A stretch of DNA of 52,511 nucleotides from Acidimicrobiia bacterium (GTDB taxonomy: Bacteria > Actinomycetota > Acidimicrobiia > IMCC26256 > DASPTH01), in contig JBBDHW010000068.1 of assembly GCA_040880805.1 (NCBI GenBank), forward strand, positions 4,782 through 57,292. Reading direction: 5' to 3'. Numbering within the stretch: the stretch's first letter is position 1; each line of letters begins with the position of its first letter. Both the position numbers and the translations under genes were made by a program. Shown here piece after piece: positions 1-52,511 of the stretch. The notes under the pieces are model-generated. The model saw nothing but the letters and a program-made list of their open reading frames with translations. It searched no databases and was not told the DNA's origin.

Positions 1-1598
1 CGCTCAGCGAGCGCGGCCGCCGCGGCGTCCAGGTCGGCTCGATCGATCGCGACCCACCGTCCGCCGGAGCGGATCAACGGCCGCGCTTCCTTCGCCAGCC
101 GCGCGATGTCGGTAGCCGTGAGCTCGACGTCGCCGAAGAGTGCCGACCACCGCACGTTGGCGAGTTGGCTCGCGCCAACTGCCGATGTCGCCGAAGTGTC
201 GGCGAACACTCGCAGCATCGGCGCCGGTCGATGCCGCGACAGCTCCGGTATCCGCATGTCGAACCCGGCGACCGCGAGCCGCGGGCCCGTCGTCGCCATC
301 AGCTCCCATGCCTCGTCCTGGCTCAGGATCACCTGGCCGCGGCGAGTGCCGCCGGGGCGCCGCAGCGTCGGCAGCATCCGTTCGAGGCGCGCCATCTCGT
401 CTTCGAGATCGCGCCGATCCGAACCGGCGTTGACGATCGCGTGCTCGATCGGAACCAATTCTCCCTTGGCTCCCGAAGCGAACACCCCGAGATGCCAAAC
501 GTCTCCGCGCTCGGGAGGATCGAGCCGGACGATCAGCGCGGTGTGTTCCCGGGTCACCGAGCGGGCCCAATCCTCTGCCCGCGCCACGAGCTCCCCGGCG
601 ACACGCAGCGGGGCGTCGAAGGCGCTCCCGTCGAGCCGCGCGAGGAACGCCTCAGTGACGTCGGTCGCGGTGCGAACGTTCGGTGGCGGCGCGGGCACCT
701 CGACCCTACGGGCACTGTCCCGACAGATCGCGTCGACCATGCCGGTGAGGGCAGAGCGAGTCAGGGCCCGAGCGTCGACGCTCGGATCGAGTGCCACAAC
801 GCTGCCCGGCATCTCGCGGGCCACATCGTCGAGACGGCCCGCATCGACGAGGGCCGGCATCCAGCGCACCGAGAAGGAGGCAGTGGAGCTGCTCGCGGTT
901 CCACTGCGCCGCCTTCGCCGGCGCAACAACGGAACCATCGCTCCCCGCGCGGTGAGCTCCACCGCCCAGATCGCCACGCGCCCCAACCATCGAACGCTGG
1001 GGGCGACATCGTCGCCGACCTGACCGGCTCCGGCAGCGACCAGCCATCCCAAGACCTCGCCGACTGGAGCGGCGAACGCGTCAGCCACGGCACCTCCCGG
1101 CAACGAGATCGCCGCGTGGCGGACCCACCCCGACGTGGGCGCACCCGCAGCGGCGAGCAGGGCCATGACCTCATCGCCGTCAGCGGCCGGCGCGCGTGGG
1201 CCCCCGCCCCACGCCACCACGCGTCCCGGTTCCCACGACGCCTGCACCTGGACCACTCCGGGCACGGGCGATGTTTCGTCGTCGCGCTCGTCGCGCTCGT
1301 CGCCGCGTTCGCCGCCGCGTTCCATGGCGGCGAACCGAACCCACGCCGCCGATAGCCGCTGTTGATCGGATTGCGCGTCCGCGAACACCTGATCGCGTTC
1401 CTCTCCCCGGAGCGATCGAGCGGTGGCAACATGCTCCTCCGCGTCGCGAACCAAGCGCAGCAGCGCAGCGCGCCACCCTGGTCGATCGGCTTCGAGGACT
1501 GCGAGTTGCTCGGCTGTGGCCTCGCCGTCAGCCTCCGCTTCGACATACAGGTCGAACTGCCAGGAAGCGACCGGGGCGGGCGCTGACAACCGATTCAC
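1..1598 (-). CDS. SNF2-family DEAD/DEAH helicase, N-terminal part (runs off left edge)
   Basis: An open frame of about 532 codons reads leftward off the window edge, so the helicase core with the Walker motifs is not in view. Residues translated from about 1260 down to 1 match my recollection of the N-terminal and SNF2-associated region of mycobacterial HelZ (Rv2101): a patch ending RRRRRR, then SFSVRWMPALVDAGRL, then DARALTRSALTGMVDAICRD, and near the edge SGGRWVAIDRADL. The family is about 1000 residues and is an ATP-dependent DNA translocase. In-frame stops at 1641-1649 limit the start. The GTG at 1598 is the first normal start codon after them; TTG at 1589 is the alternative. A short acidic/basic low-complexity run (RGDERDERDD) lies near 1262-1320. 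The assignment is good; the start is uncertain. Confidence 0.75.
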   Translation of the reverse strand, partial: MNRLSAPAPVASWQFDLYVEAEADGEATAEQLAVLEADRPGWRAALLRLVRDAEEHVATARSLRGEERDQVFADAQSDQQRLSAAWVRFAAMERGGERGDERDERDDETSPVPGVVQVQASWEPGRVVAWGGGPRAPAADGDEVMALLAAAGAPTSGWVRHAAISLPGGAVADAFAAPVGEVLGWLVAAGAGQVGDDVAPSVRWLGRVAIWAVELTARGAMVPLLRRRRRRSGTASSSTASFSVRWMPALVDAGRLDDVAREMPGSVVALDPSVDARALTRSALTGMVDAICRDSARRVEVPAPPPNVRTATDVTEAFLARLDGSAFDAPLRVAGELVARAEDWARSVTREHTALIVRLDPPERGDVWHLGVFASGAKGELVPIEHAIVNAGSDRRDLEDEMARLERMLPTLRRPGGTRRGQVILSQDEAWELMATTGPRLAVAGFDMRIPELSRHRPAPMLRVFADTSATSAVGASQLANVRWSALFGDVELTATDIARLAKEARPLIRSGGRWVAIDRADLDAAAAALAE

Positions 1599-1693
1599 CA
1601 GCTCATCGCTTGGAACGTCGACGATGACCGTCGACGGAGCTCAACGTCACGAATCGATCCGAACATCATCTCCGTTCGTCGGGCGATACCACG

Positions 1694-1714
1694 GAGGACA
1701 CCCCACGTGTCCTC
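1694..1714. promoter_or_regulatory. 8-bp inverted repeat in divergent helicase/mpaB region
   Basis: GAGGACAC and GTGTCCTC flank a 5-nt loop between the divergent helicase and oxygenase genes. No gene ends here, so an operator is more likely than a terminator. The role is inferred only from position. The rest of 1599-1882 shows only the -10 element described separately. Confidence 0.3.
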
Positions 1715-1870
1715 GAAGAAGAACGGGCTGCAGCTCCAGTTGTGGAACTGCTCCTGGACCGTGCCCGCACAGCGACCCGGACCACCGGCCTCGCGGCCTC
1801 GCGCGAGGCGGCCGTGACAACCAGGATAGGCGACGAAAGCGATTCGGTCACACCATGATCCGGTCGCGCG

Positions 1871-1876
1871 TACCGT
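1871..1876 (+). promoter_or_regulatory. TACCGT -10 element, leaderless mpaB-like gene
   Basis: TACCGT fits TANNNT and lies 6 nt before the ATG at 1883. No Shine-Dalgarno sequence is present, so transcription probably begins at or next to the start codon. Confidence 0.5.
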
Positions 1877-1882
1877 GCACGC

Positions 1883-2668
1883 ATGGGTGACCTCGGTCTC
1901 TTCGGGCCCGACAGCGTGGCGTGGCACATCCACGCCGACCCGGTGATGCTCGTCGGGGGGATGCGCGCGCTGCTCGTGCAGGCGCTCGAACCGCGTGCCA
2001 TGGCGGCGGTCGACCAGCACGGCAAGTTCCGCGAGGACCCATGGGGTCGGCTCGAACGCACCACGAGTTTCGTGATGAACACGATCTACGGCGACACTTC
2101 CGCTGCGGAAGCCGCCTGTGATCGGGTCCGCAAGGTTCACGCGCGCATCCACGGCATCGATCCGGTCACGGGTCAGGCCTACGCCGGCAACGACCCCGAT
2201 CTGCTGCTCTGGATCCACGCGGTCGAACTCGAGTCGTTCGTGCTCGTGTACCGCATGTACGCAGGACGGCTGTCGGAAGAAGACGCGGACCGCTATGTGG
2301 TCGAGATGGCGCGCGTCGCCGAGATGGTGGAGCTACCGGCGCAGATGGCGCCTCAGTCGATGGGTGAGGTGCGCGAGTACCTGAGGTCGGTGCGCCCCAC
2401 GTTGCAAGTCACGCCGGCTGCGTTCGACGGCCTGCGCGTGGTGCTGTTCCCGCCGATGCAGCTCGCCTACCGCCCGCTGTGGGCCATCCCCACCACGGCT
2501 GCGATCGCGATCCTGCCGCGGTACGCGCGCCGCATGTACCGGCTGCCGTGGATACCGGGCGCGGGGCTGCCGGTGAGGGCGGCGATGTACCCGCTCAGTC
2601 GGGCGCTGAACTGGGTGACCCCGACTCCACCGATTGTGCGCGCGGCGCACGAACGCGTCGCCGCCTGA
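1883..2668 (+). CDS. Oxygenase MpaB family protein (DUF2236)
   Basis: A 261-residue protein of the MpaB/latex-clearing-protein superfamily, heme-binding proteins first linked to mulberry anthraquinone synthesis and rubber cleavage. Visible family signatures are DPWGRLERTTSFVMNTIYGD near residues 51-70, VRKVHARIHG with a candidate heme-ligand His near 85-90, and DPDLLLWIHAVELES near 105-120. Length is typical of the actinobacterial branch. The C-terminal third has a hydrophobic stretch that may lie along the membrane. The substrate cannot be read from the sequence. The start is supported by the adjacent -10 hexamer. The last 74 bases overlap the 3' end of the convergent TauE/SafE gene. Confidence 0.85.
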   Translation: MGDLGLFGPDSVAWHIHADPVMLVGGMRALLVQALEPRAMAAVDQHGKFREDPWGRLERTTSFVMNTIYGDTSAAEAACDRVRKVHARIHGIDPVTGQAYAGNDPDLLLWIHAVELESFVLVYRMYAGRLSEEDADRYVVEMARVAEMVELPAQMAPQSMGEVREYLRSVRPTLQVTPAAFDGLRVVLFPPMQLAYRPLWAIPTTAAIAILPRYARRMYRLPWIPGAGLPVRAAMYPLSRALNWVTPTPPIVRAAHERVAA

Positions 2669-3509
2669 CGAACCACGCGACCGCGCCGCCGATCAAGGCC
2701 AGCACCAAGATCACCGCCAGCACCTCGTTGGGTACGTCGAGCAGCTTCAGCCCCGACAACACCAGAACGAGTGCGAGCACGGGGCGGATGAACCCGTCGG
2801 GCGCACGGGACGACACGTGCGCACCGAGGATCACCCCCGGGATGCTCCCGAGCAGCAGCGACCCGGTCAGGCCGAGCACGAAGTCGCCCCAGATGATGTG
2901 ACCGATCGCGGCGGCGGTGACGAGCGGCACCGCCTGCACGAGGTCGGTGCCGACGAGCTCCCTCGACGAGAGCATCGGGTAGAGCAGCATCATCGCGACG
3001 ATCATCAGCGAGCCCGATCCCACCGATGTCATCCCGACGACGACGCCGCCGAAGAACCCGACGAGCAGCGTCGGGACCTGCCGCACCGGCACGCGCTGCG
3101 CGGCGGTGCCTTCGAGGGTGCCGGTGCGGTGACGCGAGATGTAGCTACGCACGACCATCGCGGCGGCGGCGATCAGCAGCACGACGCCGAGGATCACCTT
3201 GATGGTGTCGCCGACGTCGTTGCCGAGGTGAGAGATCACGTACGAGCCGAGCAGTGCACCAGGCACGGAGCCGAGCATGAGCCAGCGCACGAGACCCATG
3301 TGCACGGTGCCGCGCCGGAAGTGGATGCCGCCGCCGATCGGCTTCATCACCACCGCGGCCACCAGGTCGCTCGACACCGCGGCGAGCGGCTCGATGCCGA
3401 ACCCGATGACGAGGATCGGCGTCATGAGCGCGCCCCCACCCATGCCCGTGAGGCCGACGACGAAGCCGACGATCAGGCCCGCGAGCGCGATGCCGAGATC
3501 GATGTCCAC
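2595..3509 (-). CDS. Sulfite exporter TauE/SafE family membrane protein
   Basis: A 304-residue integral membrane protein with about eight hydrophobic segments and the family hallmark GLIVGFVVGLTGMGGGALMTP at the N-terminus (residues about 11-31), followed by a second half of similar design around GFFGGVVVGMTSVGSGS. The family exports small organic or inorganic anions, including sulfite, sulfoacetate and related sulfur compounds. The start is GTG, with AGAGG upstream. The gene is divergent from an Rrf2-family regulator starting 62 bp away, which suggests control by that regulator. The C-terminus is an Arg-rich tail (FVRRRRVRAPR). It overlaps the convergent mpaB-like gene by 74 bp. Confidence 0.88.
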   Translation of the reverse strand: MDIDLGIALAGLIVGFVVGLTGMGGGALMTPILVIGFGIEPLAAVSSDLVAAVVMKPIGGGIHFRRGTVHMGLVRWLMLGSVPGALLGSYVISHLGNDVGDTIKVILGVVLLIAAAAMVVRSYISRHRTGTLEGTAAQRVPVRQVPTLLVGFFGGVVVGMTSVGSGSLMIVAMMLLYPMLSSRELVGTDLVQAVPLVTAAAIGHIIWGDFVLGLTGSLLLGSIPGVILGAHVSSRAPDGFIRPVLALVLVLSGLKLLDVPNEVLAVILVLALIGGAVAWFVRRRRVRAPRAQSVESGSPSSAPD

Positions 3510-3571
3510 GGCCGTGGGCCTCTAAAAGACTAATCCGACTGACAAGATGAACAATGTAGGGTTCGCGAGCT

Positions 3572-4027
3572 ATGAACGTCAAGGCCAAGACCGACTACGC
3601 GGTACGGGCGGTGGCCGAGCTGGGCGCAGCCGACGGCGCGCTCGTGAAAGCCGACCGCATTGCCGAGGCGCAGGGCATTCCCCGACACTTCCTCGACAAC
3701 ATCCTCAACGACCTGCGGCGCGCCGGGATCGTGAGCACTCAGCGCGGCGCCGAGGGCGGCTCGCGGCTCGCGCGTCCGGCGAAAGACATCACGCTCGCCG
3801 ACGTGATGCGCGCGATGGAAGGTCCGCTCGCGGCGGTGCGCGACGTGCGCCCCGAGAACCTCGCCTACGACGGCGCGGCCGAATCGCTGCCGCAGGTGTG
3901 GGTCGCGGTGCGCGCCGCGTTGCGCAACGTCCTCGAGTGCGTCACCGTGGCCGACGTCGTCGCGGGGACACTCCCGCGCTCGGTCGAGAGACTTCTCGAC
4001 GACCCCGAAGCATGGAAGCCCCACTGA
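3572..4027 (+). CDS. Rrf2 family transcriptional regulator
   Basis: A 151-residue regulator with the Rrf2 start (MNVKAKTDYAVRAVAELG), a winged helix with recognition region IAEAQGIPRHFLDNILNDLRRAGIVSTQRGAEGG, and the short dimerisation tail. Fe-S sensing members such as IscR and NsrR carry three conserved cysteines near residues 90-110. This protein has only one Cys (LECVTVAD), so a cluster is unlikely and it is closer to the cysteine-metabolism (CymR-like) type. Its divergent neighbour is a TauE/SafE sulfur-compound exporter, which fits a sulfur-responsive local regulator; that link is inference. A methyltransferase follows 18 bp downstream and may be co-transcribed. Confidence 0.88.
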   Translation: MNVKAKTDYAVRAVAELGAADGALVKADRIAEAQGIPRHFLDNILNDLRRAGIVSTQRGAEGGSRLARPAKDITLADVMRAMEGPLAAVRDVRPENLAYDGAAESLPQVWVAVRAALRNVLECVTVADVVAGTLPRSVERLLDDPEAWKPH

Positions 4028-4045
4028 TCCACGGCAGACTGACGC

Positions 4046-4645
4046 ATGGACCAAAACGAATGGAACGAGCGCTACCGCGCGACGGAGTTGGTCTGGTCGG
4101 CCGAACCCAATCGCTTCGTCGTAGCCGAAGTCGCCGACTTGGAGCCCGGCCGCGTCCTTGATCTGGCAGCAGGGGAGGGACGGAACGCGATTTGGCTTGC
4201 CGAGCAGGGCTGGCGGGCAGCCGCCATCGACTATTCGGACGTTGCGCTCGACAAGGCCCGGGATCTGGCGGCCAGGCGTGGCGTCGAGATCGACACCGCG
4301 CTCGAGGACGTGACCCGTTTCCGTCCAAGTCCCGGCGCCTACGACCTCGTGCTGGTCGCGTACTTGCAGCTCCCCGAGCCCGATCGTTCGGCGGCACTGC
4401 GGCGCGCGGTCGACGCCGTTGCGCCCGGTGGCACGCTGCTCGTGATCGCCCACGACGAATCGAACGTCGAACGCGGGTACGGCGGCCCCAAGGACCCGGC
4501 GGTGCTCGCGTCTCCTGACGAGGTCGCCTCGATCGTGTCCGAGCTCGAGGTCGTCAAAGCCGAGCGGGTCGAGCGCGCGGTCGACACCCCCGATGGTCCG
4601 CGTGTCGCGATCGACCATGTCGTCCGTGCCCGCCGGCCCGCCTGA
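4046..4645 (+). CDS. Class I SAM-dependent methyltransferase
   Basis: A 199-residue methyltransferase with the N-terminal WNERYRATELVWSAEPNRFV motif of the TehB/thiopurine-methyltransferase-like group, motif I VLDLAAGEGRNAIWLAEQG (SAM binding), the acidic residue after beta-2 (AIDYSD), and post-I region DLVLVAYLQLPEP. It probably methylates a small molecule, for example a chalcogen, thiol or xenobiotic; the substrate is not evident. It lies 18 bp after the Rrf2 gene on the same strand and is likely co-transcribed with it. Confidence 0.85.
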   Translation: MDQNEWNERYRATELVWSAEPNRFVVAEVADLEPGRVLDLAAGEGRNAIWLAEQGWRAAAIDYSDVALDKARDLAARRGVEIDTALEDVTRFRPSPGAYDLVLVAYLQLPEPDRSAALRRAVDAVAPGGTLLVIAHDESNVERGYGGPKDPAVLASPDEVASIVSELEVVKAERVERAVDTPDGPRVAIDHVVRARRPA

Positions 4646-4779
4646 CGGCGAACGACGCGTGCACGGCCGTGCGGAGCGCCTCCTCGACCGGACCGATCGA
4701 GCCACGCGCGGCGTAGCCTGAGGGTGGCACGTGCAAGCTGCGACGGCTTGCCCACTGAGTAGCGAACGAGGAGCTCGTC

Positions 4780-7056
4780 ATGGCGGAGAGCGTCGGGCCT
4801 ACCACGCCCATCGAGCTCGTCGAGGCGGTGTACGCACGGTTCCCCAAGGCGTTGGGCGACGCCCGCCGGCGCCTCGAACGCCCGCTGACCTTCGCCGAGA
4901 AGGTGCTGTTCGCCCACGCCGACGACCCCGCCACCGTCGGCATCGACCGCGGCGTCGACTACGCCGACTACCGGCCCGACCGCGTCGCGATGCAGGACGC
5001 CACCGCGCAGATGGCGCTGCTCCAGTTCATGACCGCAGGCCTGCCGCGCGTGCAGGTGCCCACCACGGTGCATTGCGACCACCTCATCCAGGCTCGCGTG
5101 GGCGCCGACATCGATCTCCGCAGCGCGCTCGACGTGAACTCCGAGGTGTACGAGTTCCTCCGTACCGTGTCGGCGAAGTACGGCGCCGGGTTCTGGAAGC
5201 CGGGCTCCGGCATCATCCACCAGGTCGTCCTCGAGCAGTACGCGTTCCCCGGCGGGATGATGATCGGCACCGACAGCCACACGCCCAACGCGGGTGGCCT
5301 CGGCATGGTCGCCATCGGTGTCGGGGGCGCCGACGCCGTCGATGTGATGGCCGGTTGGCCGTTCAACACGCGCGTCCCGCACCTCATCGGCGTGCACCTC
5401 CACGGGGCGCTGTCGGGCTGGGCCGCGTCGAAGGACATCATCCTCGCGGTCGCCGGCATCCTCACCGTGAAGGGCGGCACCGACGCGATCGTCGAGTACT
5501 TCGGCGAGGGTGCGGAATCGATCTCCGCCACCGGCAAGGCCACGATCTGCAATATGGGTGCGGAGATCGGCGCGACCTGCTCGCTGTTCGGCTACGACGC
5601 GCAGTCGGCCGCGTACCTGAAGGCCACCGGACGCGAGGCGATCGCCGATCTTGCCGACGCGCACGCCGAACACCTCCGGATCGACCGCGAAGTACTCGCC
5701 GACCCCGAGCGGTTCTTCGACCGCGTGATCGACATCGACCTCGACGAGCTCGGGCCGCACCTCGTGGGTCCGCATACGCCCGATCTCGATCGTCCGATCG
5801 CCGACGTCGGCAAGGCCGCGCGCGAGGAGGGCTACCCGGTCGACATCCGGTACGCACTCGTCGGTTCGTGCACGAACTCTTCGTACGAAGACATCGGGCG
5901 CGCTGCGCACGTCGCGCGGCAGGCGCACGCGGCGGGGCTCACGGTGAAGTCGCCGCTGCTCATCACGCCGGGGTCGGAGCAGGTGCGCGCGACCATCGAG
6001 CGCGACGGCCTCCTCGACGACCTCGAAGCGATCGGCGCCACCGTGCTCGCGAACGCGTGCGGCCCCTGCATCGGCCAGTGGCAACGCGACGACATCGAGA
6101 AGGGTGAACGCAACACGATCGTGTCGTCGTTCAACCGCAACTTCCCGGCTCGGAACGACGGCAACGCGGCCACGCTGTCGTTCATCGGCTCGCCTGAGAC
6201 CGTCACTGCGATGGCGTTGACGGGAAGACTCGATGTCGATTTCGTGCACGAGCCACTCGAGTCGCCCGACGGCACGTTGGTGCTGCTCGAGCCGCCGGTG
6301 GCCGACCGGCTGCCGGCGAAAGGATTCGATCCCGGCGAGTCGGGCTTCAGCGCGCCCGCCGACGACTCCACTACCGTCGAGGTCTTCGTGAATCCCGACT
6401 CGGAACGGCTCGAGCTCCTCGAGCCCTTCCTGCCGTGGAACGGGCGCGACTTCACCGGCGTACGGGTGCTGGCGAAGGCCGCAGGTAAGTGCACGACCGA
6501 CCACATCTCACCGGCGGGCCCGTGGCTCCGGTACCGAGGCCACCTCACGAACATCTCCGGAAACCTGTTCAGCGGTGTGAACAACGCGTTCGCACTCGAT
6601 GCGGCCGGCATGGGCATCGACGCGCGCGACGGGTCCGTGAGGCCGTTGCCCGACCTCGCGCGCGAATACAAGGAAGCGGGAATCTCGTGGATCGTCATCG
6701 GCGACGAGAACTACGGCGAGGGATCGTCGCGTGAGCACGCGGCGATGGAGCCGCGGTTCATGAACGGTATGGCCACGATCGTGCGGTCGTTCGCGCGCAT
6801 CGCGGAGGTGAACCTCAAGAAGCAGGGCATGCTCGCGCTCACGTTCGCCAACGTCGACGACTACGAGCGCGTGCTCGCCGAAGACGTGGTCGACATCGTG
6901 GGCCTCGCCGAGCTCGCGCCAGGGAAGCCGGTGAAGGTCGTGCTGCACCACGCCAACGGCACCACCGACGAGATCTCCACCACGCACACGATGTCCGACG
7001 AGCACATCGCGTGGTTCCGCGCCGGCTCGGCGCTCAACGTGCTGCGCGGAGGTTGA
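4780..7056 (+). CDS. acn: Aconitate hydratase (mitochondrial-type aconitase)
   Basis: A full-length 758-residue aconitase that interconverts citrate and isocitrate in the TCA cycle in the cytosol. The three [4Fe-4S] ligands are visible: Cys364 in VGSCTNSSYED and Cys427/Cys430 in ANACGPCIGQW. Substrate-binding signatures are also intact: GTDSHTPNAGGLGM (about 163-176), SSFNRNFPARNDG, and the C-terminal swivel domain with GDENYGEGSSREHAA, which carries the catalytic Ser. The size and order match the mitochondrial type rather than the 900-residue AcnA type usual in many actinobacteria. GAGGAG sits 6 nt before the ATG. The last 23 bases overlap the convergent toxin gene. It is one of several Fe-S genes in this region. 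Confidence 0.96.
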   Translation: MAESVGPTTPIELVEAVYARFPKALGDARRRLERPLTFAEKVLFAHADDPATVGIDRGVDYADYRPDRVAMQDATAQMALLQFMTAGLPRVQVPTTVHCDHLIQARVGADIDLRSALDVNSEVYEFLRTVSAKYGAGFWKPGSGIIHQVVLEQYAFPGGMMIGTDSHTPNAGGLGMVAIGVGGADAVDVMAGWPFNTRVPHLIGVHLHGALSGWAASKDIILAVAGILTVKGGTDAIVEYFGEGAESISATGKATICNMGAEIGATCSLFGYDAQSAAYLKATGREAIADLADAHAEHLRIDREVLADPERFFDRVIDIDLDELGPHLVGPHTPDLDRPIADVGKAAREEGYPVDIRYALVGSCTNSSYEDIGRAAHVARQAHAAGLTVKSPLLITPGSEQVRATIERDGLLDDLEAIGATVLANACGPCIGQWQRDDIEKGERNTIVSSFNRNFPARNDGNAATLSFIGSPETVTAMALTGRLDVDFVHEPLESPDGTLVLLEPPVADRLPAKGFDPGESGFSAPADDSTTVEVFVNPDSERLELLEPFLPWNGRDFTGVRVLAKAAGKCTTDHISPAGPWLRYRGHLTNISGNLFSGVNNAFALDAAGMGIDARDGSVRPLPDLAREYKEAGISWIVIGDENYGEGSSREHAAMEPRFMNGMATIVRSFARIAEVNLKKQGMLALTFANVDDYERVLAEDVVDIVGLAELAPGKPVKVVLHHANGTTDEISTTHTMSDEHIAWFRAGSALNVLRGG

Positions 7057-7423
7057 GCACTTCGACGTCGTACGGCTCGAATGCTCGGTCGATCGTGACG
7101 ATCGTGAGGTCTTCGGCTCGAGCCTGCGCGATCAGCAGGCGGTCGAAGGGGTCGCCGTGATGACGAGGAAGCGCGCCCGCGGCCACGGCATGTTCGAGCG
7201 TGATCGCCAACGCGCCGATCCTGTCGTTCGCGAGCTCTTCCTGCAGATTGTCCGGCGTGCGGAGCTTTCCTTGCGCGTGCTTGATCGACATCTCCCAGGC
7301 AGTTGCCGCGCTCACCAGCACGTTGTTCGCGGGCTCCGCGATCGCCACACGAGCCTGCGTCGGGATCCGGGTTGGATCGTCGAGCCACCAGATCGCGACG
7401 TGGGTGTCGAGCAGCAGGTTCAC
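7034..7423 (-). CDS. PIN-domain toxin, VapC-like (type II TA)
   Basis: A 129-residue PIN-domain ribonuclease. It starts NLLLDTHVAIWWLDDP, where the first acidic metal ligand is the D of LLLDTH, and continues with AATAWEMSIKHAQGKL (second acidic residue), HGDPFDRLLIAQA (third) and VTIDRAFEPYDV. The group is the VapC/PIN type paired with Phd/YefM antitoxins. The start is GTG at 7423, overlapping the antitoxin stop as GTGA, which signals translational coupling. An upstream in-frame start exists but would lie inside the antitoxin gene. The 3' end overlaps the aconitase gene by 23 bp. The RNA target is unknown. Confidence 0.87.
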   Translation of the reverse strand: MNLLLDTHVAIWWLDDPTRIPTQARVAIAEPANNVLVSAATAWEMSIKHAQGKLRTPDNLQEELANDRIGALAITLEHAVAAGALPRHHGDPFDRLLIAQARAEDLTIVTIDRAFEPYDVEVLNLRAAR

Positions 7424-7656
7424 TCGTCGCCGCCGTAGAACATGCGCTCGATCTCCGCGTCGTATTCGTCGAAGTCGGGAGCGATCCACACCCTGCCCTT
7501 CCATTGGCCGCCTTCGCGCGACTTCTTCGTCTGACCGACGGGAACGAGGCGAACTTGTGGCACGCCTGCTCGCGCGATCACGATCTCCTCGCCCGCTGCG
7601 GCGCGCTCGACCAGTCGGGAGAGGTGTGTCTTGGCCGCGTGCATGTTGACTTGCAT
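7420..7656 (-). CDS. Phd/YefM family antitoxin
   Basis: A 78-residue antitoxin of the prevent-host-death/YefM type. The N-terminal DNA-binding part reads MHAAKTHLSRLVERAAAGEEIVIARAGVPQVRLVP and the acidic C-terminus (APDFDEYDAEIERMFYGGDE) is the likely toxin-binding tail. It is the first gene of a two-gene operon with the PIN toxin and shares 4 bases with it. TAAGCT lies 6 nt before the ATG at 7656, so a leaderless mRNA is likely; an internal ATG four codons later is the other start. The promoter is only 32 bp from the divergent HAD gene. Confidence 0.88.
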   Translation of the reverse strand: MQVNMHAAKTHLSRLVERAAAGEEIVIARAGVPQVRLVPVGQTKKSREGGQWKGRVWIAPDFDEYDAEIERMFYGGDE

Positions 7657-7662
7657 CCGATG

Positions 7663-7668
7663 AGCTTA
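7663..7668 (-). promoter_or_regulatory. TAAGCT -10 element of the antitoxin gene
   Basis: On the minus strand TAAGCT is followed by CATCGG and then the ATG at 7656, the leaderless spacing seen elsewhere in the window. Confidence 0.45.
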
Positions 7669-7688
7669 GTCTAGTGAGCTAGGGTGAA

Positions 7689-8252
7689 ATGGTAGAAATC
7701 GCTCTCTTCGACCTCGACGGGGTCGTCCGCCGGTTTCCCGGACACGCCCAGTGGCCCGAGGTGCCCGCGGTCGCCTTCGCGCCCGGGCTCCTCGACGAGG
7801 CCGTCACCGGGAAGATCACCGACGAGGAGTGGCGGGCCGAGGTGCTGCGACGGCTCGGCCATGAGTCGGCCGCGGCGGTGGCGGCGTGGTCGGAGTCGTG
7901 CGGCGAGGTGAACGACGCGGTGCTCGAACTCGTACGCGACGTTCGGGTGCGCATGCCGGTGGGGCTGCTCACGAACGGGACCACACGCCTGCGCGCGGAC
8001 CTCGATCGGCTCGGTATCGCCCACGAGTTCGACGCGGTCTTCAACTCGTGCGACCTCGGCGTCGCCAAGCCCGACCCGGCCGTGTACGAGCTCGTGTGCG
8101 AGCGTCTCGACGTACCACCTCCGTCGGTGTTCTTCGTCGACGACTCGCCCGGCCACGTCGACGCCGCACGCGACGTCGGGTTCCGCGCGGTGCTGTTCGT
8201 CGATGCCGTGCTGCTGCGCGACGTGCTGCGCGACGAAGGCCTCGTGGACTAA
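7689..8252 (+). CDS. HAD-IA family hydrolase
   Basis: A 187-residue haloacid dehalogenase-like hydrolase, probably a phosphatase. Motif I is LFDLDGVV (nucleophile Asp8, acid/base Asp10), motif II is LLTNGTT, motif III is the Lys in LGVAKPDPAVYE, and motif IV is FFVDDSPGHVDAARDVG. The cap is small and helical, residues about 15-75. The substrate is unknown. The gene is divergent from the antitoxin, 32 bp away, and its stop codon lies inside a hairpin shared with the convergent nitroreductase-like gene. Confidence 0.9.
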   Translation: MVEIALFDLDGVVRRFPGHAQWPEVPAVAFAPGLLDEAVTGKITDEEWRAEVLRRLGHESAAAVAAWSESCGEVNDAVLELVRDVRVRMPVGLLTNGTTRLRADLDRLGIAHEFDAVFNSCDLGVAKPDPAVYELVCERLDVPPPSVFFVDDSPGHVDAARDVGFRAVLFVDAVLLRDVLRDEGLVD

Positions 8253-8272
8253 CGAACGCTCGCGGTTCGTTA
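8250..8272. terminator. Hairpin spanning both stop codons of a convergent pair
   Basis: TAACGAAC (8250-8257) and GTTCGTTA (8265-8272) form a perfect 8-bp stem with a 7-nt loop. The left arm begins with the TAA stop of the HAD gene and the right arm ends with the reverse complement of the TAA stop of the nitroreductase-like gene. No T-run follows. It is a likely bidirectional terminator. Confidence 0.6.
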
Positions 8273-8680
8273 CCCGACGCGCTCGAGTGCAATCACGGGG
8301 ATCTTCCGAGTCGTCTTCCTCTGGTACTCGCCGAACTGCGGGAACCGCTCCGCGATCCGCGCGTAGAGCTCGTCGTGCTGGTCGTCGGGCACGACCGACG
8401 CCTTCGCGTCATAGGACTCACCACTGTGCTCGACGTTGACGGTGGGATTCGCGACCAGGTTGTGGAACCACGCCGGATGTGCGGGCGCGCCGCCCTTCGA
8501 CGCGATCACGTAGATGCGCCCGTCGTCGTCGAAGACCGCGAGCGGCGAGACGCGCTTGCGCCCGCTCTTTGCCCCGGTGGTGGTGAGGAGGAGCAACGAT
8601 GCGGGCCCGAACTCGAGTCGGCCTCCGTTCGCGCGGAACTGCTCGATCATCTGGTCATTGAAGTCGTTGATGTTGGTCAT
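8270..8680 (-). CDS. Nitroreductase/deazaflavin (F420)-dependent oxidoreductase family protein
   Basis: A 136-residue protein of the Ddn-like split-barrel family, which uses F420H2 to reduce quinones, nitroaromatics or other substrates. Recognisable parts are NDQMIEQFRANGGRLEFGPASLLLLTTTGAKSGRKRVSPLAVFDDDGRIYVIASKGG, where TTGAKSGRKRVSPL is the cofactor-phosphate motif, then PAWFHNLVANPTVNVE and the tail ERFPQFGEYQRKTTRKIPVIALERVG. Its ATG overlaps the stop of the radical SAM gene (ATGA, 8677-8680), so it is the third gene of the SufR-like/radical SAM operon. That suggests a linked redox role, but its substrate is unknown. Confidence 0.88.
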   Translation of the reverse strand: MTNINDFNDQMIEQFRANGGRLEFGPASLLLLTTTGAKSGRKRVSPLAVFDDDGRIYVIASKGGAPAHPAWFHNLVANPTVNVEHSGESYDAKASVVPDDQHDELYARIAERFPQFGEYQRKTTRKIPVIALERVG

Positions 8681-10008
8681 CGGGTGACTGCCTTCAGTTG
8701 AGTATCGGTGGGTTCCGCGCAGCAGAACCAGCTCTCGGTGAGGCGGGGCCGATCGGTGACGCAGCCCACCAGGCTGACCGGAGGGATCCCAACCGTGTCG
8801 CGCACACGCGCGTATGTATCGGTGATCGGCTCGGCGCGCTCGACGCTCTCCTCGACGAGTGCCGCGAGTTTGCGCTGCAGCTCGTCCATGCCGGAATCCG
8901 CGGGCGTCCACTCGTAGGTGAGCCGCGCCGGATCCCACGGGCCGAGCCGGGGCGCGAGGTCGGGGTGACCAAGTAGGAGCGAGCCCTCGGGAAGCAGCAG
9001 CCGGATCGTGTACTGCACTGGATCGACGCTGCCGACCAGCTCGTTGTCGTACACGAAGTCGAGGAGAGCTGCGATGTCGGCGCGCGTTGTCCACGGCGTG
9101 AAGGGCAGGAACGACGGCCGGACGTCGATGCCGTGCGCGCGCAGCAGCTCGACTGCCTGTGCCTCGTCGGCCGCAGTGTGACCCTTGTCGAGCCGCTCGA
9201 GGGTGTCGTTGTTCAGCGACTCGAACGCGGAGACCACGAAGAGACATCCGGCATCGCGGAGCTCGGGTAGGAGATCAGCGTGCCGCAGCACGTGTTCGAC
9301 TTTGGTGGTGCAGTCGAACGTGAGCTGCGGGAACCGCTCGTGCATGGCGCGCACCACGCGCATGGAGTGGTGCGGCGCGTTGAGGAAGTCGGGGTCGCCG
9401 AAGGTGATGTGCTGCGCGCCTGCATCGACCACCTGCTCGATGTCGGCGAGCACGGCGTCGTCGGCGACGAGGCGAACCCGGCCGTCGTAGACGACCGGTA
9501 CCGGGCAATGGCGGCAGCGGTGCGCGCAACCGCGGCTCGCCTCCACGGAGCCGACGAGCCGCATCTCGTTGCCGACTGCGAGCCGCACGTAGCGGTCGAG
9601 CGGCGGGAGCAGTTCGCGTGCCGGCAGCGCGGGAGCGACTCGGCCGAGCTGCACCGGCGTACCGGCGGGCTCGCCTTCGACCCACGCCACGAGCGCGTCG
9701 TCGTATTCACCCGCGATCACACGGTCGGTCACGTCGTCGCACATGCCGGCGTAGAGGCCGTAGCAACAGGTGGGCTTGGCGATGGTCATCGCGAGCTCTC
9801 GGGCCAGGCGGGTGGCGGTGTGCATCGGCACCGAGAACGCGACCCGATCGGCCCACTCGGCGAGCGCGGGGTCCCACGGATCGACCGACGTGTCGAGCAC
9901 GCGCACGTCGTGGCCCTGTTCGCGCAGGCGCGTCGCGGGCCTCGCGAGGTTGGCCGGTTGCTGACCGAGCTCGTAGGTGGCGACGAGGAGCACGCGCACA
10001 GTGGTCAC
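8677..10008 (-). CDS. CCAEP-tail radical SAM protein with B12-binding-like N-terminus
   Basis: A 443-residue radical SAM enzyme. Residues 4-110 resemble a cobalamin-binding fold (RVLLVATYELGQQPANLARPATRLREQGHDVRVLD) but lack the DxHxxG cobalamin His motif. The [4Fe-4S] SAM motif is Cys161-x3-Cys165-x2-Cys168 (RGCAHRCRHCPV). Further core motifs are HITFGDPDFLN and VSAFESLNNDTLERLDKGHT. The C-terminus carries WFCCAEPTD (Cys429, Cys430), the mark of a family I know as CUAEP/CCAEP-tail radical SAM (seleno)proteins, in which some members have selenocysteine at the second position. Both codons here are TGC. The start GTG at 10008 overlaps the regulator stop as GTGA. The reaction is unknown. Confidence 0.88.
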   Translation of the reverse strand: MTTVRVLLVATYELGQQPANLARPATRLREQGHDVRVLDTSVDPWDPALAEWADRVAFSVPMHTATRLARELAMTIAKPTCCYGLYAGMCDDVTDRVIAGEYDDALVAWVEGEPAGTPVQLGRVAPALPARELLPPLDRYVRLAVGNEMRLVGSVEASRGCAHRCRHCPVPVVYDGRVRLVADDAVLADIEQVVDAGAQHITFGDPDFLNAPHHSMRVVRAMHERFPQLTFDCTTKVEHVLRHADLLPELRDAGCLFVVSAFESLNNDTLERLDKGHTAADEAQAVELLRAHGIDVRPSFLPFTPWTTRADIAALLDFVYDNELVGSVDPVQYTIRLLLPEGSLLLGHPDLAPRLGPWDPARLTYEWTPADSGMDELQRKLAALVEESVERAEPITDTYARVRDTVGIPPVSLVGCVTDRPRLTESWFCCAEPTDTQLKAVTR

Positions 10009-10664
10009 GCTCCGCGTCGGATGCTGCCCGGGCGGATGCGATACGTACAGCGGCGCCCGTCGGCGAGGAGGTGCTCGGTTCGCTCGACGGTGACGTCGTC
10101 GCCGAGCGCCTTGCCGAACAACCGCAGCTCGGCGCTGCAGAACCCGAGGCACGACTTCGCGGCGTCGCAGATCGGGCAGTGGTGTTCGATCAGAAGGTAT
10201 CCGCCGTCGTCGTCGACGACCTCGGCCATGTAGCCCTCCGCGGTGCGCTGCGCGGCGAGCGCGACGACGCGCGGCCGCAACGACGATCCTGAAGCGCGCA
10301 GCACCTCGCGGTACGTGCGGAGCTGCTCGTCGGTCCGGGCGTCGATCACACGCGTGAGCCCGTCCTCGCCGAGTGCGTCGCGGATCGCGTCGACGAGCTG
10401 CACGGTGAGCTCGCCGTGGCGATCGGGGAACAGGCGATGGCCGTCGTCGGTGACCGACCACCGCGCCGCTGGCCGCCCCGGCCGTTCGGCCGCAGTGGCG
10501 TTGGCGGCGACGATGCCCTCGGCCTCGAGCGCGGCAAGGTGCTGACGTACCGCGGCTTCGGTGAGGCCGAGTTCCGCCGCGAGTCCGGCTGCGGTGGCGG
10601 GCTCCTCGAGCTTGAGGATCTCGAGCACCCGTTGGCGCGCCGGGGTGATGCGGACGTCGGTCAC
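10005..10664 (-). CDS. SufR-like Fe-S cluster-sensing transcriptional regulator
   Basis: A 219-residue regulator. The winged helix spans residues 5-75 (ARQRVLEILKLEEPATAAGLAAELGLTEAAVRQHLAALEAEGIV). The C-terminal sensor has cysteines at 163, 166, 172, 176 and 206 in HHCPICDAAKSCLGFCSAELRLFGKALG and DGRRCTYRI, the layout of SufR-type [4Fe-4S] repressors of Fe-S biogenesis. Here it does not sit with suf genes. It heads an operon with the CCAEP radical SAM and Ddn-like genes and is divergent from the Rieske protein, so it probably controls both sides. The start is GTG at 10664, with TACCCT 7 nt upstream and no Shine-Dalgarno sequence. Confidence 0.87.
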   Translation of the reverse strand: MTDVRITPARQRVLEILKLEEPATAAGLAAELGLTEAAVRQHLAALEAEGIVAANATAAERPGRPAARWSVTDDGHRLFPDRHGELTVQLVDAIRDALGEDGLTRVIDARTDEQLRTYREVLRASGSSLRPRVVALAAQRTAEGYMAEVVDDDGGYLLIEHHCPICDAAKSCLGFCSAELRLFGKALGDDVTVERTEHLLADGRRCTYRIRPGSIRRGA

Positions 10665-10671
10665 GGCAGGG

Positions 10672-10677
10672 AGGGTA
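10672..10677 (-). promoter_or_regulatory. TACCCT -10 element of the SufR-like gene
   Basis: Minus-strand TACCCT, spacer CCCTGCC, then GTG at 10664. No ribosome-binding site is present, so a leaderless transcript is likely. Confidence 0.5.
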
Positions 10678-10687
10678 TCGCGTTTCG

Positions 10688-10718
10688 CAAGGATTCCCTT
10701 GACAAACTCGCGTGCGAG
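10688..10718. promoter_or_regulatory. Divergent promoter with two palindromes (candidate SufR-like operators)
   Basis: The 114-bp gap between the SufR-like and Rieske genes holds CAAG-GATTCC-CTTG (10688-10701), a 4-6-4 palindrome extendable by one pair per arm. It overlaps a TTGACA hexamer (10699-10704) pointing to the Rieske gene. A second palindrome, CTCGC-GT-GCGAG, lies at 10707-10718. The spacing resembles the CAAC-N6-GTTG operator known for cyanobacterial SufR. No good -10 is found at the usual distance from TTGACA. The regulator gene has its own TACCCT -10 at 10672-10677. Confidence 0.45.
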
Positions 10719-10778
10719 GGCGCAGAGTATCGCAAGCAGTCACTTCCGTTATTCGCCTACCGCCGGTTCGGAGGCAGC

Positions 10779-12521
10779 ATGAGCGTGCACGCGGGATCGC
10801 TGGAGGAGCTCCGCAAGACCGGGCGGCTCCTCACGAAGGTCGGCTCCTGGCCGGTGGTGGTGTTCTGGGACGAAGACCGCGCGTACGCGATCGAGGACCG
10901 GTGCCCGCACATGGGATTCCCCTTGCACCAGGGCACGGTCGAGTGCGGGCTCGTCACCTGTCACTGGCACAACGCGCGTTTCGATCTCGCGAGTGGCTGC
11001 ACGCTCGATCCGTTCGCCGACGACGCACGCGGCTTCGATGTCACCATCGACGGTGACGACGTCCTCGTCGACGCTCGCGACACCGGCGATCCCGTACGGC
11101 ACCTTCGCCGCCGGTTGGAGCAGGGTCTCGAAGACGGCCTCACGCTGGTGATGGCGAAGTCCGTCCTCGGTCTCCTCGAAGCCGGTGTTCCACCGTCCGA
11201 CATCGTGCGCGTCGGGCTCGACTTCGGCACGCGGTACCGCGCGGGCGGCTGGGGTGCGGGGCTCACAGTGCTGGTCGCGATGGCCAACCTGCTCCCGCAT
11301 CTCGACGAGGCCGACCGTGCGCTCGCGCTCACGCACGGCCTCGTGTTCGTGTCGCGCGACACGAGCAACCAGCCGCCGCGCTTCGCGCTCGACCCGCTCG
11401 ACGACGGCGTCGACTCGACGCGCCTCGGCGAGTGGTACCGCCGGTTCGTGGAGACCCGGTCGTCCGACGCGGCGGAGCGTTCGCTCGCCACCGCGATCGC
11501 GTCGGCGGCGGGCGACGAGGTCGAGGAGATGATGTTCGCCGCCGTTACCGACCACGTGTTCATCGACGGCGGGCACACGATCGACTTCACGAACAAGGCG
11601 TTCGAGGCGCTCGGCTACGTCGGTCCCGACGCGGCAGCGACGGTGCTGCCCACGCTCGTGCGTGAGACCGCCGCGGCATCCCGCTCCGAGGAGGGGAGCG
11701 AGTGGCGCCACCCCCACAACCTCGCGACGCTCGTGCAACGTGCGAACGAGCGCCTGCCGCAGGCCTGGGCCGAGGGTGAGGCGCAGCGCGGCGAGTCGGG
11801 CGACCATGACGTCGCCGACCTCGGGTGGGAGCTCCTCACCGACGACCCCGACGCCGTGGTCGACGCGCTCTTGAGCTCGATGGCGCGCGGTGCCACCGCC
11901 GAGCAACTCGGGCGTGCGCTCGCGTTCGCCGCTTCACTGCGCATCGTGCGCTTCCACACCCAGAACGACCACGGCGATTGGAACGCCGTGCACCACGCGT
12001 TCACCGCCGCGAACGGGTTGCACCAGGCGCTGCGACGCAACCCAACGCCGGAGCTCCTGCGCGGCCTGGTGCACGGCGCGCTGCGCGTCTACCTCGACCG
12101 GTTCCTCAACGTTCCGGCGGCGCGCCTTCCGACCGGCATGTCCACCGGCACCGAGGGCGACCTCGCCGAGCTCGAGGCGTGCTGGGATGTCCAGGGCGGT
12201 GTCAACGAAGCCGGCGGGATCGCCTATGGCTACCTGAAGGCGGGCGGTGACCCCGCAGGGCTCATCGCAACTCTGGGACACGCGCTGCTGCGCGAAGACT
12301 GCGGCTTCCACTGGTACCAGGTGATGGAGGCGGGGGTTCGACAGTACGAGGCGTGGCCGCGCGGGTCGGAGGAAGGGATCCTCGTGCTCACCGCGCTCGC
12401 GCGGTTCCTCGCGGCGCACACGCCGACACGGCGTGAGATGTCGCGTGTCGTCGACATCGCGGCGCGGCTGCGCCGCGGTGAGGAGCTCTACGAGGAGAGC
12501 TCCACGTCGAGCGCGGCGTAA
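10779..12521 (+). CDS. Rieske [2Fe-2S] protein with long alpha-helical C-terminal domain
   Basis: A 580-residue protein. Residues 1-100 form a Rieske domain with the ligand sets CPH (Cys42, His44) and CHWH (Cys61, His64) in RCPHMGFPLHQGTVECGLVTCHWHNARFDL. Residues 110-580 are almost wholly helical, His-rich and soluble-looking, and lack the mononuclear iron site of ring-hydroxylating oxygenases. Motifs in this part include TDHVFIDGGHTIDFTNKAFE and HTQNDHGDWNAVHHAFTAANGLHQALRR. GGAGG sits 4 nt before the ATG at 10779, which decides the start against longer in-frame options. It is divergent from the SufR-like/radical SAM operon and probably its redox partner. It overlaps the convergent ATP-grasp gene by 34 bp. 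Confidence 0.85.
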   Translation: MSVHAGSLEELRKTGRLLTKVGSWPVVVFWDEDRAYAIEDRCPHMGFPLHQGTVECGLVTCHWHNARFDLASGCTLDPFADDARGFDVTIDGDDVLVDARDTGDPVRHLRRRLEQGLEDGLTLVMAKSVLGLLEAGVPPSDIVRVGLDFGTRYRAGGWGAGLTVLVAMANLLPHLDEADRALALTHGLVFVSRDTSNQPPRFALDPLDDGVDSTRLGEWYRRFVETRSSDAAERSLATAIASAAGDEVEEMMFAAVTDHVFIDGGHTIDFTNKAFEALGYVGPDAAATVLPTLVRETAAASRSEEGSEWRHPHNLATLVQRANERLPQAWAEGEAQRGESGDHDVADLGWELLTDDPDAVVDALLSSMARGATAEQLGRALAFAASLRIVRFHTQNDHGDWNAVHHAFTAANGLHQALRRNPTPELLRGLVHGALRVYLDRFLNVPAARLPTGMSTGTEGDLAELEACWDVQGGVNEAGGIAYGYLKAGGDPAGLIATLGHALLREDCGFHWYQVMEAGVRQYEAWPRGSEEGILVLTALARFLAAHTPTRREMSRVVDIAARLRRGEELYEESSTSSAA

Positions 12522-13690
12522 CCCGCGCGGAGCGCGGTTTCCACCTGCTCCGGGCGCTCCGCGCGCGCGAAGAGGAAGCCGAGGTAGCGGTCGCCCTCGG
12601 GGAGCGGTACCACGCGGCGTCCGCGCGGCACCGTGATCTCGAGCCCCGTGATACCGGCCACCGCGCGCGCATCGTCCTGCCCGCGCACTACTTCGAGCAC
12701 GCCCGCGCGCGAGATGGGCAGCATCATCACGCCCGACGCGGCGCGCTCGCGTTCGAGATCGTCGAGCGGCAGTCCGAGCGCGTGGCGCAGGATCAGCTCC
12801 TCGAGCGCGATGCCCGCGCCGAAGCGCAGCGTGCGCGCGCACAACCCGCCGATCGAACGCGCCGCGATCTCGACGACCCACCTGCGATCGCCCGCGATGC
12901 GGATCTCGGCGTGGATCGGTCCGCCCGTGAGACCGATGGCGCGCGCGGCGCGCGCGGTGAGGTCGCTCACTGCTGCGAGTGTCTCCGGAGACAGGCGTGA
13001 CGGCGTGACGTAGATGGTTTCTTCGAAATACGGGCCCTCGAGCGGGTCGGGCTTGTCGAATATCGCCAGGATCTCGACGCGCTCCGGGTCGAGGACCAGT
13101 CCTTCGACCGCGACCTCCACGCCCGGTACGTACTCCTCCACGAGCAGCGGCCCGTCGACGATCGCGCGAATGCGCTCGGCCGCGACGGTCGCGGCCACCA
13201 CGTCGTCGGCTCGGATCACGCCCCGGCTGGCCGAGAGGCCGACCGGCTTCAGCACGCACGGGAACCCGATGTCCTCCGCTGCGTCAGCGATGCGCGAGAG
13301 ACGCTCGACGACCCGGAACCGGGGCTGAGGGATCCCCGCCCGGGCAAGGGCGTCGCGCATCACCGACTTGTCTCGAGTCGCCGAGACCGCGGCGGGGTCG
13401 TTGTGCGGCAATCCGAGCCGCTCCCCTGCTGCTGCTGCCACTTCCACGCCTTGGTCGTCGACCGCCACCACCGCGGCGATGGGCGAGCGCCCGTGGAGCG
13501 CGACGATGGCGTCGACCGCGGCGACGATGTCCGACAGCGGCACCACGACGGCCCGGTCGCCCATATCGCCCGCCATCGCTTGCGGCTCCTCGGAGCCCAC
13601 GACGACCTCGACCCCGAGCCGCGTGGCGGCTCGGACGAAATCGCTCGCCCGGTAGGTCGACGTGGGAAGCAGGAGAAGAACGCGAGTCAC
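12488..13690 (-). CDS. ATP-grasp domain protein
   Basis: A 400-residue ATP-grasp ligase. The N-terminal preATP-grasp Rossmann part starts TRVLLLLPTSTYRASDFVRAATRLGVEVVVGSE. The ATP-grasp core includes DKSVMRDALARAGIPQPRF, PCVLKPVGLSASRGVIRADD (ATP-binding Lys and flexible loop), LVEEYVPGVEVAVEGLV, and the metal site VVEIAARSIGGL. It probably joins a carboxylate to an amine, as in peptide or carboxylate-amine ligases; the substrates are unknown. The start GTG at 13690 lies only 18 bp from the start of the divergent Nfu gene. A weak CATGAT hexamer lies 6 nt upstream. The 3' end overlaps the Rieske gene by 34 bp. Confidence 0.88.
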   Translation of the reverse strand: MTRVLLLLPTSTYRASDFVRAATRLGVEVVVGSEEPQAMAGDMGDRAVVVPLSDIVAAVDAIVALHGRSPIAAVVAVDDQGVEVAAAAGERLGLPHNDPAAVSATRDKSVMRDALARAGIPQPRFRVVERLSRIADAAEDIGFPCVLKPVGLSASRGVIRADDVVAATVAAERIRAIVDGPLLVEEYVPGVEVAVEGLVLDPERVEILAIFDKPDPLEGPYFEETIYVTPSRLSPETLAAVSDLTARAARAIGLTGGPIHAEIRIAGDRRWVVEIAARSIGGLCARTLRFGAGIALEELILRHALGLPLDDLERERAASGVMMLPISRAGVLEVVRGQDDARAVAGITGLEITVPRGRRVVPLPEGDRYLGFLFARAERPEQVETALRAGYAALDVELSS

Positions 13691-13695
13691 GGACC

Positions 13696-13701
13696 TATCA
13701 T
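13696..13701 (+). promoter_or_regulatory. TATCAT -10 element of the Nfu gene
   Basis: TATCAT, spacer GGCGCGC (7 nt), then ATG at 13709. This decides the start against the ATG at 13700, which lies within the hexamer. On the other strand CATGAT overlaps the same bases and lies 6 nt before the ATP-grasp GTG, so two divergent leaderless promoters appear superimposed. Confidence 0.55.
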
Positions 13702-13708
13702 GGCGCGC

Positions 13709-14353
13709 ATGACGTCCGAAACTGCGAGCCCGATCCTCACCGTCACCGACGACGCGCTGGCCAAGGTGCTCGATGTGCGCGCGGCAGAGTCCGATCCCGA
13801 GTCCCTCGTGTTGTGGGTCGAGGTGAGCGGGCAGCAGGCCGGCGCCTACACGTACCTCATGGAGTTCCGCACCGAGTCCGAGCTCGACGACGACGTCGCC
13901 ATCCAGCACCACGACGACGTGTCGGTCGCGATCCCTGCCGACAGCGTCGACTCGTTGCGAGGCGCCACGCTGGAGCTGAGCGGTGGCGGCATGGTCATGC
14001 AGAACCCCAACCGCCCCGCGCCGGTCACACCGTTCTCACCCGCTGTCGATCCCAACCGCCCGCACGCCGACCTGTCGGGCGAGGTCTCCCAGCGTGTCAT
14101 GCAGGTGCTCGAGCAGGAGATCAATCCCGCGATCGCCGCGCACGGTGGGCAAGCGGAGCTCGTCGCCGTCGAAGGCTCGATCGCGTACCTGCGCCTGTCG
14201 GGTGGCTGCCAGGGCTGCGGCCTCGCGGCGGTCACGCTCAGCCAGGGCATCGAGGTCGCCATCCTCGATTCGGTTCCCGAGATCACCGAAGTGATCGACG
14301 TCACCGACCACGCTTCCGGCGCCAACCCCTTCTACGAAGCAGCGAAGAAGTAA
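13709..14353 (+). CDS. nfuA: NfuA-like Fe-S cluster scaffold (NifU C-terminal domain)
   Basis: A 214-residue two-domain protein. Residues 8-100 resemble an A-type (HesB/IscA) domain (TVTDDALAKVLDVRAAE ... LEFSGGGMVMQNPN-like end) but lack its three cysteines. Residues 125-200 are a NifU-like domain with the cluster-binding Cys167-x2-Cys170 (LSGGCQGCGLAAVTLSQGIEVAI). Such proteins carry and deliver [4Fe-4S] clusters to apo-enzymes, aconitase being a classic client. The start at 13709 is chosen from the -10 spacing. It lies between two Fe-S regulator loci. Confidence 0.9.
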   Translation: MTSETASPILTVTDDALAKVLDVRAAESDPESLVLWVEVSGQQAGAYTYLMEFRTESELDDDVAIQHHDDVSVAIPADSVDSLRGATLELSGGGMVMQNPNRPAPVTPFSPAVDPNRPHADLSGEVSQRVMQVLEQEINPAIAAHGGQAELVAVEGSIAYLRLSGGCQGCGLAAVTLSQGIEVAILDSVPEITEVIDVTDHASGANPFYEAAKK

Positions 14354-14369
14354 CTCCACCCTCCAACTT

Positions 14370-14406
14370 GCGTCGTTCATGGCTGCTCTACGACCCTGAA
14401 CGACGC
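14370..14406. terminator. Hairpin between convergent nfuA-like and DUF169 genes
   Basis: GCGTCGTTCA (14370-14379) pairs perfectly with TGAACGACGC (14397-14406) across a 17-nt loop, between two convergent stop codons. There is no T-run. It is probably a bidirectional terminator. Confidence 0.6.
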
Positions 14407-14422
14407 CGATTCGGTTTCGGGG

Positions 14423-15145
14423 CTAGTCGAATCTTCGGGCGTCTTCCGCGGCGTAGAGGGCGACGGTGGTGTCGGCTTCGGCGTGCTGCTTGATCGAGTG
14501 GACGATGTTGGGCAGCAGTGACGCGGGGAGCGCGCACGTCATCTCGGTGGGCGGCATGCCCGTACGCACCCGGCTGAGCGCGCACCCCACGCTCGCGGCG
14601 GGCACGTGCTCTTCCTTCGCCACCGCGACGATGTGACACTGCGGCTTGCCCTCGATGCGCAAGCCCGGGATCGCGTCGGACAGCACCATGAGCTGACGGC
14701 CGGTGACGCGCAGGAACACCACGTCGGGGTCGACCGGCGTGTCCGCGAGCGGCCCGTACGTAACCGCGCCGGGCTTCTTGTGCACCACCGGGATCTGCGG
14801 GACAACGTCCATCGTGACCCAACCCGAATCGAGGAGCGCGGCGACGTCGGAGTTGCCCGCCACTTCCTCGAGGGTCTTGAAGCCGTGGGTCACGCTGCCG
14901 ACGCTGCAGTTGGCGTGATCGTCGGCGACGGTGCTGAAGGTTCGGTCCGCCGCTTTCATCCAGAACACACAGCCCGCGGGCACGCGCCCCGTGCGGCCGT
15001 CGGGCAGCGCGTCGGGCATCGGTTCCTCGAACGGCGCGACGCCCTCGAGCGGCGCGTCGGAGAACGTGATTGCGAGCGGCGGGGTCGCGAGGTGCAGCGT
15101 GGCGGTGAGCTCGGACGCGAGCTGGGACCAGTTGGTGTCGGCCAT
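14423..15145 (-). CDS. DUF169 domain-containing protein
   Basis: A 240-residue DUF169 protein of unknown function. Visible family features are PLAITFSD near residue 22, the Cys-bearing segments AGCVFWMKAADRTFSTVADDHANCSVGSVTHGF (about 57-90) and GKPQCHIVAVA, and the C-terminal SVGCALSRVRTGMPPTEMTCALPA. The several conserved Cys and His residues suggest a metal or thiol chemistry role, but none is established that I know of. It is the last gene of the Fe-S regulator/cysteine desulfurase/VOC operon, 10 bp after the VOC gene. Confidence 0.85.
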   Translation of the reverse strand: MADTNWSQLASELTATLHLATPPLAITFSDAPLEGVAPFEEPMPDALPDGRTGRVPAGCVFWMKAADRTFSTVADDHANCSVGSVTHGFKTLEEVAGNSDVAALLDSGWVTMDVVPQIPVVHKKPGAVTYGPLADTPVDPDVVFLRVTGRQLMVLSDAIPGLRIEGKPQCHIVAVAKEEHVPAASVGCALSRVRTGMPPTEMTCALPASLLPNIVHSIKQHAEADTTVALYAAEDARRFD

Positions 15146-15155
15146 GCGGCGGAGC

Positions 15156-15635
15156 TTACCGAGCGGCGCGGCTCCCGTGTCGAGCCACCTCCGACGCGAG
15201 GTCGAGAGGCTGCGAGACCGCGTTCTTCTCGTACTCGCCCCATGCCTCGCGCGGCACGGTCCACAGCACCTCGAACTCGATGCCGTCGATGTCGTGAGCG
15301 TAGAGCGACTTGCTCACGCCATGGTCGCTCTCGCCGACCAACGCCCCAATCTCCGAGAGGTGCGCGCGGGCATCCACCAGGTCGTCGATGGTGGGCACCT
15401 CCCACGCGAGGTGGTAGAGCCCCACGCGCCCCTGCTCGGGGCCCGGCGCATCGGCGCCGATGGAGAACAGGGCGAGGTCGTGGTGGTTGTCGGACGCGCT
15501 GGCACGGAGGAACACCGCGGCCCGACCCATTGCTCCCACCACCTGGAAGTCGAGGGCCTTCTCGTAGAAGTCGGCGGACGCCTGGGCGTCGCGCACATAG
15601 AGGACGGCATGGTTGAGTCGCTTGACCGGGATCAT
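15156..15635 (-). CDS. VOC family (glyoxalase/extradiol dioxygenase-like) protein
   Basis: A 159-residue vicinal-oxygen-chelate protein with two beta-alpha-beta-beta-beta modules. Candidate metal ligands are His9 in LNHAVLYVRD, the His in GLYHLAWEVP, and the last Glu in GIEFEVLWTVP. The family covers glyoxalases, ring-cleavage dioxygenases and resistance proteins, so the substrate cannot be assigned. The ATG at 15635 follows the TAA of the cysteine desulfurase gene with no gap, so coupled translation is likely. Confidence 0.87.
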   Translation of the reverse strand: MIPVKRLNHAVLYVRDAQASADFYEKALDFQVVGAMGRAAVFLRASASDNHHDLALFSIGADAPGPEQGRVGLYHLAWEVPTIDDLVDARAHLSEIGALVGESDHGVSKSLYAHDIDGIEFEVLWTVPREAWGEYEKNAVSQPLDLASEVARHGSRAAR

Positions 15636-16796
15636 TTAAGTTCGCAACCCCCTGAGTCGTTCGACGATTCCCGGGAACGCGCCCAGGAACGCTTGGATGT
15701 CGGCTTCGTTGGAGCTCCACCCGACGCTGGCCCGGAGCGAGTGATCGGCGTCGACCCCCATCGCTTCGAGCACGGGCGACGGCTCGAGCGACTCGCTGGA
15801 GCACGACGAGCCCGAATGGACCGCCACGCCGTGCTGATCGAGCGCGAGGAGGATGGGCTCGGCCTCGACACCACCGACGCCGAGGCACACGAGGTGGGGC
15901 AGGCAGGCGTCGGGGTCGCCGAAGCGCTCGACGTCGGCGACGGCGGCGAGCGTCTCCTTCGCGAGGCGGCCCGTCAACGCCCGTGCCGCGTCGGCCTCCT
16001 GCTCGAGGGTGTCGCCTGCCAGCTCCCCGGCGGCCGCGCCGAAGCCGACGATCGCGGGCACGTCCTCGATCCCGCCGCGGCGCGCGCGTTCCTGCGCACC
16101 GCCGACCACGAACGGAGGGAACCGGAGCCCACGCCGGACGAGGAGCGCGGCTGCGCCCTTCGGACCACCGAGCTTGTGCCCGGTGACCGAGCACAGGTCG
16201 GCGCCGAGCGCAGCGAAGTCGAGCGGCATGTGACCGACGGCGGCGCACGCGTCGACGTGCACAACCACACCGCGCTCGCGCGCTCCGGCGACGATCTCGG
16301 CCGCGGGCTGTACCGTGCCTACTTCGTGGTTGGCGAACTGCACCGACACGAGTGCGGTGTCGGGACGGATCGCGTGGAGCACCTCACCTGCACCGAAGCG
16401 ACCGGTGCGGTCGACACCAACGAGCGTGACCTCGGTACTTGGACCACGCGAGCACGCTTCGAGCACCGCGGAGTGCTCCACCGCGGTGGTCACGACGTGT
16501 CCGCCGCCGTGGCGTGTCAACGCACCCCACACCGCGGTGTTCACCGCTTCGGTTCCGCTCGACGTGAACACCACCTCGCGCGGGCGTGCGCCGAAGAGCG
16601 CGGCGACACATTCGCGCGCGTCTTCGATCGCGACACGCGTGATACGTCCCTCCGCGTGCAGACGGCCGGGATCGGCGGGATGTTCGCGGAGGAACGGAAG
16701 CATCGCTTCGACCGCTGCGGGACGGAGCGGCGAGGACGACGCGTGGTCGAGGTAGGCGCGTGGCACGTCAGACGCGCGCGACGCAGTGGTCGTCAC
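15636..16796 (-). CDS. Cysteine desulfurase (NifS/IscS family)
   Basis: A 386-residue PLP enzyme that takes sulfur from cysteine for Fe-S cluster and other thio-cofactor assembly. PLP-stacking His108 is in TTAVEHSAVLE, the PLP Lys208 is in SVTGHKLGGPKG, and the persulfide Cys332 is in HSGSSCSSESLEPSP. The N-terminus reads AYLDHASSSPLRP, a variant of the usual DNxATTP. The loop length fits the IscS/NifS group I type. The GTG start at 16796 overlaps the upstream regulator by 29 bp. With Mrp divergent and a cluster-sensing regulator in front, this is a local Fe-S assembly operon. Confidence 0.93.
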   Translation of the reverse strand: MTTTASRASDVPRAYLDHASSSPLRPAAVEAMLPFLREHPADPGRLHAEGRITRVAIEDARECVAALFGARPREVVFTSSGTEAVNTAVWGALTRHGGGHVVTTAVEHSAVLEACSRGPSTEVTLVGVDRTGRFGAGEVLHAIRPDTALVSVQFANHEVGTVQPAAEIVAGARERGVVVHVDACAAVGHMPLDFAALGADLCSVTGHKLGGPKGAAALLVRRGLRFPPFVVGGAQERARRGGIEDVPAIVGFGAAAGELAGDTLEQEADAARALTGRLAKETLAAVADVERFGDPDACLPHLVCLGVGGVEAEPILLALDQHGVAVHSGSSCSSESLEPSPVLEAMGVDADHSLRASVGWSSNEADIQAFLGAFPGIVERLRGLRT

Positions 16797-17511
16797 CGTC
16801 GGGCCGACTCGTCTCGAACCGGGGCGACGTCTCGCCGTAGAGACCGGAGAGCATGCCGCGGATCATTCCACGGTCGAGCGCGCACACGACGTGCGGGTAC
16901 CGCTGCGCGGTCTCGCCGAATGGGCAGCACTCCGACACGATCGCGAGACTCCCGCCGCGCGCCTCGGTGTGCGCGTCGAACCCATGCGCGGTGAGTGCGT
17001 CGGCGACGGCGCCGAGCGCGGCCTGCACCGAGCGATGGCCCTCGGTGGGGTCCATGCGCGCCGCGAGCTCACGCCCGTACTGGAAGCCCACCTGGTCGGC
17101 GAGAGCCTCTGCCTGCTCGGGCCCGAGCGCGTCGAGTGCGCCGGCGAGCAGGCCGCCGAGGAGGTCGTCGTGTTTCAGGGGGAGCGCGAGGGTGGCGTCG
17201 AGTAGACCGGCGCAGTAGCGCTTCGAGGGACGGCCGGCGGCGCGGGCGCTGCCGTCGTCGGGTGCGCGCGCGATCTCGACCACGAGGTAGCCGCCGCCCG
17301 TGAGCTTCTCGAGGTGGTGGCGCGCCACGTTGGGGTGCAACTCGAAGCGCTCGGCGACCTCGCCCGCGGTGACGCCGTCGGCGGAGTCGCGTGCGAAGAG
17401 GTAGATCTCGCGCCGGGTGGGGTCACCGAATGCGTCTGTGACCGCACTGATGACGGAGTTGAACTCGTCGGGGCTCAGACCTTCTCGAGTCGGATCGGCC
17501 TCGGCGGTCAC
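16768..17511 (-). CDS. Fe-S-sensing HTH regulator (SufR-like)
   Basis: A 247-residue regulator. The winged helix spans residues 25-80 (DAFGDPTRREIYLFARDSADGVTAGEVAERFELHPNVARHHLEKLTGGGYL). The C-terminal sensor has Cys195, Cys196, Cys210 and Cys243 (SECCPFGE, HVVCALDRGMIRGML, DDHCVARV), suitable as cluster ligands. It leads the operon with cysteine desulfurase and faces mrp, so a role as cluster-responsive repressor of both is inferred. The start GTG at 17511 has TAGAAT 7 nt upstream. A palindrome overlapping that -10 suggests autoregulation. Confidence 0.85.
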   Translation of the reverse strand: MTAEADPTREGLSPDEFNSVISAVTDAFGDPTRREIYLFARDSADGVTAGEVAERFELHPNVARHHLEKLTGGGYLVVEIARAPDDGSARAAGRPSKRYCAGLLDATLALPLKHDDLLGGLLAGALDALGPEQAEALADQVGFQYGRELAARMDPTEGHRSVQAALGAVADALTAHGFDAHTEARGGSLAIVSECCPFGETAQRYPHVVCALDRGMIRGMLSGLYGETSPRFETSRPDGDDHCVARV

Positions 17512-17518
17512 GGCGGGT

Positions 17519-17537
17519 ATTCTACCTATCTCGGTAG
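17519..17537. promoter_or_regulatory. Regulator/mrp divergent promoter with CTACC-N6-GGTAG palindrome
   Basis: CTACC (17522-17526) and GGTAG (17533-17537) form a 5-6-5 palindrome. It overlaps the minus-strand -10 TAGAAT (17519-17524), which lies 7 nt before the regulator GTG at 17511. The N6 spacing matches that of cyanobacterial SufR operators (CAAC-N6-GTTG). It is a strong candidate autoregulatory operator. Confidence 0.6.
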
Positions 17538-17567
17538 TGGAAATCCGCCGAGGCTGAGGAGATGGGA

Positions 17568-18719
17568 ATGGCGGCGCTCGACGCAGAGGTCCGGGCCGCC
17601 TTGTCCGAGGTGGAGGAACCCGAGCTCCGGCGGTCCGTGGCCGACCTCGGCATGGTTCACCAGGTGGCCGTCGACGGCCGCAAGGTCAGGGTGACCCTCG
17701 CGCTTCCCCTCCCCGGTGACGACACCCGCGCCGAGCTCAGCCGGCGGGTCCTCGACGCGGTGGCGGCGGTGCCGGGCGTCGACCGGGTCGATGTCGATCT
17801 CCGCGACATGGACGACGACGAGCTGCGCGCGGTCGCCGGCATCCTCAAGGGGATCAGACCGAATCCACTCCAGGTCCTCGACGCGACGCAGGCGGCGGCC
17901 CCGCGTTCCCCCGAACCGCGCCCCAACCCGTTCACCGACGCGCGCACGCGCGTGCTCGCGATCGCGTCGGGGAAAGGGGGCGTGGGGAAGTCGTCGGTCA
18001 CCACCAACCTCTCGATCGCGCTCGCGCAGCACGGCAAGCGTGTCGCCGCCGTCGACGCCGACGTGTGGGGCTTCTCGATGCCGCGCATGCTCGGGATCGC
18101 ACGGCCACCCGGTTTGATCGACGACGTCATCGTGCCGCCCGAGCGGTACGGCGTGCGGCTCATCTCGATGGGCTTCTTCGCGCGCGAGGACCAAGCGGTG
18201 ATCTGGCGCGGCCCGATGTTGCACAAGGCGCTCGAGCAGTTCCTCACCGACGTCTACTGGGGCGACACCGACTACCTCCTGATCGACATGCCACCCGGCA
18301 CCGGCGATGTGCCGCTCTCGATCTCGCAGTTCCTCCCCCGCGCCGAGGTGATCGTGGTCACCACTCCCCAGCCGGCCGCGCAACGCGTGGCGCAGCGCGC
18401 GGCGGCGATGGCGGAGAAGGTCGACCTCGACGTGATCGGCGTGATCGAGAACATGTCGTGGTTCCGCGGTGACGACGGCACGCGCTACGAGCTGTTCGGC
18501 GCGGGTGGTGGGCAGGAGCTCGCCGACCAACTCGGCGTTCCGCTGCTCGGTCGGGTGCCGCTCGTGCCCGCGCTGCGCGAAGGCGGCGACGAGGGTCGGC
18601 CGATCGTGGTCGCGCGCCCCGACGACGAAGCCGCGCAGGTGTTCCGCGCCATCGCCGAACAGCTCGACACCGCCCTCGCCCCGCGGCGTATCTACAACCC
18701 GGAGCTGCGGCTCAGCTAG
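17568..18719 (+). CDS. mrp: Mrp/ApbC Fe-S cluster carrier P-loop ATPase
   Basis: A 383-residue protein. Residues 1-95 form a MIP18/DUF59 domain and the rest an Mrp/NBP35 ATPase with the deviant Walker A SGKGGVGKSSVTTNL, Walker B LLIDMPPGTGDVPLS, and TTPQPAAQRVAQRAAAMAEK. It binds and delivers [4Fe-4S] clusters. The usual CxxC in the C-terminal part is absent (MSWFRGDDGTRYELFGAGGG), as I recall for other actinobacterial Mrp proteins. GAGGAG is 6 nt before the ATG at 17568, so this start is preferred to the ATG two codons earlier. It is divergent from the Fe-S regulator. It overlaps the convergent cyclase gene by 8 bp. Confidence 0.93.
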   Translation: MAALDAEVRAALSEVEEPELRRSVADLGMVHQVAVDGRKVRVTLALPLPGDDTRAELSRRVLDAVAAVPGVDRVDVDLRDMDDDELRAVAGILKGIRPNPLQVLDATQAAAPRSPEPRPNPFTDARTRVLAIASGKGGVGKSSVTTNLSIALAQHGKRVAAVDADVWGFSMPRMLGIARPPGLIDDVIVPPERYGVRLISMGFFAREDQAVIWRGPMLHKALEQFLTDVYWGDTDYLLIDMPPGTGDVPLSISQFLPRAEVIVVTTPQPAAQRVAQRAAAMAEKVDLDVIGVIENMSWFRGDDGTRYELFGAGGGQELADQLGVPLLGRVPLVPALREGGDEGRPIVVARPDDEAAQVFRAIAEQLDTALAPRRIYNPELRLS

Positions 18720-20604
18720 CGTCGCGGCGTTCCGGAGCCGAGCTCTGCGCGAGCTGGAGGGTACGCTCGGCCCACACGCCGATCTCGAACGACTGCCGCA
18801 GGGCCGCTTCGTTCGCGAGGCCGGCGACGACGCGGATGCCGAGCTCGCAGTCGTCGGGATCCTCGCTGTCGAGGCTCCAGGCCACCGCAGCCCGCACGTT
18901 GTCGAGTTCGTCGAGGAAGCGAGCTCGCCAGACGAGCTCCGCAGGCCCGAGGATTTCCGCACCGGCCTGTTCGGCAAACTCGGCGTAGTGCTCGGCGTGC
19001 CGGCGGCGCCAGACGTCGGGGTCGCCGAGGTCGTCGAGGCGATCGCGCGCGTACTGGCGTAGCGTCTCGAGCTGCCGATACCGGGTCGATCCGTCGGCGG
19101 CCTCGTCGGACGTGAGCATCGACTTCGCCACGAGACTGCCGAGCACGTCGATCACGTTCCGGGCGTCGATGCCGTCGCCCGGAACCACCGCCGTCGCATC
19201 GGCGGCGGCGAAGCTGCCCCAGAACACGCTGAGTCTCGCGAGCACGCGTTGCTCGGCTTCCGTGAGCAGCGAGTACGACCACTCGATCGCGGCGCGCAGC
19301 GTTTGATGGCGCTCGACCGCGGTGCGCCGGCCGCCGGTAAGGAGCCGGAAGCGCTCGTCGACGAGCTCGGCGATCTCGCCGGGGTTCATGCTGACGACCC
19401 GCGCCGCGGCGAGCTCGATCGGGAGCGGAATGCCGTCGAGACGGCGGCAGATCTCGGCGACGGCGGGCGCGTTCGTGGCGTCGAGGACGAACTCGGGGCG
19501 TACCGCGCGCGCGCGGTCGATGAAGAGCGTCGCCGCCGCGCTCGTCGCGACCACGTCGGGCGGATCGGTTGGATCGGGCAACGAGAGCGAGCGCAGCGGT
19601 CGCATCTGCTCGTCGTCGAGCGCGAGTCCCTCGCGACTCGTCGCAAGGATGCGAACGGTCGGGCATCCGCGGATCACAGCTTCCGCGAGCCGGCCGGCGA
19701 CGTGAAGAAGGTGTTCGCAGTTGTCGAGCACGAGCAACAGATGCTTCGTGTGGAGGAACTCGACGATGCTCGCCTCGATCGACGTGCCGGGCCGGGGATC
19801 CACGCCGAGCGCGGTGGCGACGACTTGCAGCGCCTCGTCGTCGTCGCCCGCGACGCCAAGCTCGCACAGCCACGCGCCGTCGGGATACTCGCCGATGACG
19901 TGCGCCGCTGTCTCCACGGCGAGGCGGGTCTTGCCGACTCCCCCCGTACCCGTGATGGTCACCAGCGGAACTTCACGGAGCGCGTCGGCCATGTCGACGA
20001 CGGCCTGCTCGCGGCCGACGAACGACGTGACCCGAGGCGGGAGATTGCCCGGGGGCGAGTCGAGGAAGGTCGGAGGCCCGGAATCGCTGGGAAGTCCCGG
20101 GCCGGTTACCTGGAACACGCGCTCGGGACGCGCGAGATCGCGGAGGCGATGCTCGCCCAGGTCGATGAAGCTCAGCCCGTCATCGAGTGCGTCGCGCGCG
20201 AGCTCTTCGGTCGCGAGCGACACCAGGATCTGCCCGCCCCGTGCGGCGGCCATCAGGCGTGCGGCGCGATTGACCGCCGGGCCGTCGTGATCCTGGTCAA
20301 CCAGCTCGGCGTCACCGGTATGGATCCCGATCCGCACTCGGAGCGGCCCGGTGGTCTCCCACGACTCCTCCGAGATCGTCCGTTGCGCGACGGCCGCCGC
20401 GGCGAGCGCATCGTGTGCACTTCCGAACACCGCGTGCACTCCCTCGCCCGTCGTCTTCACGATCTGGCCGTTGTGCTCCACGATCGCGGCGCGCAGGAGC
20501 GCGTCGTGCCGTGCCAGTGCTTGTTGCATCGTATCCGGGCACTCTTCCCACAAGCGCGTCGAACCTTCGAGATCGGTGAACACGAACGTCACGGTGCCTG
20601 ACAC
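18712..20604 (-). CDS. Class III cyclase domain / NB-ARC-type ATPase signalling protein
   Basis: A 630-residue protein. Residues 1-170 are a class III adenylate/guanylate cyclase homology domain (FTDLEGSTRLWE with the first metal Asp; VKTTGEGVHAVF; transition-state VNRAARL). The second metal position reads GEG instead of the usual GDG. Residues 195-480 are an AfsR/NB-ARC-like ATPase: Walker A TGTGGVGKTRLA, LLVLDNCEHLL, RILATSREGL, GIPLPIELAAAR. About 130 residues of helical region follow and the protein then stops, while related proteins usually continue with several hundred residues of TPR repeats. It is probably a signal-coupled cyclase or regulator. It starts at GTG 20604 downstream of the crp-like gene. 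Confidence 0.85.
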   Translation of the reverse strand: MSGTVTFVFTDLEGSTRLWEECPDTMQQALARHDALLRAAIVEHNGQIVKTTGEGVHAVFGSAHDALAAAAVAQRTISEESWETTGPLRVRIGIHTGDAELVDQDHDGPAVNRAARLMAAARGGQILVSLATEELARDALDDGLSFIDLGEHRLRDLARPERVFQVTGPGLPSDSGPPTFLDSPPGNLPPRVTSFVGREQAVVDMADALREVPLVTITGTGGVGKTRLAVETAAHVIGEYPDGAWLCELGVAGDDDEALQVVATALGVDPRPGTSIEASIVEFLHTKHLLLVLDNCEHLLHVAGRLAEAVIRGCPTVRILATSREGLALDDEQMRPLRSLSLPDPTDPPDVVATSAAATLFIDRARAVRPEFVLDATNAPAVAEICRRLDGIPLPIELAAARVVSMNPGEIAELVDERFRLLTGGRRTAVERHQTLRAAIEWSYSLLTEAEQRVLARLSVFWGSFAAADATAVVPGDGIDARNVIDVLGSLVAKSMLTSDEAADGSTRYRQLETLRQYARDRLDDLGDPDVWRRRHAEHYAEFAEQAGAEILGPAELVWRARFLDELDNVRAAVAWSLDSEDPDDCELGIRVVAGLANEAALRQSFEIGVWAERTLQLAQSSAPERRDAS

Positions 20605-20671
20605 CCCTTCTTGCGCGACCGCACGGTACGGCCATCGCCGGTCGATCTTCTTACGCCGAGACCGGGCCGTC

Positions 20672-20687
20672 TGTGACGCGTGACGCA
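20672..20687. promoter_or_regulatory. CRP-like site upstream of the cyclase gene
   Basis: TGTGA-CGCGTG-ACGCA has one perfect half-site of the TGTGA-N6-TCACA consensus and a 3/5 match in the other. It lies 68 bp upstream of the cyclase start, between the Crp-family gene and the cyclase gene. Confidence 0.35.
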
Positions 20688-20701
20688 GAACGGGCAGCTT
20701 C

Positions 20702-21364
20702 TCAGGCGAGGGAGCGGAGCCCCTCGATGTCCACGACCGTGATGGCGCGGCGGCCGGTCTCGACGAGGCCGCGGCCGCGCAGCGTGGTGAGGGCTCGGGC
20801 GACGGACTCCCGTGAGGCGCCGATCATGCCCGCAAGCTCGTGCTGCGACAACTTGATGCCTGTAGGCCGGCCGTCAGACGACTCACGAGTGCCGAGCTCG
20901 AGCAACAGGGCTGCGAGCCGGCGGGTCACGTCGTAGGAGCCGAACTCCGCCCGGCGACGGTCGGACTCGCGGAGCCGTTCGATGAGCGTCCGCGCCAGCT
21001 CGAGCGCCGCACGCGGATGCCGCGCCAGGAAGTCTCGGAACTCCTCCGCGGTGAGCACGAGGGCGGTGAGTGGTTCGAGGACGACCGCGCTCGCGAGCCT
21101 CGGCGCGTCGTCGAGCGCAGCGAGCTCGCCAACGAGTGAACCGGCTCCGCGCACGCTCAGGAGCGTCTCCCCGCCGTCATCGGATGTGGTGACGATCTTG
21201 ATACGGCCGTCGACGATCACGACGACGAAGTTGCTGAGGTCGCCTTCGTGGAAGACGCGAGCGTTCCGCGCGTACGTGCGTTCGCGGCCGAGCTCGAACA
21301 GCGCGTCGCGTTCGACATCGGAGAGCCGGGCTGTGAAGCCGTGGGCGTGGGGTCTGTGAGTCAG
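20702..21364 (-). CDS. Crp/Fnr family transcriptional regulator (probable CTG start)
   Basis: A full-length 220-residue Crp-family regulator. The cyclic-nucleotide-binding beta-roll covers residues 10-125 (ARVFHEGDLSNFVVVIVDGRIKIVTTSDDGGETLLSVRGAGSLVGELAALDD). The C-terminal HTH is IKLSQHELAGMIGASRESVARALTTLRGRGLVETGRR. The frame upstream of codon 49 has no ATG, GTG or TTG, and starting at the GTG at 21220 would remove the first beta strands. The CTG at 21364 gives the expected length and overlaps the phosphatase stop as CTGA, like the ATGA/GTGA couplings nearby. No Fnr-type cysteine cluster is present, so cAMP is a plausible ligand. Confidence 0.85.
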   Translation of the reverse strand: MTHRPHAHGFTARLSDVERDALFELGRERTYARNARVFHEGDLSNFVVVIVDGRIKIVTTSDDGGETLLSVRGAGSLVGELAALDDAPRLASAVVLEPLTALVLTAEEFRDFLARHPRAALELARTLIERLRESDRRRAEFGSYDVTRRLAALLLELGTRESSDGRPTGIKLSQHELAGMIGASRESVARALTTLRGRGLVETGRRAITVVDIEGLRSLA

Positions 21365-22101
21365 CGCTCGATCATCTCCTCGCGCAGCTCGGTGATCTCG
21401 GCCTCGGTGAGCCCGTGCGCGCGTGTGTAACCCTCGATCGAGCCGTGGCGGTCGCGCATCCAGTCGAGCGCAGCCTGCATCGTCGATGCTTCTGCGCTCA
21501 TGATCCGCGGCCCGGGTGGTTCACGGTCGGGTGCGCGTGCGTGCAGGCGCGCCAGCAGCACGTCGACCACCGCGGCCGATGCCGCGTAGTCCGTCGTGAT
21601 CGTCTCGTCGTCGACGCCGAGCAGCCCGAGCACCATCGCCGCGACGAGCCCGGTACGGTCCTTGCCCGCGGCGCACTGGAACACCACCGGATGGTTGTCG
21701 CTGTCCGAGATCAGTCGGACCACCGCGACGAACTGGTCGCCGGAAGTGTCGAGGATCGACAGGTACCGGTCGGCGAGGGTGCCGTCGACGATGTCGCTGG
21801 TCTGGAGCGCCGGCACCGCCGGGTCGATGAGCGACTGGTGCACCACGCGCACGCCGGCAGCCTCGAGATCCGCGAGCGGAGCGGCTTCCACCTCATGGTC
21901 TCGGCGGAGGTCGATCACCATCGTGATGCCGCGCTCCTCGACCAGGTGCACGATGTCGGACACCTCGACGTGCGCGAGCGAATCGCTGCGGTACACGCGG
22001 CCGGCACGGAGGTGGCCCTCCGGCGTGGAATGTCCCCCGAGGTCGCGGAAGTTCACGAAGCCCGTGAGCTTGACCGGCTCTGGGCTCCTTGCATCCGCCA
22101 T
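21361..22101 (-). CDS. Tyrosine-protein phosphatase (Y_phosphatase3 type)
   Basis: A 246-residue PtpB-like dual-specificity or lipid phosphatase. The N-terminal marker is NFRDLGGHSTPEGHLRAGRVYRSDSL and the P-loop Cys-x5-Arg is FQCAAGKDRTGL. The residue before the catalytic Cys is Gln instead of the usual His, which would alter the pKa of the thiol. The C-terminal helices end LTEAEITELREEMIER. It is the first gene of an operon with the Crp-family regulator and shares 4 bases with it. TATTCT lies 7 nt before the ATG, so the mRNA is probably leaderless. Confidence 0.88.
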   Translation of the reverse strand: MADARSPEPVKLTGFVNFRDLGGHSTPEGHLRAGRVYRSDSLAHVEVSDIVHLVEERGITMVIDLRRDHEVEAAPLADLEAAGVRVVHQSLIDPAVPALQTSDIVDGTLADRYLSILDTSGDQFVAVVRLISDSDNHPVVFQCAAGKDRTGLVAAMVLGLLGVDDETITTDYAASAAVVDVLLARLHARAPDREPPGPRIMSAEASTMQAALDWMRDRHGSIEGYTRAHGLTEAEITELREEMIER

Positions 22102-22108
22102 CGCCGGG

Positions 22109-22114
22109 AGAATA
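22109..22114 (-). promoter_or_regulatory. TATTCT -10 element of the phosphatase gene
   Basis: Minus-strand TATTCT, spacer CCCGGCG, then ATG at 22101, with no ribosome-binding site. Confidence 0.5.
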
Positions 22115-22135
22115 GAGGAACGGTTGCTCCGCAGG

Positions 22136-22141
22136 TATCCT
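22136..22141 (+). promoter_or_regulatory. TATCCT -10 element of the DUF3107 operon
   Basis: TATCCT, spacer GCGGCGC (7 nt), then ATG at 22149. It lies only 21 bp from the divergent phosphatase -10. Confidence 0.55.
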
Positions 22142-22148
22142 GCGGCGC

Positions 22149-22382
22149 ATGGACCTTCGCATCGGTGTCGTGGATTCGCCCAAGGAACTCACCCTCGAGC
22201 TCGACGGCACTGCGGACGACGTGGTGAAGGTGATCGACGCCGCGCTGGGCGACGGCTCACCGCGGGCGATGGTGTGGCTCACCGACGTCAAGGGCCGCCG
22301 GATCGGCACGCCGGCCGACAAGATCGCCTACATCGAGATCGACGAAGAGGGCTCCACCCAGCACGTCGGCTTCGGCCGGTAG
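22149..22382 (+). CDS. DUF3107 domain-containing protein
   Basis: A 77-residue actinobacterial protein (family of Rv3208A/TB9.4) of unknown function. It begins MDLRIGVVDSPKELTLELDGTADDVVKVIDAAL and ends with the family motif KIAYIEIDEEGSTQHVGFG. It is the first gene of a four-gene operon with two ArsA-like ATPases and a PdtaS-type kinase. A leaderless promoter directly precedes it. Confidence 0.9.
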   Translation: MDLRIGVVDSPKELTLELDGTADDVVKVIDAALGDGSPRAMVWLTDVKGRRIGTPADKIAYIEIDEEGSTQHVGFGR

Positions 22383-22398
22383 CTGCCGCGTCCGTCCC

Positions 22399-23364
22399 AT
22401 GGACGCCGGGCCCGACCTGCTCGACCACCGGCTTCTCTTCTTCACGGGCAAGGGTGGGGTCGGCAAGAGCACCGTCACCGCGGCAACCGCGCTGCTCGCG
22501 GCCGAGCGCGGCAAGCGTGTGCTCCTCGTCGAGGTCGACGCGAAGGGCAACCTGACGGCGCTCTTCGAGCATCCGCCGGTCGGCTTCGAGCCACGTCAGG
22601 TGTATCCCGGCGTGTTCGCGATGCAGATGAACACCGAAGCATCGTTGCGCGAGTACCTGAAGGTGCAGGCGCGCGTGCCGGTGTTCGGCCGGCTCGGCCC
22701 GCTCGCGCGCGCGTTCGACTTCGTGGCCAACGCCGCGCCGGGCGTGAAGGAGATTCTCACCGTCGGGAAAGTCTGTTGGGAGCTGCGCGAATCACTGCAG
22801 GGACGATCGAACTGGGATCTGATCGTGGTCGACGCGGCCGCGACCGGCCATGTGATCGGCCAGCTCGATGCCCCGCGCGCGATCCAGGAGCTCGTACAGG
22901 TCGGACCGGTTCGCAATCAGACCGATTGGATGGTGCAACTGCTGTCGGATCCGTCGCTCACCGCACTCAACGTGGTCACTGCGCCGGAGGAGATGCCGGT
23001 CAACGAGACGATCGAACTGGTCGCGCGAGCACGCGAGGAGCTCACGGTGTCGCTCGGCGTCGTGATCGTGAACCGGGTGCTGCCGGAGCTCTTCACGCAC
23101 GCCGACGAAGACGTGTTCGACGCGCTGCGCGAACCTGCCGCGACCGACGTCTTGACCCGTGCGGCAGGACCGGGCGCGGTGGCGGTGCTGGATGCCGCAC
23201 GTTTGGCGGTCTCGATGCGCCGCGGCCGCTCCGGCCACCTCATGCGACTCCGGCAGGAAGTCGATCTCCCGCTCCTCCTGCTGCCCTACATGTTCGTGCG
23301 CGACCACGGGCTCCGCGTGACCCGAATGGTGGCCGAGGCGCTCGGCCAGGAGCTCGGCTACTGA
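22399..23364 (+). CDS. ArsA/Get3-like ATPase, first of a pair
   Basis: A 321-residue P-loop ATPase of the ArsA/Get3 family with the deviant Walker A FTGKGGVGKSTVTAATALLAAE (residues about 15-36), WDLIVVDAAATGHVIGQLDAPR (switch and Walker B), and VTAPEEMPVNETIELV. It is a single half, not the tandem ArsA. It is like the first of the paired genes Rv3679/Rv3680 in mycobacteria, whose exact role is not settled; they are annotated as anion-transporting ATPases. Its stop overlaps the next ATG by one base, so the two proteins probably form a heteromer. Confidence 0.9.
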   Translation: MDAGPDLLDHRLLFFTGKGGVGKSTVTAATALLAAERGKRVLLVEVDAKGNLTALFEHPPVGFEPRQVYPGVFAMQMNTEASLREYLKVQARVPVFGRLGPLARAFDFVANAAPGVKEILTVGKVCWELRESLQGRSNWDLIVVDAAATGHVIGQLDAPRAIQELVQVGPVRNQTDWMVQLLSDPSLTALNVVTAPEEMPVNETIELVARAREELTVSLGVVIVNRVLPELFTHADEDVFDALREPAATDVLTRAAGPGAVAVLDAARLAVSMRRGRSGHLMRLRQEVDLPLLLLPYMFVRDHGLRVTRMVAEALGQELGY

Positions 23365-24575
23365 TGCCGGCGCCGGAGGCAAGCGCCCGCGGCACGTCGC
23401 TCGAGGCGTTGCTCGCGGCTCGCGAGGTCGTGGTGTTCTGCGGCTCGGGCGGTGTCGGCAAGACGTCGGTGGCAGCGGCTTCCGCGGTCGCGGCGGCCAC
23501 CCGGATCGGCGGCAAGGTTCTCGTCCTCACGATCGACCCGGCGCGGCGACTGGCCGACGCGCTCGGTATCGAGGCCTTCGGCAACATCGAACGCAGGGTC
23601 GATCTGAAGCCCTACACCGACGAAGAACCGCGCGGTGAGCTCTACGCCGCGATGCTCGACACCAAACGGTCGTGGGACGAGCTCGTGCTGCGTCACGCGC
23701 CCAACGAGGAGACCGCATACCGGATCCTCGACAACCGGCTCTACCACAACGTCACCGCCCGGTTCGTGCAGAGCCACGATTACATCGCGATGGAGCGACT
23801 CTTCGACCTGCACGCGAGCGGTGTGTACGACCTCATCGTCATCGACACGCCGCCGACCCGCAACGCGATCGACTTCCTCGAGGCGCCGGCCCGCATGAGC
23901 GAGTTCTTCGGCGGACGGTTGCTGCGCTGGCTCACCATGCCGTACCGGATCGGGGGCGCGCGTGGTGCCCGGATGCTCAACGTCGCCAGCCGTCCCTTCT
24001 ACCAGGTCGCCGATCGGGTCCTCGGCAGTCAGTTCCTCCAGGACATTGCCGAGTTCTTCCTGAACTTCCAGTCGATGTACGCGGGGTTCGTCGAGCGCGC
24101 GACGGCGGTGGAGCAGCTCCTGCACGACCGCCGGACGACTTTCGCGGTGGTCACCACCCTCGAGGGTGCGCCGCTTCGCGAAGCCGAGCAGTTCTGCCAT
24201 GAGCTCACCGCGCGCGACTTCCACCTGGGCGCGCTCGTGCTGAACAAGACGCTGCCCGAGTACTTCCTCACGCGGGAAGGGGAGCGGGCCGCCGGCGTGC
24301 TCGAGCGCGACAGTGAGGAACTGGCGCGTGACCTGGTTACGGTGGGGTCACCCACGCTCGCCGATCCCTCGGCGACCGCGCGCGTGCTGCGAACGCTCGG
24401 CGACTCGTTTCGCAACTACGAGGTCGTCGCCCGCCGCGAGGCCGAGTTGCGGGCGGAGCTGTCGCGCCTCCCCGAAGTGGTCGTGAGCGTGCCGAACTTC
24501 GAATCGGACATCGCCGACGTGGCCGGGCTCGCCCGCATCGGCGAGCATCTCTTCGCACACGGACCGACGTCGTGA
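23364..24575 (+). CDS. ArsA/Get3-like ATPase, second of a pair
   Basis: A 403-residue partner with Walker A FCGSGGVGKTSVAAASAVAAA, LTIDPARRLADALGIE (switch region of ArsA), DLIVIDTPPTRNAIDFLEAP, and a C-terminal coiled region VARREAELRAELSRLP near residues 360-380. It starts one base inside the stop of the first ATPase (TGATG), and its own stop overlaps the kinase GTG (GTGA). In mycobacteria the equivalent pair is next to whiB4; here a whiB gene lies 1.5 kb downstream. Confidence 0.9.
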   Translation: MPAPEASARGTSLEALLAAREVVVFCGSGGVGKTSVAAASAVAAATRIGGKVLVLTIDPARRLADALGIEAFGNIERRVDLKPYTDEEPRGELYAAMLDTKRSWDELVLRHAPNEETAYRILDNRLYHNVTARFVQSHDYIAMERLFDLHASGVYDLIVIDTPPTRNAIDFLEAPARMSEFFGGRLLRWLTMPYRIGGARGARMLNVASRPFYQVADRVLGSQFLQDIAEFFLNFQSMYAGFVERATAVEQLLHDRRTTFAVVTTLEGAPLREAEQFCHELTARDFHLGALVLNKTLPEYFLTREGERAAGVLERDSEELARDLVTVGSPTLADPSATARVLRTLGDSFRNYEVVARREAELRAELSRLPEVVVSVPNFESDIADVAGLARIGEHLFAHGPTS

Positions 24576-26008
24576 CGGCGACGTCGCTGCGCGGCGAGGC
24601 CCTGGGACACGTGCAACGCCTTGCCGCGTCGTGGCAACCGCTCGCCGACCTCTGCTTCTCCGACCTGCTCCTGCTCGCGCCCCTCGAAGGTGATCCGTCG
24701 CGGTTCGTGATCGTGGCGCAGGTCAGGCCCACGACTGGCCAGACCGTGTACCCGACGGACCTCGTCGACTCGATCATCGACGAGGGCGCCCTGCCGCTCG
24801 TCGCGCGTGCATGGTCCGAGGGCGAGATCGTGGAGGGCGACGCGTTACTGCTCGGCTCCATCGAGCGCGCGCACGTCCAGTACATCCCCGTCCGGTCGGG
24901 TGACGACGTTGTGGCCGTTGTGGTGCGGGAGACGCGTCTCACGCTCGGGCGCCGAATCGGCGAGCTCGAGCACCACTACATGTCCCTGTTCGACCGGTTC
25001 GCGCACATGATCGCGGAGGGAAGCTTCCCCTTCCGCCAGGATGACGACGAGTTCGAGGACGCGCCGCGTGTCGGTGACGGCGTCATCGTGCTCGATCCTG
25101 ATCTGCGCGTGAGGTTCGCGAGCCCCAACGCGGTGAGCTCGATGCATCGCATGGGGCTTCATTCGTATGCGTCGGGCGTGCAGCTCATCGACGTGGGTTT
25201 CGACCAGCACGCGGCCGAGGTCGCGATCCGCGCGCGGGCGCCGGTCACCGAGGAGATCGAGCACGGCGACACCTCGCTGCTCGTCCGCGCCATCCCGTTT
25301 CTCGATGGTGACGAGATCGCCGGGGTGGTGGTGCTCGCGCGCGACGTCACCGATCTCCGTCGTCGCGACCGCATGCTGTTGTCGAAAGACGCCACGATTC
25401 GCGAGATCCACCACCGGGTGAAGAACAACCTCCAGACGATCGCGGCGTTGCTCCGTCTGCAGGGGCGACGACTCGAGTCGGGCGAGGCGCGCGCTGCGCT
25501 GGAGGAATCGGAGCGCCGGATCCGTGCCATCGCGATCGTCCACGAGACCTTGTCGCGTGGCGTCGCCGACGTTGTGCGTTTCGACGACATACTGCAGCCC
25601 CTCGTGCGGGTCGTGCAGGAAACCGTCTCGACACCGGATACCGACCTGCGCTTCGAAGTCGTCGGTGACGCAGGGTTCCTCCCCGGCGACGTGGCCACAC
25701 CCCTCGCGGTGGTCCTCAACGAGCTGATGCAGAACGCCGCCGATCACGCCTTCCCGCCGGTGGATGGATACTCAGAACGGCGAATCGGCAACGTCTCGGT
25801 GCGGGTCGCGCGCGACGACGGCATTCTCGAGGTCGACGTGGTCGACGACGGTGTCGGATTGCCGCCGGACTTCACCATCGAGCGGTCGTCAGGGCTGGGG
25901 CTGTCGATCGTCCAGGCGCTCGTCACCACCGAGCTCGGTGGCTCGATCGAGCTCTCTGGCGAGCACGGCACGCGCGTTCACCTGACGATCCCGTTACAGC
26001 CCCCGTAG
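24572..26008 (+). CDS. pdtaS: PdtaS-type sensor histidine kinase
   Basis: A 478-residue soluble kinase. Residues 1-150 form a GAF-like N-terminal domain, about 165-265 a PAS domain, and the rest a HisKA_2/HWE-like kinase with H-box IREIHHRVKNNLQTIAALLRLQ (phosphoacceptor His280/281), N-box VVLNELMQNAADHAF, and G-boxes VDVVDDGVGLPPDF and SSGLGLSIVQALV. No transmembrane segment is seen, so it senses a cytosolic signal. PdtaS normally pairs with the RNA-binding antiterminator PdtaR, which is not in this window. It is the last gene of the ArsA operon, with a GTGA overlap. Confidence 0.92.
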   Translation: MTATSLRGEALGHVQRLAASWQPLADLCFSDLLLLAPLEGDPSRFVIVAQVRPTTGQTVYPTDLVDSIIDEGALPLVARAWSEGEIVEGDALLLGSIERAHVQYIPVRSGDDVVAVVVRETRLTLGRRIGELEHHYMSLFDRFAHMIAEGSFPFRQDDDEFEDAPRVGDGVIVLDPDLRVRFASPNAVSSMHRMGLHSYASGVQLIDVGFDQHAAEVAIRARAPVTEEIEHGDTSLLVRAIPFLDGDEIAGVVVLARDVTDLRRRDRMLLSKDATIREIHHRVKNNLQTIAALLRLQGRRLESGEARAALEESERRIRAIAIVHETLSRGVADVVRFDDILQPLVRVVQETVSTPDTDLRFEVVGDAGFLPGDVATPLAVVLNELMQNAADHAFPPVDGYSERRIGNVSVRVARDDGILEVDVVDDGVGLPPDFTIERSSGLGLSIVQALVTTELGGSIELSGEHGTRVHLTIPLQPP

Positions 26009-26059
26009 GTGCGGTCGCGACGCTCTGACGCGAGGTGAGGCGAGGCGGGGCGGGGGCGT

Positions 26060-26353
26060 TCAGCTGGCGTAGAGGCGTTGGCGGGCGAGCCACGCCTTTC
26101 GCAGTTTGCGCCGCTCCTCTTCGGTGGTGCCGCCCCAGATCCCGGCCTCCTGGTTGGTGGCCAGCGCGAACTCGAGGCACTCGTCGCGCACGGTGCACGC
26201 GGTGCAGATCCGTTGCGCCGTCTCGATCTGCTCGAGCGCGGTTCCGGTGCTCCCGATGGGGAAGAACACGTCCGGATCGCTGTCGCGGCACGCGGAACGA
26301 GTGCGCCACGCGGTGATATCCCATTCGTGGGTGCGAACCCAGGTCAGTGCCAC
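26060..26353 (-). CDS. whiB1: WhiB family Fe-S transcriptional regulator
   Basis: A 97-residue WhiB protein. The cluster ligands are Cys22, Cys50, Cys53 and Cys59 (SACRD, ICTACTVRDECLEFAL), followed by the turn GIWGGTTEEERRKLRK and a basic C-terminal patch. The DITAWRTRSACRDSDPDVFFP N-terminus and the neighbouring pdtaS gene fit WhiB1, which sits beside pdtaS in mycobacteria and binds sigma-A; the subtype is inference. The GTG start has GGAGG 6 nt upstream. It converges on pdtaS. Confidence 0.9.
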   Translation of the reverse strand: MALTWVRTHEWDITAWRTRSACRDSDPDVFFPIGSTGTALEQIETAQRICTACTVRDECLEFALATNQEAGIWGGTTEEERRKLRKAWLARQRLYAS

Positions 26354-26403
26354 CCTGTGCCTCCGGTCCTCTCACACTGCCAGTCGCGGTCGGACCCGGG
26401 GCT

Positions 26404-26419
26404 CGTGCACGTGTTCACA
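26404..26419. promoter_or_regulatory. CRP-like site in the whiB leader
   Basis: CGTGC-ACGTGT-TCACA has one perfect half-site of TGTGA-N6-TCACA. It lies about 50-66 bp upstream of the whiB start and downstream of a candidate TTGCGG-N18-TAGTCT promoter, so it could act as a block. Mycobacterial whiB1 is known to be CRP-controlled. Confidence 0.4.
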
Positions 26420-26591
26420 AGAGCTGGAGGTCGCCCGCTGGGGCGAGACTATTAACCCTCCGGGGACCTCCGCAAGGGTCTGACCAGGATTTTTTCCCAA
26501 ATTCTGCGTCGCTCGCTCCTGGCTAGCGACTCGGCTCGCTCCGCTCGCCGTCGCCGCCGCGTGTGCACGGCCCGGCCGGCCCGGCCGGCCG

Positions 26592-26597
26592 TAGCAT
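26592..26597 (+). promoter_or_regulatory. TAGCAT -10 element of the glycerophosphodiesterase gene
   Basis: TAGCAT, spacer CCCGCC, then GTG at 26604. The 250-bp gap before it also holds a T6 run at 26491-26496 and a GGCCCGGCC-type short repeat near 26567-26590. Confidence 0.5.
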
Positions 26598-26603
26598 CCC
26601 GCC

Positions 26604-27308
26604 GTGGCTCTGGTCCTCGCGCACCGCGGCGCCAACCGCTTTGCTCCCGGCAACACGCTGCCCGCGTTCGCACGGGCCGTCGAGCTCGGGGCCGACGGCG
26701 TGGAGCTCGACATCCACCGCACTGCCGACGGTGCCCTCGTGGTCCGCCACGACGCGGCCACACCTGTCGGCATGCTCGCCGAGATGACGGTTCCCGAGAT
26801 TCGGGCCGCCCTTCCCGAAGTGCCGACTCTGGAGGAGGCGCTCGACGTCTGCGCCGGACTGCTCGTGAACGTCGAGATCAAGAACGTGCGGAGCGAAGGC
26901 GACTGGGATCCCACCGATCGGGCGGCCGACCTGCTCGTCGAGCTGCTGGCCCGGCGGGACGGACGCGACCGAGTGCTCGTGTCGTCGTTCAACCTGACGA
27001 GCGTCGACCGCGTCCGGTCGCTCGCCCCACACCTGCCGACCGCCTTGCTCACGTGGGGAACCGACCCGCTCGAGGCGCTGCTGATCGCCGAGTCGCACGG
27101 ACACGGAGCGCTGCACCCCGACTACCGGTCAATTGCCGGTGTCCTGGCGGGCGCGGTCGCGACGCGCGCGCACGAGCAAGGCCTCGAGGTGAACGTGTGG
27201 ACCGTCAACGATCCCGACGAGCTCGCGCGCCTCGCGGCAGCCGGCATCGACGCACTGATCACCGACGTCCCCGACGTCGCGCTCCAGGCTCTCGGCCGTC
27301 GCGCCTGA
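26604..27308 (+). CDS. ugpQ: Glycerophosphodiester phosphodiesterase
   Basis: A 234-residue GDPD TIM barrel that hydrolyses glycerophosphodiesters to glycerol-3-phosphate and an alcohol. Catalytic motifs are LAHRGANRFAPGNTLPAF (general acid/base His and Arg), GVELDIHRTADGALVVRHD (metal-binding Glu-x-Asp and second His), VNVEIKN, and the C-terminal VNVWTVNDPDELARLAAAGIDALITDVPD. No signal peptide is present, so it is cytosolic. It starts at GTG 26604 behind a leaderless promoter. It is convergent with the diacylglycerol kinase-like gene, another lipid-head-group enzyme. Confidence 0.92.
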   Translation: MALVLAHRGANRFAPGNTLPAFARAVELGADGVELDIHRTADGALVVRHDAATPVGMLAEMTVPEIRAALPEVPTLEEALDVCAGLLVNVEIKNVRSEGDWDPTDRAADLLVELLARRDGRDRVLVSSFNLTSVDRVRSLAPHLPTALLTWGTDPLEALLIAESHGHGALHPDYRSIAGVLAGAVATRAHEQGLEVNVWTVNDPDELARLAAAGIDALITDVPDVALQALGRRA

Positions 27309-27333
27309 AGTCGGGGGTCAGGAGCGAACGGCC

Positions 27334-27355
27334 ACGAGCCGGGATCCCGGCTCGT
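27334..27355. terminator. 22-bp perfect palindrome between convergent lipid genes
   Basis: ACGAGCCGGG and CCCGGCTCGT flank a central AT, making an uninterrupted 22-bp dyad between the stops of the GDPD and diacylglycerol kinase-like genes. It is a likely bidirectional terminator. A DNA-binding site is possible. Confidence 0.55.
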
Positions 27356-27382
27356 AGTGAGCGACCCATTAGTCAAGTCGGG

Positions 27383-28306
27383 TCAGGGGATCACGATCGT
27401 GAGCGAGTCGGCGTCGTAGCGGACGTCGAGACGCTCGACGTGGCCGAGGTAGTCGCCGTCGACCTGCCAGGCGAACGGGCGGTCCGCGGTGATCAGCACC
27501 CGGGTCACGTCGGCGCGTTGGGTGATGTCGGACGTGTTCGCGACGAAACGACCGGCGGCGAGACCCGAGATCGCGGCGCGCACCACGAGCGCGGCGCGCA
27601 GGTTGTGCAGCACGGTGACGGCGAGCGCGCGGTCGAGGCCGGCACCCGGCGCGATGGTGAGCCGCCTCCGCAGGACATACGTGTACGGGTCGGAGTTCGA
27701 TACCACTGCGTACGGCCCGATGGCGATGACTTCTTCCCCTGTCGCGACGCACAGCTGCGTATCGCGGTCGTAGTGGCGGAGCCACGTGTCGACCGCGGCG
27801 ATCGCGAATGCCGGGTGCGCGAAGTAGCGCTTGAGGTACGAACGTTGCTCCATCTGTTGGACCACCGCGGCGTCGAAGCCCACTCCGAGGTGGAAGAGAA
27901 ACCACCGGTCGCTGCCGTCCGGGAGCGCGGCGGCTCCGATACCGATCCGCTGGAACGAGCCCGCGGCGAGCGACCGCAGCAGTCGTCCTGTCGCGTCGAC
28001 GGGGTCGTGTGCGATGCCGAGCGTGCGCGCGAACACGTTGGTGGAGCCCCCGGGAAGTGGTGCGAGTGCCGTTTGTGATCCGATGAGGCCACACGCGGCT
28101 TCGTTGAGCGTGCCGTCGCCGGCGAGGACCACGACGACCTCGACCCCAAGCTCTGCTGCTTCCCGCGCCAAGTCGGTCGCGTTCCCACGCTGGGACGTCT
28201 CGACCACTTCCACTTCGTGCTCGGCCTCGAGCGCTGCCTTGATCGGCGCGCGTGCGCGCATCGTGACCGAGGATGCGATCGGGTTGACGATGAGCCGGAG
28301 GCGCAC
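27383..28306 (-). CDS. Diacylglycerol kinase-like (DAGK catalytic) family protein
   Basis: A 307-residue lipid kinase of the DgkB/YegS/sphingosine-kinase family. The start RLRLIVNPIASS is typical. The nucleotide-binding motif is VLAGDGTLNEAACGL and the second is PLPGGSTNVFARTLGI. The C-terminal beta-sandwich includes DGDYLGHVERLDVRYDADSLTIVIP. It phosphorylates a membrane lipid such as diacylglycerol. The GTG at 28306 is preceded by TATCGT at 8 nt, again without a Shine-Dalgarno sequence. It is divergent from the uracil-DNA glycosylase gene. Confidence 0.9.
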   Translation of the reverse strand: MRLRLIVNPIASSVTMRARAPIKAALEAEHEVEVVETSQRGNATDLAREAAELGVEVVVVLAGDGTLNEAACGLIGSQTALAPLPGGSTNVFARTLGIAHDPVDATGRLLRSLAAGSFQRIGIGAAALPDGSDRWFLFHLGVGFDAAVVQQMEQRSYLKRYFAHPAFAIAAVDTWLRHYDRDTQLCVATGEEVIAIGPYAVVSNSDPYTYVLRRRLTIAPGAGLDRALAVTVLHNLRAALVVRAAISGLAAGRFVANTSDITQRADVTRVLITADRPFAWQVDGDYLGHVERLDVRYDADSLTIVIP

Positions 28307-28314
28307 GGCGGCGA

Positions 28315-28320
28315 ACGATA
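28315..28320 (-). promoter_or_regulatory. TATCGT -10 element of the diacylglycerol kinase-like gene
   Basis: Minus-strand TATCGT lies 8 nt before GTG 28306, slightly longer than the 6-7 nt spacing seen elsewhere. Confidence 0.4.
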
Positions 28321-28438
28321 CCCGTACGATCCCCCGAGGCGAGCGCCGGCCGGCGCAGGTATCCTGCGCCGCCTCGAGCCGTTCGCTCGAGGTGGAGCCG
28401 AGCGGCCCGGCGCCGCAGGCGCCGAGAGCGGAGATTTG

Positions 28439-29140
28439 GTGCCCGACATCAGCGCGCGCCGACTGCGCGCGCTCACCGACGAGATCGTCGTCTGCCGCGC
28501 GTGCCCTCGGCTCGTCGAGTGGCGCGAGCGCGTCGCCCACGAGAAGCGCGCCGCGTTCCGCGACGAGGGCTATTGGGGTCGACCGGTACCGGGATTCGGC
28601 GATCCGGCCGCCCGGGTGCTCGTCGCGGGCCTGGCGCCTGCCGCCCATGGTGGCAACCGCACCGGTCGGGTGTTCACGGGCGACCGTTCGGGCGACTGGC
28701 TCTTCGGTTCGTTGTACCGGCTCGGCTTCGCGAACCAGCCGACCTCGGTGTCGGTCGACGACGGGCTCGAGCTGCGCGACGCGTACGTCGCCGCCGCGGT
28801 GCGCTGCGCACCACCGGAGAACAAGCCGACACCCGTCGAACGTGATCGGTGCCTCCCGTACCTCGAGCGTGAGCTCGCGCTGCTCGATCGCGTGCGGGTT
28901 GTGGTGGTGCTCGGTGGCTTTGCCTACGACGCGATCGCTCGCGTCCTCGCCGCATGCGACTCACCGCTGCCCGTCCCGCGGCCGAAGTTCACGCATGGAC
29001 TCGTTGTTCGCACCGCCCGCTTCGTGGTCCTCGGCTGCTACCACCCGAGCCAACAGAACACGTTCACCGGCCGTCTCACCGAGCCGATGATCGACGACGT
29101 CTTCCGCCGGGCACGGGAGCTCGCGCAGGGGATAGCCTGA
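28439..29140 (+). CDS. Family 5 uracil-DNA glycosylase (UDGb)
   Basis: A 233-residue glycosylase that removes uracil and other deaminated bases from DNA. The [4Fe-4S] ligands are Cys19, Cys22, Cys123 and Cys138 (VCRACPR, VRCAPPENK, DRCLPYLE). The active-site motif GLAPAAHGGNRTGRVFTGDRSGDWLF identifies the UDGb group rather than family 4. The C-terminal GCYHPSQQNTFTGRLT carries the second DNA-binding motif. GGAGA is about 4 nt before the GTG at 28439. It ends 4 bp before dapA. Confidence 0.93.
   Translation: MPDISARRLRALTDEIVVCRACPRLVEWRERVAHEKRAAFRDEGYWGRPVPGFGDPAARVLVAGLAPAAHGGNRTGRVFTGDRSGDWLFGSLYRLGFANQPTSVSVDDGLELRDAYVAAAVRCAPPENKPTPVERDRCLPYLERELALLDRVRVVVVLGGFAYDAIARVLAACDSPLPVPRPKFTHGLVVRTARFVVLGCYHPSQQNTFTGRLTEPMIDDVFRRARELAQGIA
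29133..29138 (+). promoter_or_regulatory. TAGCCT -10 element of dapA
   Basis: TAGCCT, spacer GACCCC, then ATG 29145. It lies inside the last codons of the uracil-DNA glycosylase gene. Confidence 0.4.
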
Positions 29141-29144
29141 CCCC

Positions 29145-30038
29145 ATGCCTGAGCGGCTGCTCCAGGGGGTCTACGTCCCGCTCATCACACCGTTCGCGGC
29201 CGACGGCTCCGTCGCCCTCGACGCGATCGACCAGCTGTGTCACCAGTACTTCGACGCCGGCTGCGCCGGGATCGTGGCGCTCGGCACCACGGGGGAGACG
29301 TCGTCGCTCGAAGCCGACGAGCAGCGCGCGGTGATCGACCGGTGCGCGGCCGCGTGTGCCGATCGCAGCGCGCAGCTGATCGTCGGCGCGGGCACCAACA
29401 ACACCGTGAAGACGATCGCGGCGGTCGAGGCGCTTCGCGGTACGCCGGCGCTCGCGGCCACGCTGATCGTGGTTCCGTACTACGTGCGCCCGTCGGAGGC
29501 CGGCATCGTCGAGCACTTCAAGGCGGTCGCCGCCGCGAGTCCGGTTCCGGTCGTGATCTACAACATTCCCGTCCGCACCGGTCGCAACCTCGGGCCCCAG
29601 GGCATGCTCGAGCTCGCGCGCGTCCCGAACATCGCCGGCGTCAAGCAGGCGCTGGCCGCACTCGACGCGGAGACCCTCGAGATCCTCGCCCGCGCCCCCC
29701 GCGAGTTCTCGGTGCTCGGCGGCGAAGACACGTTGCTGTTCCCGCTCACCTTGATGGGCGGCGCCGGCGCGATCAGCGCGGCGGCTCACGTGTGCACCAC
29801 CCGGTTCGTCGCGATGATCGAGTGCGGGCTCGCAGGCAAGGTCGACGACGGCCGCGCCCACGCCGAGGCGCTGCTGCCGGTGGTGCAGGCAATGTTCGCC
29901 GAGCCCAACCCGGCGGTGTTCAAGGGTGTGCTCCACGCGCAGGGCCGCATACCCACCGCCGACGTGCGCCTGCCCTTGATCAACGCGTCTTCAGCCTCGA
30001 TCGACCGCGCGCTCGCCGCGGTCGACGCCGCCAGCTGA
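29145..30038 (+). CDS. dapA: 4-hydroxy-tetrahydrodipicolinate synthase
   Basis: A 297-residue class I aldolase that condenses pyruvate with aspartate semialdehyde in lysine/diaminopimelate synthesis. Schiff-base Lys167 is in AGVKQALAALD, Tyr139 and Arg144 are in IYNIPVRTGRN, and the substrate loop is GTTGETSSL (47-55). The residue after the catalytic Lys differs from the usual KEA/KDA pattern (KQA), so a related pyruvate aldolase is possible but less likely. The gene follows the glycosylase gene by 4 bp. Confidence 0.88.
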   Translation: MPERLLQGVYVPLITPFAADGSVALDAIDQLCHQYFDAGCAGIVALGTTGETSSLEADEQRAVIDRCAAACADRSAQLIVGAGTNNTVKTIAAVEALRGTPALAATLIVVPYYVRPSEAGIVEHFKAVAAASPVPVVIYNIPVRTGRNLGPQGMLELARVPNIAGVKQALAALDAETLEILARAPREFSVLGGEDTLLFPLTLMGGAGAISAAAHVCTTRFVAMIECGLAGKVDDGRAHAEALLPVVQAMFAEPNPAVFKGVLHAQGRIPTADVRLPLINASSASIDRALAAVDAAS

Positions 30039-30062
30039 CCCGCTCTCGCCGGCCGCCGAAGG

Positions 30063-31697
30063 ATGGCGAGTTCCCTCACCCTCCGAGTCCAGGCGCGTGC
30101 CAACGAGCGGCGCTGGTGGATCCTCGTCGTCCTCTGTTTCAGCCTGCTCGTGATCGTGCTCGACAACACGATCCTCAACGTTGCCATCCCCACCATCGTG
30201 CGCGACCTCGACGCCACGAACAGCCAGCTGCAGTGGATGATCGACGCGTACACGCTGGTGTTCGCGGGCTTGCTGCTCACGGCGGGGAGCTTGGGCGACC
30301 GGTTCGGGCGCCGCGGTGCTCTGCAGTTCGGCCTCGTCGTCTTCGGCATCGGCTCGCTCGCGTCGGCGTTCGCCGCCAGTGCCGACCAGCTCATCGCGAC
30401 GCGTGCGTTCATGGGCATCGGCGGCGCGTTCATCATGCCGGCAACGCTCTCGATCATCACCAACGTGTTCCCGCCGCAGGAGCGCGGGAAGGCGATCGGC
30501 GTGTGGGCGGGTACCGCCGGGCTTGCCGGTGTGCTCGGCCCGACCACCGGAGGTTTTCTCCTCGAGCACTTCTACTGGGGCTCGGTGTTCCTCGTGAACA
30601 TCCCGATCGTCGTGGTCGGTGTGCTCGCCGGCATCTTCCTGATCCCCACGTCGAAGGATCCGTCGGCGCCGCGCCTCGACCCGATCGGCGCGTTGCTGTC
30701 GATCGTGGGACTCGTCTCGTTGCTCTACGGCATCATCGAGGCACCCCAACAGGGCTGGGGGAGCACCACGATCCTCCTCTCGTTCTTCCTCGGTGCTGCG
30801 CTGCTCGCCGCCTTCTTCGCCTGGGAGAGCCACACCGACCACCCGATGCTCGACGTGAAGTTCTTCAAGAACCCGCGCTTCACCGCTGCGAGTACCGGAA
30901 TCATGTTGATCTTCTTCGCGATGTTCGGCATGACCTTGCTCATCACGCAGTACTTCCAGTTCGTGCTCGGCTACTCGCCCCTCGCGACCGGCATCCGCTT
31001 CCTGCCGTGGGCCGCCGTGATCATGATCGGGTCGCCGCTGAGTGCGCCGCTCGTCGAGCGGTTCGGCACGAAGGTCGTCGTCACCAGCGGTCTCACCCTC
31101 GCGACGCTCGGCCTCGTCTCTCTCTCGACGCTCACCGTCGACAGTCACTACTGGCCCGACGTGATCGTGCGCATGATGCTGATGGCCACCGGAATGTCAC
31201 TCACGATGGCGCCGGCGACCGAATCGATCATGAGCTCGTTGCCGCTCGGCAAGGCGGGCGTCGGGTCCGCGGTGAACGACACCACGCGTCAGGTCGGTGG
31301 TGCGATGGGTGTCGCCATCGTCGGGAGCGTGCTGTCGTCGATCTACGCGTCCCAGATGGGCGACTTCCTGGCGGGTAGCCCGATCAAGGGCCCCGGCGCG
31401 ACCGGCATCAAGGAATCGCTCGGGGCCGCACTCGGTGTTGCCAAGGGTTTGGCGAAGTCGGCCCCCGATCTCGCGGCATCGCTCGCCCACGCCGCGAACT
31501 CGGCGTTCGTCGACGGCATGCAGGTCGGCATTCGCGTCGCGGCTGTCGCCACGCTGGCCGGTGCGATCATCGCCTTCTTCTGGTTGCCGGCACGCGCCCG
31601 CCGCGAGGACGTCGCCGCGCAGGACGCCGCGCATGCCGAGCACGGACGTCTGCGGGCACCCGCGCCCGACCCCGCGCCGGCAGAGGCAGGACGATGA
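30063..31697 (+). CDS. MFS transporter, DHA2 (EmrB/QacA) family
   Basis: A 544-residue drug:proton antiporter with about 14 hydrophobic segments. Motif A is GSLGDRFGRRGAL and motif D1 is LDNTILNVAIPTIVRDL in helix 1. Motif C is GLAGVLGPTTGGFLLE (about 157-172), typical of exporters. A long extracellular loop before the last helix (SPIKGPGATGIKESLGAALGVAKGLAKSAPDLAASLAHA) is usual in this group. The tail is cytosolic and Ala/Pro-rich. GAAGG abuts the ATG. It probably exports a toxic or secondary metabolite. It follows dapA by 24 bp. Confidence 0.92.
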   Translation: MASSLTLRVQARANERRWWILVVLCFSLLVIVLDNTILNVAIPTIVRDLDATNSQLQWMIDAYTLVFAGLLLTAGSLGDRFGRRGALQFGLVVFGIGSLASAFAASADQLIATRAFMGIGGAFIMPATLSIITNVFPPQERGKAIGVWAGTAGLAGVLGPTTGGFLLEHFYWGSVFLVNIPIVVVGVLAGIFLIPTSKDPSAPRLDPIGALLSIVGLVSLLYGIIEAPQQGWGSTTILLSFFLGAALLAAFFAWESHTDHPMLDVKFFKNPRFTAASTGIMLIFFAMFGMTLLITQYFQFVLGYSPLATGIRFLPWAAVIMIGSPLSAPLVERFGTKVVVTSGLTLATLGLVSLSTLTVDSHYWPDVIVRMMLMATGMSLTMAPATESIMSSLPLGKAGVGSAVNDTTRQVGGAMGVAIVGSVLSSIYASQMGDFLAGSPIKGPGATGIKESLGAALGVAKGLAKSAPDLAASLAHAANSAFVDGMQVGIRVAAVATLAGAIIAFFWLPARARREDVAAQDAAHAEHGRLRAPAPDPAPAEAGR

Positions 31698-31715
31698 CTC
31701 CCTCACCACCGAACC

Positions 31716-31754
31716 TGCGTCAGCAGACGGCGTATAGCGCCGGTTGTTGACGCA
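31716..31754. terminator. Long hairpin between convergent MFS and kgd genes
   Basis: TGCGTCAGCA (31716-31725) pairs with TGTTGACGCA (31745-31754) through one G-U, and the inner CGGCG/CGCCG stem closes a TATAG loop, with a short internal mismatch. The structure lies between two convergent stop codons and is a likely bidirectional terminator. Confidence 0.6.
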
Positions 31755-31768
31755 AGTTGCGTGCTGGA

Positions 31769-34700
31769 TTACGCGAATGCGGCGGTGAGGAGCTCGCGCT
31801 GCTCATGGTCGTGCACCTTGGTGCTGCCGCTGGCGGGGCTCGCGCTCGCTGCGCGCGCGAGGTGGCGGAGCTCGGCGCGATCGCTCAAGACACGGTGTAG
31901 GCGCTCGTGCACGAAGGTCCACGCACCCATGTTCGACGGTTCCTCCTGCACCCACCACACCTCGCGCGCGTTCGGATAGGCGTCGAGTGCGGCCATGAGC
32001 CGAGCCTCTGGCCACGGGTAGAGCTGCTCGACCCGCAGTACCGCGACCGGCGCGTGCCGTGCGTCGCGCTCGTCCATCAGCTCGTGGCCGATCTTTCCCG
32101 TGCAGACGAGCACCCGCGCGACCGCGTCGCGGTCGAGCTCGGCGCGGTCGTCCAGCACGAGCTCGAACGCGCCGGCGCTGAGCTGCTTCCGCGTCGAGCG
32201 CGTCTGCGGCATCCGCAGGTAACGCTTGGGCGTGAAGCACACGAGTGGTACCTGCTCCACCGCGACGGCCTGGCGTCGCAGCGTGTGGAAGTACTGCGCG
32301 GCGGTGGACGGGTACACGACCCGCAGGTTCCGCTCCGCGCACAAGGTGAGGTAGCGCTCGATGCGTGCGCTCGAGTGCTCAGGCCCCTGACCTTCGAAGC
32401 CATGGGGGAGGAGGAGGGACAAGCTGCTGCGCTGCCCCCACTTGTCGGCAGCGGCCACGACGAACTGGTCGATCACCACTTGAGCCACGTTCGCGAAGTC
32501 GCCGAACTGCGCCTCCCAACAGACGAGCGCGTCGCTCGCGATCGAGTAGCCGTACTCGAAGCCGAGCGCGGCGTACTCGGAGAGGACGGTGTCGTACACC
32601 ATGAACCGCGCTTGGTCGTCGGAGAGATGGTTGAGCGGTTCGTACTCGACCTCGGTCAACTGGTCGACGAGCACGCTGTGGCGCTGGCTGAAGGTGCCGC
32701 GCCGCGCGTCCTGGCCTGCCAGGCGCACGGTGGAGCCCTCGAGCACGAGCGACCCGAACGCGAGCGCCTCGGCGAGCGCCCAGTCGATCTCGTCGACATC
32801 GAACTCGGTGCGGCGCGCGGCAAGCTGGCGTTCGAGCTTCGGATTGGCGCGGAATCCCTCTGGCAGGCGCGTGAGACCGTCGACCACGCGGTCGAGCACG
32901 TCGAGTTTCACGAGGGTGACAACCGCCTCGCCCGCCTGTTCGGATTCGGTGCCGCTCGCGGGGACGGACAGCTCGTCGGGACCGCCGTTCGTGCGGGTTT
33001 CCGCGAATGCCTCGTCGAGCTGCGCCCGGAAGTCGACTTCGAGCTGACGCTCGTCGTCGCGCGTGATGTCGCCGCGTTGGAGGAGCTGGTGGGTGTAGAT
33101 GGTACGCACCGACTCATGGGTGTCGATCAGCTCGTACATCCGCGGCTGCGTGAACGCGGGCTCGTCGGCTTCGTTGTGGCCGTACCGCCGGTAACAGACC
33201 AGGTCGACGACGACGTCCTTGTGGAACGCGCGCCGGAACGCGAACGCGAGGTGGATCACGCGCACCGCGGCTTCAGGGTCGTCGCCGTTCACGTGGAAGA
33301 TCGGCGCCTGCACCATCTTGGCGATGTCGGTGGCGTACACGCTGGAGCGGCCGAGTTCGGGCGCGGTGGTGAACCCGAGCTGGTTGTTCACCACCACGTG
33401 TACGGTGCCGCCGACTTCGTAGCCGGGTACCTCGGAGAGATTGAAGGTCTCGGCCACCACGCCCTGGCCCGCGAACGCGGCGTCACCGTGCACGAGGACC
33501 GGCAGCACGTTGTGACGGCCTTCGTCGTCGAGCGCGTCGCCGAAGGCGCGGGCTATGCCCTCGACCACCGGGCCGACCGCCTCGAGGTGACTCGGGTTTG
33601 CCGCCAGCGTGAGGTTGACCTCGGCGCCCGACGGTGATTGGTGCTTGCCCGTGGCGCCGAGGTGGTACTTCACGTCGCCCGATCCCTGTGCGCTCGAGGG
33701 ATCGAGCTCCCCCTCGAACTCGCGGAAGATCTGCTCGTACGACTTGCCGAGTACGTTTGCCAGTGCGTTGAGGCGCCCACGGTGGGCCATGCCGAGCACC
33801 ACGTCGGTCATCCCCGATTCGGCAGCCTCGCTGCACAGCGCGTCGAGCATCGGGATCAGCGTCTCCCCGCCTTCGAGGCTGAAGCGCTTCTGTCCCAGGT
33901 ACTTGGTGTGCAGGAAACGCTCGAACGCCTCGGCCGCGTTGAGCCGCTCCAGGATCCGGTGCTTCTCCTCCGGCGGGGTCGCGGGATGCGCCCCTTCGAT
34001 CCGCTCCTGGATCCACTCCTTCTGATCGGGCTCCTGGATGTGCATGTACTCGACGCCCACCGTGCGCGAGTACGCGTCGCGCAGCACACGGAGGATCTCG
34101 CGCAGCGGGAGCACGGACTGCGGTAGGCGCCCGGCGCCGAGGTTGCCGACGGGAAACTCGCGGTCGAGGTCCCAGATCGAGAGGTCGTAGTGCGTGATGT
34201 CGAGCTCGGGATGGGTGTGCGGCTCGCGCCGGCCGAGCGGATCGAGGTTGGCGATGAGATGGCCGCGAACCCGGTACATGTTGACGAGCGAATGGACCTG
34301 TACGACCTTCTCGAATTGCGTCGCGGGGTCGGCGAGTGCGCTGCGGTCGGGATTCCAGCGCGCGGGCTCGTACGGCACCGCGAGGCTCGCGAACACGTCG
34401 TCGTAGAAGCCGTCGTTGCCGAGGAGCAGGTCGTGGATCCTCCGCAGGAACTCGCCGCTCTCCGCGCCGGTGATGATGCGGTGGTCGTAGGTGCTCGTGA
34501 GCGTGGTGACCTTGCTCACACCGAGCTGGGCGAGCGTTGCGGGATCGGCACCCTCGTACTCCGCGGGATAGCCGATCGCGCCCACACCGAGGATGAAGCC
34601 CTGACCCCGCATGAGGCGCGGCACCGAGTGGACGGTACCGATCATGCCGGGATTCGTGATCGTGCAGGTGGTTCCGGCGAAGTCGTCGGGCGACACGGTG

Positions 34701-35398
34701 CCGCCGCGCACCTTCTCGATGAGCACTTCGTACGCCTGCCAGAAGCCTGAGAAGTCGAGTGTGTCGGCTTCCCTTACGCACGGGACGAGCAGCGTGTGGG
34801 ATCCGTCGCGTCGCTGCACGTCGACGGCGAGCCCCAGGTTCACGTGCTGGTGCCGAACGACGACCGGCTTGCCGTCCTCCTGTGCGTACGACGAGTTGAG
34901 CGCCGGGAATTCGGCGAGCGCGCGGAGCACCGCGAACGCGATGAGGTGCGTGAAGCTCACCTTGTCATTGGTCGCTCGCTGCTCGCCGGGGTACCCGGCT
35001 CGCGGCCGCTCGCTCTTGCCGCCGCCGGAACGCGCGAGCTGGTTGTTGAGGATCTGCCGGTTGACTTCGAGGAGCTTCGCCGGCATCGCGCGCACCGATG
35101 TGGCGGTGGGAACGCCGAGGCTGGCCTCCATGTTCTCGACCGTGCGCGCCGCCGCGCCGCGCAGCGGCTCGGGCTCGTCACCTTCCAGCACGAGCGGGCC
35201 GGGACGCGGCGCGGGCGCCGGCGCGGGCGCGGGCGCGGACGCAGGAGCGGCCTCGGTGCGCTCGCCGTTCGGTGGCGGCGACTCACCGGTAAAGAAGGCG
35301 CGCCAGTGCTCGTCGACCGACGACGGGTTCTCGAGGTAGCGCTGGTAGAGCTCCTCCACCAGTCCGGAGTTGGGCCCGAGCTCCTCGAATCGCGTCAC
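31769..35398 (-). CDS. kgd: Multifunctional 2-oxoglutarate decarboxylase/dehydrogenase E1-E2 (Kgd type)
   Basis: A 1209-residue actinobacterial fusion that oxidises 2-oxoglutarate in the TCA cycle, acting as E1o with a succinyltransferase domain. Residues 1-40 are the E1 N-terminal helix segment (LVEELYQRYLENPSSVDEHWRAFF). An Ala/Pro linker covers about 50-68. The acyltransferase domain, about 95-340, has the catalytic-type TSTYDHRIITGAESGEFLRRI. The ThDP domain includes GMAHRGRLNALANVLGK, HGDAAFAGQGVVAET, VVNNQLGFTT and CYRRYGHNEADEPAFTQP. Like its relatives it has no lipoyl domain. The start is GTG. It is the last gene of bpa-aroG-kgd. Confidence 0.96.
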   Translation of the reverse strand: MTRFEELGPNSGLVEELYQRYLENPSSVDEHWRAFFTGESPPPNGERTEAAPASAPAPAPAPAPRPGPLVLEGDEPEPLRGAAARTVENMEASLGVPTATSVRAMPAKLLEVNRQILNNQLARSGGGKSERPRAGYPGEQRATNDKVSFTHLIAFAVLRALAEFPALNSSYAQEDGKPVVVRHQHVNLGLAVDVQRRDGSHTLLVPCVREADTLDFSGFWQAYEVLIEKVRGGTVSPDDFAGTTCTITNPGMIGTVHSVPRLMRGQGFILGVGAIGYPAEYEGADPATLAQLGVSKVTTLTSTYDHRIITGAESGEFLRRIHDLLLGNDGFYDDVFASLAVPYEPARWNPDRSALADPATQFEKVVQVHSLVNMYRVRGHLIANLDPLGRREPHTHPELDITHYDLSIWDLDREFPVGNLGAGRLPQSVLPLREILRVLRDAYSRTVGVEYMHIQEPDQKEWIQERIEGAHPATPPEEKHRILERLNAAEAFERFLHTKYLGQKRFSLEGGETLIPMLDALCSEAAESGMTDVVLGMAHRGRLNALANVLGKSYEQIFREFEGELDPSSAQGSGDVKYHLGATGKHQSPSGAEVNLTLAANPSHLEAVGPVVEGIARAFGDALDDEGRHNVLPVLVHGDAAFAGQGVVAETFNLSEVPGYEVGGTVHVVVNNQLGFTTAPELGRSSVYATDIAKMVQAPIFHVNGDDPEAAVRVIHLAFAFRRAFHKDVVVDLVCYRRYGHNEADEPAFTQPRMYELIDTHESVRTIYTHQLLQRGDITRDDERQLEVDFRAQLDEAFAETRTNGGPDELSVPASGTESEQAGEAVVTLVKLDVLDRVVDGLTRLPEGFRANPKLERQLAARRTEFDVDEIDWALAEALAFGSLVLEGSTVRLAGQDARRGTFSQRHSVLVDQLTEVEYEPLNHLSDDQARFMVYDTVLSEYAALGFEYGYSIASDALVCWEAQFGDFANVAQVVIDQFVVAAADKWGQRSSLSLLLPHGFEGQGPEHSSARIERYLTLCAERNLRVVYPSTAAQYFHTLRRQAVAVEQVPLVCFTPKRYLRMPQTRSTRKQLSAGAFELVLDDRAELDRDAVARVLVCTGKIGHELMDERDARHAPVAVLRVEQLYPWPEARLMAALDAYPNAREVWWVQEEPSNMGAWTFVHERLHRVLSDRAELRHLARAASASPASGSTKVHDHEQRELLTAAFA

Positions 35399-35416
35399 GC
35401 CCCCATGGTCGCGCGT

Positions 35417-36757
35417 TCAGCGACGGAGCAGCTCCGCGGTCTGGAAGGCGAGGTCGAGCGACTGGCGGGCGTTGAGGCGCGGGTCGCACTCGCTCTCGTA
35501 GCGTTGCTCGAGGTCGCCGCCCAGTACCGCTTCAGAGCCGCCGAGGCACTCGGTGACGTTCTCACCCGTGAGCTCGACGTGCACGCCGGCCGGCCACACA
35601 CCCGAGTCGTCGCAGGCGGCGAAGAAGCCGTGCACCTCCTGCATCACGTCCTCGAAGTCGCGGGTCTTGTAGCCGCTCTCGTGCTCGTAGGTGTTGCCGT
35701 GCATGGGATCGCAGATCCAGACCACGGGGTGGTCGCTCTCGCGCACCGCGCGGAGCAGCGGCGGCAGTGTCTCGCCGACGCGGCCAGCGCCCATGCGGCT
35801 CACCAGCGTGAGGCGACCCGGACGCCGTTCGGGGTTGAGCTGCTCGCACAGCGCGAGCACCTCGTCGACGGTGGCTGCGGGGCCGAGCTTCACGCCCACC
35901 GGGTTCTCGATGCCGGAGTGGAACTCCACGTGCGCGCCGTCGAGCTGGTGCGTGCGCTCGCCGATCCAGAGCAGGTGCGCCGAGCAGTCGTACCACTGGT
36001 CGGTGAGGGTGTCGAGACGCGTCAACGCCTCCTCGTAACCGAGGATGAGCGCCTCGTGCGACGTGTAGAAGTCGACCTCGTGGAGCTTTGCCTCTCCGGC
36101 GAGGTCGATGCCGCACGCCTCCATGAACCGCAGCGCGCGGTCGATCTCTGCGGCGAGCGCTTCGTAGCGTCGCCCCTCCGGGCTGGCGTCGAGAAATTCG
36201 AGGTTCCAGGCGTGCACTCGCGACAGGTCGGCGAATCCGCCCTTCGCGAAGGCCCGTAGCAGGTTCAGCGTGGAGGCCGATTGGTGGTACGCACGCACCA
36301 GGCGCGAGGGATCGGGTTGGCGGGCGCCCGCATCGAACTCGAAGTCGTTCACCATGTCGCCGCGGAACGACGGGAGCTCGATGCCGTCACGCGCTTCCGT
36401 GGGGGTGGAGCGCGGCTTGGCGAACTGGCCCGCGATCCGGCCGATCTTGACGGTCGGCACGCCGCTGCCGTACGTGAGCACTGCGGCCATCTGCAGGATC
36501 ACTTTGAGCTTGTCGCGGATGGCATTGGCCGAGAACACGTCGAACGACTCCGCGCAGTCGCCCGCCTGGAGGACGAACGCCCGCCCCTCGGCGGCGCGCG
36601 CGAGATCTTCGGTCAGGCTGCGTGCCTCACCGGCGAAGACCAGCGGCGGAACCGCGCGCAACTCGTCGAGCGCCGAGTCGAGGGCCGCGGTGTCGGGCCA
36701 GTCGGGCTGTTGCGCGGCGGGGTAGTCGCGCCAGCTCTGGGGGGACCAGTCGGCCAT
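35417..36757 (-). CDS. aroG: Class II (plant-type) DAHP synthase
   Basis: A 446-residue 3-deoxy-7-phosphoheptulonate synthase, the first step of the shikimate pathway. Signatures are QAGDCAESFDVFSANAIRDKLKVILQMAAVLTYGSG, VPTVKIGRIAGQFAKPRS, RGDMVNDFEFDAGARQPDPSRL, and the C-terminal WICDPMHGNTYEHESGYKTR with metal and phosphate ligands. Length is right for the short class II form. The ATG shares one base with the TAA of the upstream bpa gene (TAATG), and kgd follows after 18 bp. Confidence 0.95.
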   Translation of the reverse strand: MADWSPQSWRDYPAAQQPDWPDTAALDSALDELRAVPPLVFAGEARSLTEDLARAAEGRAFVLQAGDCAESFDVFSANAIRDKLKVILQMAAVLTYGSGVPTVKIGRIAGQFAKPRSTPTEARDGIELPSFRGDMVNDFEFDAGARQPDPSRLVRAYHQSASTLNLLRAFAKGGFADLSRVHAWNLEFLDASPEGRRYEALAAEIDRALRFMEACGIDLAGEAKLHEVDFYTSHEALILGYEEALTRLDTLTDQWYDCSAHLLWIGERTHQLDGAHVEFHSGIENPVGVKLGPAATVDEVLALCEQLNPERRPGRLTLVSRMGAGRVGETLPPLLRAVRESDHPVVWICDPMHGNTYEHESGYKTRDFEDVMQEVHGFFAACDDSGVWPAGVHVELTGENVTECLGGSEAVLGGDLEQRYESECDPRLNARQSLDLAFQTAELLRR

Positions 36758-37296
36758 TACAAGTACCCGCTGGGCGACTGCTGCTGTGGCCCCATCGGGC
36801 CGCCTTCGAGCGCGCGCCGCCGCCGCATCTCTTCGAATTGCGACTGCGCCATGGCTTGCTGCGTGAACATCGTTGCCTGGATGCCGTGGAAGAGACCCTC
36901 GAGCCATCCGACCAGCTGCGCCTGCGCGAGCCGGAGCTCCGACTCGCTCGGGTCGTCGCCCTCCAAGGGAAGCACCACCTCGGTGAGCTCCTGTTGGAGG
37001 TCGGGTGACAACACGCTCTCGAGCAATTCGAGCGACCGCTCGTGGATCTCGCGCAGTCGACGGCGGCCCGCGTCGTCGAGCGGCGCGCGCCGTACCTCGT
37101 CGAGCATCGTGCGCACCATCGACGCGATGCGGATCAGCTTGGTGGGACTCGTGATCTGCTCGCCCTGCTCCCCCTGCTCCCCCTGCTCCGCCTCAGCGCG
37201 ATCGGCGGCGGGGCCGCTGCCAGAGCCCTCGATCGCTCCGACGAGCTCTGCCTGCACGCGCTCGCGTTCTGGCTGGGTGGCGCCGGCATCCTCCAT
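36757..37296 (-). CDS. bpa: Bacterial proteasome activator (Bpa/PafE family)
   Basis: A 179-residue DUF2587 protein. The family forms a dodecameric ring that opens the 20S proteasome for ATP-independent degradation. The conserved core spans residues 48-155 (ITSPTKLIRIASMVRTMLDEVRRAPLDDAGRRRLREIHERSLELLESVLSPDLQQEL ... EGLFHGIQATMFTQQAMAQSQFEEMRR). The extreme C-terminus is SGYL, where mycobacterial Bpa has GQYL, the motif that docks into proteasome alpha pockets. Residues 37-47 are a QGE repeat. A longer in-frame start exists but TATCCT 7 nt before ATG 37296 favours this one. Proteasome genes are not in this window. Confidence 0.9.
   Translation of the reverse strand: MEDAGATQPERERVQAELVGAIEGSGSGPAADRAEAEQGEQGEQGEQITSPTKLIRIASMVRTMLDEVRRAPLDDAGRRRLREIHERSLELLESVLSPDLQQELTEVVLPLEGDDPSESELRLAQAQLVGWLEGLFHGIQATMFTQQAMAQSQFEEMRRRRALEGGPMGPQQQSPSGYL
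37156..37191. repeat. 9-bp tandem repeat (4 copies) inside bpa
   Basis: Four copies of CTGCTCSCC, the last imperfect, encode the EQGEQGEQGEQ run near the N-terminus of Bpa. It is a candidate slippage site that changes only linker length. Confidence 0.8.
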
Positions 37297-37303
37297 GGCC
37301 GCG

Positions 37304-37309
37304 AGGATA
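37304..37309 (-). promoter_or_regulatory. TATCCT -10 element of the bpa operon
   Basis: Minus-strand TATCCT, spacer CGCGGCC, then ATG 37296, with no ribosome-binding site. Confidence 0.5.
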
Positions 37310-37451
37310 GAAGCTCGCCCGTGATCTGCCGGCACCGATTGGTCGCGCCGTGTGTCAGGCCGTGACCGGAGTCCGGTGCCGTTCGATCCCGTCGGCTTCA
37401 TCCCGGCAGGCCGTCGGCGGCGAACAAACGGTGTGGTGAGCACTGCCTCCT

Positions 37452-37482
37452 TCACCGAGACCGACGACGTCGGTCTCGGTGA
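37452..37482. promoter_or_regulatory. 14-bp perfect inverted repeat over the start codon of the sigma factor gene
   Basis: TCACCGAGACCGAC (37452-37465) and GTCGGTCTCGGTGA (37469-37482) flank a 3-nt GAC loop. The right arm includes the GTG start at 37479-37481. As RNA it would bury the start codon in a very stable hairpin; as DNA it is a strong dyad operator. No Shine-Dalgarno sequence is seen beside it. Confidence 0.65.
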
Positions 37483-38555
37483 TCGCGATTGCCCGCTACC
37501 TCCCCGACGCGCTCGCCGAGGCGTATCGCCGCCATGCCGGTGCGGTGTTCACGCTCGCGCAGCGCATGCTCTGGGAACGCGGCACCGCGGAAGAGATGGT
37601 CCAGGAGGTCTTCTTGCGGCTGTGGGAGCACCCCGAGCGCTTCGATCGCTCGCGCGGATCGCTGCGCTCGTTCCTCCTCATGGCCACGCACGCTCGCTGC
37701 GTCGACCGTCTCCGGGCCGACGTCCGGCGGCGCGAACGTGAGGAGCGCTCGGCGCGCGCCGCGCTGGTCGCCGATTACGACGTCAGCCTCGAGGCATGGG
37801 ATCTGAGCGTCGGCGACCAGGTCCGGGAGGCGATGAGCACGCTGTCCGACGGCGAGCGCGAGGCCATCGAGCTCGCGTACTTCGGAGGCCACACCTACCG
37901 CGACGTGGCGCGGATGCTCGAGCAACCCGAGGGCACCGTGAAGAGCCGGATCCGCACCGGCCTGATGCGGCTGCGACAGCAGCTGCTCACGGGGGGTCCG
38001 CCACCGCCCGGCGTGTGGGAGCGGCTCGAATCGGCGATTCAGGAGTTGCACCGGCCCGACGCGCCCGTTCCGCCTCCTCGACTCGTCCCGGGTGCGCGTG
38101 CACTGCGAGTACCTCGACGCTGGCAATGGATCGCCGCGGCCGCATCCGTCGTGGCGGTGGTGTTCGGCGCGCTCTGGTTGTTCGGTGGTGACAACAACTC
38201 CGGCGCCACCAACGACACCGCCGCGCTCGCGGGTGCGGCAGAACGCGCGCCGGGCGCGCGCCGGGCGAAGCTCGTCGACGCCGACGGCACGGTCCTGGCG
38301 AAAGCGGTCGTGCTGCCCGACGGCACGGGCTACCTCACCAGCGAGTTGCCGGCACTTCCGGCCGGACGTACGTACCAGCTCTGGGGCGTCGACAACCGCA
38401 ACACGATCTCGCTCGGAGTGATGGGGCGCAGCCCCAACGTCGTCGCGTTCCAAGCCGCGGGACACCCCGCCGCGCTCGCGATCACCGAGGAGCGGGCGGG
38501 TGGCGTGCCGGTCAGTACGCACGATCCGGCCGCGGTCGGCGACCTCACCGCCTGA
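37479..38555 (+). CDS. ECF sigma factor fused to membrane-anchored RskA-like anti-sigma domain
   Basis: A 358-residue chimera. Residues 8-83 are sigma region 2 (PDALAEAYRRHAGAVFTLAQRMLWERGTAEEMVQEVFLRLW) and residues 112-170 sigma region 4 (LSDGEREAIELAYFGGHTYRDVARMLEQPEGTVKSRIRTGLMRLR), SigK-like. PPPPGVWERLESAI (175-187) resembles the start of RskA-type anti-sigma factors. A single transmembrane helix spans 215-236. Residues 245-350 match the extracellular RskA domain (LPALPAGRTYQLWGVDNRN ... VAFQAAGHPAALAITEERAGG). Released sigma would need proteolysis. The start is GTG, inside a 31-bp hairpin. Confidence 0.85.
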   Translation: MIAIARYLPDALAEAYRRHAGAVFTLAQRMLWERGTAEEMVQEVFLRLWEHPERFDRSRGSLRSFLLMATHARCVDRLRADVRRREREERSARAALVADYDVSLEAWDLSVGDQVREAMSTLSDGEREAIELAYFGGHTYRDVARMLEQPEGTVKSRIRTGLMRLRQQLLTGGPPPPGVWERLESAIQELHRPDAPVPPPRLVPGARALRVPRRWQWIAAAASVVAVVFGALWLFGGDNNSGATNDTAALAGAAERAPGARRAKLVDADGTVLAKAVVLPDGTGYLTSELPALPAGRTYQLWGVDNRNTISLGVMGRSPNVVAFQAAGHPAALAITEERAGGVPVSTHDPAAVGDLTA

Positions 38556-38690
38556 AGCGTGCAATCCGCCACTTCCTGCTGGACGTATACCCAGTGCCCG
38601 ACGCGTTCGCCGGCGAAGTCGGGCGCACGGCCGGCGAGAGACAAGATCGGCTGACCCCCGGATCCGATCACGTTCCTCGTCGGGAGTGGG

Positions 38691-38723
38691 CAGCCGGGTG
38701 GGCCCCCCAGGTCCGCCCGGCTG
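38691..38723. other. Inverted repeat after the sigma factor gene
   Basis: CAGCCGGG (38691-38698) and CCCGGCTG (38716-38723) form an 8-bp stem with a 17-nt loop, 136 bp after the sigma gene. It may end that transcript, but the large loop and lack of a T-run make this weak. Confidence 0.3.
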
Positions 38724-38792
38724 TCTCGCGCGTGGCGCCGTCGCGCGGCCGCGGTAGCTTCGCTGCTGCAGGCGACGACCAAGGAGGCCGTG

Positions 38793-39821
38793 ATGGAGTA
38801 CCGAGCATTCGGCCGAACTGGCGTGTTGGTCAGCCCGCTGTGTCTCGGGGCAATGATGTTCGGCGCGTGGGGTAACCGCGACCACGACGAGTCGATCGAC
38901 GTCGTCCACGCCGCGCTCGACGCCGGGATCAACTTCATCGACACCGCCGACGTGTACTCGGCGGGGGAGTCGGAGGAGATCGTCGCCAAGGCGATCCAAG
39001 GCCAGCGTGACAACGTGATACTCGCGACGAAGGTGCACGGAACCATGGGTGCCGACCCGAACATGAGCGGAAGCTCGCGCCGCTGGATCTTGCGCGAGTG
39101 TGAGGAGAGTCTGCGCCGCCTCGACACGGACTACATCGACCTCTACCAGATGCACCGGCCGCGTCCCGGCACCGACATCGACGAAACGCTCGGCGCGCTC
39201 TCCGACCTCGTGCACCAAGGAAAGGTGCGCTACATCGGGAGCTCCACGTTCCCCGCGTCCGCGATCGTGGAAGCGCAGTGGGTGTCCGAGCGACGCAACC
39301 GCGAGCGTTTTGTGTGCGAGCAACCGCCGTACTCGGTGCTCGTGCGTGGCGTCGAGAACGACGTGCTCCCTACATGCGAGCGCTACGGCATCGCAGTGAT
39401 CCCGTGGAGCCCGCTCGCGGGAGGGTGGCTCTCGGGCAAGTGGCGCAAGGGCGCGGACGACCTCACCAGCCATCGCGCGAACCGCATCCCCGCGCGCTAC
39501 GACCTGTCACTGCCCGGCAACCAGGCCAAGCTCGACGCCGCCGACGCGCTCGCGCAGCTCGCCGACGATGCCGGTCTCACGCTCGTGCATCTCGCGGTGG
39601 CGTGGGTGCTCAACAACCCGGCGGTGACCTCGGCGATCATCGGCCCCCGCACGATGGAGCAACTCACGACCCAGGTCGGTGCCACCGACGTGACCCTCGA
39701 CTCCGACCTGCTCGACCGCATCGACGAGATCGTGCCGCCCGGCAGCACCTTCAATCCCGCCGACGCGGGCTATCAGGTTCCGATGGTCGCCAACCCGAAG
39801 CGCCGCCGCCGCGTGGGGTAG
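38793..39821 (+). CDS. Aldo/keto reductase
   Basis: A 342-residue NADPH-dependent oxidoreductase of the AKR superfamily. It starts EYRAFGRTGVLVSPLCLGAMMFGAWG. The catalytic tetrad is visible as Asp and Tyr in NFIDTADVYSAGESE, Lys in VILATKVHG, and His in LYQMHRPRP. The cofactor tail motif is AIIGPRTMEQL. It belongs to the family of short-chain aldehyde or sugar reductases such as YghZ/Gpr; the substrate is unknown. AAGGAGG at 38781-38787 sits 5 nt before ATG 38793, preferring it to the GTG one codon upstream. Confidence 0.92.
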   Translation: MEYRAFGRTGVLVSPLCLGAMMFGAWGNRDHDESIDVVHAALDAGINFIDTADVYSAGESEEIVAKAIQGQRDNVILATKVHGTMGADPNMSGSSRRWILRECEESLRRLDTDYIDLYQMHRPRPGTDIDETLGALSDLVHQGKVRYIGSSTFPASAIVEAQWVSERRNRERFVCEQPPYSVLVRGVENDVLPTCERYGIAVIPWSPLAGGWLSGKWRKGADDLTSHRANRIPARYDLSLPGNQAKLDAADALAQLADDAGLTLVHLAVAWVLNNPAVTSAIIGPRTMEQLTTQVGATDVTLDSDLLDRIDEIVPPGSTFNPADAGYQVPMVANPKRRRRVG

Positions 39822-39843
39822 CGCCTCAGCACGCAGGCCGCTG

Positions 39844-39903
39844 ATCGCGCGTGATTTGGAACGGAGCCCGCCGTAATGTCAGGCGTGCCAGATCACGCGC
39901 GAT
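39844..39903. terminator. Nested 16-bp stem-loop between convergent genes
   Basis: ATCGCGCGTGATTTGG (39844-39859) pairs with CCAGATCACGCGCGAT (39888-39903) with one G-U. The 28-nt loop holds an inner ACGG/CCGT hairpin. It lies between the aldo/keto reductase stop and the stop of the membrane protein gene, and is a likely bidirectional terminator or a small structured repeat element. Confidence 0.6.
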
Positions 39904-39911
39904 TGCTCCAA

Positions 39912-40997
39912 CTACGACGTGGTGTGCGAGTGATCGCAGCCGGCGCCGCCGTGGCCCTCGATCCCTGCGAACGGACCGCACGGCGTGTTCTCGATCCACA
40001 CGTGAATCATCGGTGACGTCCCTCGGAACGTGCCGCCGGGCCGGCACACGCCGTTGACCAGGATCCCGACCACGTGGCCGGCATCGTCCCAGCAGAGGTT
40101 CTGGTGGTCGTGCCAGGGCGTGAGCGTGCCCGCGATGTCGGGCGCGCCGGCCAGCGTCCTGCCGCGGTTGAGGATGTACATCGCCGACACGACGCGCTTC
40201 GAACCGTCGGCGAGGTGCTGGAGCACGATCGACTCGATCGCGTGCGCGTCGAGCTCGCGGCCGTCCGTGATGTAGGAGCTGTTGACGAAGTGCTCGAAGG
40301 AACCGATGCGACGGCCGTCACCGATCGACTTGTAGCCCGCGGCGACGACTGCTTGCTCGTTCGCGAAGAAGGCCATCGCCAGTCGTGTCTCGTCGAGCAG
40401 CGTCTTCGCTCGCTCCCTCTGCAGGCTCGTGAGGCGAGGATCGTTCAGCGAGACGATCGTTCCCGTTGCGGTTTCGGCGGTGGCCGCCGGGTGGCTGTGC
40501 GTGTGCGCGGGAGCGGCCGTGGCGTCGCTGTGTGTGTGACCCGCAGCCATTGCCGGGACGGCGAGCACGAGCACGAGGAAGCACGCAACCGCGATCGCGG
40601 GGATGTCGAGATGACGTACGACGCGCCGTTCACCCACGAGCGAGACGGTGCCTCCGATCACCGCGATCCCGGCGAGCCCGGCCGCGAGCGCATCCTGGAA
40701 GCCGACGTGTTCGACCGTACCGAACGGACCCCCGAGCCCGACGGTGTGGGTGAGCAACCACACCGCGACGCAACCCGCGTTGAGCAGCACCCCGGCAATG
40801 ACGACGGGGCGGTTGGGACGGAACACGACGAAACCGGCCCAAGCGAGTTGCGCGACCGCGCAGAGGGCGAACGTCCACGCGAGCATGGGGTCGTCGGCGT
40901 GATTCCCGGCCGCCGCCGCATGCACGAGACCGGCTCCCGCCGATGCCGCGGCCGCGGTCGCGAGCAGTGTCGAAACGGGCCGAGTGGCGGTTGTCAC
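39912..40997 (-). CDS. Membrane protein with His-rich loop and WHDHQNLCW domain
   Basis: A 361-residue protein I do not recognise by name. Residues 5-160 hold about five hydrophobic helices (LLATAAAASAGAGLVHAAAAG, WTFALCAVAQLAWAGFVVF, VVIAGVLLNAGCVAVWLLT, AALAAGLAGIAVIGGTVSLVG, IPAIAVACFLVLVLAVPAMA). A His-rich stretch (HTHSDATAAPAHTHSHP) follows. The C-terminal 160 residues form a distinct, probably extracellular domain with YILNRGRTLAGAPDIAGTLTPWHDHQNLCWDD, NGVCRPGG, MIHVWIEN and a GCDHSH end. Many His and Cys residues suggest metal binding. The GTG at 40997 is favoured; TTG at 41018 is the alternative. Confidence 0.7.
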   Translation of the reverse strand: MTTATRPVSTLLATAAAASAGAGLVHAAAAGNHADDPMLAWTFALCAVAQLAWAGFVVFRPNRPVVIAGVLLNAGCVAVWLLTHTVGLGGPFGTVEHVGFQDALAAGLAGIAVIGGTVSLVGERRVVRHLDIPAIAVACFLVLVLAVPAMAAGHTHSDATAAPAHTHSHPAATAETATGTIVSLNDPRLTSLQRERAKTLLDETRLAMAFFANEQAVVAAGYKSIGDGRRIGSFEHFVNSSYITDGRELDAHAIESIVLQHLADGSKRVVSAMYILNRGRTLAGAPDIAGTLTPWHDHQNLCWDDAGHVVGILVNGVCRPGGTFRGTSPMIHVWIENTPCGPFAGIEGHGGAGCDHSHTTS

Positions 40998-41147
40998 AGC
41001 ACGCCATTCTTGCCACAAACCGTCGGCCCGGTGTCGCCGCGATGTCAGGAGATCGTGGGCGGGCCACTTTTCTGTAAGGCGCGTGGCCCCTGGTTCCTCT
41101 CAATGGTGTCGGCCGGCTCCCCGCCGGCACCCACAAGGGAGGAAGCC

Positions 41148-41915
41148 ATGATGCAGGAAGGAACCAACCAAGCAACGAGGACTCGCCGCTCCCGCCGCCT
41201 GCTCGCGGCGCTGGGTGTGTTGGTGCTCTCCGCGGGACTCGTCGGTGGTGTCCTCGCCGCCTCGTCCGACGACGACACCCCCGCCGACCACAAGCCTGCC
41301 GACCACAAGCCTGCCGACCACAAGCCTGCCGACCACAAGTCGGTGAAGAGCGTCGACCCGACCAGCCCGAACCCGGATCCTCCCGCGACGACCTCGGCCC
41401 CAACGGTCGTGAGCGTGAACCCCGGACCGGTCGGCACCAGCAACGCGGACGACCAGTCCACGCCGGGCGAGGAGTTCGGGCACGGGACGGGACACGAGGG
41501 TGACACCTCGTTGGGCAGCCCGCCTCCGCCCACGCCTCCGCCCACGCCTCCCGTCGACACCGCAGGACCGACCATCGACCTCGTGTACTGGGACCACGTC
41601 GCGATCTACGAGTCGCGGCCGTACACCTCCAATTGCCCGTCGATGCCGACCGCGATCACCGACGCAACGCTGTACGTGCATGTCAGTGACCCGTCGGGGA
41701 TTGCCGGGGTCGACGTGAGGTACGAAGTCTTCGGAGCCACGTTCGTACGTCCCATGGCGCTCTCGGGCGACACCTTCACCAAGAACCTCGGCATGCCCGA
41801 CCCTTCGTTCACCGACTCGTCGCGGATCTTCCTGGTCGAGGTGATCGCAACCGACGCACGCGGCAACGAGACCCGTTTCACGGTGGACACCCTCGTGATT
41901 CTCGACTGCCCCTGA
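41148..41915 (+). CDS. Secreted or anchored protein with PADHK repeats and Ig-like C-terminal domain
   Basis: A 255-residue protein of unknown function. RTRRSRRLLAALGVLVLSAGLVGGVLAAS is a signal peptide or anchor. Four PADHK repeats (residues 45-64) and a Pro/Thr-rich linker follow. Residues 138-255 form a beta-rich Ig-like domain (DTAGPTIDLVYWD ... VHVSDPSGIAGVDVRYEVFG ... VEVIATDARGNETRFTVDTLVILDCP) with Cys163 and Cys254, a probable disulfide. The same domain pattern ends the convergent sigma-factor fusion next door. AGGGAGG lies 5 nt before the ATG. The stop is 3 bp from the neighbour's stop. Confidence 0.8.
   Translation: MMQEGTNQATRTRRSRRLLAALGVLVLSAGLVGGVLAASSDDDTPADHKPADHKPADHKPADHKSVKSVDPTSPNPDPPATTSAPTVVSVNPGPVGTSNADDQSTPGEEFGHGTGHEGDTSLGSPPPPTPPPTPPVDTAGPTIDLVYWDHVAIYESRPYTSNCPSMPTAITDATLYVHVSDPSGIAGVDVRYEVFGATFVRPMALSGDTFTKNLGMPDPSFTDSSRIFLVEVIATDARGNETRFTVDTLVILDCP
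41280..41339. repeat. 15-bp tandem repeat (4 copies)
   Basis: Four in-frame copies of CCTGCCGACCACAAG, the first with CCC, encode PADHK in the secreted protein. Near-identical copies suggest recent expansion. Confidence 0.9.
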
Positions 41916-41918
41916 GCG

Positions 41919-43322
41919 TCACGGACACGGTCCGGCCTTCACGACGACGGCTCCTCGGGGTGCCGTCGTCGTGTTGCCGGCACTGTCGGTCGCGCGCACC
42001 GACCAGGTGAGCACTCCCGGGTCCGCGAATGGGCCCAGCACCACGCCGTACGACGATCCACTGATCGTCATCACCTCCGACCCTCCGCCGTCGACGTCGT
42101 GGTTCCATTCGACGACGACCTTCGCAACACCCGATGGATCGCTGACCGTCGCCGACACGGAGGTGTCGCTGGGCGCACCGTTGACGACGATGCACGCCTG
42201 CTTGCTCGAGATGTTGGTGATCGAGGGGCCTTGCGTGTCCGGCTCGGTCGGTGCCGGAGTCGGTCCCGTGCCATCGTTGCCGGACGGCGGTGTGGCGGCG
42301 GGCGCGCCCGGCGCGACCGCGGGAATTGTCGTCTCATCGGGCGCGACCGCGGGCGCGATGCCCGGAGTTGTGGTGGTGGTGTCGCCGGTCGTCTCGTGGT
42401 CGGAGTGTGTCGCGACGATGCCGAGACGGGCGTCGTCGTCGCTGGTCGCGAGCGCGGTCACGGCGCCACCGATTGCGAGCGCGGCCAGAATTGCTGCTGC
42501 GGCTGCGATCCATCTGCGCCTCCGGTCCGGAACGCTTCCGAGATTGCGGTCGCGGGCCGCGTGCATGCGCTCGAGCGTCGGCGCGCGGAGCAGCGCCGGC
42601 GCGCCGACCAGCGGGACCGCGGCAAGGGCGGCGAGCGGGCTCACGAGTGCCTTGCGGCTGCGCTCGCACACATCGCACGATTCCACGTGACGCGCGACGC
42701 GCTTTCGCCAGAGCGGCGAGAACCGGCCGTCCCAATTCACGAGGAGTTGCTGGAGCTCGGTGCAGTCGTCGCGACCCGGTCCCGCCACGAGGAGCGCGCC
42801 GAGCGACCGCTCGACCTGGTCGCGCAGCCGGTGGACGAGCACGTACGCGTGCCCCGGCGTCACGCCGATCGCGTCGGCGAGCTCCTGGCCGTCGAGCCCC
42901 TGCCGCACGTTCAGGTCGAGCAGGGAGCGGTCTCGCGCGGAGAGACCGGCGGCCGCCGCCCACACGAGCCGCGCCGCGTTGTCGGCCGCATCACCGGCTT
43001 CGAGGTCGACCGGCTCCGCCGCGATGTCGACCCCCGCGCCCTCTGTCGGCACGGCGCGGCGCCGAGCACGGGCGCGGCGGAGCGCCTCGTTGCGCGCGAT
43101 GGCGTACAGCCAGGGCTTGAGTTTCGCCGGATCACGAAGCTGACCGAGGCGCGACGCCGCGAGCACGAAGGTGTCCTGCATCGCGTCGGCTGCGTCGTCA
43201 CGGTTGCGCAGCACGGAGAAGCAGAAGTCGTGGATGCGGTCCGCGTACCGGTCGTAGACCTCACCGAGCGCGTCGTGGTCGCCGCTGCGCGCTGCGATGA
43301 CGAGCTCGGCGTCGTCTCGCAT
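41919..43322 (-). CDS. ECF sigma factor fused to zinc-finger anti-sigma, TM anchor and extracellular Ig-like domain
   Basis: A 467-residue chimera. Residues 15-85 are sigma region 2 (ALGEVYDRYADRIHDFCFSVLRNRDDAADAMQDTFVLA) and 118-180 region 4 (LSARDRSLLDLNVRQGLDGQELADAIGVTPGHAYVLVHRLRDQVERS). Cys187 and HVESCDVC (His212, Cys216, Cys219) form a zinc-binding anti-sigma motif. One transmembrane helix spans 271-293. A Thr/Pro/Ala linker leads to an Ig-like domain (364-467, Cys377 and Cys466). The sigma part is therefore tethered to the membrane with an outside sensor. TACGCT lies 6 nt before ATG 43322. Confidence 0.87.
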   Translation of the reverse strand: MRDDAELVIAARSGDHDALGEVYDRYADRIHDFCFSVLRNRDDAADAMQDTFVLAASRLGQLRDPAKLKPWLYAIARNEALRRARARRRAVPTEGAGVDIAAEPVDLEAGDAADNAARLVWAAAAGLSARDRSLLDLNVRQGLDGQELADAIGVTPGHAYVLVHRLRDQVERSLGALLVAGPGRDDCTELQQLLVNWDGRFSPLWRKRVARHVESCDVCERSRKALVSPLAALAAVPLVGAPALLRAPTLERMHAARDRNLGSVPDRRRRWIAAAAAILAALAIGGAVTALATSDDDARLGIVATHSDHETTGDTTTTTPGIAPAVAPDETTIPAVAPGAPAATPPSGNDGTGPTPAPTEPDTQGPSITNISSKQACIVVNGAPSDTSVSATVSDPSGVAKVVVEWNHDVDGGGSEVMTISGSSYGVVLGPFADPGVLTWSVRATDSAGNTTTAPRGAVVVKAGPCP

Positions 43323-43328
43323 CGCGCG

Positions 43329-43334
43329 AGCGTA
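43329..43334 (-). promoter_or_regulatory. TACGCT -10 element of the sigma fusion gene
   Basis: Minus-strand TACGCT, spacer CGCGCG, then ATG 43322, giving a likely leaderless mRNA separate from the upstream substrate-binding-protein gene. Confidence 0.45.
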
Positions 43335-43371
43335 GAGGTGCGCTCGACCGGAATCCCCGATCCGCTGATGG

Positions 43372-45165
43372 CTACGACAACGACGCCTCGCCGCCGCCTG
43401 CAGCCTTGGCCACGAAGCCGTTGGTGTTCGGCGCGCCGTACTGGCCTGTCCCACCCTGGCTCGGGCAACCCTCGCACGGGCCCGCGTACGTGGCCGTTGG
43501 CGTCGGCGACGTGTCGAACTTGACGACCGAGCCCGTCTTGTCGAACCACTTGAACGGCGTCTTCGGCCACGTGCCGCTCTTGTAGCGCTTCGCGCCGTCC
43601 ACGTACCAGGTGACGCCCTGCCCCTCGGAGCCGATCGCCTGTGACGGTCCGGTGGTGTCCGGATCCCACCACACGGGCGCGAAGTCGAGGCCGAGCTGGA
43701 GGTACTCGTCGTAGGGCAAGCCGGGGTTCTTGCCGTAGCCGGTCATGAAGCCCACCGGATAGCCCGACGCCGCGCCGCCGGTCGCCGGTACCGCGAACAG
43801 TCCTTGCCGGAACGTCTTGGGCGTGAGGTTCGGGCCGGCCGTGTGGACCCCGCTCAGCACCCAGATGAGGAACGACGGGACGGTCAAGCTCGACGTCGCG
43901 ACACCTTCACCCCAGTACCAGTTGAGGGTGTTGGTCAGCGTGCCGAGCGTCTTCTCGGGAGGGGGCGGTGCCGGCGCGGGCACGACCCATGGCGAGAGAT
44001 TCGAAATGCCGAACGCGTGCGCGAACTGCTGCTGGTCGTATGGTCGGGCGAGGATCGCGAGGTCTTGGTAGACCGCACCGGTGAGGAACCACTCGGGGTT
44101 CCATTCCTGCTTCGTCGCTTGGAGCAAGAGCGCCTTTGTCATCTCGACGTCGGTGAACAGGACCACCGTGGTGACACCCGAGTTCTTCATCTTCGTGACG
44201 ATGATCGGCGCTTGCTCCTGCGCGAGTGTCGCGTCGCCGATCGTCGAGCCGTTGCTTCGGTAGCTGTTCTCGGTGGTGAGCGTGCCCCCGTACTTCTCGA
44301 GGTAGCTCTTGAACTGGTCGATGTCGATGACGTCCTGGATGTAGACAGCACCGAACTTGCGCGTCTGGCCCTGGAGGTTCTCGTCGCCCGCGTGCTCGGC
44401 CTTCTTCCCCACGAGTTGCTTGCCGAGTACTTCGCCCGCGTTGATCGCGGACGACTGCGCGTCGGTTTGACCCCAGCGGTACGGAGCTTGGGCGAGTGCT
44501 TTCTTCGTGGTGGTTGCGTAGCCGTACACCAGGATCTTCGCCTTGGCCATCTCCGCCTCGAGCACGTCGAGACCGACCGGCGTGAGGTCGAGCACGGCGA
44601 ACGGCTTTTCCGCCTTGACCGTCACCGAGTCGGCGCGCTGTGTCTGCTCGTCGCTGCCGGTCGACTTCACGAACTTGATCTCGATGTCGCGGCCCCAGGT
44701 CTCGTAGTACTTCATGTACGCGAGCAGGTAGTCGTGCACCGCGTCCTCGTACTTCCCCCGTGACATGTCGGTGCGGTTCACGGGCGGCGTACCGCCCTGT
44801 TGCGCCTGGATGTCGATCTGCTGGTCGTTCGGCACGACGGCGACGATCGTGATGCGGTCGGCGGTGATCCCCCGGGAGGTCTTCCCGCCGTTGTCGTCAC
44901 CGTCGCTCCACGGCTTCACGCACAGAGGGCCACCGCCGACGATGGTCGAGGTGAATCGGCCGTACGGTGCGGTCCGTTCGTTCACCGTGCACCTCGGGTT
45001 GGTGAGCGCGGCTTGCGTACCCATCCCCGATCCCGGCGTCGGCTTTCCGGCACCGGCCTGTCGTTCGACGGCAGCCATCGCGGGAACGGCGATCGCCATT
45101 CCGACGACGAGCAGGACGGCGATCGCGACCGCTGCGCACGCAGTGTTACCCAGACGGTGATTCAT
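43372..45165 (-). CDS. Periplasmic-binding-protein-like (type 1) ABC substrate-binding protein
   Basis: A 597-residue exported protein. The N-terminus (AVAIAVLLVVGMAIAVPAMA) is a signal peptide or anchor. The body has the two-lobe type 1 periplasmic binding fold of branched-chain amino acid and amide receptors: ITIVAVVPNDQQIDIQAQQGG, AVLDLTPVGLDVLEAEMAKAKILVYGYA, GAVYIQDVIDIDQFKSYLEKYGG, SGVTTVVLFTDVEMTKALLLQATKQEWNPEWFLTG. It is longer than the usual 400 residues, with a Pro-rich insert (PAPAPPPPEK). No permease or ATPase genes lie nearby, so it may be a sensor or serve a distant transporter. AAGG precedes the ATG. It lies 49 bp upstream of the sigma fusion on the same strand. Confidence 0.85.
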   Translation of the reverse strand: MNHRLGNTACAAVAIAVLLVVGMAIAVPAMAAVERQAGAGKPTPGSGMGTQAALTNPRCTVNERTAPYGRFTSTIVGGGPLCVKPWSDGDDNGGKTSRGITADRITIVAVVPNDQQIDIQAQQGGTPPVNRTDMSRGKYEDAVHDYLLAYMKYYETWGRDIEIKFVKSTGSDEQTQRADSVTVKAEKPFAVLDLTPVGLDVLEAEMAKAKILVYGYATTTKKALAQAPYRWGQTDAQSSAINAGEVLGKQLVGKKAEHAGDENLQGQTRKFGAVYIQDVIDIDQFKSYLEKYGGTLTTENSYRSNGSTIGDATLAQEQAPIIVTKMKNSGVTTVVLFTDVEMTKALLLQATKQEWNPEWFLTGAVYQDLAILARPYDQQQFAHAFGISNLSPWVVPAPAPPPPEKTLGTLTNTLNWYWGEGVATSSLTVPSFLIWVLSGVHTAGPNLTPKTFRQGLFAVPATGGAASGYPVGFMTGYGKNPGLPYDEYLQLGLDFAPVWWDPDTTGPSQAIGSEGQGVTWYVDGAKRYKSGTWPKTPFKWFDKTGSVVKFDTSPTPTATYAGPCEGCPSQGGTGQYGAPNTNGFVAKAAGGGEASLS

Positions 45166-45281
45166 GTCGCCTTCCCCCCCAGCGAGACGCGCGAGCAGAG
45201 CGCTGACTTTACGCTCGCGCTGGGCCGGTGGGAAAGGCGCTCGGAATCTCGTTCGGGCTGTCGTCATGAGCGGCTGACCCG

Positions 45282-45287
45282 TATCGT
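45282..45287 (+). promoter_or_regulatory. TATCGT -10 element of the LLM oxidoreductase gene
   Basis: TATCGT, spacer GCTGCGC (7 nt), then ATG 45295, with no ribosome-binding site. Confidence 0.5.
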
Positions 45288-45294
45288 GCTGCGC

Positions 45295-46188
45295 ATGGAA
45301 TTCGGAGTGGTCATTCCGCATACGGGCCGTCGCGCGTCACCGGAGTACGTGCGCAGGTTCTGCACTACTGCGGAGGATGCCGGCTTCGACGGGCTGTGGG
45401 GCGTCGACCACATCGTGATGCCGCACCACACCGACTCCAAGTACACCCTCGGGCGCAAGCCGGCCGACATCGCCGACGACGCGGTGTCGCAACTACTCGC
45501 GCCGAACTACGAGATGATGACGACGCTGATATGGGTGGCGGGTTTCACCGGCCGGATCAAGCTCGGTACCTCGGTCGCGGTGTTGCCGATCCGTAACGCG
45601 GTGTTCAACGCGCGTCAGCTCGCGACGCTCGACGTCTACTCCGACGGGCGTGTGCTCTACGGGGCGGGCGTGGGCTGGCTACGAGAAGAAGCCGAGATGA
45701 TGGGCATGCCCTGGGATCACCGCGGCCGGCGCAGCGAGGAACACATCGCGTTGTTGCGTGCGCTCTGGTGTGCGGAGGGCGACCTCGTCGAGTTCCACGG
45801 CGAGTACCACGACATCCCGCCTATCGATCCAGAGCCGCGTCCGGTGCAACGACCGATCCCGATCCTCGTCGGGGGTCACTCCGACGTCGCGCTCGAGCGC
45901 GCCGGTCGCATCGGCGACGGTTGGATCGCGGCTCCCATGTCGCCCGAACCTCTTGCCGAGCACTGGGCGAAAGTGCGCGACGCCGCGGCGCGCAACGACC
46001 GCGATCCCGACGCGCTCATGCTCGTCGGCGCGATGCGACCGCTCCGTGACACGAAGCAGGTCGACGCGATCGCCGCCTATGCCGAGATCGGCGTCGACCA
46101 TCTGATCGTCGACCTGTATGTGGCGTCGCGCGACGCGGTGTTCGACGAGCTCCATCGCTTCTCCGCAGAAGTCGCGCCGCGGTTCTGA
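45295..46188 (+). CDS. LLM class F420-dependent oxidoreductase
   Basis: A 297-residue luciferase-like TIM barrel using F420 or flavin. It starts MEFGVVIPHTGRRASPEYVRRFCTTAEDAGFDGLWGVDHIVMP. Other typical parts are IKLGTSVAVLPIRNAVFNARQLATLDVYSDGRVLYGAGVGWLREE and PVQRPIPILVGGHSDVALERAGRIGDGWI. TIGR03619-like F420 enzymes have this layout. The substrate is unknown. Together with the Ddn-like protein it indicates an F420-using host. Confidence 0.92.
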   Translation: MEFGVVIPHTGRRASPEYVRRFCTTAEDAGFDGLWGVDHIVMPHHTDSKYTLGRKPADIADDAVSQLLAPNYEMMTTLIWVAGFTGRIKLGTSVAVLPIRNAVFNARQLATLDVYSDGRVLYGAGVGWLREEAEMMGMPWDHRGRRSEEHIALLRALWCAEGDLVEFHGEYHDIPPIDPEPRPVQRPIPILVGGHSDVALERAGRIGDGWIAAPMSPEPLAEHWAKVRDAAARNDRDPDALMLVGAMRPLRDTKQVDAIAAYAEIGVDHLIVDLYVASRDAVFDELHRFSAEVAPRF

Positions 46189-46197
46189 CGAGCGGGA

Positions 46198-46965
46198 TCA
46201 GCCCGGCTTGCTGAAGTGGTCCCACTCCCACGCCCGCACCGAGACGAAGGGCGCCGCGAGCTCCGGCGTGACCGGTGCGCGCTCCCATCTCTCGTTGACG
46301 ACCTCGGCGACGGGGCCGGCGACTTCGACCGGGTCACCGTCGAGGTAGCACACCGCGATGCTGTAGCCGGTGGTGTCGAGGCGGTCGGGCCGCACACTGC
46401 CCGAAGCGAACGTCCACATGCCCGCGACCCCGTCGATGTCGAGGAGCGGCTCGACGTGCTCGTCCGTCCATGGGGCCGGCTCGCTCGCGTCGTCGGGGCG
46501 TTCGACCACGAGGTACATGCCGCGGTTCGGGCGGTACGGCACGACCTCCGCGGTGACCAGCGCGCTCGCCGCCGCGTGACAGGTGACGACGTCGAAACCG
46601 CCGAGCATCACGGCAGGGAGACGGTGCGGGAACCGGCCGACCTCGCCGAGGTGCGCCCCGAGCGTGAACCAGTCGTCGATGGCCTGGGCGACGGGCTCGC
46701 CGAACAGGTACTGCACGATGTGGTTCGTGGGCCCGAAGCGCTCCGATTGCACCGCGCGGGCGGCCCGGCATTCGGGTGTCGACGCCCACCGCTGCCCGTA
46801 GAGCAGACCGGGGATCTCGTACTGCTGCGGCATGTGGTCGAGCCCGTGCCACTCGAGATATGGCGCGTCGTCACCATCCCGTGAGCTCGCCGACAACGAC
46901 ATCGTCGCGAGCTTGACCTTGTTCCGAGCCTTGGGGTTCCGAGCCTTGGGGTTCCGAGCGTTCAT
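46198..46965 (-). CDS. Dimeric alpha/beta-barrel-like protein of unknown function, P450 partner
   Basis: A 255-residue protein I cannot name. It seems built from two related halves, each with a W-x-H-x8-pG motif: EWHGLDHMPQQYEIPGLLYGQRW and PWTDEHVEPLLDIDGVAGMWTF. This is like EthD/dimeric alpha-beta barrel proteins, often found beside P450s. The C-terminus ends VSVRAWEWDHFSKPG. The N-terminus carries a NPKAR repeat (MNARNPKARNPKARNK). The ATG overlaps the P450 stop as ATGA, so it is translationally coupled and probably assists the P450 pathway. Confidence 0.7.
   Translation of the reverse strand: MNARNPKARNPKARNKVKLATMSLSASSRDGDDAPYLEWHGLDHMPQQYEIPGLLYGQRWASTPECRAARAVQSERFGPTNHIVQYLFGEPVAQAIDDWFTLGAHLGEVGRFPHRLPAVMLGGFDVVTCHAAASALVTAEVVPYRPNRGMYLVVERPDDASEPAPWTDEHVEPLLDIDGVAGMWTFASGSVRPDRLDTTGYSIAVCYLDGDPVEVAGPVAEVVNERWERAPVTPELAAPFVSVRAWEWDHFSKPG
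46922..46960. repeat. 15-bp tandem repeat (2.6 copies) at the start of the P450 partner gene
   Basis: TTCCGAGCCTTGGGG occurs twice, followed by a 9-nt partial copy. It encodes the NPKAR repeats just after the start codon. Confidence 0.85.
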
Positions 46966-48158
46966 CGCGTCCTCACGGGCAGCTTGTGCCAGCCGCGAAC
47001 GGTGCTGGTGTGGACTCGCTCGGCGTGCTCGTCGTCGACCTCCCATTCCGGGAACCGCGCGAGCACCTCTTCGAGGGCGATGCGGCCTTCGAGTCGTGCC
47101 AGGGCGGCACCCATGCAGAAGTGAAGCCCGTAGCCGAAGCTCAAGTGGTGGTCGATGGTGCGGCGGACGTCGAAGCGGTCGGGGTCGTCGAACTTGCGCT
47201 CGTCGCGGTTCGCCGCCGCGGTGAGGAGGAGCAGCACCGCACCCTCGGGCACCGTCGTGCCGTGGAGCTCGACGTCGCGGGTGACGTAGCGCGCCTGTAC
47301 GGGCGACGGTGCCTCGTACCGCAGGATCTCCTCGATCGCGCCGGGGACGAGACCGCGGTCGTCGAGTAGCACGCGGCGCTGGTCGGGATGCTTGGAGAGC
47401 AGGTACCCGGTCCACCCGATGAGGCGCGTCGTGGTCTCGTTTCCCGCCGCTGCCAACAGGCCCGCGTAGTTGAGGATCTCGTCCTCGTCGAGGTGACGGT
47501 CGACGCCGTGCTCGTCGACGAACGTGACTTCGATGAGGTCGGTCATCAGGTCGTCGGACGGATGCTCGCGCCGGAAGGTGACGTATTCGGCGAAGTGCTC
47601 CGTGTCGGTCACGAGGCTGTCCGCACCCTCGGGGATCACCCCTTCTTCGATCCGCATGCCTTCGTCGATGCGGTCACGCACCGCGATCTGATCCTCTTCG
47701 GGGATGCCGAGCAGCTCGCTGATGAGCCGCATGGGCATGTCGGCCCCGAGATCGCGCACGAAGTCGAAGCCGCCGCGCCCGACGAGCGGGTCGAGCGCGT
47801 TGGCGCAGAACTGGCGGGCGCGGCCTTCGAGCTCTGCAACGCGCCGCGGCGTGAACACGCGGCCCAACAGCTTGCGATGGAGGTCGTGGATGGGCGGATC
47901 CTCGAAGAGGATCATGCCGCGCGGGATCTCGATCCCCGAGCGGATCATCTCGAGCACCGAGCCGCGCCCCGAGATGAAGGTCTGCCAGTTGACCGAGCAC
48001 GACTCCACGTCGGCGAATCGACTCACCGCGTAGAAGTCGAAGCGGTCGTTGCGGTAGAGCGGCATCTCGTCGCGCATCCGCTTCCAGATCGGATACGGGT
48101 CGGCGTCGATCTCGAAGTCGTAGGGGTCGTAGTAGATGTCGCTCGCGATGCCGGTCAT
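46962..48158 (-). CDS. Cytochrome P450
   Basis: A 398-residue soluble bacterial class P450 monooxygenase. The oxygen-activation I helix reads LLAAAGNETTTRLIG, the K-helix ExxR is IEEILRYEAPSPVQARYVTRDVELHGTTVP, and the heme-binding loop is FGYGLHFCMGAALARLEGRIALEEVL, with the proximal Cys in HFCMG. The substrate is unknown; steroids, terpenes or fatty acids are usual in related actinobacteria. GAGGA precedes the ATG. No ferredoxin gene is adjacent. It forms an operon with the alpha/beta-barrel partner. Confidence 0.95.
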   Translation of the reverse strand: MTGIASDIYYDPYDFEIDADPYPIWKRMRDEMPLYRNDRFDFYAVSRFADVESCSVNWQTFISGRGSVLEMIRSGIEIPRGMILFEDPPIHDLHRKLLGRVFTPRRVAELEGRARQFCANALDPLVGRGGFDFVRDLGADMPMRLISELLGIPEEDQIAVRDRIDEGMRIEEGVIPEGADSLVTDTEHFAEYVTFRREHPSDDLMTDLIEVTFVDEHGVDRHLDEDEILNYAGLLAAAGNETTTRLIGWTGYLLSKHPDQRRVLLDDRGLVPGAIEEILRYEAPSPVQARYVTRDVELHGTTVPEGAVLLLLTAAANRDERKFDDPDRFDVRRTIDHHLSFGYGLHFCMGAALARLEGRIALEEVLARFPEWEVDDEHAERVHTSTVRGWHKLPVRTR

Positions 48159-48654
48159 CGTCGTTCCTCTCGCGCGCAGGGCCTCGCAGACCCTAGCGCC
48201 GCGTGTTGCAGATCGACCGGGGGCGCGCTACGAAATCCCGACCGAACAGGAGCCCGCGTGAGCGACGTGATGCACCACGTAGACGGCGAACCTGCGAGCG
48301 AGGCGTGCGACGCTCGCGATCGAAGCGCTCGACGCCGGCGCCGCGTCGACTGCAGCGGGTATCGCGTCCCAGGACGCGGTCGCGAAGCGTCTTGGTGCGG
48401 CGGCTGCGTTCATCCGAAGCACTAGCAGCCACTTTCCCCTTCCCGCGGGACTCGCCGAGAACTTCTTCACCGAGCCGCTCGGCTACACCGGCGAGGCAGG
48501 GACACTCGGTACCACGGACAACGTGTACTGCATGGGCAGGCCGCGGTCGGACGCGCCAGAGCAAGCACGTCAGGGGACGCGCCAGATCGACAGTCGGGAG
48601 TGGTGGCTGGAGAGCGTCGGGTATGGCCGTGCGCGATTCCGCCCTGATGGTGTC
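48159..48654. other. 496-bp gap with gene-remnant-like open frame
   Basis: No intact gene is seen. The frame of the downstream GrpB-like gene is open from 48283 with a protein-like composition (AIEALDAGAASTAAG, HFPLPAGLAENFFTEPLGYTG, GTTDNVYCMG), but there is no ATG, GTG or TTG before 48520. It may be a decayed gene. The P450 promoter should lie near 48159-48240. Confidence 0.4.
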
Positions 48655-49074
48655 ATGTCGAACGACGCGCTTCGGCTGGTCGACTACGACCGGGCATGGC
48701 CGCAGCGGTTTGTGGAGCTGCGAGATGAGCTTGCAGCTGCTCTCGGCGGCCTTGGCGTCACGATCGAGCACGTTGGGAGTACGTCAGTGCCGGGTCGGGC
48801 CGCGAAGCAGCCGCACCTGGATCACGTCTTGTTTCGGGACCTCTTGCGGCATGACGCCGGTGTCGCCGCCGAGTACGCGACCGAGAAGCGCCGCCACGCC
48901 CATCTACTGCCCACTGACCGCGCCGGCTACACCGACGCCAAGAGCGCGGTGTTCCACTACGCGCGCCGGTCGCGAATTCGGGGCGCGCTGGGCCACGTTG
49001 GCTGCACCTCGACGACCGCGCTCGACGATCTCGAGCACCGCCGAGTCGCCGGCAAGGCAATACTCGTCCCCTGA
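48655..49074 (+). pseudogene. GrpB (UPF0157) family gene with internal deletion
   Basis: A 139-residue frame. The N-terminus is a normal GrpB domain start (LRLVDYDRAWPQRFVELRDELAAALGGLGVTIEHVGSTSVPGRAAK). It then jumps directly to the family's C-terminal part (HLDHVLFRDLLRHDAGVAAEYATEKRRHAHLLPTDRAGYTDAKSAVF). About 60-70 residues of the usual core are missing in frame, including the conserved acidic and HxH-containing segments between those motifs. The last 35 residues also no longer resemble the family. GrpB proteins are nucleotidyltransferase-fold proteins of unclear function. It is likely non-functional. Confidence 0.65.
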
Positions 49075-49114
49075 CGAGTAGCTTGCGTCGAGGCCGATAC
49101 GGGGAACCAAACCG

Positions 49115-50305
49115 ATGGACATCACCTACACGACCACGCCGAAGCTCGAGGCATTGCGCAGCGAGGTCCGGTCGTGGCTCGACGAGGAGTTGCCTCCGAA
49201 GTACGAGGGCTTCCAGTGGGACTTCGAAGAGGATCCCGACCGCTGGGCGTTCTACCGACAGTTCTGGAAGCAGCAGGGCGCGAAACGCTGGCTGGAGCCC
49301 ACGTGGCCGCGGGAGTACGGCGGCGCCGAGATGTCGCGTCGTGAGGCGCGCATCGTCCACGAGGAGTTCGACCGCCGTCGTGCGGGCGGCTTCGCCGGCA
49401 TCGGCATGCAGGTCGGCCCGGCGATCTTGCGGCTCGGCAATGACGAGCAGAAGGCGGAGTTCCTCCCGGGTATGGCCGCCGGCGAGATCATGTGGGCGGA
49501 GGGCTACACGGAACCGAACTCCGGTTCCGACCTCGCGTCGTTGCGCACACGCGCGGTGCTCGACGGCGACGAGTGGGTGATCGACGGCCAGAAGACGTTC
49601 TGCACCGCGGGCCATCACTGCAACTGGATCATCATCGCGGCCCGCACCGATCCGGACTACGCGAAGCGCCACAACGGGATCACCTATTTTCTGTCACCGA
49701 TCGACGAGCCGGGCATCGAGCTGCGGCCCCTCCTGAACATGGCGGACGGTCGTCAGAATCTCGTGTTCCTGGACGACGTGCACGTGCCGCAGCACCGGAT
49801 GCTGGGAGACCTCAACCAGGGCTGGCAGCAGGTGTGGTTCGGGATGGGTGGCAACCCGATCCCAGTGTTCGAGAGCGACGACCCGGGACCGGAGCAGGAG
49901 TACGAGCCCGAACCGGCGGGTGAGGCGTGGCTACTCGACCAACTCGTGCAGTACTGCCGGAAGACCACCCGGAACGGAACCCTGCTCGCCGACGATCCCG
50001 TCGTCCGCATGCAGCTCAGCGAGCTCGCGATCAGCGTCGAGATCGAGAAGGTGCTCCGCTACGAAGGAACGTGCGCGTACAGCACACATCTCCACCAGGC
50101 GATCACCAAGGAGTTCCAACCGGAGTTCGCGCAGACGTGCATGGAGATCCTCGGTGCCGTGGGACAGGTCCAGTCAGGTGAGTGGGCCCCGCTCGCGGGC
50201 GAGATCGAACGCGTCTACCGGCGATCGTTCGGCAACCACGCGGGCGGCACGTCGCAAGTGAAGCGCATGGTGGTCGCAACGCGCGACCTCGGTCTGCCGC
50301 GGTAA
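49115..50305 (+). CDS. Acyl-CoA dehydrogenase, first subunit of a pair
   Basis: A 396-residue FAD-dependent acyl-CoA dehydrogenase. Signatures are WAEGYTEPNSGSDLASLRTRAVLDGDEWVIDGQKTFCTAGHHCNWIIIAARTD and the C-terminal EWAPLAGEIERVYRRSFGNHAGGTSQVKRMVVATRDLGLPR. The usual catalytic Glu of the YEGT motif is replaced (HAGGT), and the R-x-QFG FAD contact is absent. The next gene has REQFG. This complementarity resembles the alpha2-beta2 FadE heterotetramers of mycobacterial sterol degradation. It is 9 bp upstream of the second gene. Confidence 0.92.
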   Translation: MDITYTTTPKLEALRSEVRSWLDEELPPKYEGFQWDFEEDPDRWAFYRQFWKQQGAKRWLEPTWPREYGGAEMSRREARIVHEEFDRRRAGGFAGIGMQVGPAILRLGNDEQKAEFLPGMAAGEIMWAEGYTEPNSGSDLASLRTRAVLDGDEWVIDGQKTFCTAGHHCNWIIIAARTDPDYAKRHNGITYFLSPIDEPGIELRPLLNMADGRQNLVFLDDVHVPQHRMLGDLNQGWQQVWFGMGGNPIPVFESDDPGPEQEYEPEPAGEAWLLDQLVQYCRKTTRNGTLLADDPVVRMQLSELAISVEIEKVLRYEGTCAYSTHLHQAITKEFQPEFAQTCMEILGAVGQVQSGEWAPLAGEIERVYRRSFGNHAGGTSQVKRMVVATRDLGLPR

Positions 50306-50314
50306 CCGCGCGTC

Positions 50315-51451
50315 GTGGCCATCGACCTCTCGCTCGACGACGACCAGCTCCTCATCCAGCGATCCGCCCAGGAGCTCTTCCGTCGGCGTTGTCCACCGGA
50401 AGTCGTGCGCGACATCGAGGCGGGCGAGCTCGGGTACGCACCCGACCTCTGGCAGGAGATGGCAGGCCTCGGTTGGTTGGGCATCGCCGCTCCCGAGGAG
50501 TACGGCGGTACGGGCGGCAGCTTCCTCGACCTCTACCCGATCTACGAGGAGATGGGCCGTTCCCTCGTGCCGAGCCCGCACCTCGACACCGTCGTGGTCG
50601 CCGGCGGGACGATCGTCGACGTCGGCACCGACGCGCAGAGACGGCGCGTCATCCCGGCGATCGCGGACGGCAGTTGCATCGTCAGCACCGCGATCCTCGA
50701 GGGCGACGGCTCGTTCGGTCCCGGTGGCATCGCGTGCTCGGCGACACTCGATGGCAGCGACTACGTGCTGAACGGGACGAAGTTGCTCGTCGGGTACGCG
50801 CCGTCGGCCGACTACTTCCTCGTGGTCGCGCGCACCGGCGGTGGGCCGGGGGCGGAGGGAATCACGCTCTTCCTCGTCGACGCACGTCGCGACGGGATCT
50901 CCTGGGCACCGATACCCAACATCGCCGGGAACGCGTTGTACGCGGTCACGTTCGACGCGGTGACAACATCTGTCGACACCGTCGTGGGTGACGTCGACGG
51001 CGGGTGGGAGCACGTGTCGGCCGCGACCACGCGGGCGGCGGTGCTGCAGACCGCGACGATCGTCGGAGCGGCGCGCACGGTGCTCGACATGACGAATCAG
51101 TACGCGAAGGACCGCGAGCAGTTCGGCAACCCGATCGGCCGCTACCAGGCGGTCCAGTACATGGTGTCGGACATCTTGATCGACCTCCACCGCGCCGACC
51201 TCTTGGCGAGGCAGGCGGCGTTTCGGATCTCCGCCGGCAAGTCCTACATGCGGGAGGCCGCGATCGCTGTCGCGTTCGGCAAGAAGGCGGCCGCGCACTT
51301 GCACCGTCAAGCGCACGAGGTGCATGCAGGGGTCGCGTTCATCGTCGACCACGACCTCACGCTGTTCTCGCGCCGAGCGAAGTTCTGGGAGAACAACTTG
51401 GGCGACGCGCGCTACTACCAGGAGCTCTTGGCGCACGAGATGAGCATCTGA
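50315..51451 (+). CDS. Acyl-CoA dehydrogenase, second subunit of a pair
   Basis: A 378-residue acyl-CoA dehydrogenase homologue. It starts AIDLSLDDDQLLIQRSAQELFRR, has GWLGIAAPEEYGGTGGSFLDLYPIYEEMGRSLVPSP, and the FAD-binding YAKDREQFGNPIGRYQAVQYMVSDILIDLH. The middle domain lacks the usual TEP-x-GSD motif, which is present in the first subunit. The two products probably assemble into one oxidase that dehydrogenates a CoA thioester, perhaps of a sterol side chain; the substrate is inferred only from family resemblance. The start is GTG. Confidence 0.92.
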   Translation: MAIDLSLDDDQLLIQRSAQELFRRRCPPEVVRDIEAGELGYAPDLWQEMAGLGWLGIAAPEEYGGTGGSFLDLYPIYEEMGRSLVPSPHLDTVVVAGGTIVDVGTDAQRRRVIPAIADGSCIVSTAILEGDGSFGPGGIACSATLDGSDYVLNGTKLLVGYAPSADYFLVVARTGGGPGAEGITLFLVDARRDGISWAPIPNIAGNALYAVTFDAVTTSVDTVVGDVDGGWEHVSAATTRAAVLQTATIVGAARTVLDMTNQYAKDREQFGNPIGRYQAVQYMVSDILIDLHRADLLARQAAFRISAGKSYMREAAIAVAFGKKAAAHLHRQAHEVHAGVAFIVDHDLTLFSRRAKFWENNLGDARYYQELLAHEMSI

Positions 51452-51534
51452 CCTCTGCTCGTCGCGGTCTGTTCGCCAGCCGGCACGTCACGGAATTTGA
51501 GAATCGGCGTGTGCTCGGCCACGCTGCGCCCGTC

Positions 51535-51579
51535 ATTGAGGAGCCGGCCATCGAGAAGCCGGTCATCGAGGAGGTAGCC
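51535..51579. repeat. 15-bp imperfect tandem repeat (3 copies) just before the SDR gene
   Basis: Three related 15-mers (ATTGAGGAGCCGGCC, ATCGAGAAGCCGGTC, ATCGAGGAGGTAGCC) run up to the ATG at 51580, in frame with it. They would encode IEEPA-IEKPV-IEEVA if translation began at GTG 51511. The last copy contains the GAGGAGG ribosome-binding site. Confidence 0.75.
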
Positions 51580-52368
51580 ATGGGCGACAGGTTGCTCGGC
51601 AAGGTCTGCATCGTCACCGGTGCGGCGCAAGGAATCGGAGCCGCGTACGCGCGGGCGATGGCAGCCGAGGGCGCCGATGTCGTGATCATCGACCTGAAGC
51701 GCATCGACCAGGCGAAGGATGTCGAAGACGACGTCAAGGCACTCGGTCGGCGGGCGCTCACTCTGAAAGCCGACGTGACCGATCCCGAACAGATGACGGA
51801 GATGGGAACGACGGTGGTCGACGAGTTCGGTCACGTCGACTGCCTGGTGAACAACGCCGCGCTCATGTTCGACCAGCTCACGGCCAGCTGGGACGACTTC
51901 CTGGCCGTGAATTTCATGGGCATCGTCAACGCGTCGAACGCGGTGGTCCCGTACCTGTGGGAGCAGCGCCGTGGCTCGATCGTCAACATCTCGTCGACGG
52001 CAGCGTTTCCGCTCCCGCTGCCCGCGATGTTCATGGCCGGCGAAGACTCGCCGCCGCCGACGATCGCGCCCGCGGGCTACGGGCTCACGAAGTGGATGGT
52101 GATCTACCAGACCCGCCAGATGGCGCAGATGCTCGGTCGGCGCGGGATCCGCGTGAACGCGGTGTGCCCCGGGGTCACGATGTCACCGGCGACGAAGGCG
52201 GTGGTGCCGGAACCGATCATCGACACGCTCCGCGCCGCGTCAGCACTCGGAACGACGCTCGAGCCCGAGGACATGACTGGCCTGATCGTGTTCCTCGCGT
52301 CGGACGAGAGCTCGAAGATGACCGGCCAGGTCCTGATCAACGACGCTGGCACCTGGTTCAGCGGATAG
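51580..52368 (+). CDS. Short-chain dehydrogenase/reductase
   Basis: A 262-residue classical SDR. The NAD(P) motif is VTGAAQGIGAAYARAMAAEG, followed by DLKR (acidic residue after beta-2, favouring NAD), NNAALMFD, the catalytic Ser in VNISSTAAF, and Tyr/Lys in YGLTKWMVIYQ. The C-terminal MTGQVLINDAGTWFSG is standard. An insertion (MFMAGEDSPPPTIAPAG) precedes the catalytic Tyr. GAGGAGG lies 5 nt before the ATG. It follows the two acyl-CoA dehydrogenase genes on the same strand and may act on a hydroxyacyl or sterol intermediate. Confidence 0.92.
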   Translation: MGDRLLGKVCIVTGAAQGIGAAYARAMAAEGADVVIIDLKRIDQAKDVEDDVKALGRRALTLKADVTDPEQMTEMGTTVVDEFGHVDCLVNNAALMFDQLTASWDDFLAVNFMGIVNASNAVVPYLWEQRRGSIVNISSTAAFPLPLPAMFMAGEDSPPPTIAPAGYGLTKWMVIYQTRQMAQMLGRRGIRVNAVCPGVTMSPATKAVVPEPIIDTLRAASALGTTLEPEDMTGLIVFLASDESSKMTGQVLINDAGTWFSG

Positions 52369-52395
52369 GGAGCTGCTGGCGTGCTGGAGGGCCGG

Positions 52396-52439
52396 GTGCG
52401 CCCTCGGCAGGATTCGAACCTGCGCGCGGACGGCGCGGG
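52396..52439 (-). repeat. Partial tRNA 3'-end copy (direct repeat 1)
   Basis: On the minus strand this 44-bp segment contains a T-arm (GCAGG-TTCGAAT-CCTGC) followed by the 3' acceptor strand CGAGGGC. It is identical to 52468-52511. No matching 5' acceptor GCCCTCG occurs within tRNA distance, so it is not a complete tRNA but a duplicated 3' end. Confidence 0.65.
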
Positions 52440-52467
52440 GGTTGGGTGGCGATGTGGAGCATCGGCA

Positions 52468-52511
52468 GTGCGCCCTCGGCAGGATTCGAACCTGCGCGCG
52501 GACGGCGCGGG
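52468..52511 (-). tRNA. tRNA 3' part running off the right edge (direct repeat 2)
   Basis: This is the same T-arm and 3' acceptor strand as 52396-52439, reading leftward, with the 5' half beyond the window. Bases before the T-arm could be part of a long variable arm, but the isotype cannot be determined. It may be a complete tRNA gene or another partial copy. The 28 bp between the two copies are unique. Confidence 0.5.

What the first reader, a model, noticed from the sequence alone, without database searches (positions are those of the whole stretch)
8270..12521. SufR-like regulator + CCAEP-tail radical SAM + F420-type reductase facing a Rieske-helical protein
Three genes with 4-base overlaps (regulator, radical SAM with WFCCAEP tail, Ddn-like protein) are divergent from a 580-residue Rieske protein whose large helical domain I cannot assign. 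The radical SAM family with CUAEP/CCAEP tails has no known reaction that I am aware of. The layout suggests a cluster-status-controlled redox pathway: radical SAM catalysis, a Rieske electron donor and an F420 reductase. The N-terminus is B12-domain-like but lacks the cobalamin His. This is the best candidate here for an undescribed system.
Basis: partly seen in the sequence, partly recalled or inferred. Interest (0 to 1): 0.78.

Follow-up and report, generated by a model that had tools for sequence, protein, structure and literature searches.

The report
ArsL-like radical SAM with ATP-grasp partner

Summary
The genes are as described: regulator, CCAEP-tail radical SAM and Ddn-like protein overlap by 4 bases and diverge from a 580-aa Rieske protein. 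As a system the foursome fails: in 80 other CUAEP/CCAEP loci from many phyla, and about 30 from the same order, no Ddn homologue or Rieske-helical protein lies nearby. In 396 phylum genomes, 23/24 with the radical SAM carry this ATP-grasp, versus 10/372 without. The SufR-like regulator and Rieske-helical protein are a separate conserved pair that here splits the ATP-grasp/radical SAM tandem. The radical SAM is the sister family of ArsL (arsinothricin C-As bond): 43 family-invariant positions are shared, including the cluster cysteines and a C-terminal Cys-Cys, often Cys-Sec. ArsL-family plasmid clusters also carry an ATP-grasp. Most likely: SAM-derived group transfer to a soft atom held by the tail, then amide coupling by the ligase, in an iron-sulfur setting. 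Architecture is shown; chemistry is inferred.

The parts
8677..10008 (-). CCAEP-tail radical SAM protein (Cys form of the CUAEP family), 443 aa; cluster cysteines C161/C165/C168, C-terminal pair C429-C430. Module A.
   Evidence: NF040546 513.5 bits, over cut-off; AlphaFold pLDDT 95; invariant residues in 50 homologues
12488..13690 (-). ATP-grasp ligase, L-amino acid ligase type. Module A, conserved partner of the radical SAM.
   Evidence: ATP-grasp_4 92.3 bits, LAL_C2 46.3 bits; closest solved chain L-amino acid ligase BL00235, E 1.4e-32; 50/80 loci within 5 kb. Start codon inferred by reading the sequence.
13700..14353 (+). Nfu-type iron-sulfur carrier (A-type-like N-terminus plus NifU domain with CxxC), divergent from the ATP-grasp. 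Module A.
   Evidence: PF01106 73.7 bits; TIGR03341 89.5 bits, below cut-off; 49/80 loci within 5 kb
14423..15145 (-). DUF169 protein, frequent neighbour in close relatives
   Evidence: PF02596 73.2 bits; 18/80 loci
15636..16796 (-). NifS-like cysteine desulfurase of the same block
   Evidence: synteny with L052, L056, L062, L089, L091, L095
17562..18719 (+). Mrp-like iron-sulfur carrier ATPase of the same block
   Evidence: synteny in the same loci
4780..7056 (+). Aconitase; directly follows the radical SAM in relatives
10005..10664 (-). SufR-like regulator. Module B; overlaps the radical SAM start by 4 bases.
   Evidence: TIGR02702 126.2 bits, below cut-off; C-terminal cysteines conserved with homologues; beside Rieske in 9 orthologous loci
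10779..12521 (+). Rieske ferredoxin domain fused to an unassigned helical domain. Module B.
   Evidence: PF00355 51.6 bits; orthologues in same-class genomes
8270..8680 (-). Ddn-like F420H2-dependent reductase family protein; local addition, not a conserved neighbour
   Evidence: PF04075 116.7 bits; 0/80 loci

Best explanation
Shown (I hold this at about 0.9): two unrelated modules overlap here. Module A, widespread, is Nfu / ATP-grasp ligase / CUAEP-type radical SAM, in this lineage set in an iron-sulfur block (Mrp, NifS, DUF169, aconitase). Module B is the divergent SufR-like regulator / Rieske-helical pair, which here lies between the ATP-grasp and the radical SAM, so that the radical SAM probably shares the regulator's transcript. 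Inferred (about 0.35): the radical SAM works like ArsL. It cleaves SAM and transfers a SAM-derived group, probably 3-amino-3-carboxypropyl, to a soft acceptor (a metalloid or chalcogen) held by the C-terminal Cys-Cys or Cys-Sec pair. The ATP-grasp ligase then couples the resulting amino acid through an amide bond. Nfu supplies or protects the [4Fe-4S] cluster. The product serves or protects iron-sulfur/lipoyl metabolism rather than being an exported antibiotic.
For: Partnership: ATP-grasp within 5 kb in 50/80 and Nfu in 49/80 homologous loci, with several gene orders and orientations in distant phyla; 23/24 versus 10/372 genomes, Fisher p = 2e-28. Insertion: same-order loci keep Nfu, ATP-grasp and radical SAM together, often followed by aconitase, without module B; module B stands alone in relatives. 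ArsL kinship: each family is the other's second best (266.5 and 335.8 bits, all others below 60), 33% identity, 43 shared invariant positions including C161/165/168 and the CC tail. RCCLKC/ArsL clusters in Priestia, Alicyclobacillus and Pantoea also carry an ATP-grasp. Sec: 30 of 74 tail codons are TGA and none is TAA or TAG. ArsL alone suffices for hydroxyarsinothricin formation in E. coli (PMC8552651). Iron-sulfur context recurs in distant phyla, with gene names read by eye.
Against: No ars genes were found to recur beside CUAEP genes, and the arsinothricin-resistance acetyltransferase ArsN1a is over cut-off in none of 64 genomes with or without the enzyme, so arsenic is not shown. The ATP-grasp/Nfu pair occurs without the radical SAM in some genomes. 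The CUAEP ATP-grasp is only about 24% identical to those of ArsL clusters. Sixteen family-conserved residues (such as H63, T64, H167, P206, K236) differ consistently from ArsL, so the substrate may differ. The nearest solved fold is AprD4, a dehydratase. The tail alignment rests on its C-terminal position, and the model's coordinates could not be read.
Confidence: 0.4

Rival explanations
1. One reading: one cluster-status-controlled redox pathway in which the regulator senses an iron-sulfur cluster, the Rieske-helical protein donates electrons to the radical SAM, and the Ddn-like protein completes an F420-linked reduction.
For: Exact 4-base overlaps of regulator, radical SAM and Ddn genes, divergent Rieske gene; the regulator keeps C-terminal cysteines shared with SufR-like homologues; one KSB1 locus has a small Rieske ferredoxin 236 bases behind the radical SAM.
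Against: Ddn and Rieske-helical absent from all 80 homologous loci and about 30 same-order loci; Rieske/regulator pair conserved in genomes lacking the radical SAM, and unlinked where both occur.
Confidence: 0.06
2. The radical SAM is an AprD4-like hydrogen-abstracting enzyme (5'-deoxyadenosyl radical) acting on the ATP-grasp product; the Cys-Sec/Cys-Cys tail is a redox pair that resets the active site, as in thioredoxin reductase, and binds no metalloid.
For: AprD4 is the best solved match (Z 27.3, 395 residues aligned) and, like this family, lacks the cobalamin motif; consistent differences from ArsL residues; no ars genes nearby.
Against: Sequence kinship is to ArsL (266.5 bits), not AprD4 (54.5 bits); ArsL clusters share the ATP-grasp partner.
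Confidence: 0.3
3. The Nfu, Mrp, NifS and aconitase neighbourhood only reflects a housekeeping location; ATP-grasp and radical SAM make a secondary metabolite unrelated to iron-sulfur clusters.
For: LipA, AceE and aconitase neighbours are lineage-specific; L-amino acid ligases typically make small peptides (named family, general knowledge).
Against: Nfu adjacency recurs in distant phyla in different orders (L106, L112, L113, L116, L118, L124, L125, L127, L131) and persists beside the ATP-grasp without the radical SAM.
Confidence: 0.2

Closest known systems
ArsL, arsinothricin biosynthesis radical SAM (NF040542, RCCLKC tail)
   Same: Sequence kinship over most of the length, 43 shared invariant positions, CxxxCxxC, C-terminal vicinal cysteines, an ATP-grasp gene in many clusters
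   Different: Tail CUAEP/CCAEP, not RCCLKC; no ars, arsM, arsN1 or export genes; Nfu and iron-sulfur neighbours; 16 consistent residue differences; Sec in about 40% of tails
AprD4 radical SAM diol-dehydratase
   Same: Nearest solved fold; cobalamin-like domain without the cobalamin motif
   Different: 54.5 bits against its family model (cut-off 500); no equivalent of the CUAEP tail is known to me
L-amino acid ligases BL00235 and BacD (for the ATP-grasp)
   Same: ATP-grasp_4 and LAL_C2 domains, E 1.4e-32 to BL00235
   Different: Genomic partners; substrate unknown
Cyanobacterial SufR (for the regulator)
   Same: HTH plus C-terminal cysteines; alignment over most of the length
   Different: Below the equivalog cut-off; divergent from a Rieske-helical gene, not from suf genes

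Membership tests
NF040546 CUAEP/CCAEP radical SAM | Score over curated cut-off 500 and C[UC]AEP tail | tested here: met
   513.5 bits, tail WFCCAEP
ArsL (NF040542) | Score over curated cut-off 450 | tested here: not met
   266.5 bits
ArsL (NF040542) | RCCLKC C-terminal tail | tested here: not met
   Tail is WFCCAEP; only the CC pair is shared
ArsL (NF040542) | Genes for arsenic handling (arsM, arsN1, arsQ or ars resistance) beside it | tested here: inconclusive
   Recurrent-neighbour clustering and reading of ORFs showed none; ArsN1a over cut-off in 0 of 64 genomes; not every neighbour was annotated
ArsL (NF040542) | Aminocarboxypropyl transfer to arsenite | not testable with these tools
   Needs an enzyme assay
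B12-binding radical SAM | Cobalamin motif DxHxxG | tested here: not met
   0 of 50 members; B12-binding below cut-off
AprD4 (NF033070) | Score over cut-off 500 | tested here: not met
   54.5 bits
SufR (TIGR02702) | Score over cut-off 178.8 | tested here: not met
   126.2 bits
SufR (TIGR02702) | [4Fe-4S] binding by conserved cysteines | not testable with these tools
   Five cysteines in the C-terminal part, three aligned in all homologues compared
F420H2-dependent quinone reductase / Ddn-like (PF04075) | Score over gathering cut-off | tested here: met
   116.7 bits versus 22
Rieske [2Fe-2S] (PF00355) | Score over cut-off and the two Cys/His ligand motifs | tested here: met
   51.6 bits; C42, H44, C61, H64 invariant
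L-amino acid ligase (ATP-grasp_4 with LAL_C2) | Both domains over cut-off | tested here: met
   92.3 and 46.3 bits
NfuA (TIGR03341) | Score over equivalog cut-off 269 | tested here: not met
   89.5 bits; NifU domain PF01106 over its cut-off

The most novel reading that the evidence does not exclude
A widespread, undescribed Cys-Sec-tailed radical SAM enzyme builds a carbon-metalloid or carbon-chalcogen bond from SAM's aminocarboxypropyl group, and its ATP-grasp partner turns the product into a small peptide that maintains or protects iron-sulfur/lipoyl enzymes: a new small-molecule branch of iron-sulfur homeostasis in Actinomycetota, Chloroflexota and several largely uncultured phyla.
Probability: 0.17. 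Interest if true: 0.88.

Novelty: new variant of a known kind. Interest (0 to 1): 0.52.

Why it matters
A curated but uncharacterised selenoprotein family gains a testable function. Its partners (amino acid ligase, Nfu) and its sister enzyme (ArsL) point to one assay: does SAM cleavage give methylthioadenosine? ATP-grasp genes also sit in plasmid arsinothricin-type clusters, suggesting that arsinothricin peptides may exist. The case also shows how a compact operon-like layout in one genome can mislead.

Tried and rejected
Redox pathway of the four genes: rejected on co-occurrence. Arsinothricin-type antibiotic: weakened by the absence of recognisable ars neighbours and of ArsN1a over cut-off. 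Defence system: radical SAM, ATP-grasp and Rieske protein have no PADLOC match; the regulator matches only through its HTH. Structured RNA: no Rfam match in the window. Solved ArsL structure: none recognised among the hits (9ccb is MgmA). Papers naming CUAEP/CCAEP: none held; a 2026 review of prokaryotic selenoproteins does not mention the family. ArsS (TIGR04167) in the window's genome: only a weak match, below cut-off.
Full report
1. Observation. The genes lie where stated and the 4-base overlaps are real. Family assignments: Ddn-like PF04075, CUAEP/CCAEP radical SAM NF040546 over cut-off, a SufR-like regulator below the SufR equivalog cut-off, and a Rieske domain with an unassigned helical part.

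2. NF040546 relatives were found in 24 of 396 sampled genomes of the phylum, in 80 kept loci with up to 10 kb flanks from many phyla (more exist, only the best 80 were kept) and in 32 of 58 genomes of the same order. Within 5 kb in the 80 loci: ATP-grasp 50, Nfu 49, DUF169 18, SufR-like 5, Ddn 0, Rieske-helical 0, plain Rieske ferredoxin 1. Many loci are cut by contig ends; among the 45 with at least 4 kb on both sides the counts are ATP-grasp 32, Nfu 33, Ddn 0, Rieske-helical 0. About 30 same-order loci (short flanks) mostly show Nfu, ATP-grasp and radical SAM together, often with aconitase behind, and never the window's arrangement.

3. The older block. Nearest relatives keep Mrp - HTH - NifS - (glyoxalase) - DUF169 - Nfu - ATP-grasp - radical SAM - aconitase (L052, L056, L062, L089, L091, L095). 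The window has the same genes in the same order, with the regulator/Rieske pair between ATP-grasp and radical SAM, and a Ddn-like gene, a HAD gene and a Phd/VapC-like pair between radical SAM and aconitase. That these are insertions is inferred from the relatives' layout.

4. Module B. The Rieske-helical protein has 14 close orthologues (58-69% identity) among 198 same-class genomes. In nine of them a regulator of 50-57% identity sits divergently beside it. Of the 12 that are in the same order, eight lack a detectable radical SAM; in three that have both (G430, G433, G457) the two genes lie on different contigs.

5. Genome-level association. On the same 396 genomes, 23 of 24 with the radical SAM also carry this ATP-grasp; 10 of 372 without it do (Fisher p = 2e-28). 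The genomes are related, so the p-value overstates independence; the varied gene orders in distant phyla (upstream, downstream, convergent) are the better evidence of repeated linkage. In genomes without the radical SAM the ATP-grasp still neighbours Nfu, so the ATP-grasp/Nfu link is at least as basic.

6. Selenocysteine. Of 74 readable tails in the named loci, 30 have TGA and 44 TGC/TGT at the second position; none has TAA or TAG. SelB over cut-off was found in 12 of 15 Sec-form genomes and 2 of 7 Cys-form genomes, the window's genome being one of the two (my tally). The public Thermomicrobium roseum record ends its CDS at this TGA although CUAEP continues in frame.

7. Kinship to ArsL. ArsL is the runner-up family for the window protein (266.5 bits) and NF040546 the runner-up for ArsL (335.8 bits), all others under 60 bits. 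Of positions conserved in at least 95% of CUAEP members, 43 are identical in three ArsL-family proteins, including the cluster cysteines and the CC tail, while 16 differ consistently. ArsL was shown to be sufficient for hydroxyarsinothricin formation in E. coli and was proposed to transfer 3-amino-3-carboxypropyl to arsenite (PMC8552651). RCCLKC clusters on plasmids of Priestia, Alicyclobacillus and Pantoea carry an annotated ATP-grasp gene within 4 kb; the Pseudomonas amygdali cluster does not in the stretch seen.

8. Structure. AlphaFold gives pLDDT 95.4. The best matches are AprD4 (Z 27.3, rmsd 4.1, 395 residues), MgmA, OxsB and TsrM. The absence of DxHxxG fits a cobalamin-like domain that binds no cobalamin, as in AprD4 (general knowledge). 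Coordinates could not be read, so the tail-to-cluster distance is untested.

9. Mechanism. Shown: domain content, conserved partners, Sec/Cys alternation, ArsL kinship. Inferred: aminocarboxypropyl transfer to a soft acceptor bound by the tail pair; amide coupling by the ligase; Nfu as cluster donor or protector. The iron-sulfur setting recurs: SufT-, SufS-, SufU- and Mrp-like genes in KSB1 (L118), a YggX-like protein in L105, L120 and L128, a CDGSH-like protein in L127 and L131, AceE-like genes in Chloroflexota and Actinomycetota, and LipA-like genes next to Chloroflexota copies (names by reading the sequences, not by a database search). Sec-containing proteins are often linked to metal or metalloid handling (PMC13188914). 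Arsenite attacks lipoyl groups (general knowledge), which would fit a protective role, but arsenic is not shown, and the lack of ars neighbours and of ArsN1a argues against an ArsL-identical product.

10. Verdict. It is a new variant of a known kind (ArsL-type enzymes), of moderate interest now and high interest if the chemistry is confirmed.

Noticed in passing
L170:1741-2964, L171:6572-7777, L233:1442-2674, L234:1483-2706, L235:6572-7774: Plasmid arsinothricin-type (RCCLKC/ArsL) clusters of Priestia, Pantoea and Alicyclobacillus carry an ATP-grasp ligase, suggesting arsinothricin peptides analogous to bialaphos.
   Followed up: partly
L168:9935-11371: The Thermomicrobium roseum CUAEP gene is annotated as ending at an in-frame TGA; CUAEP continues in frame, so it is probably a misannotated selenoprotein.
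   Followed up: yes
window 7034-7660 (-): Phd/YefM-like antitoxin and PIN-domain VapC-like toxin between the radical SAM and aconitase genes.
   Followed up: no
window 11139-12521: The helical domain has invariant His/Asp/Trp residues (TDH...GH, RFH..ND..W..VHH, ED..FHW in close orthologues) and no Pfam match; it could be a catalytic domain served by its own Rieske centre.
   Followed up: partly
L190, L192, L194, L200: ATP-grasp/Nfu divergent pair without a radical SAM in nearly complete genomes: the pair may have a function of its own.
   Followed up: partly
L117, L124: Poribacteria CUAEP loci have SufR-like regulators within 3 kb as well as an adjacent or nearby Nfu gene.
   Followed up: no
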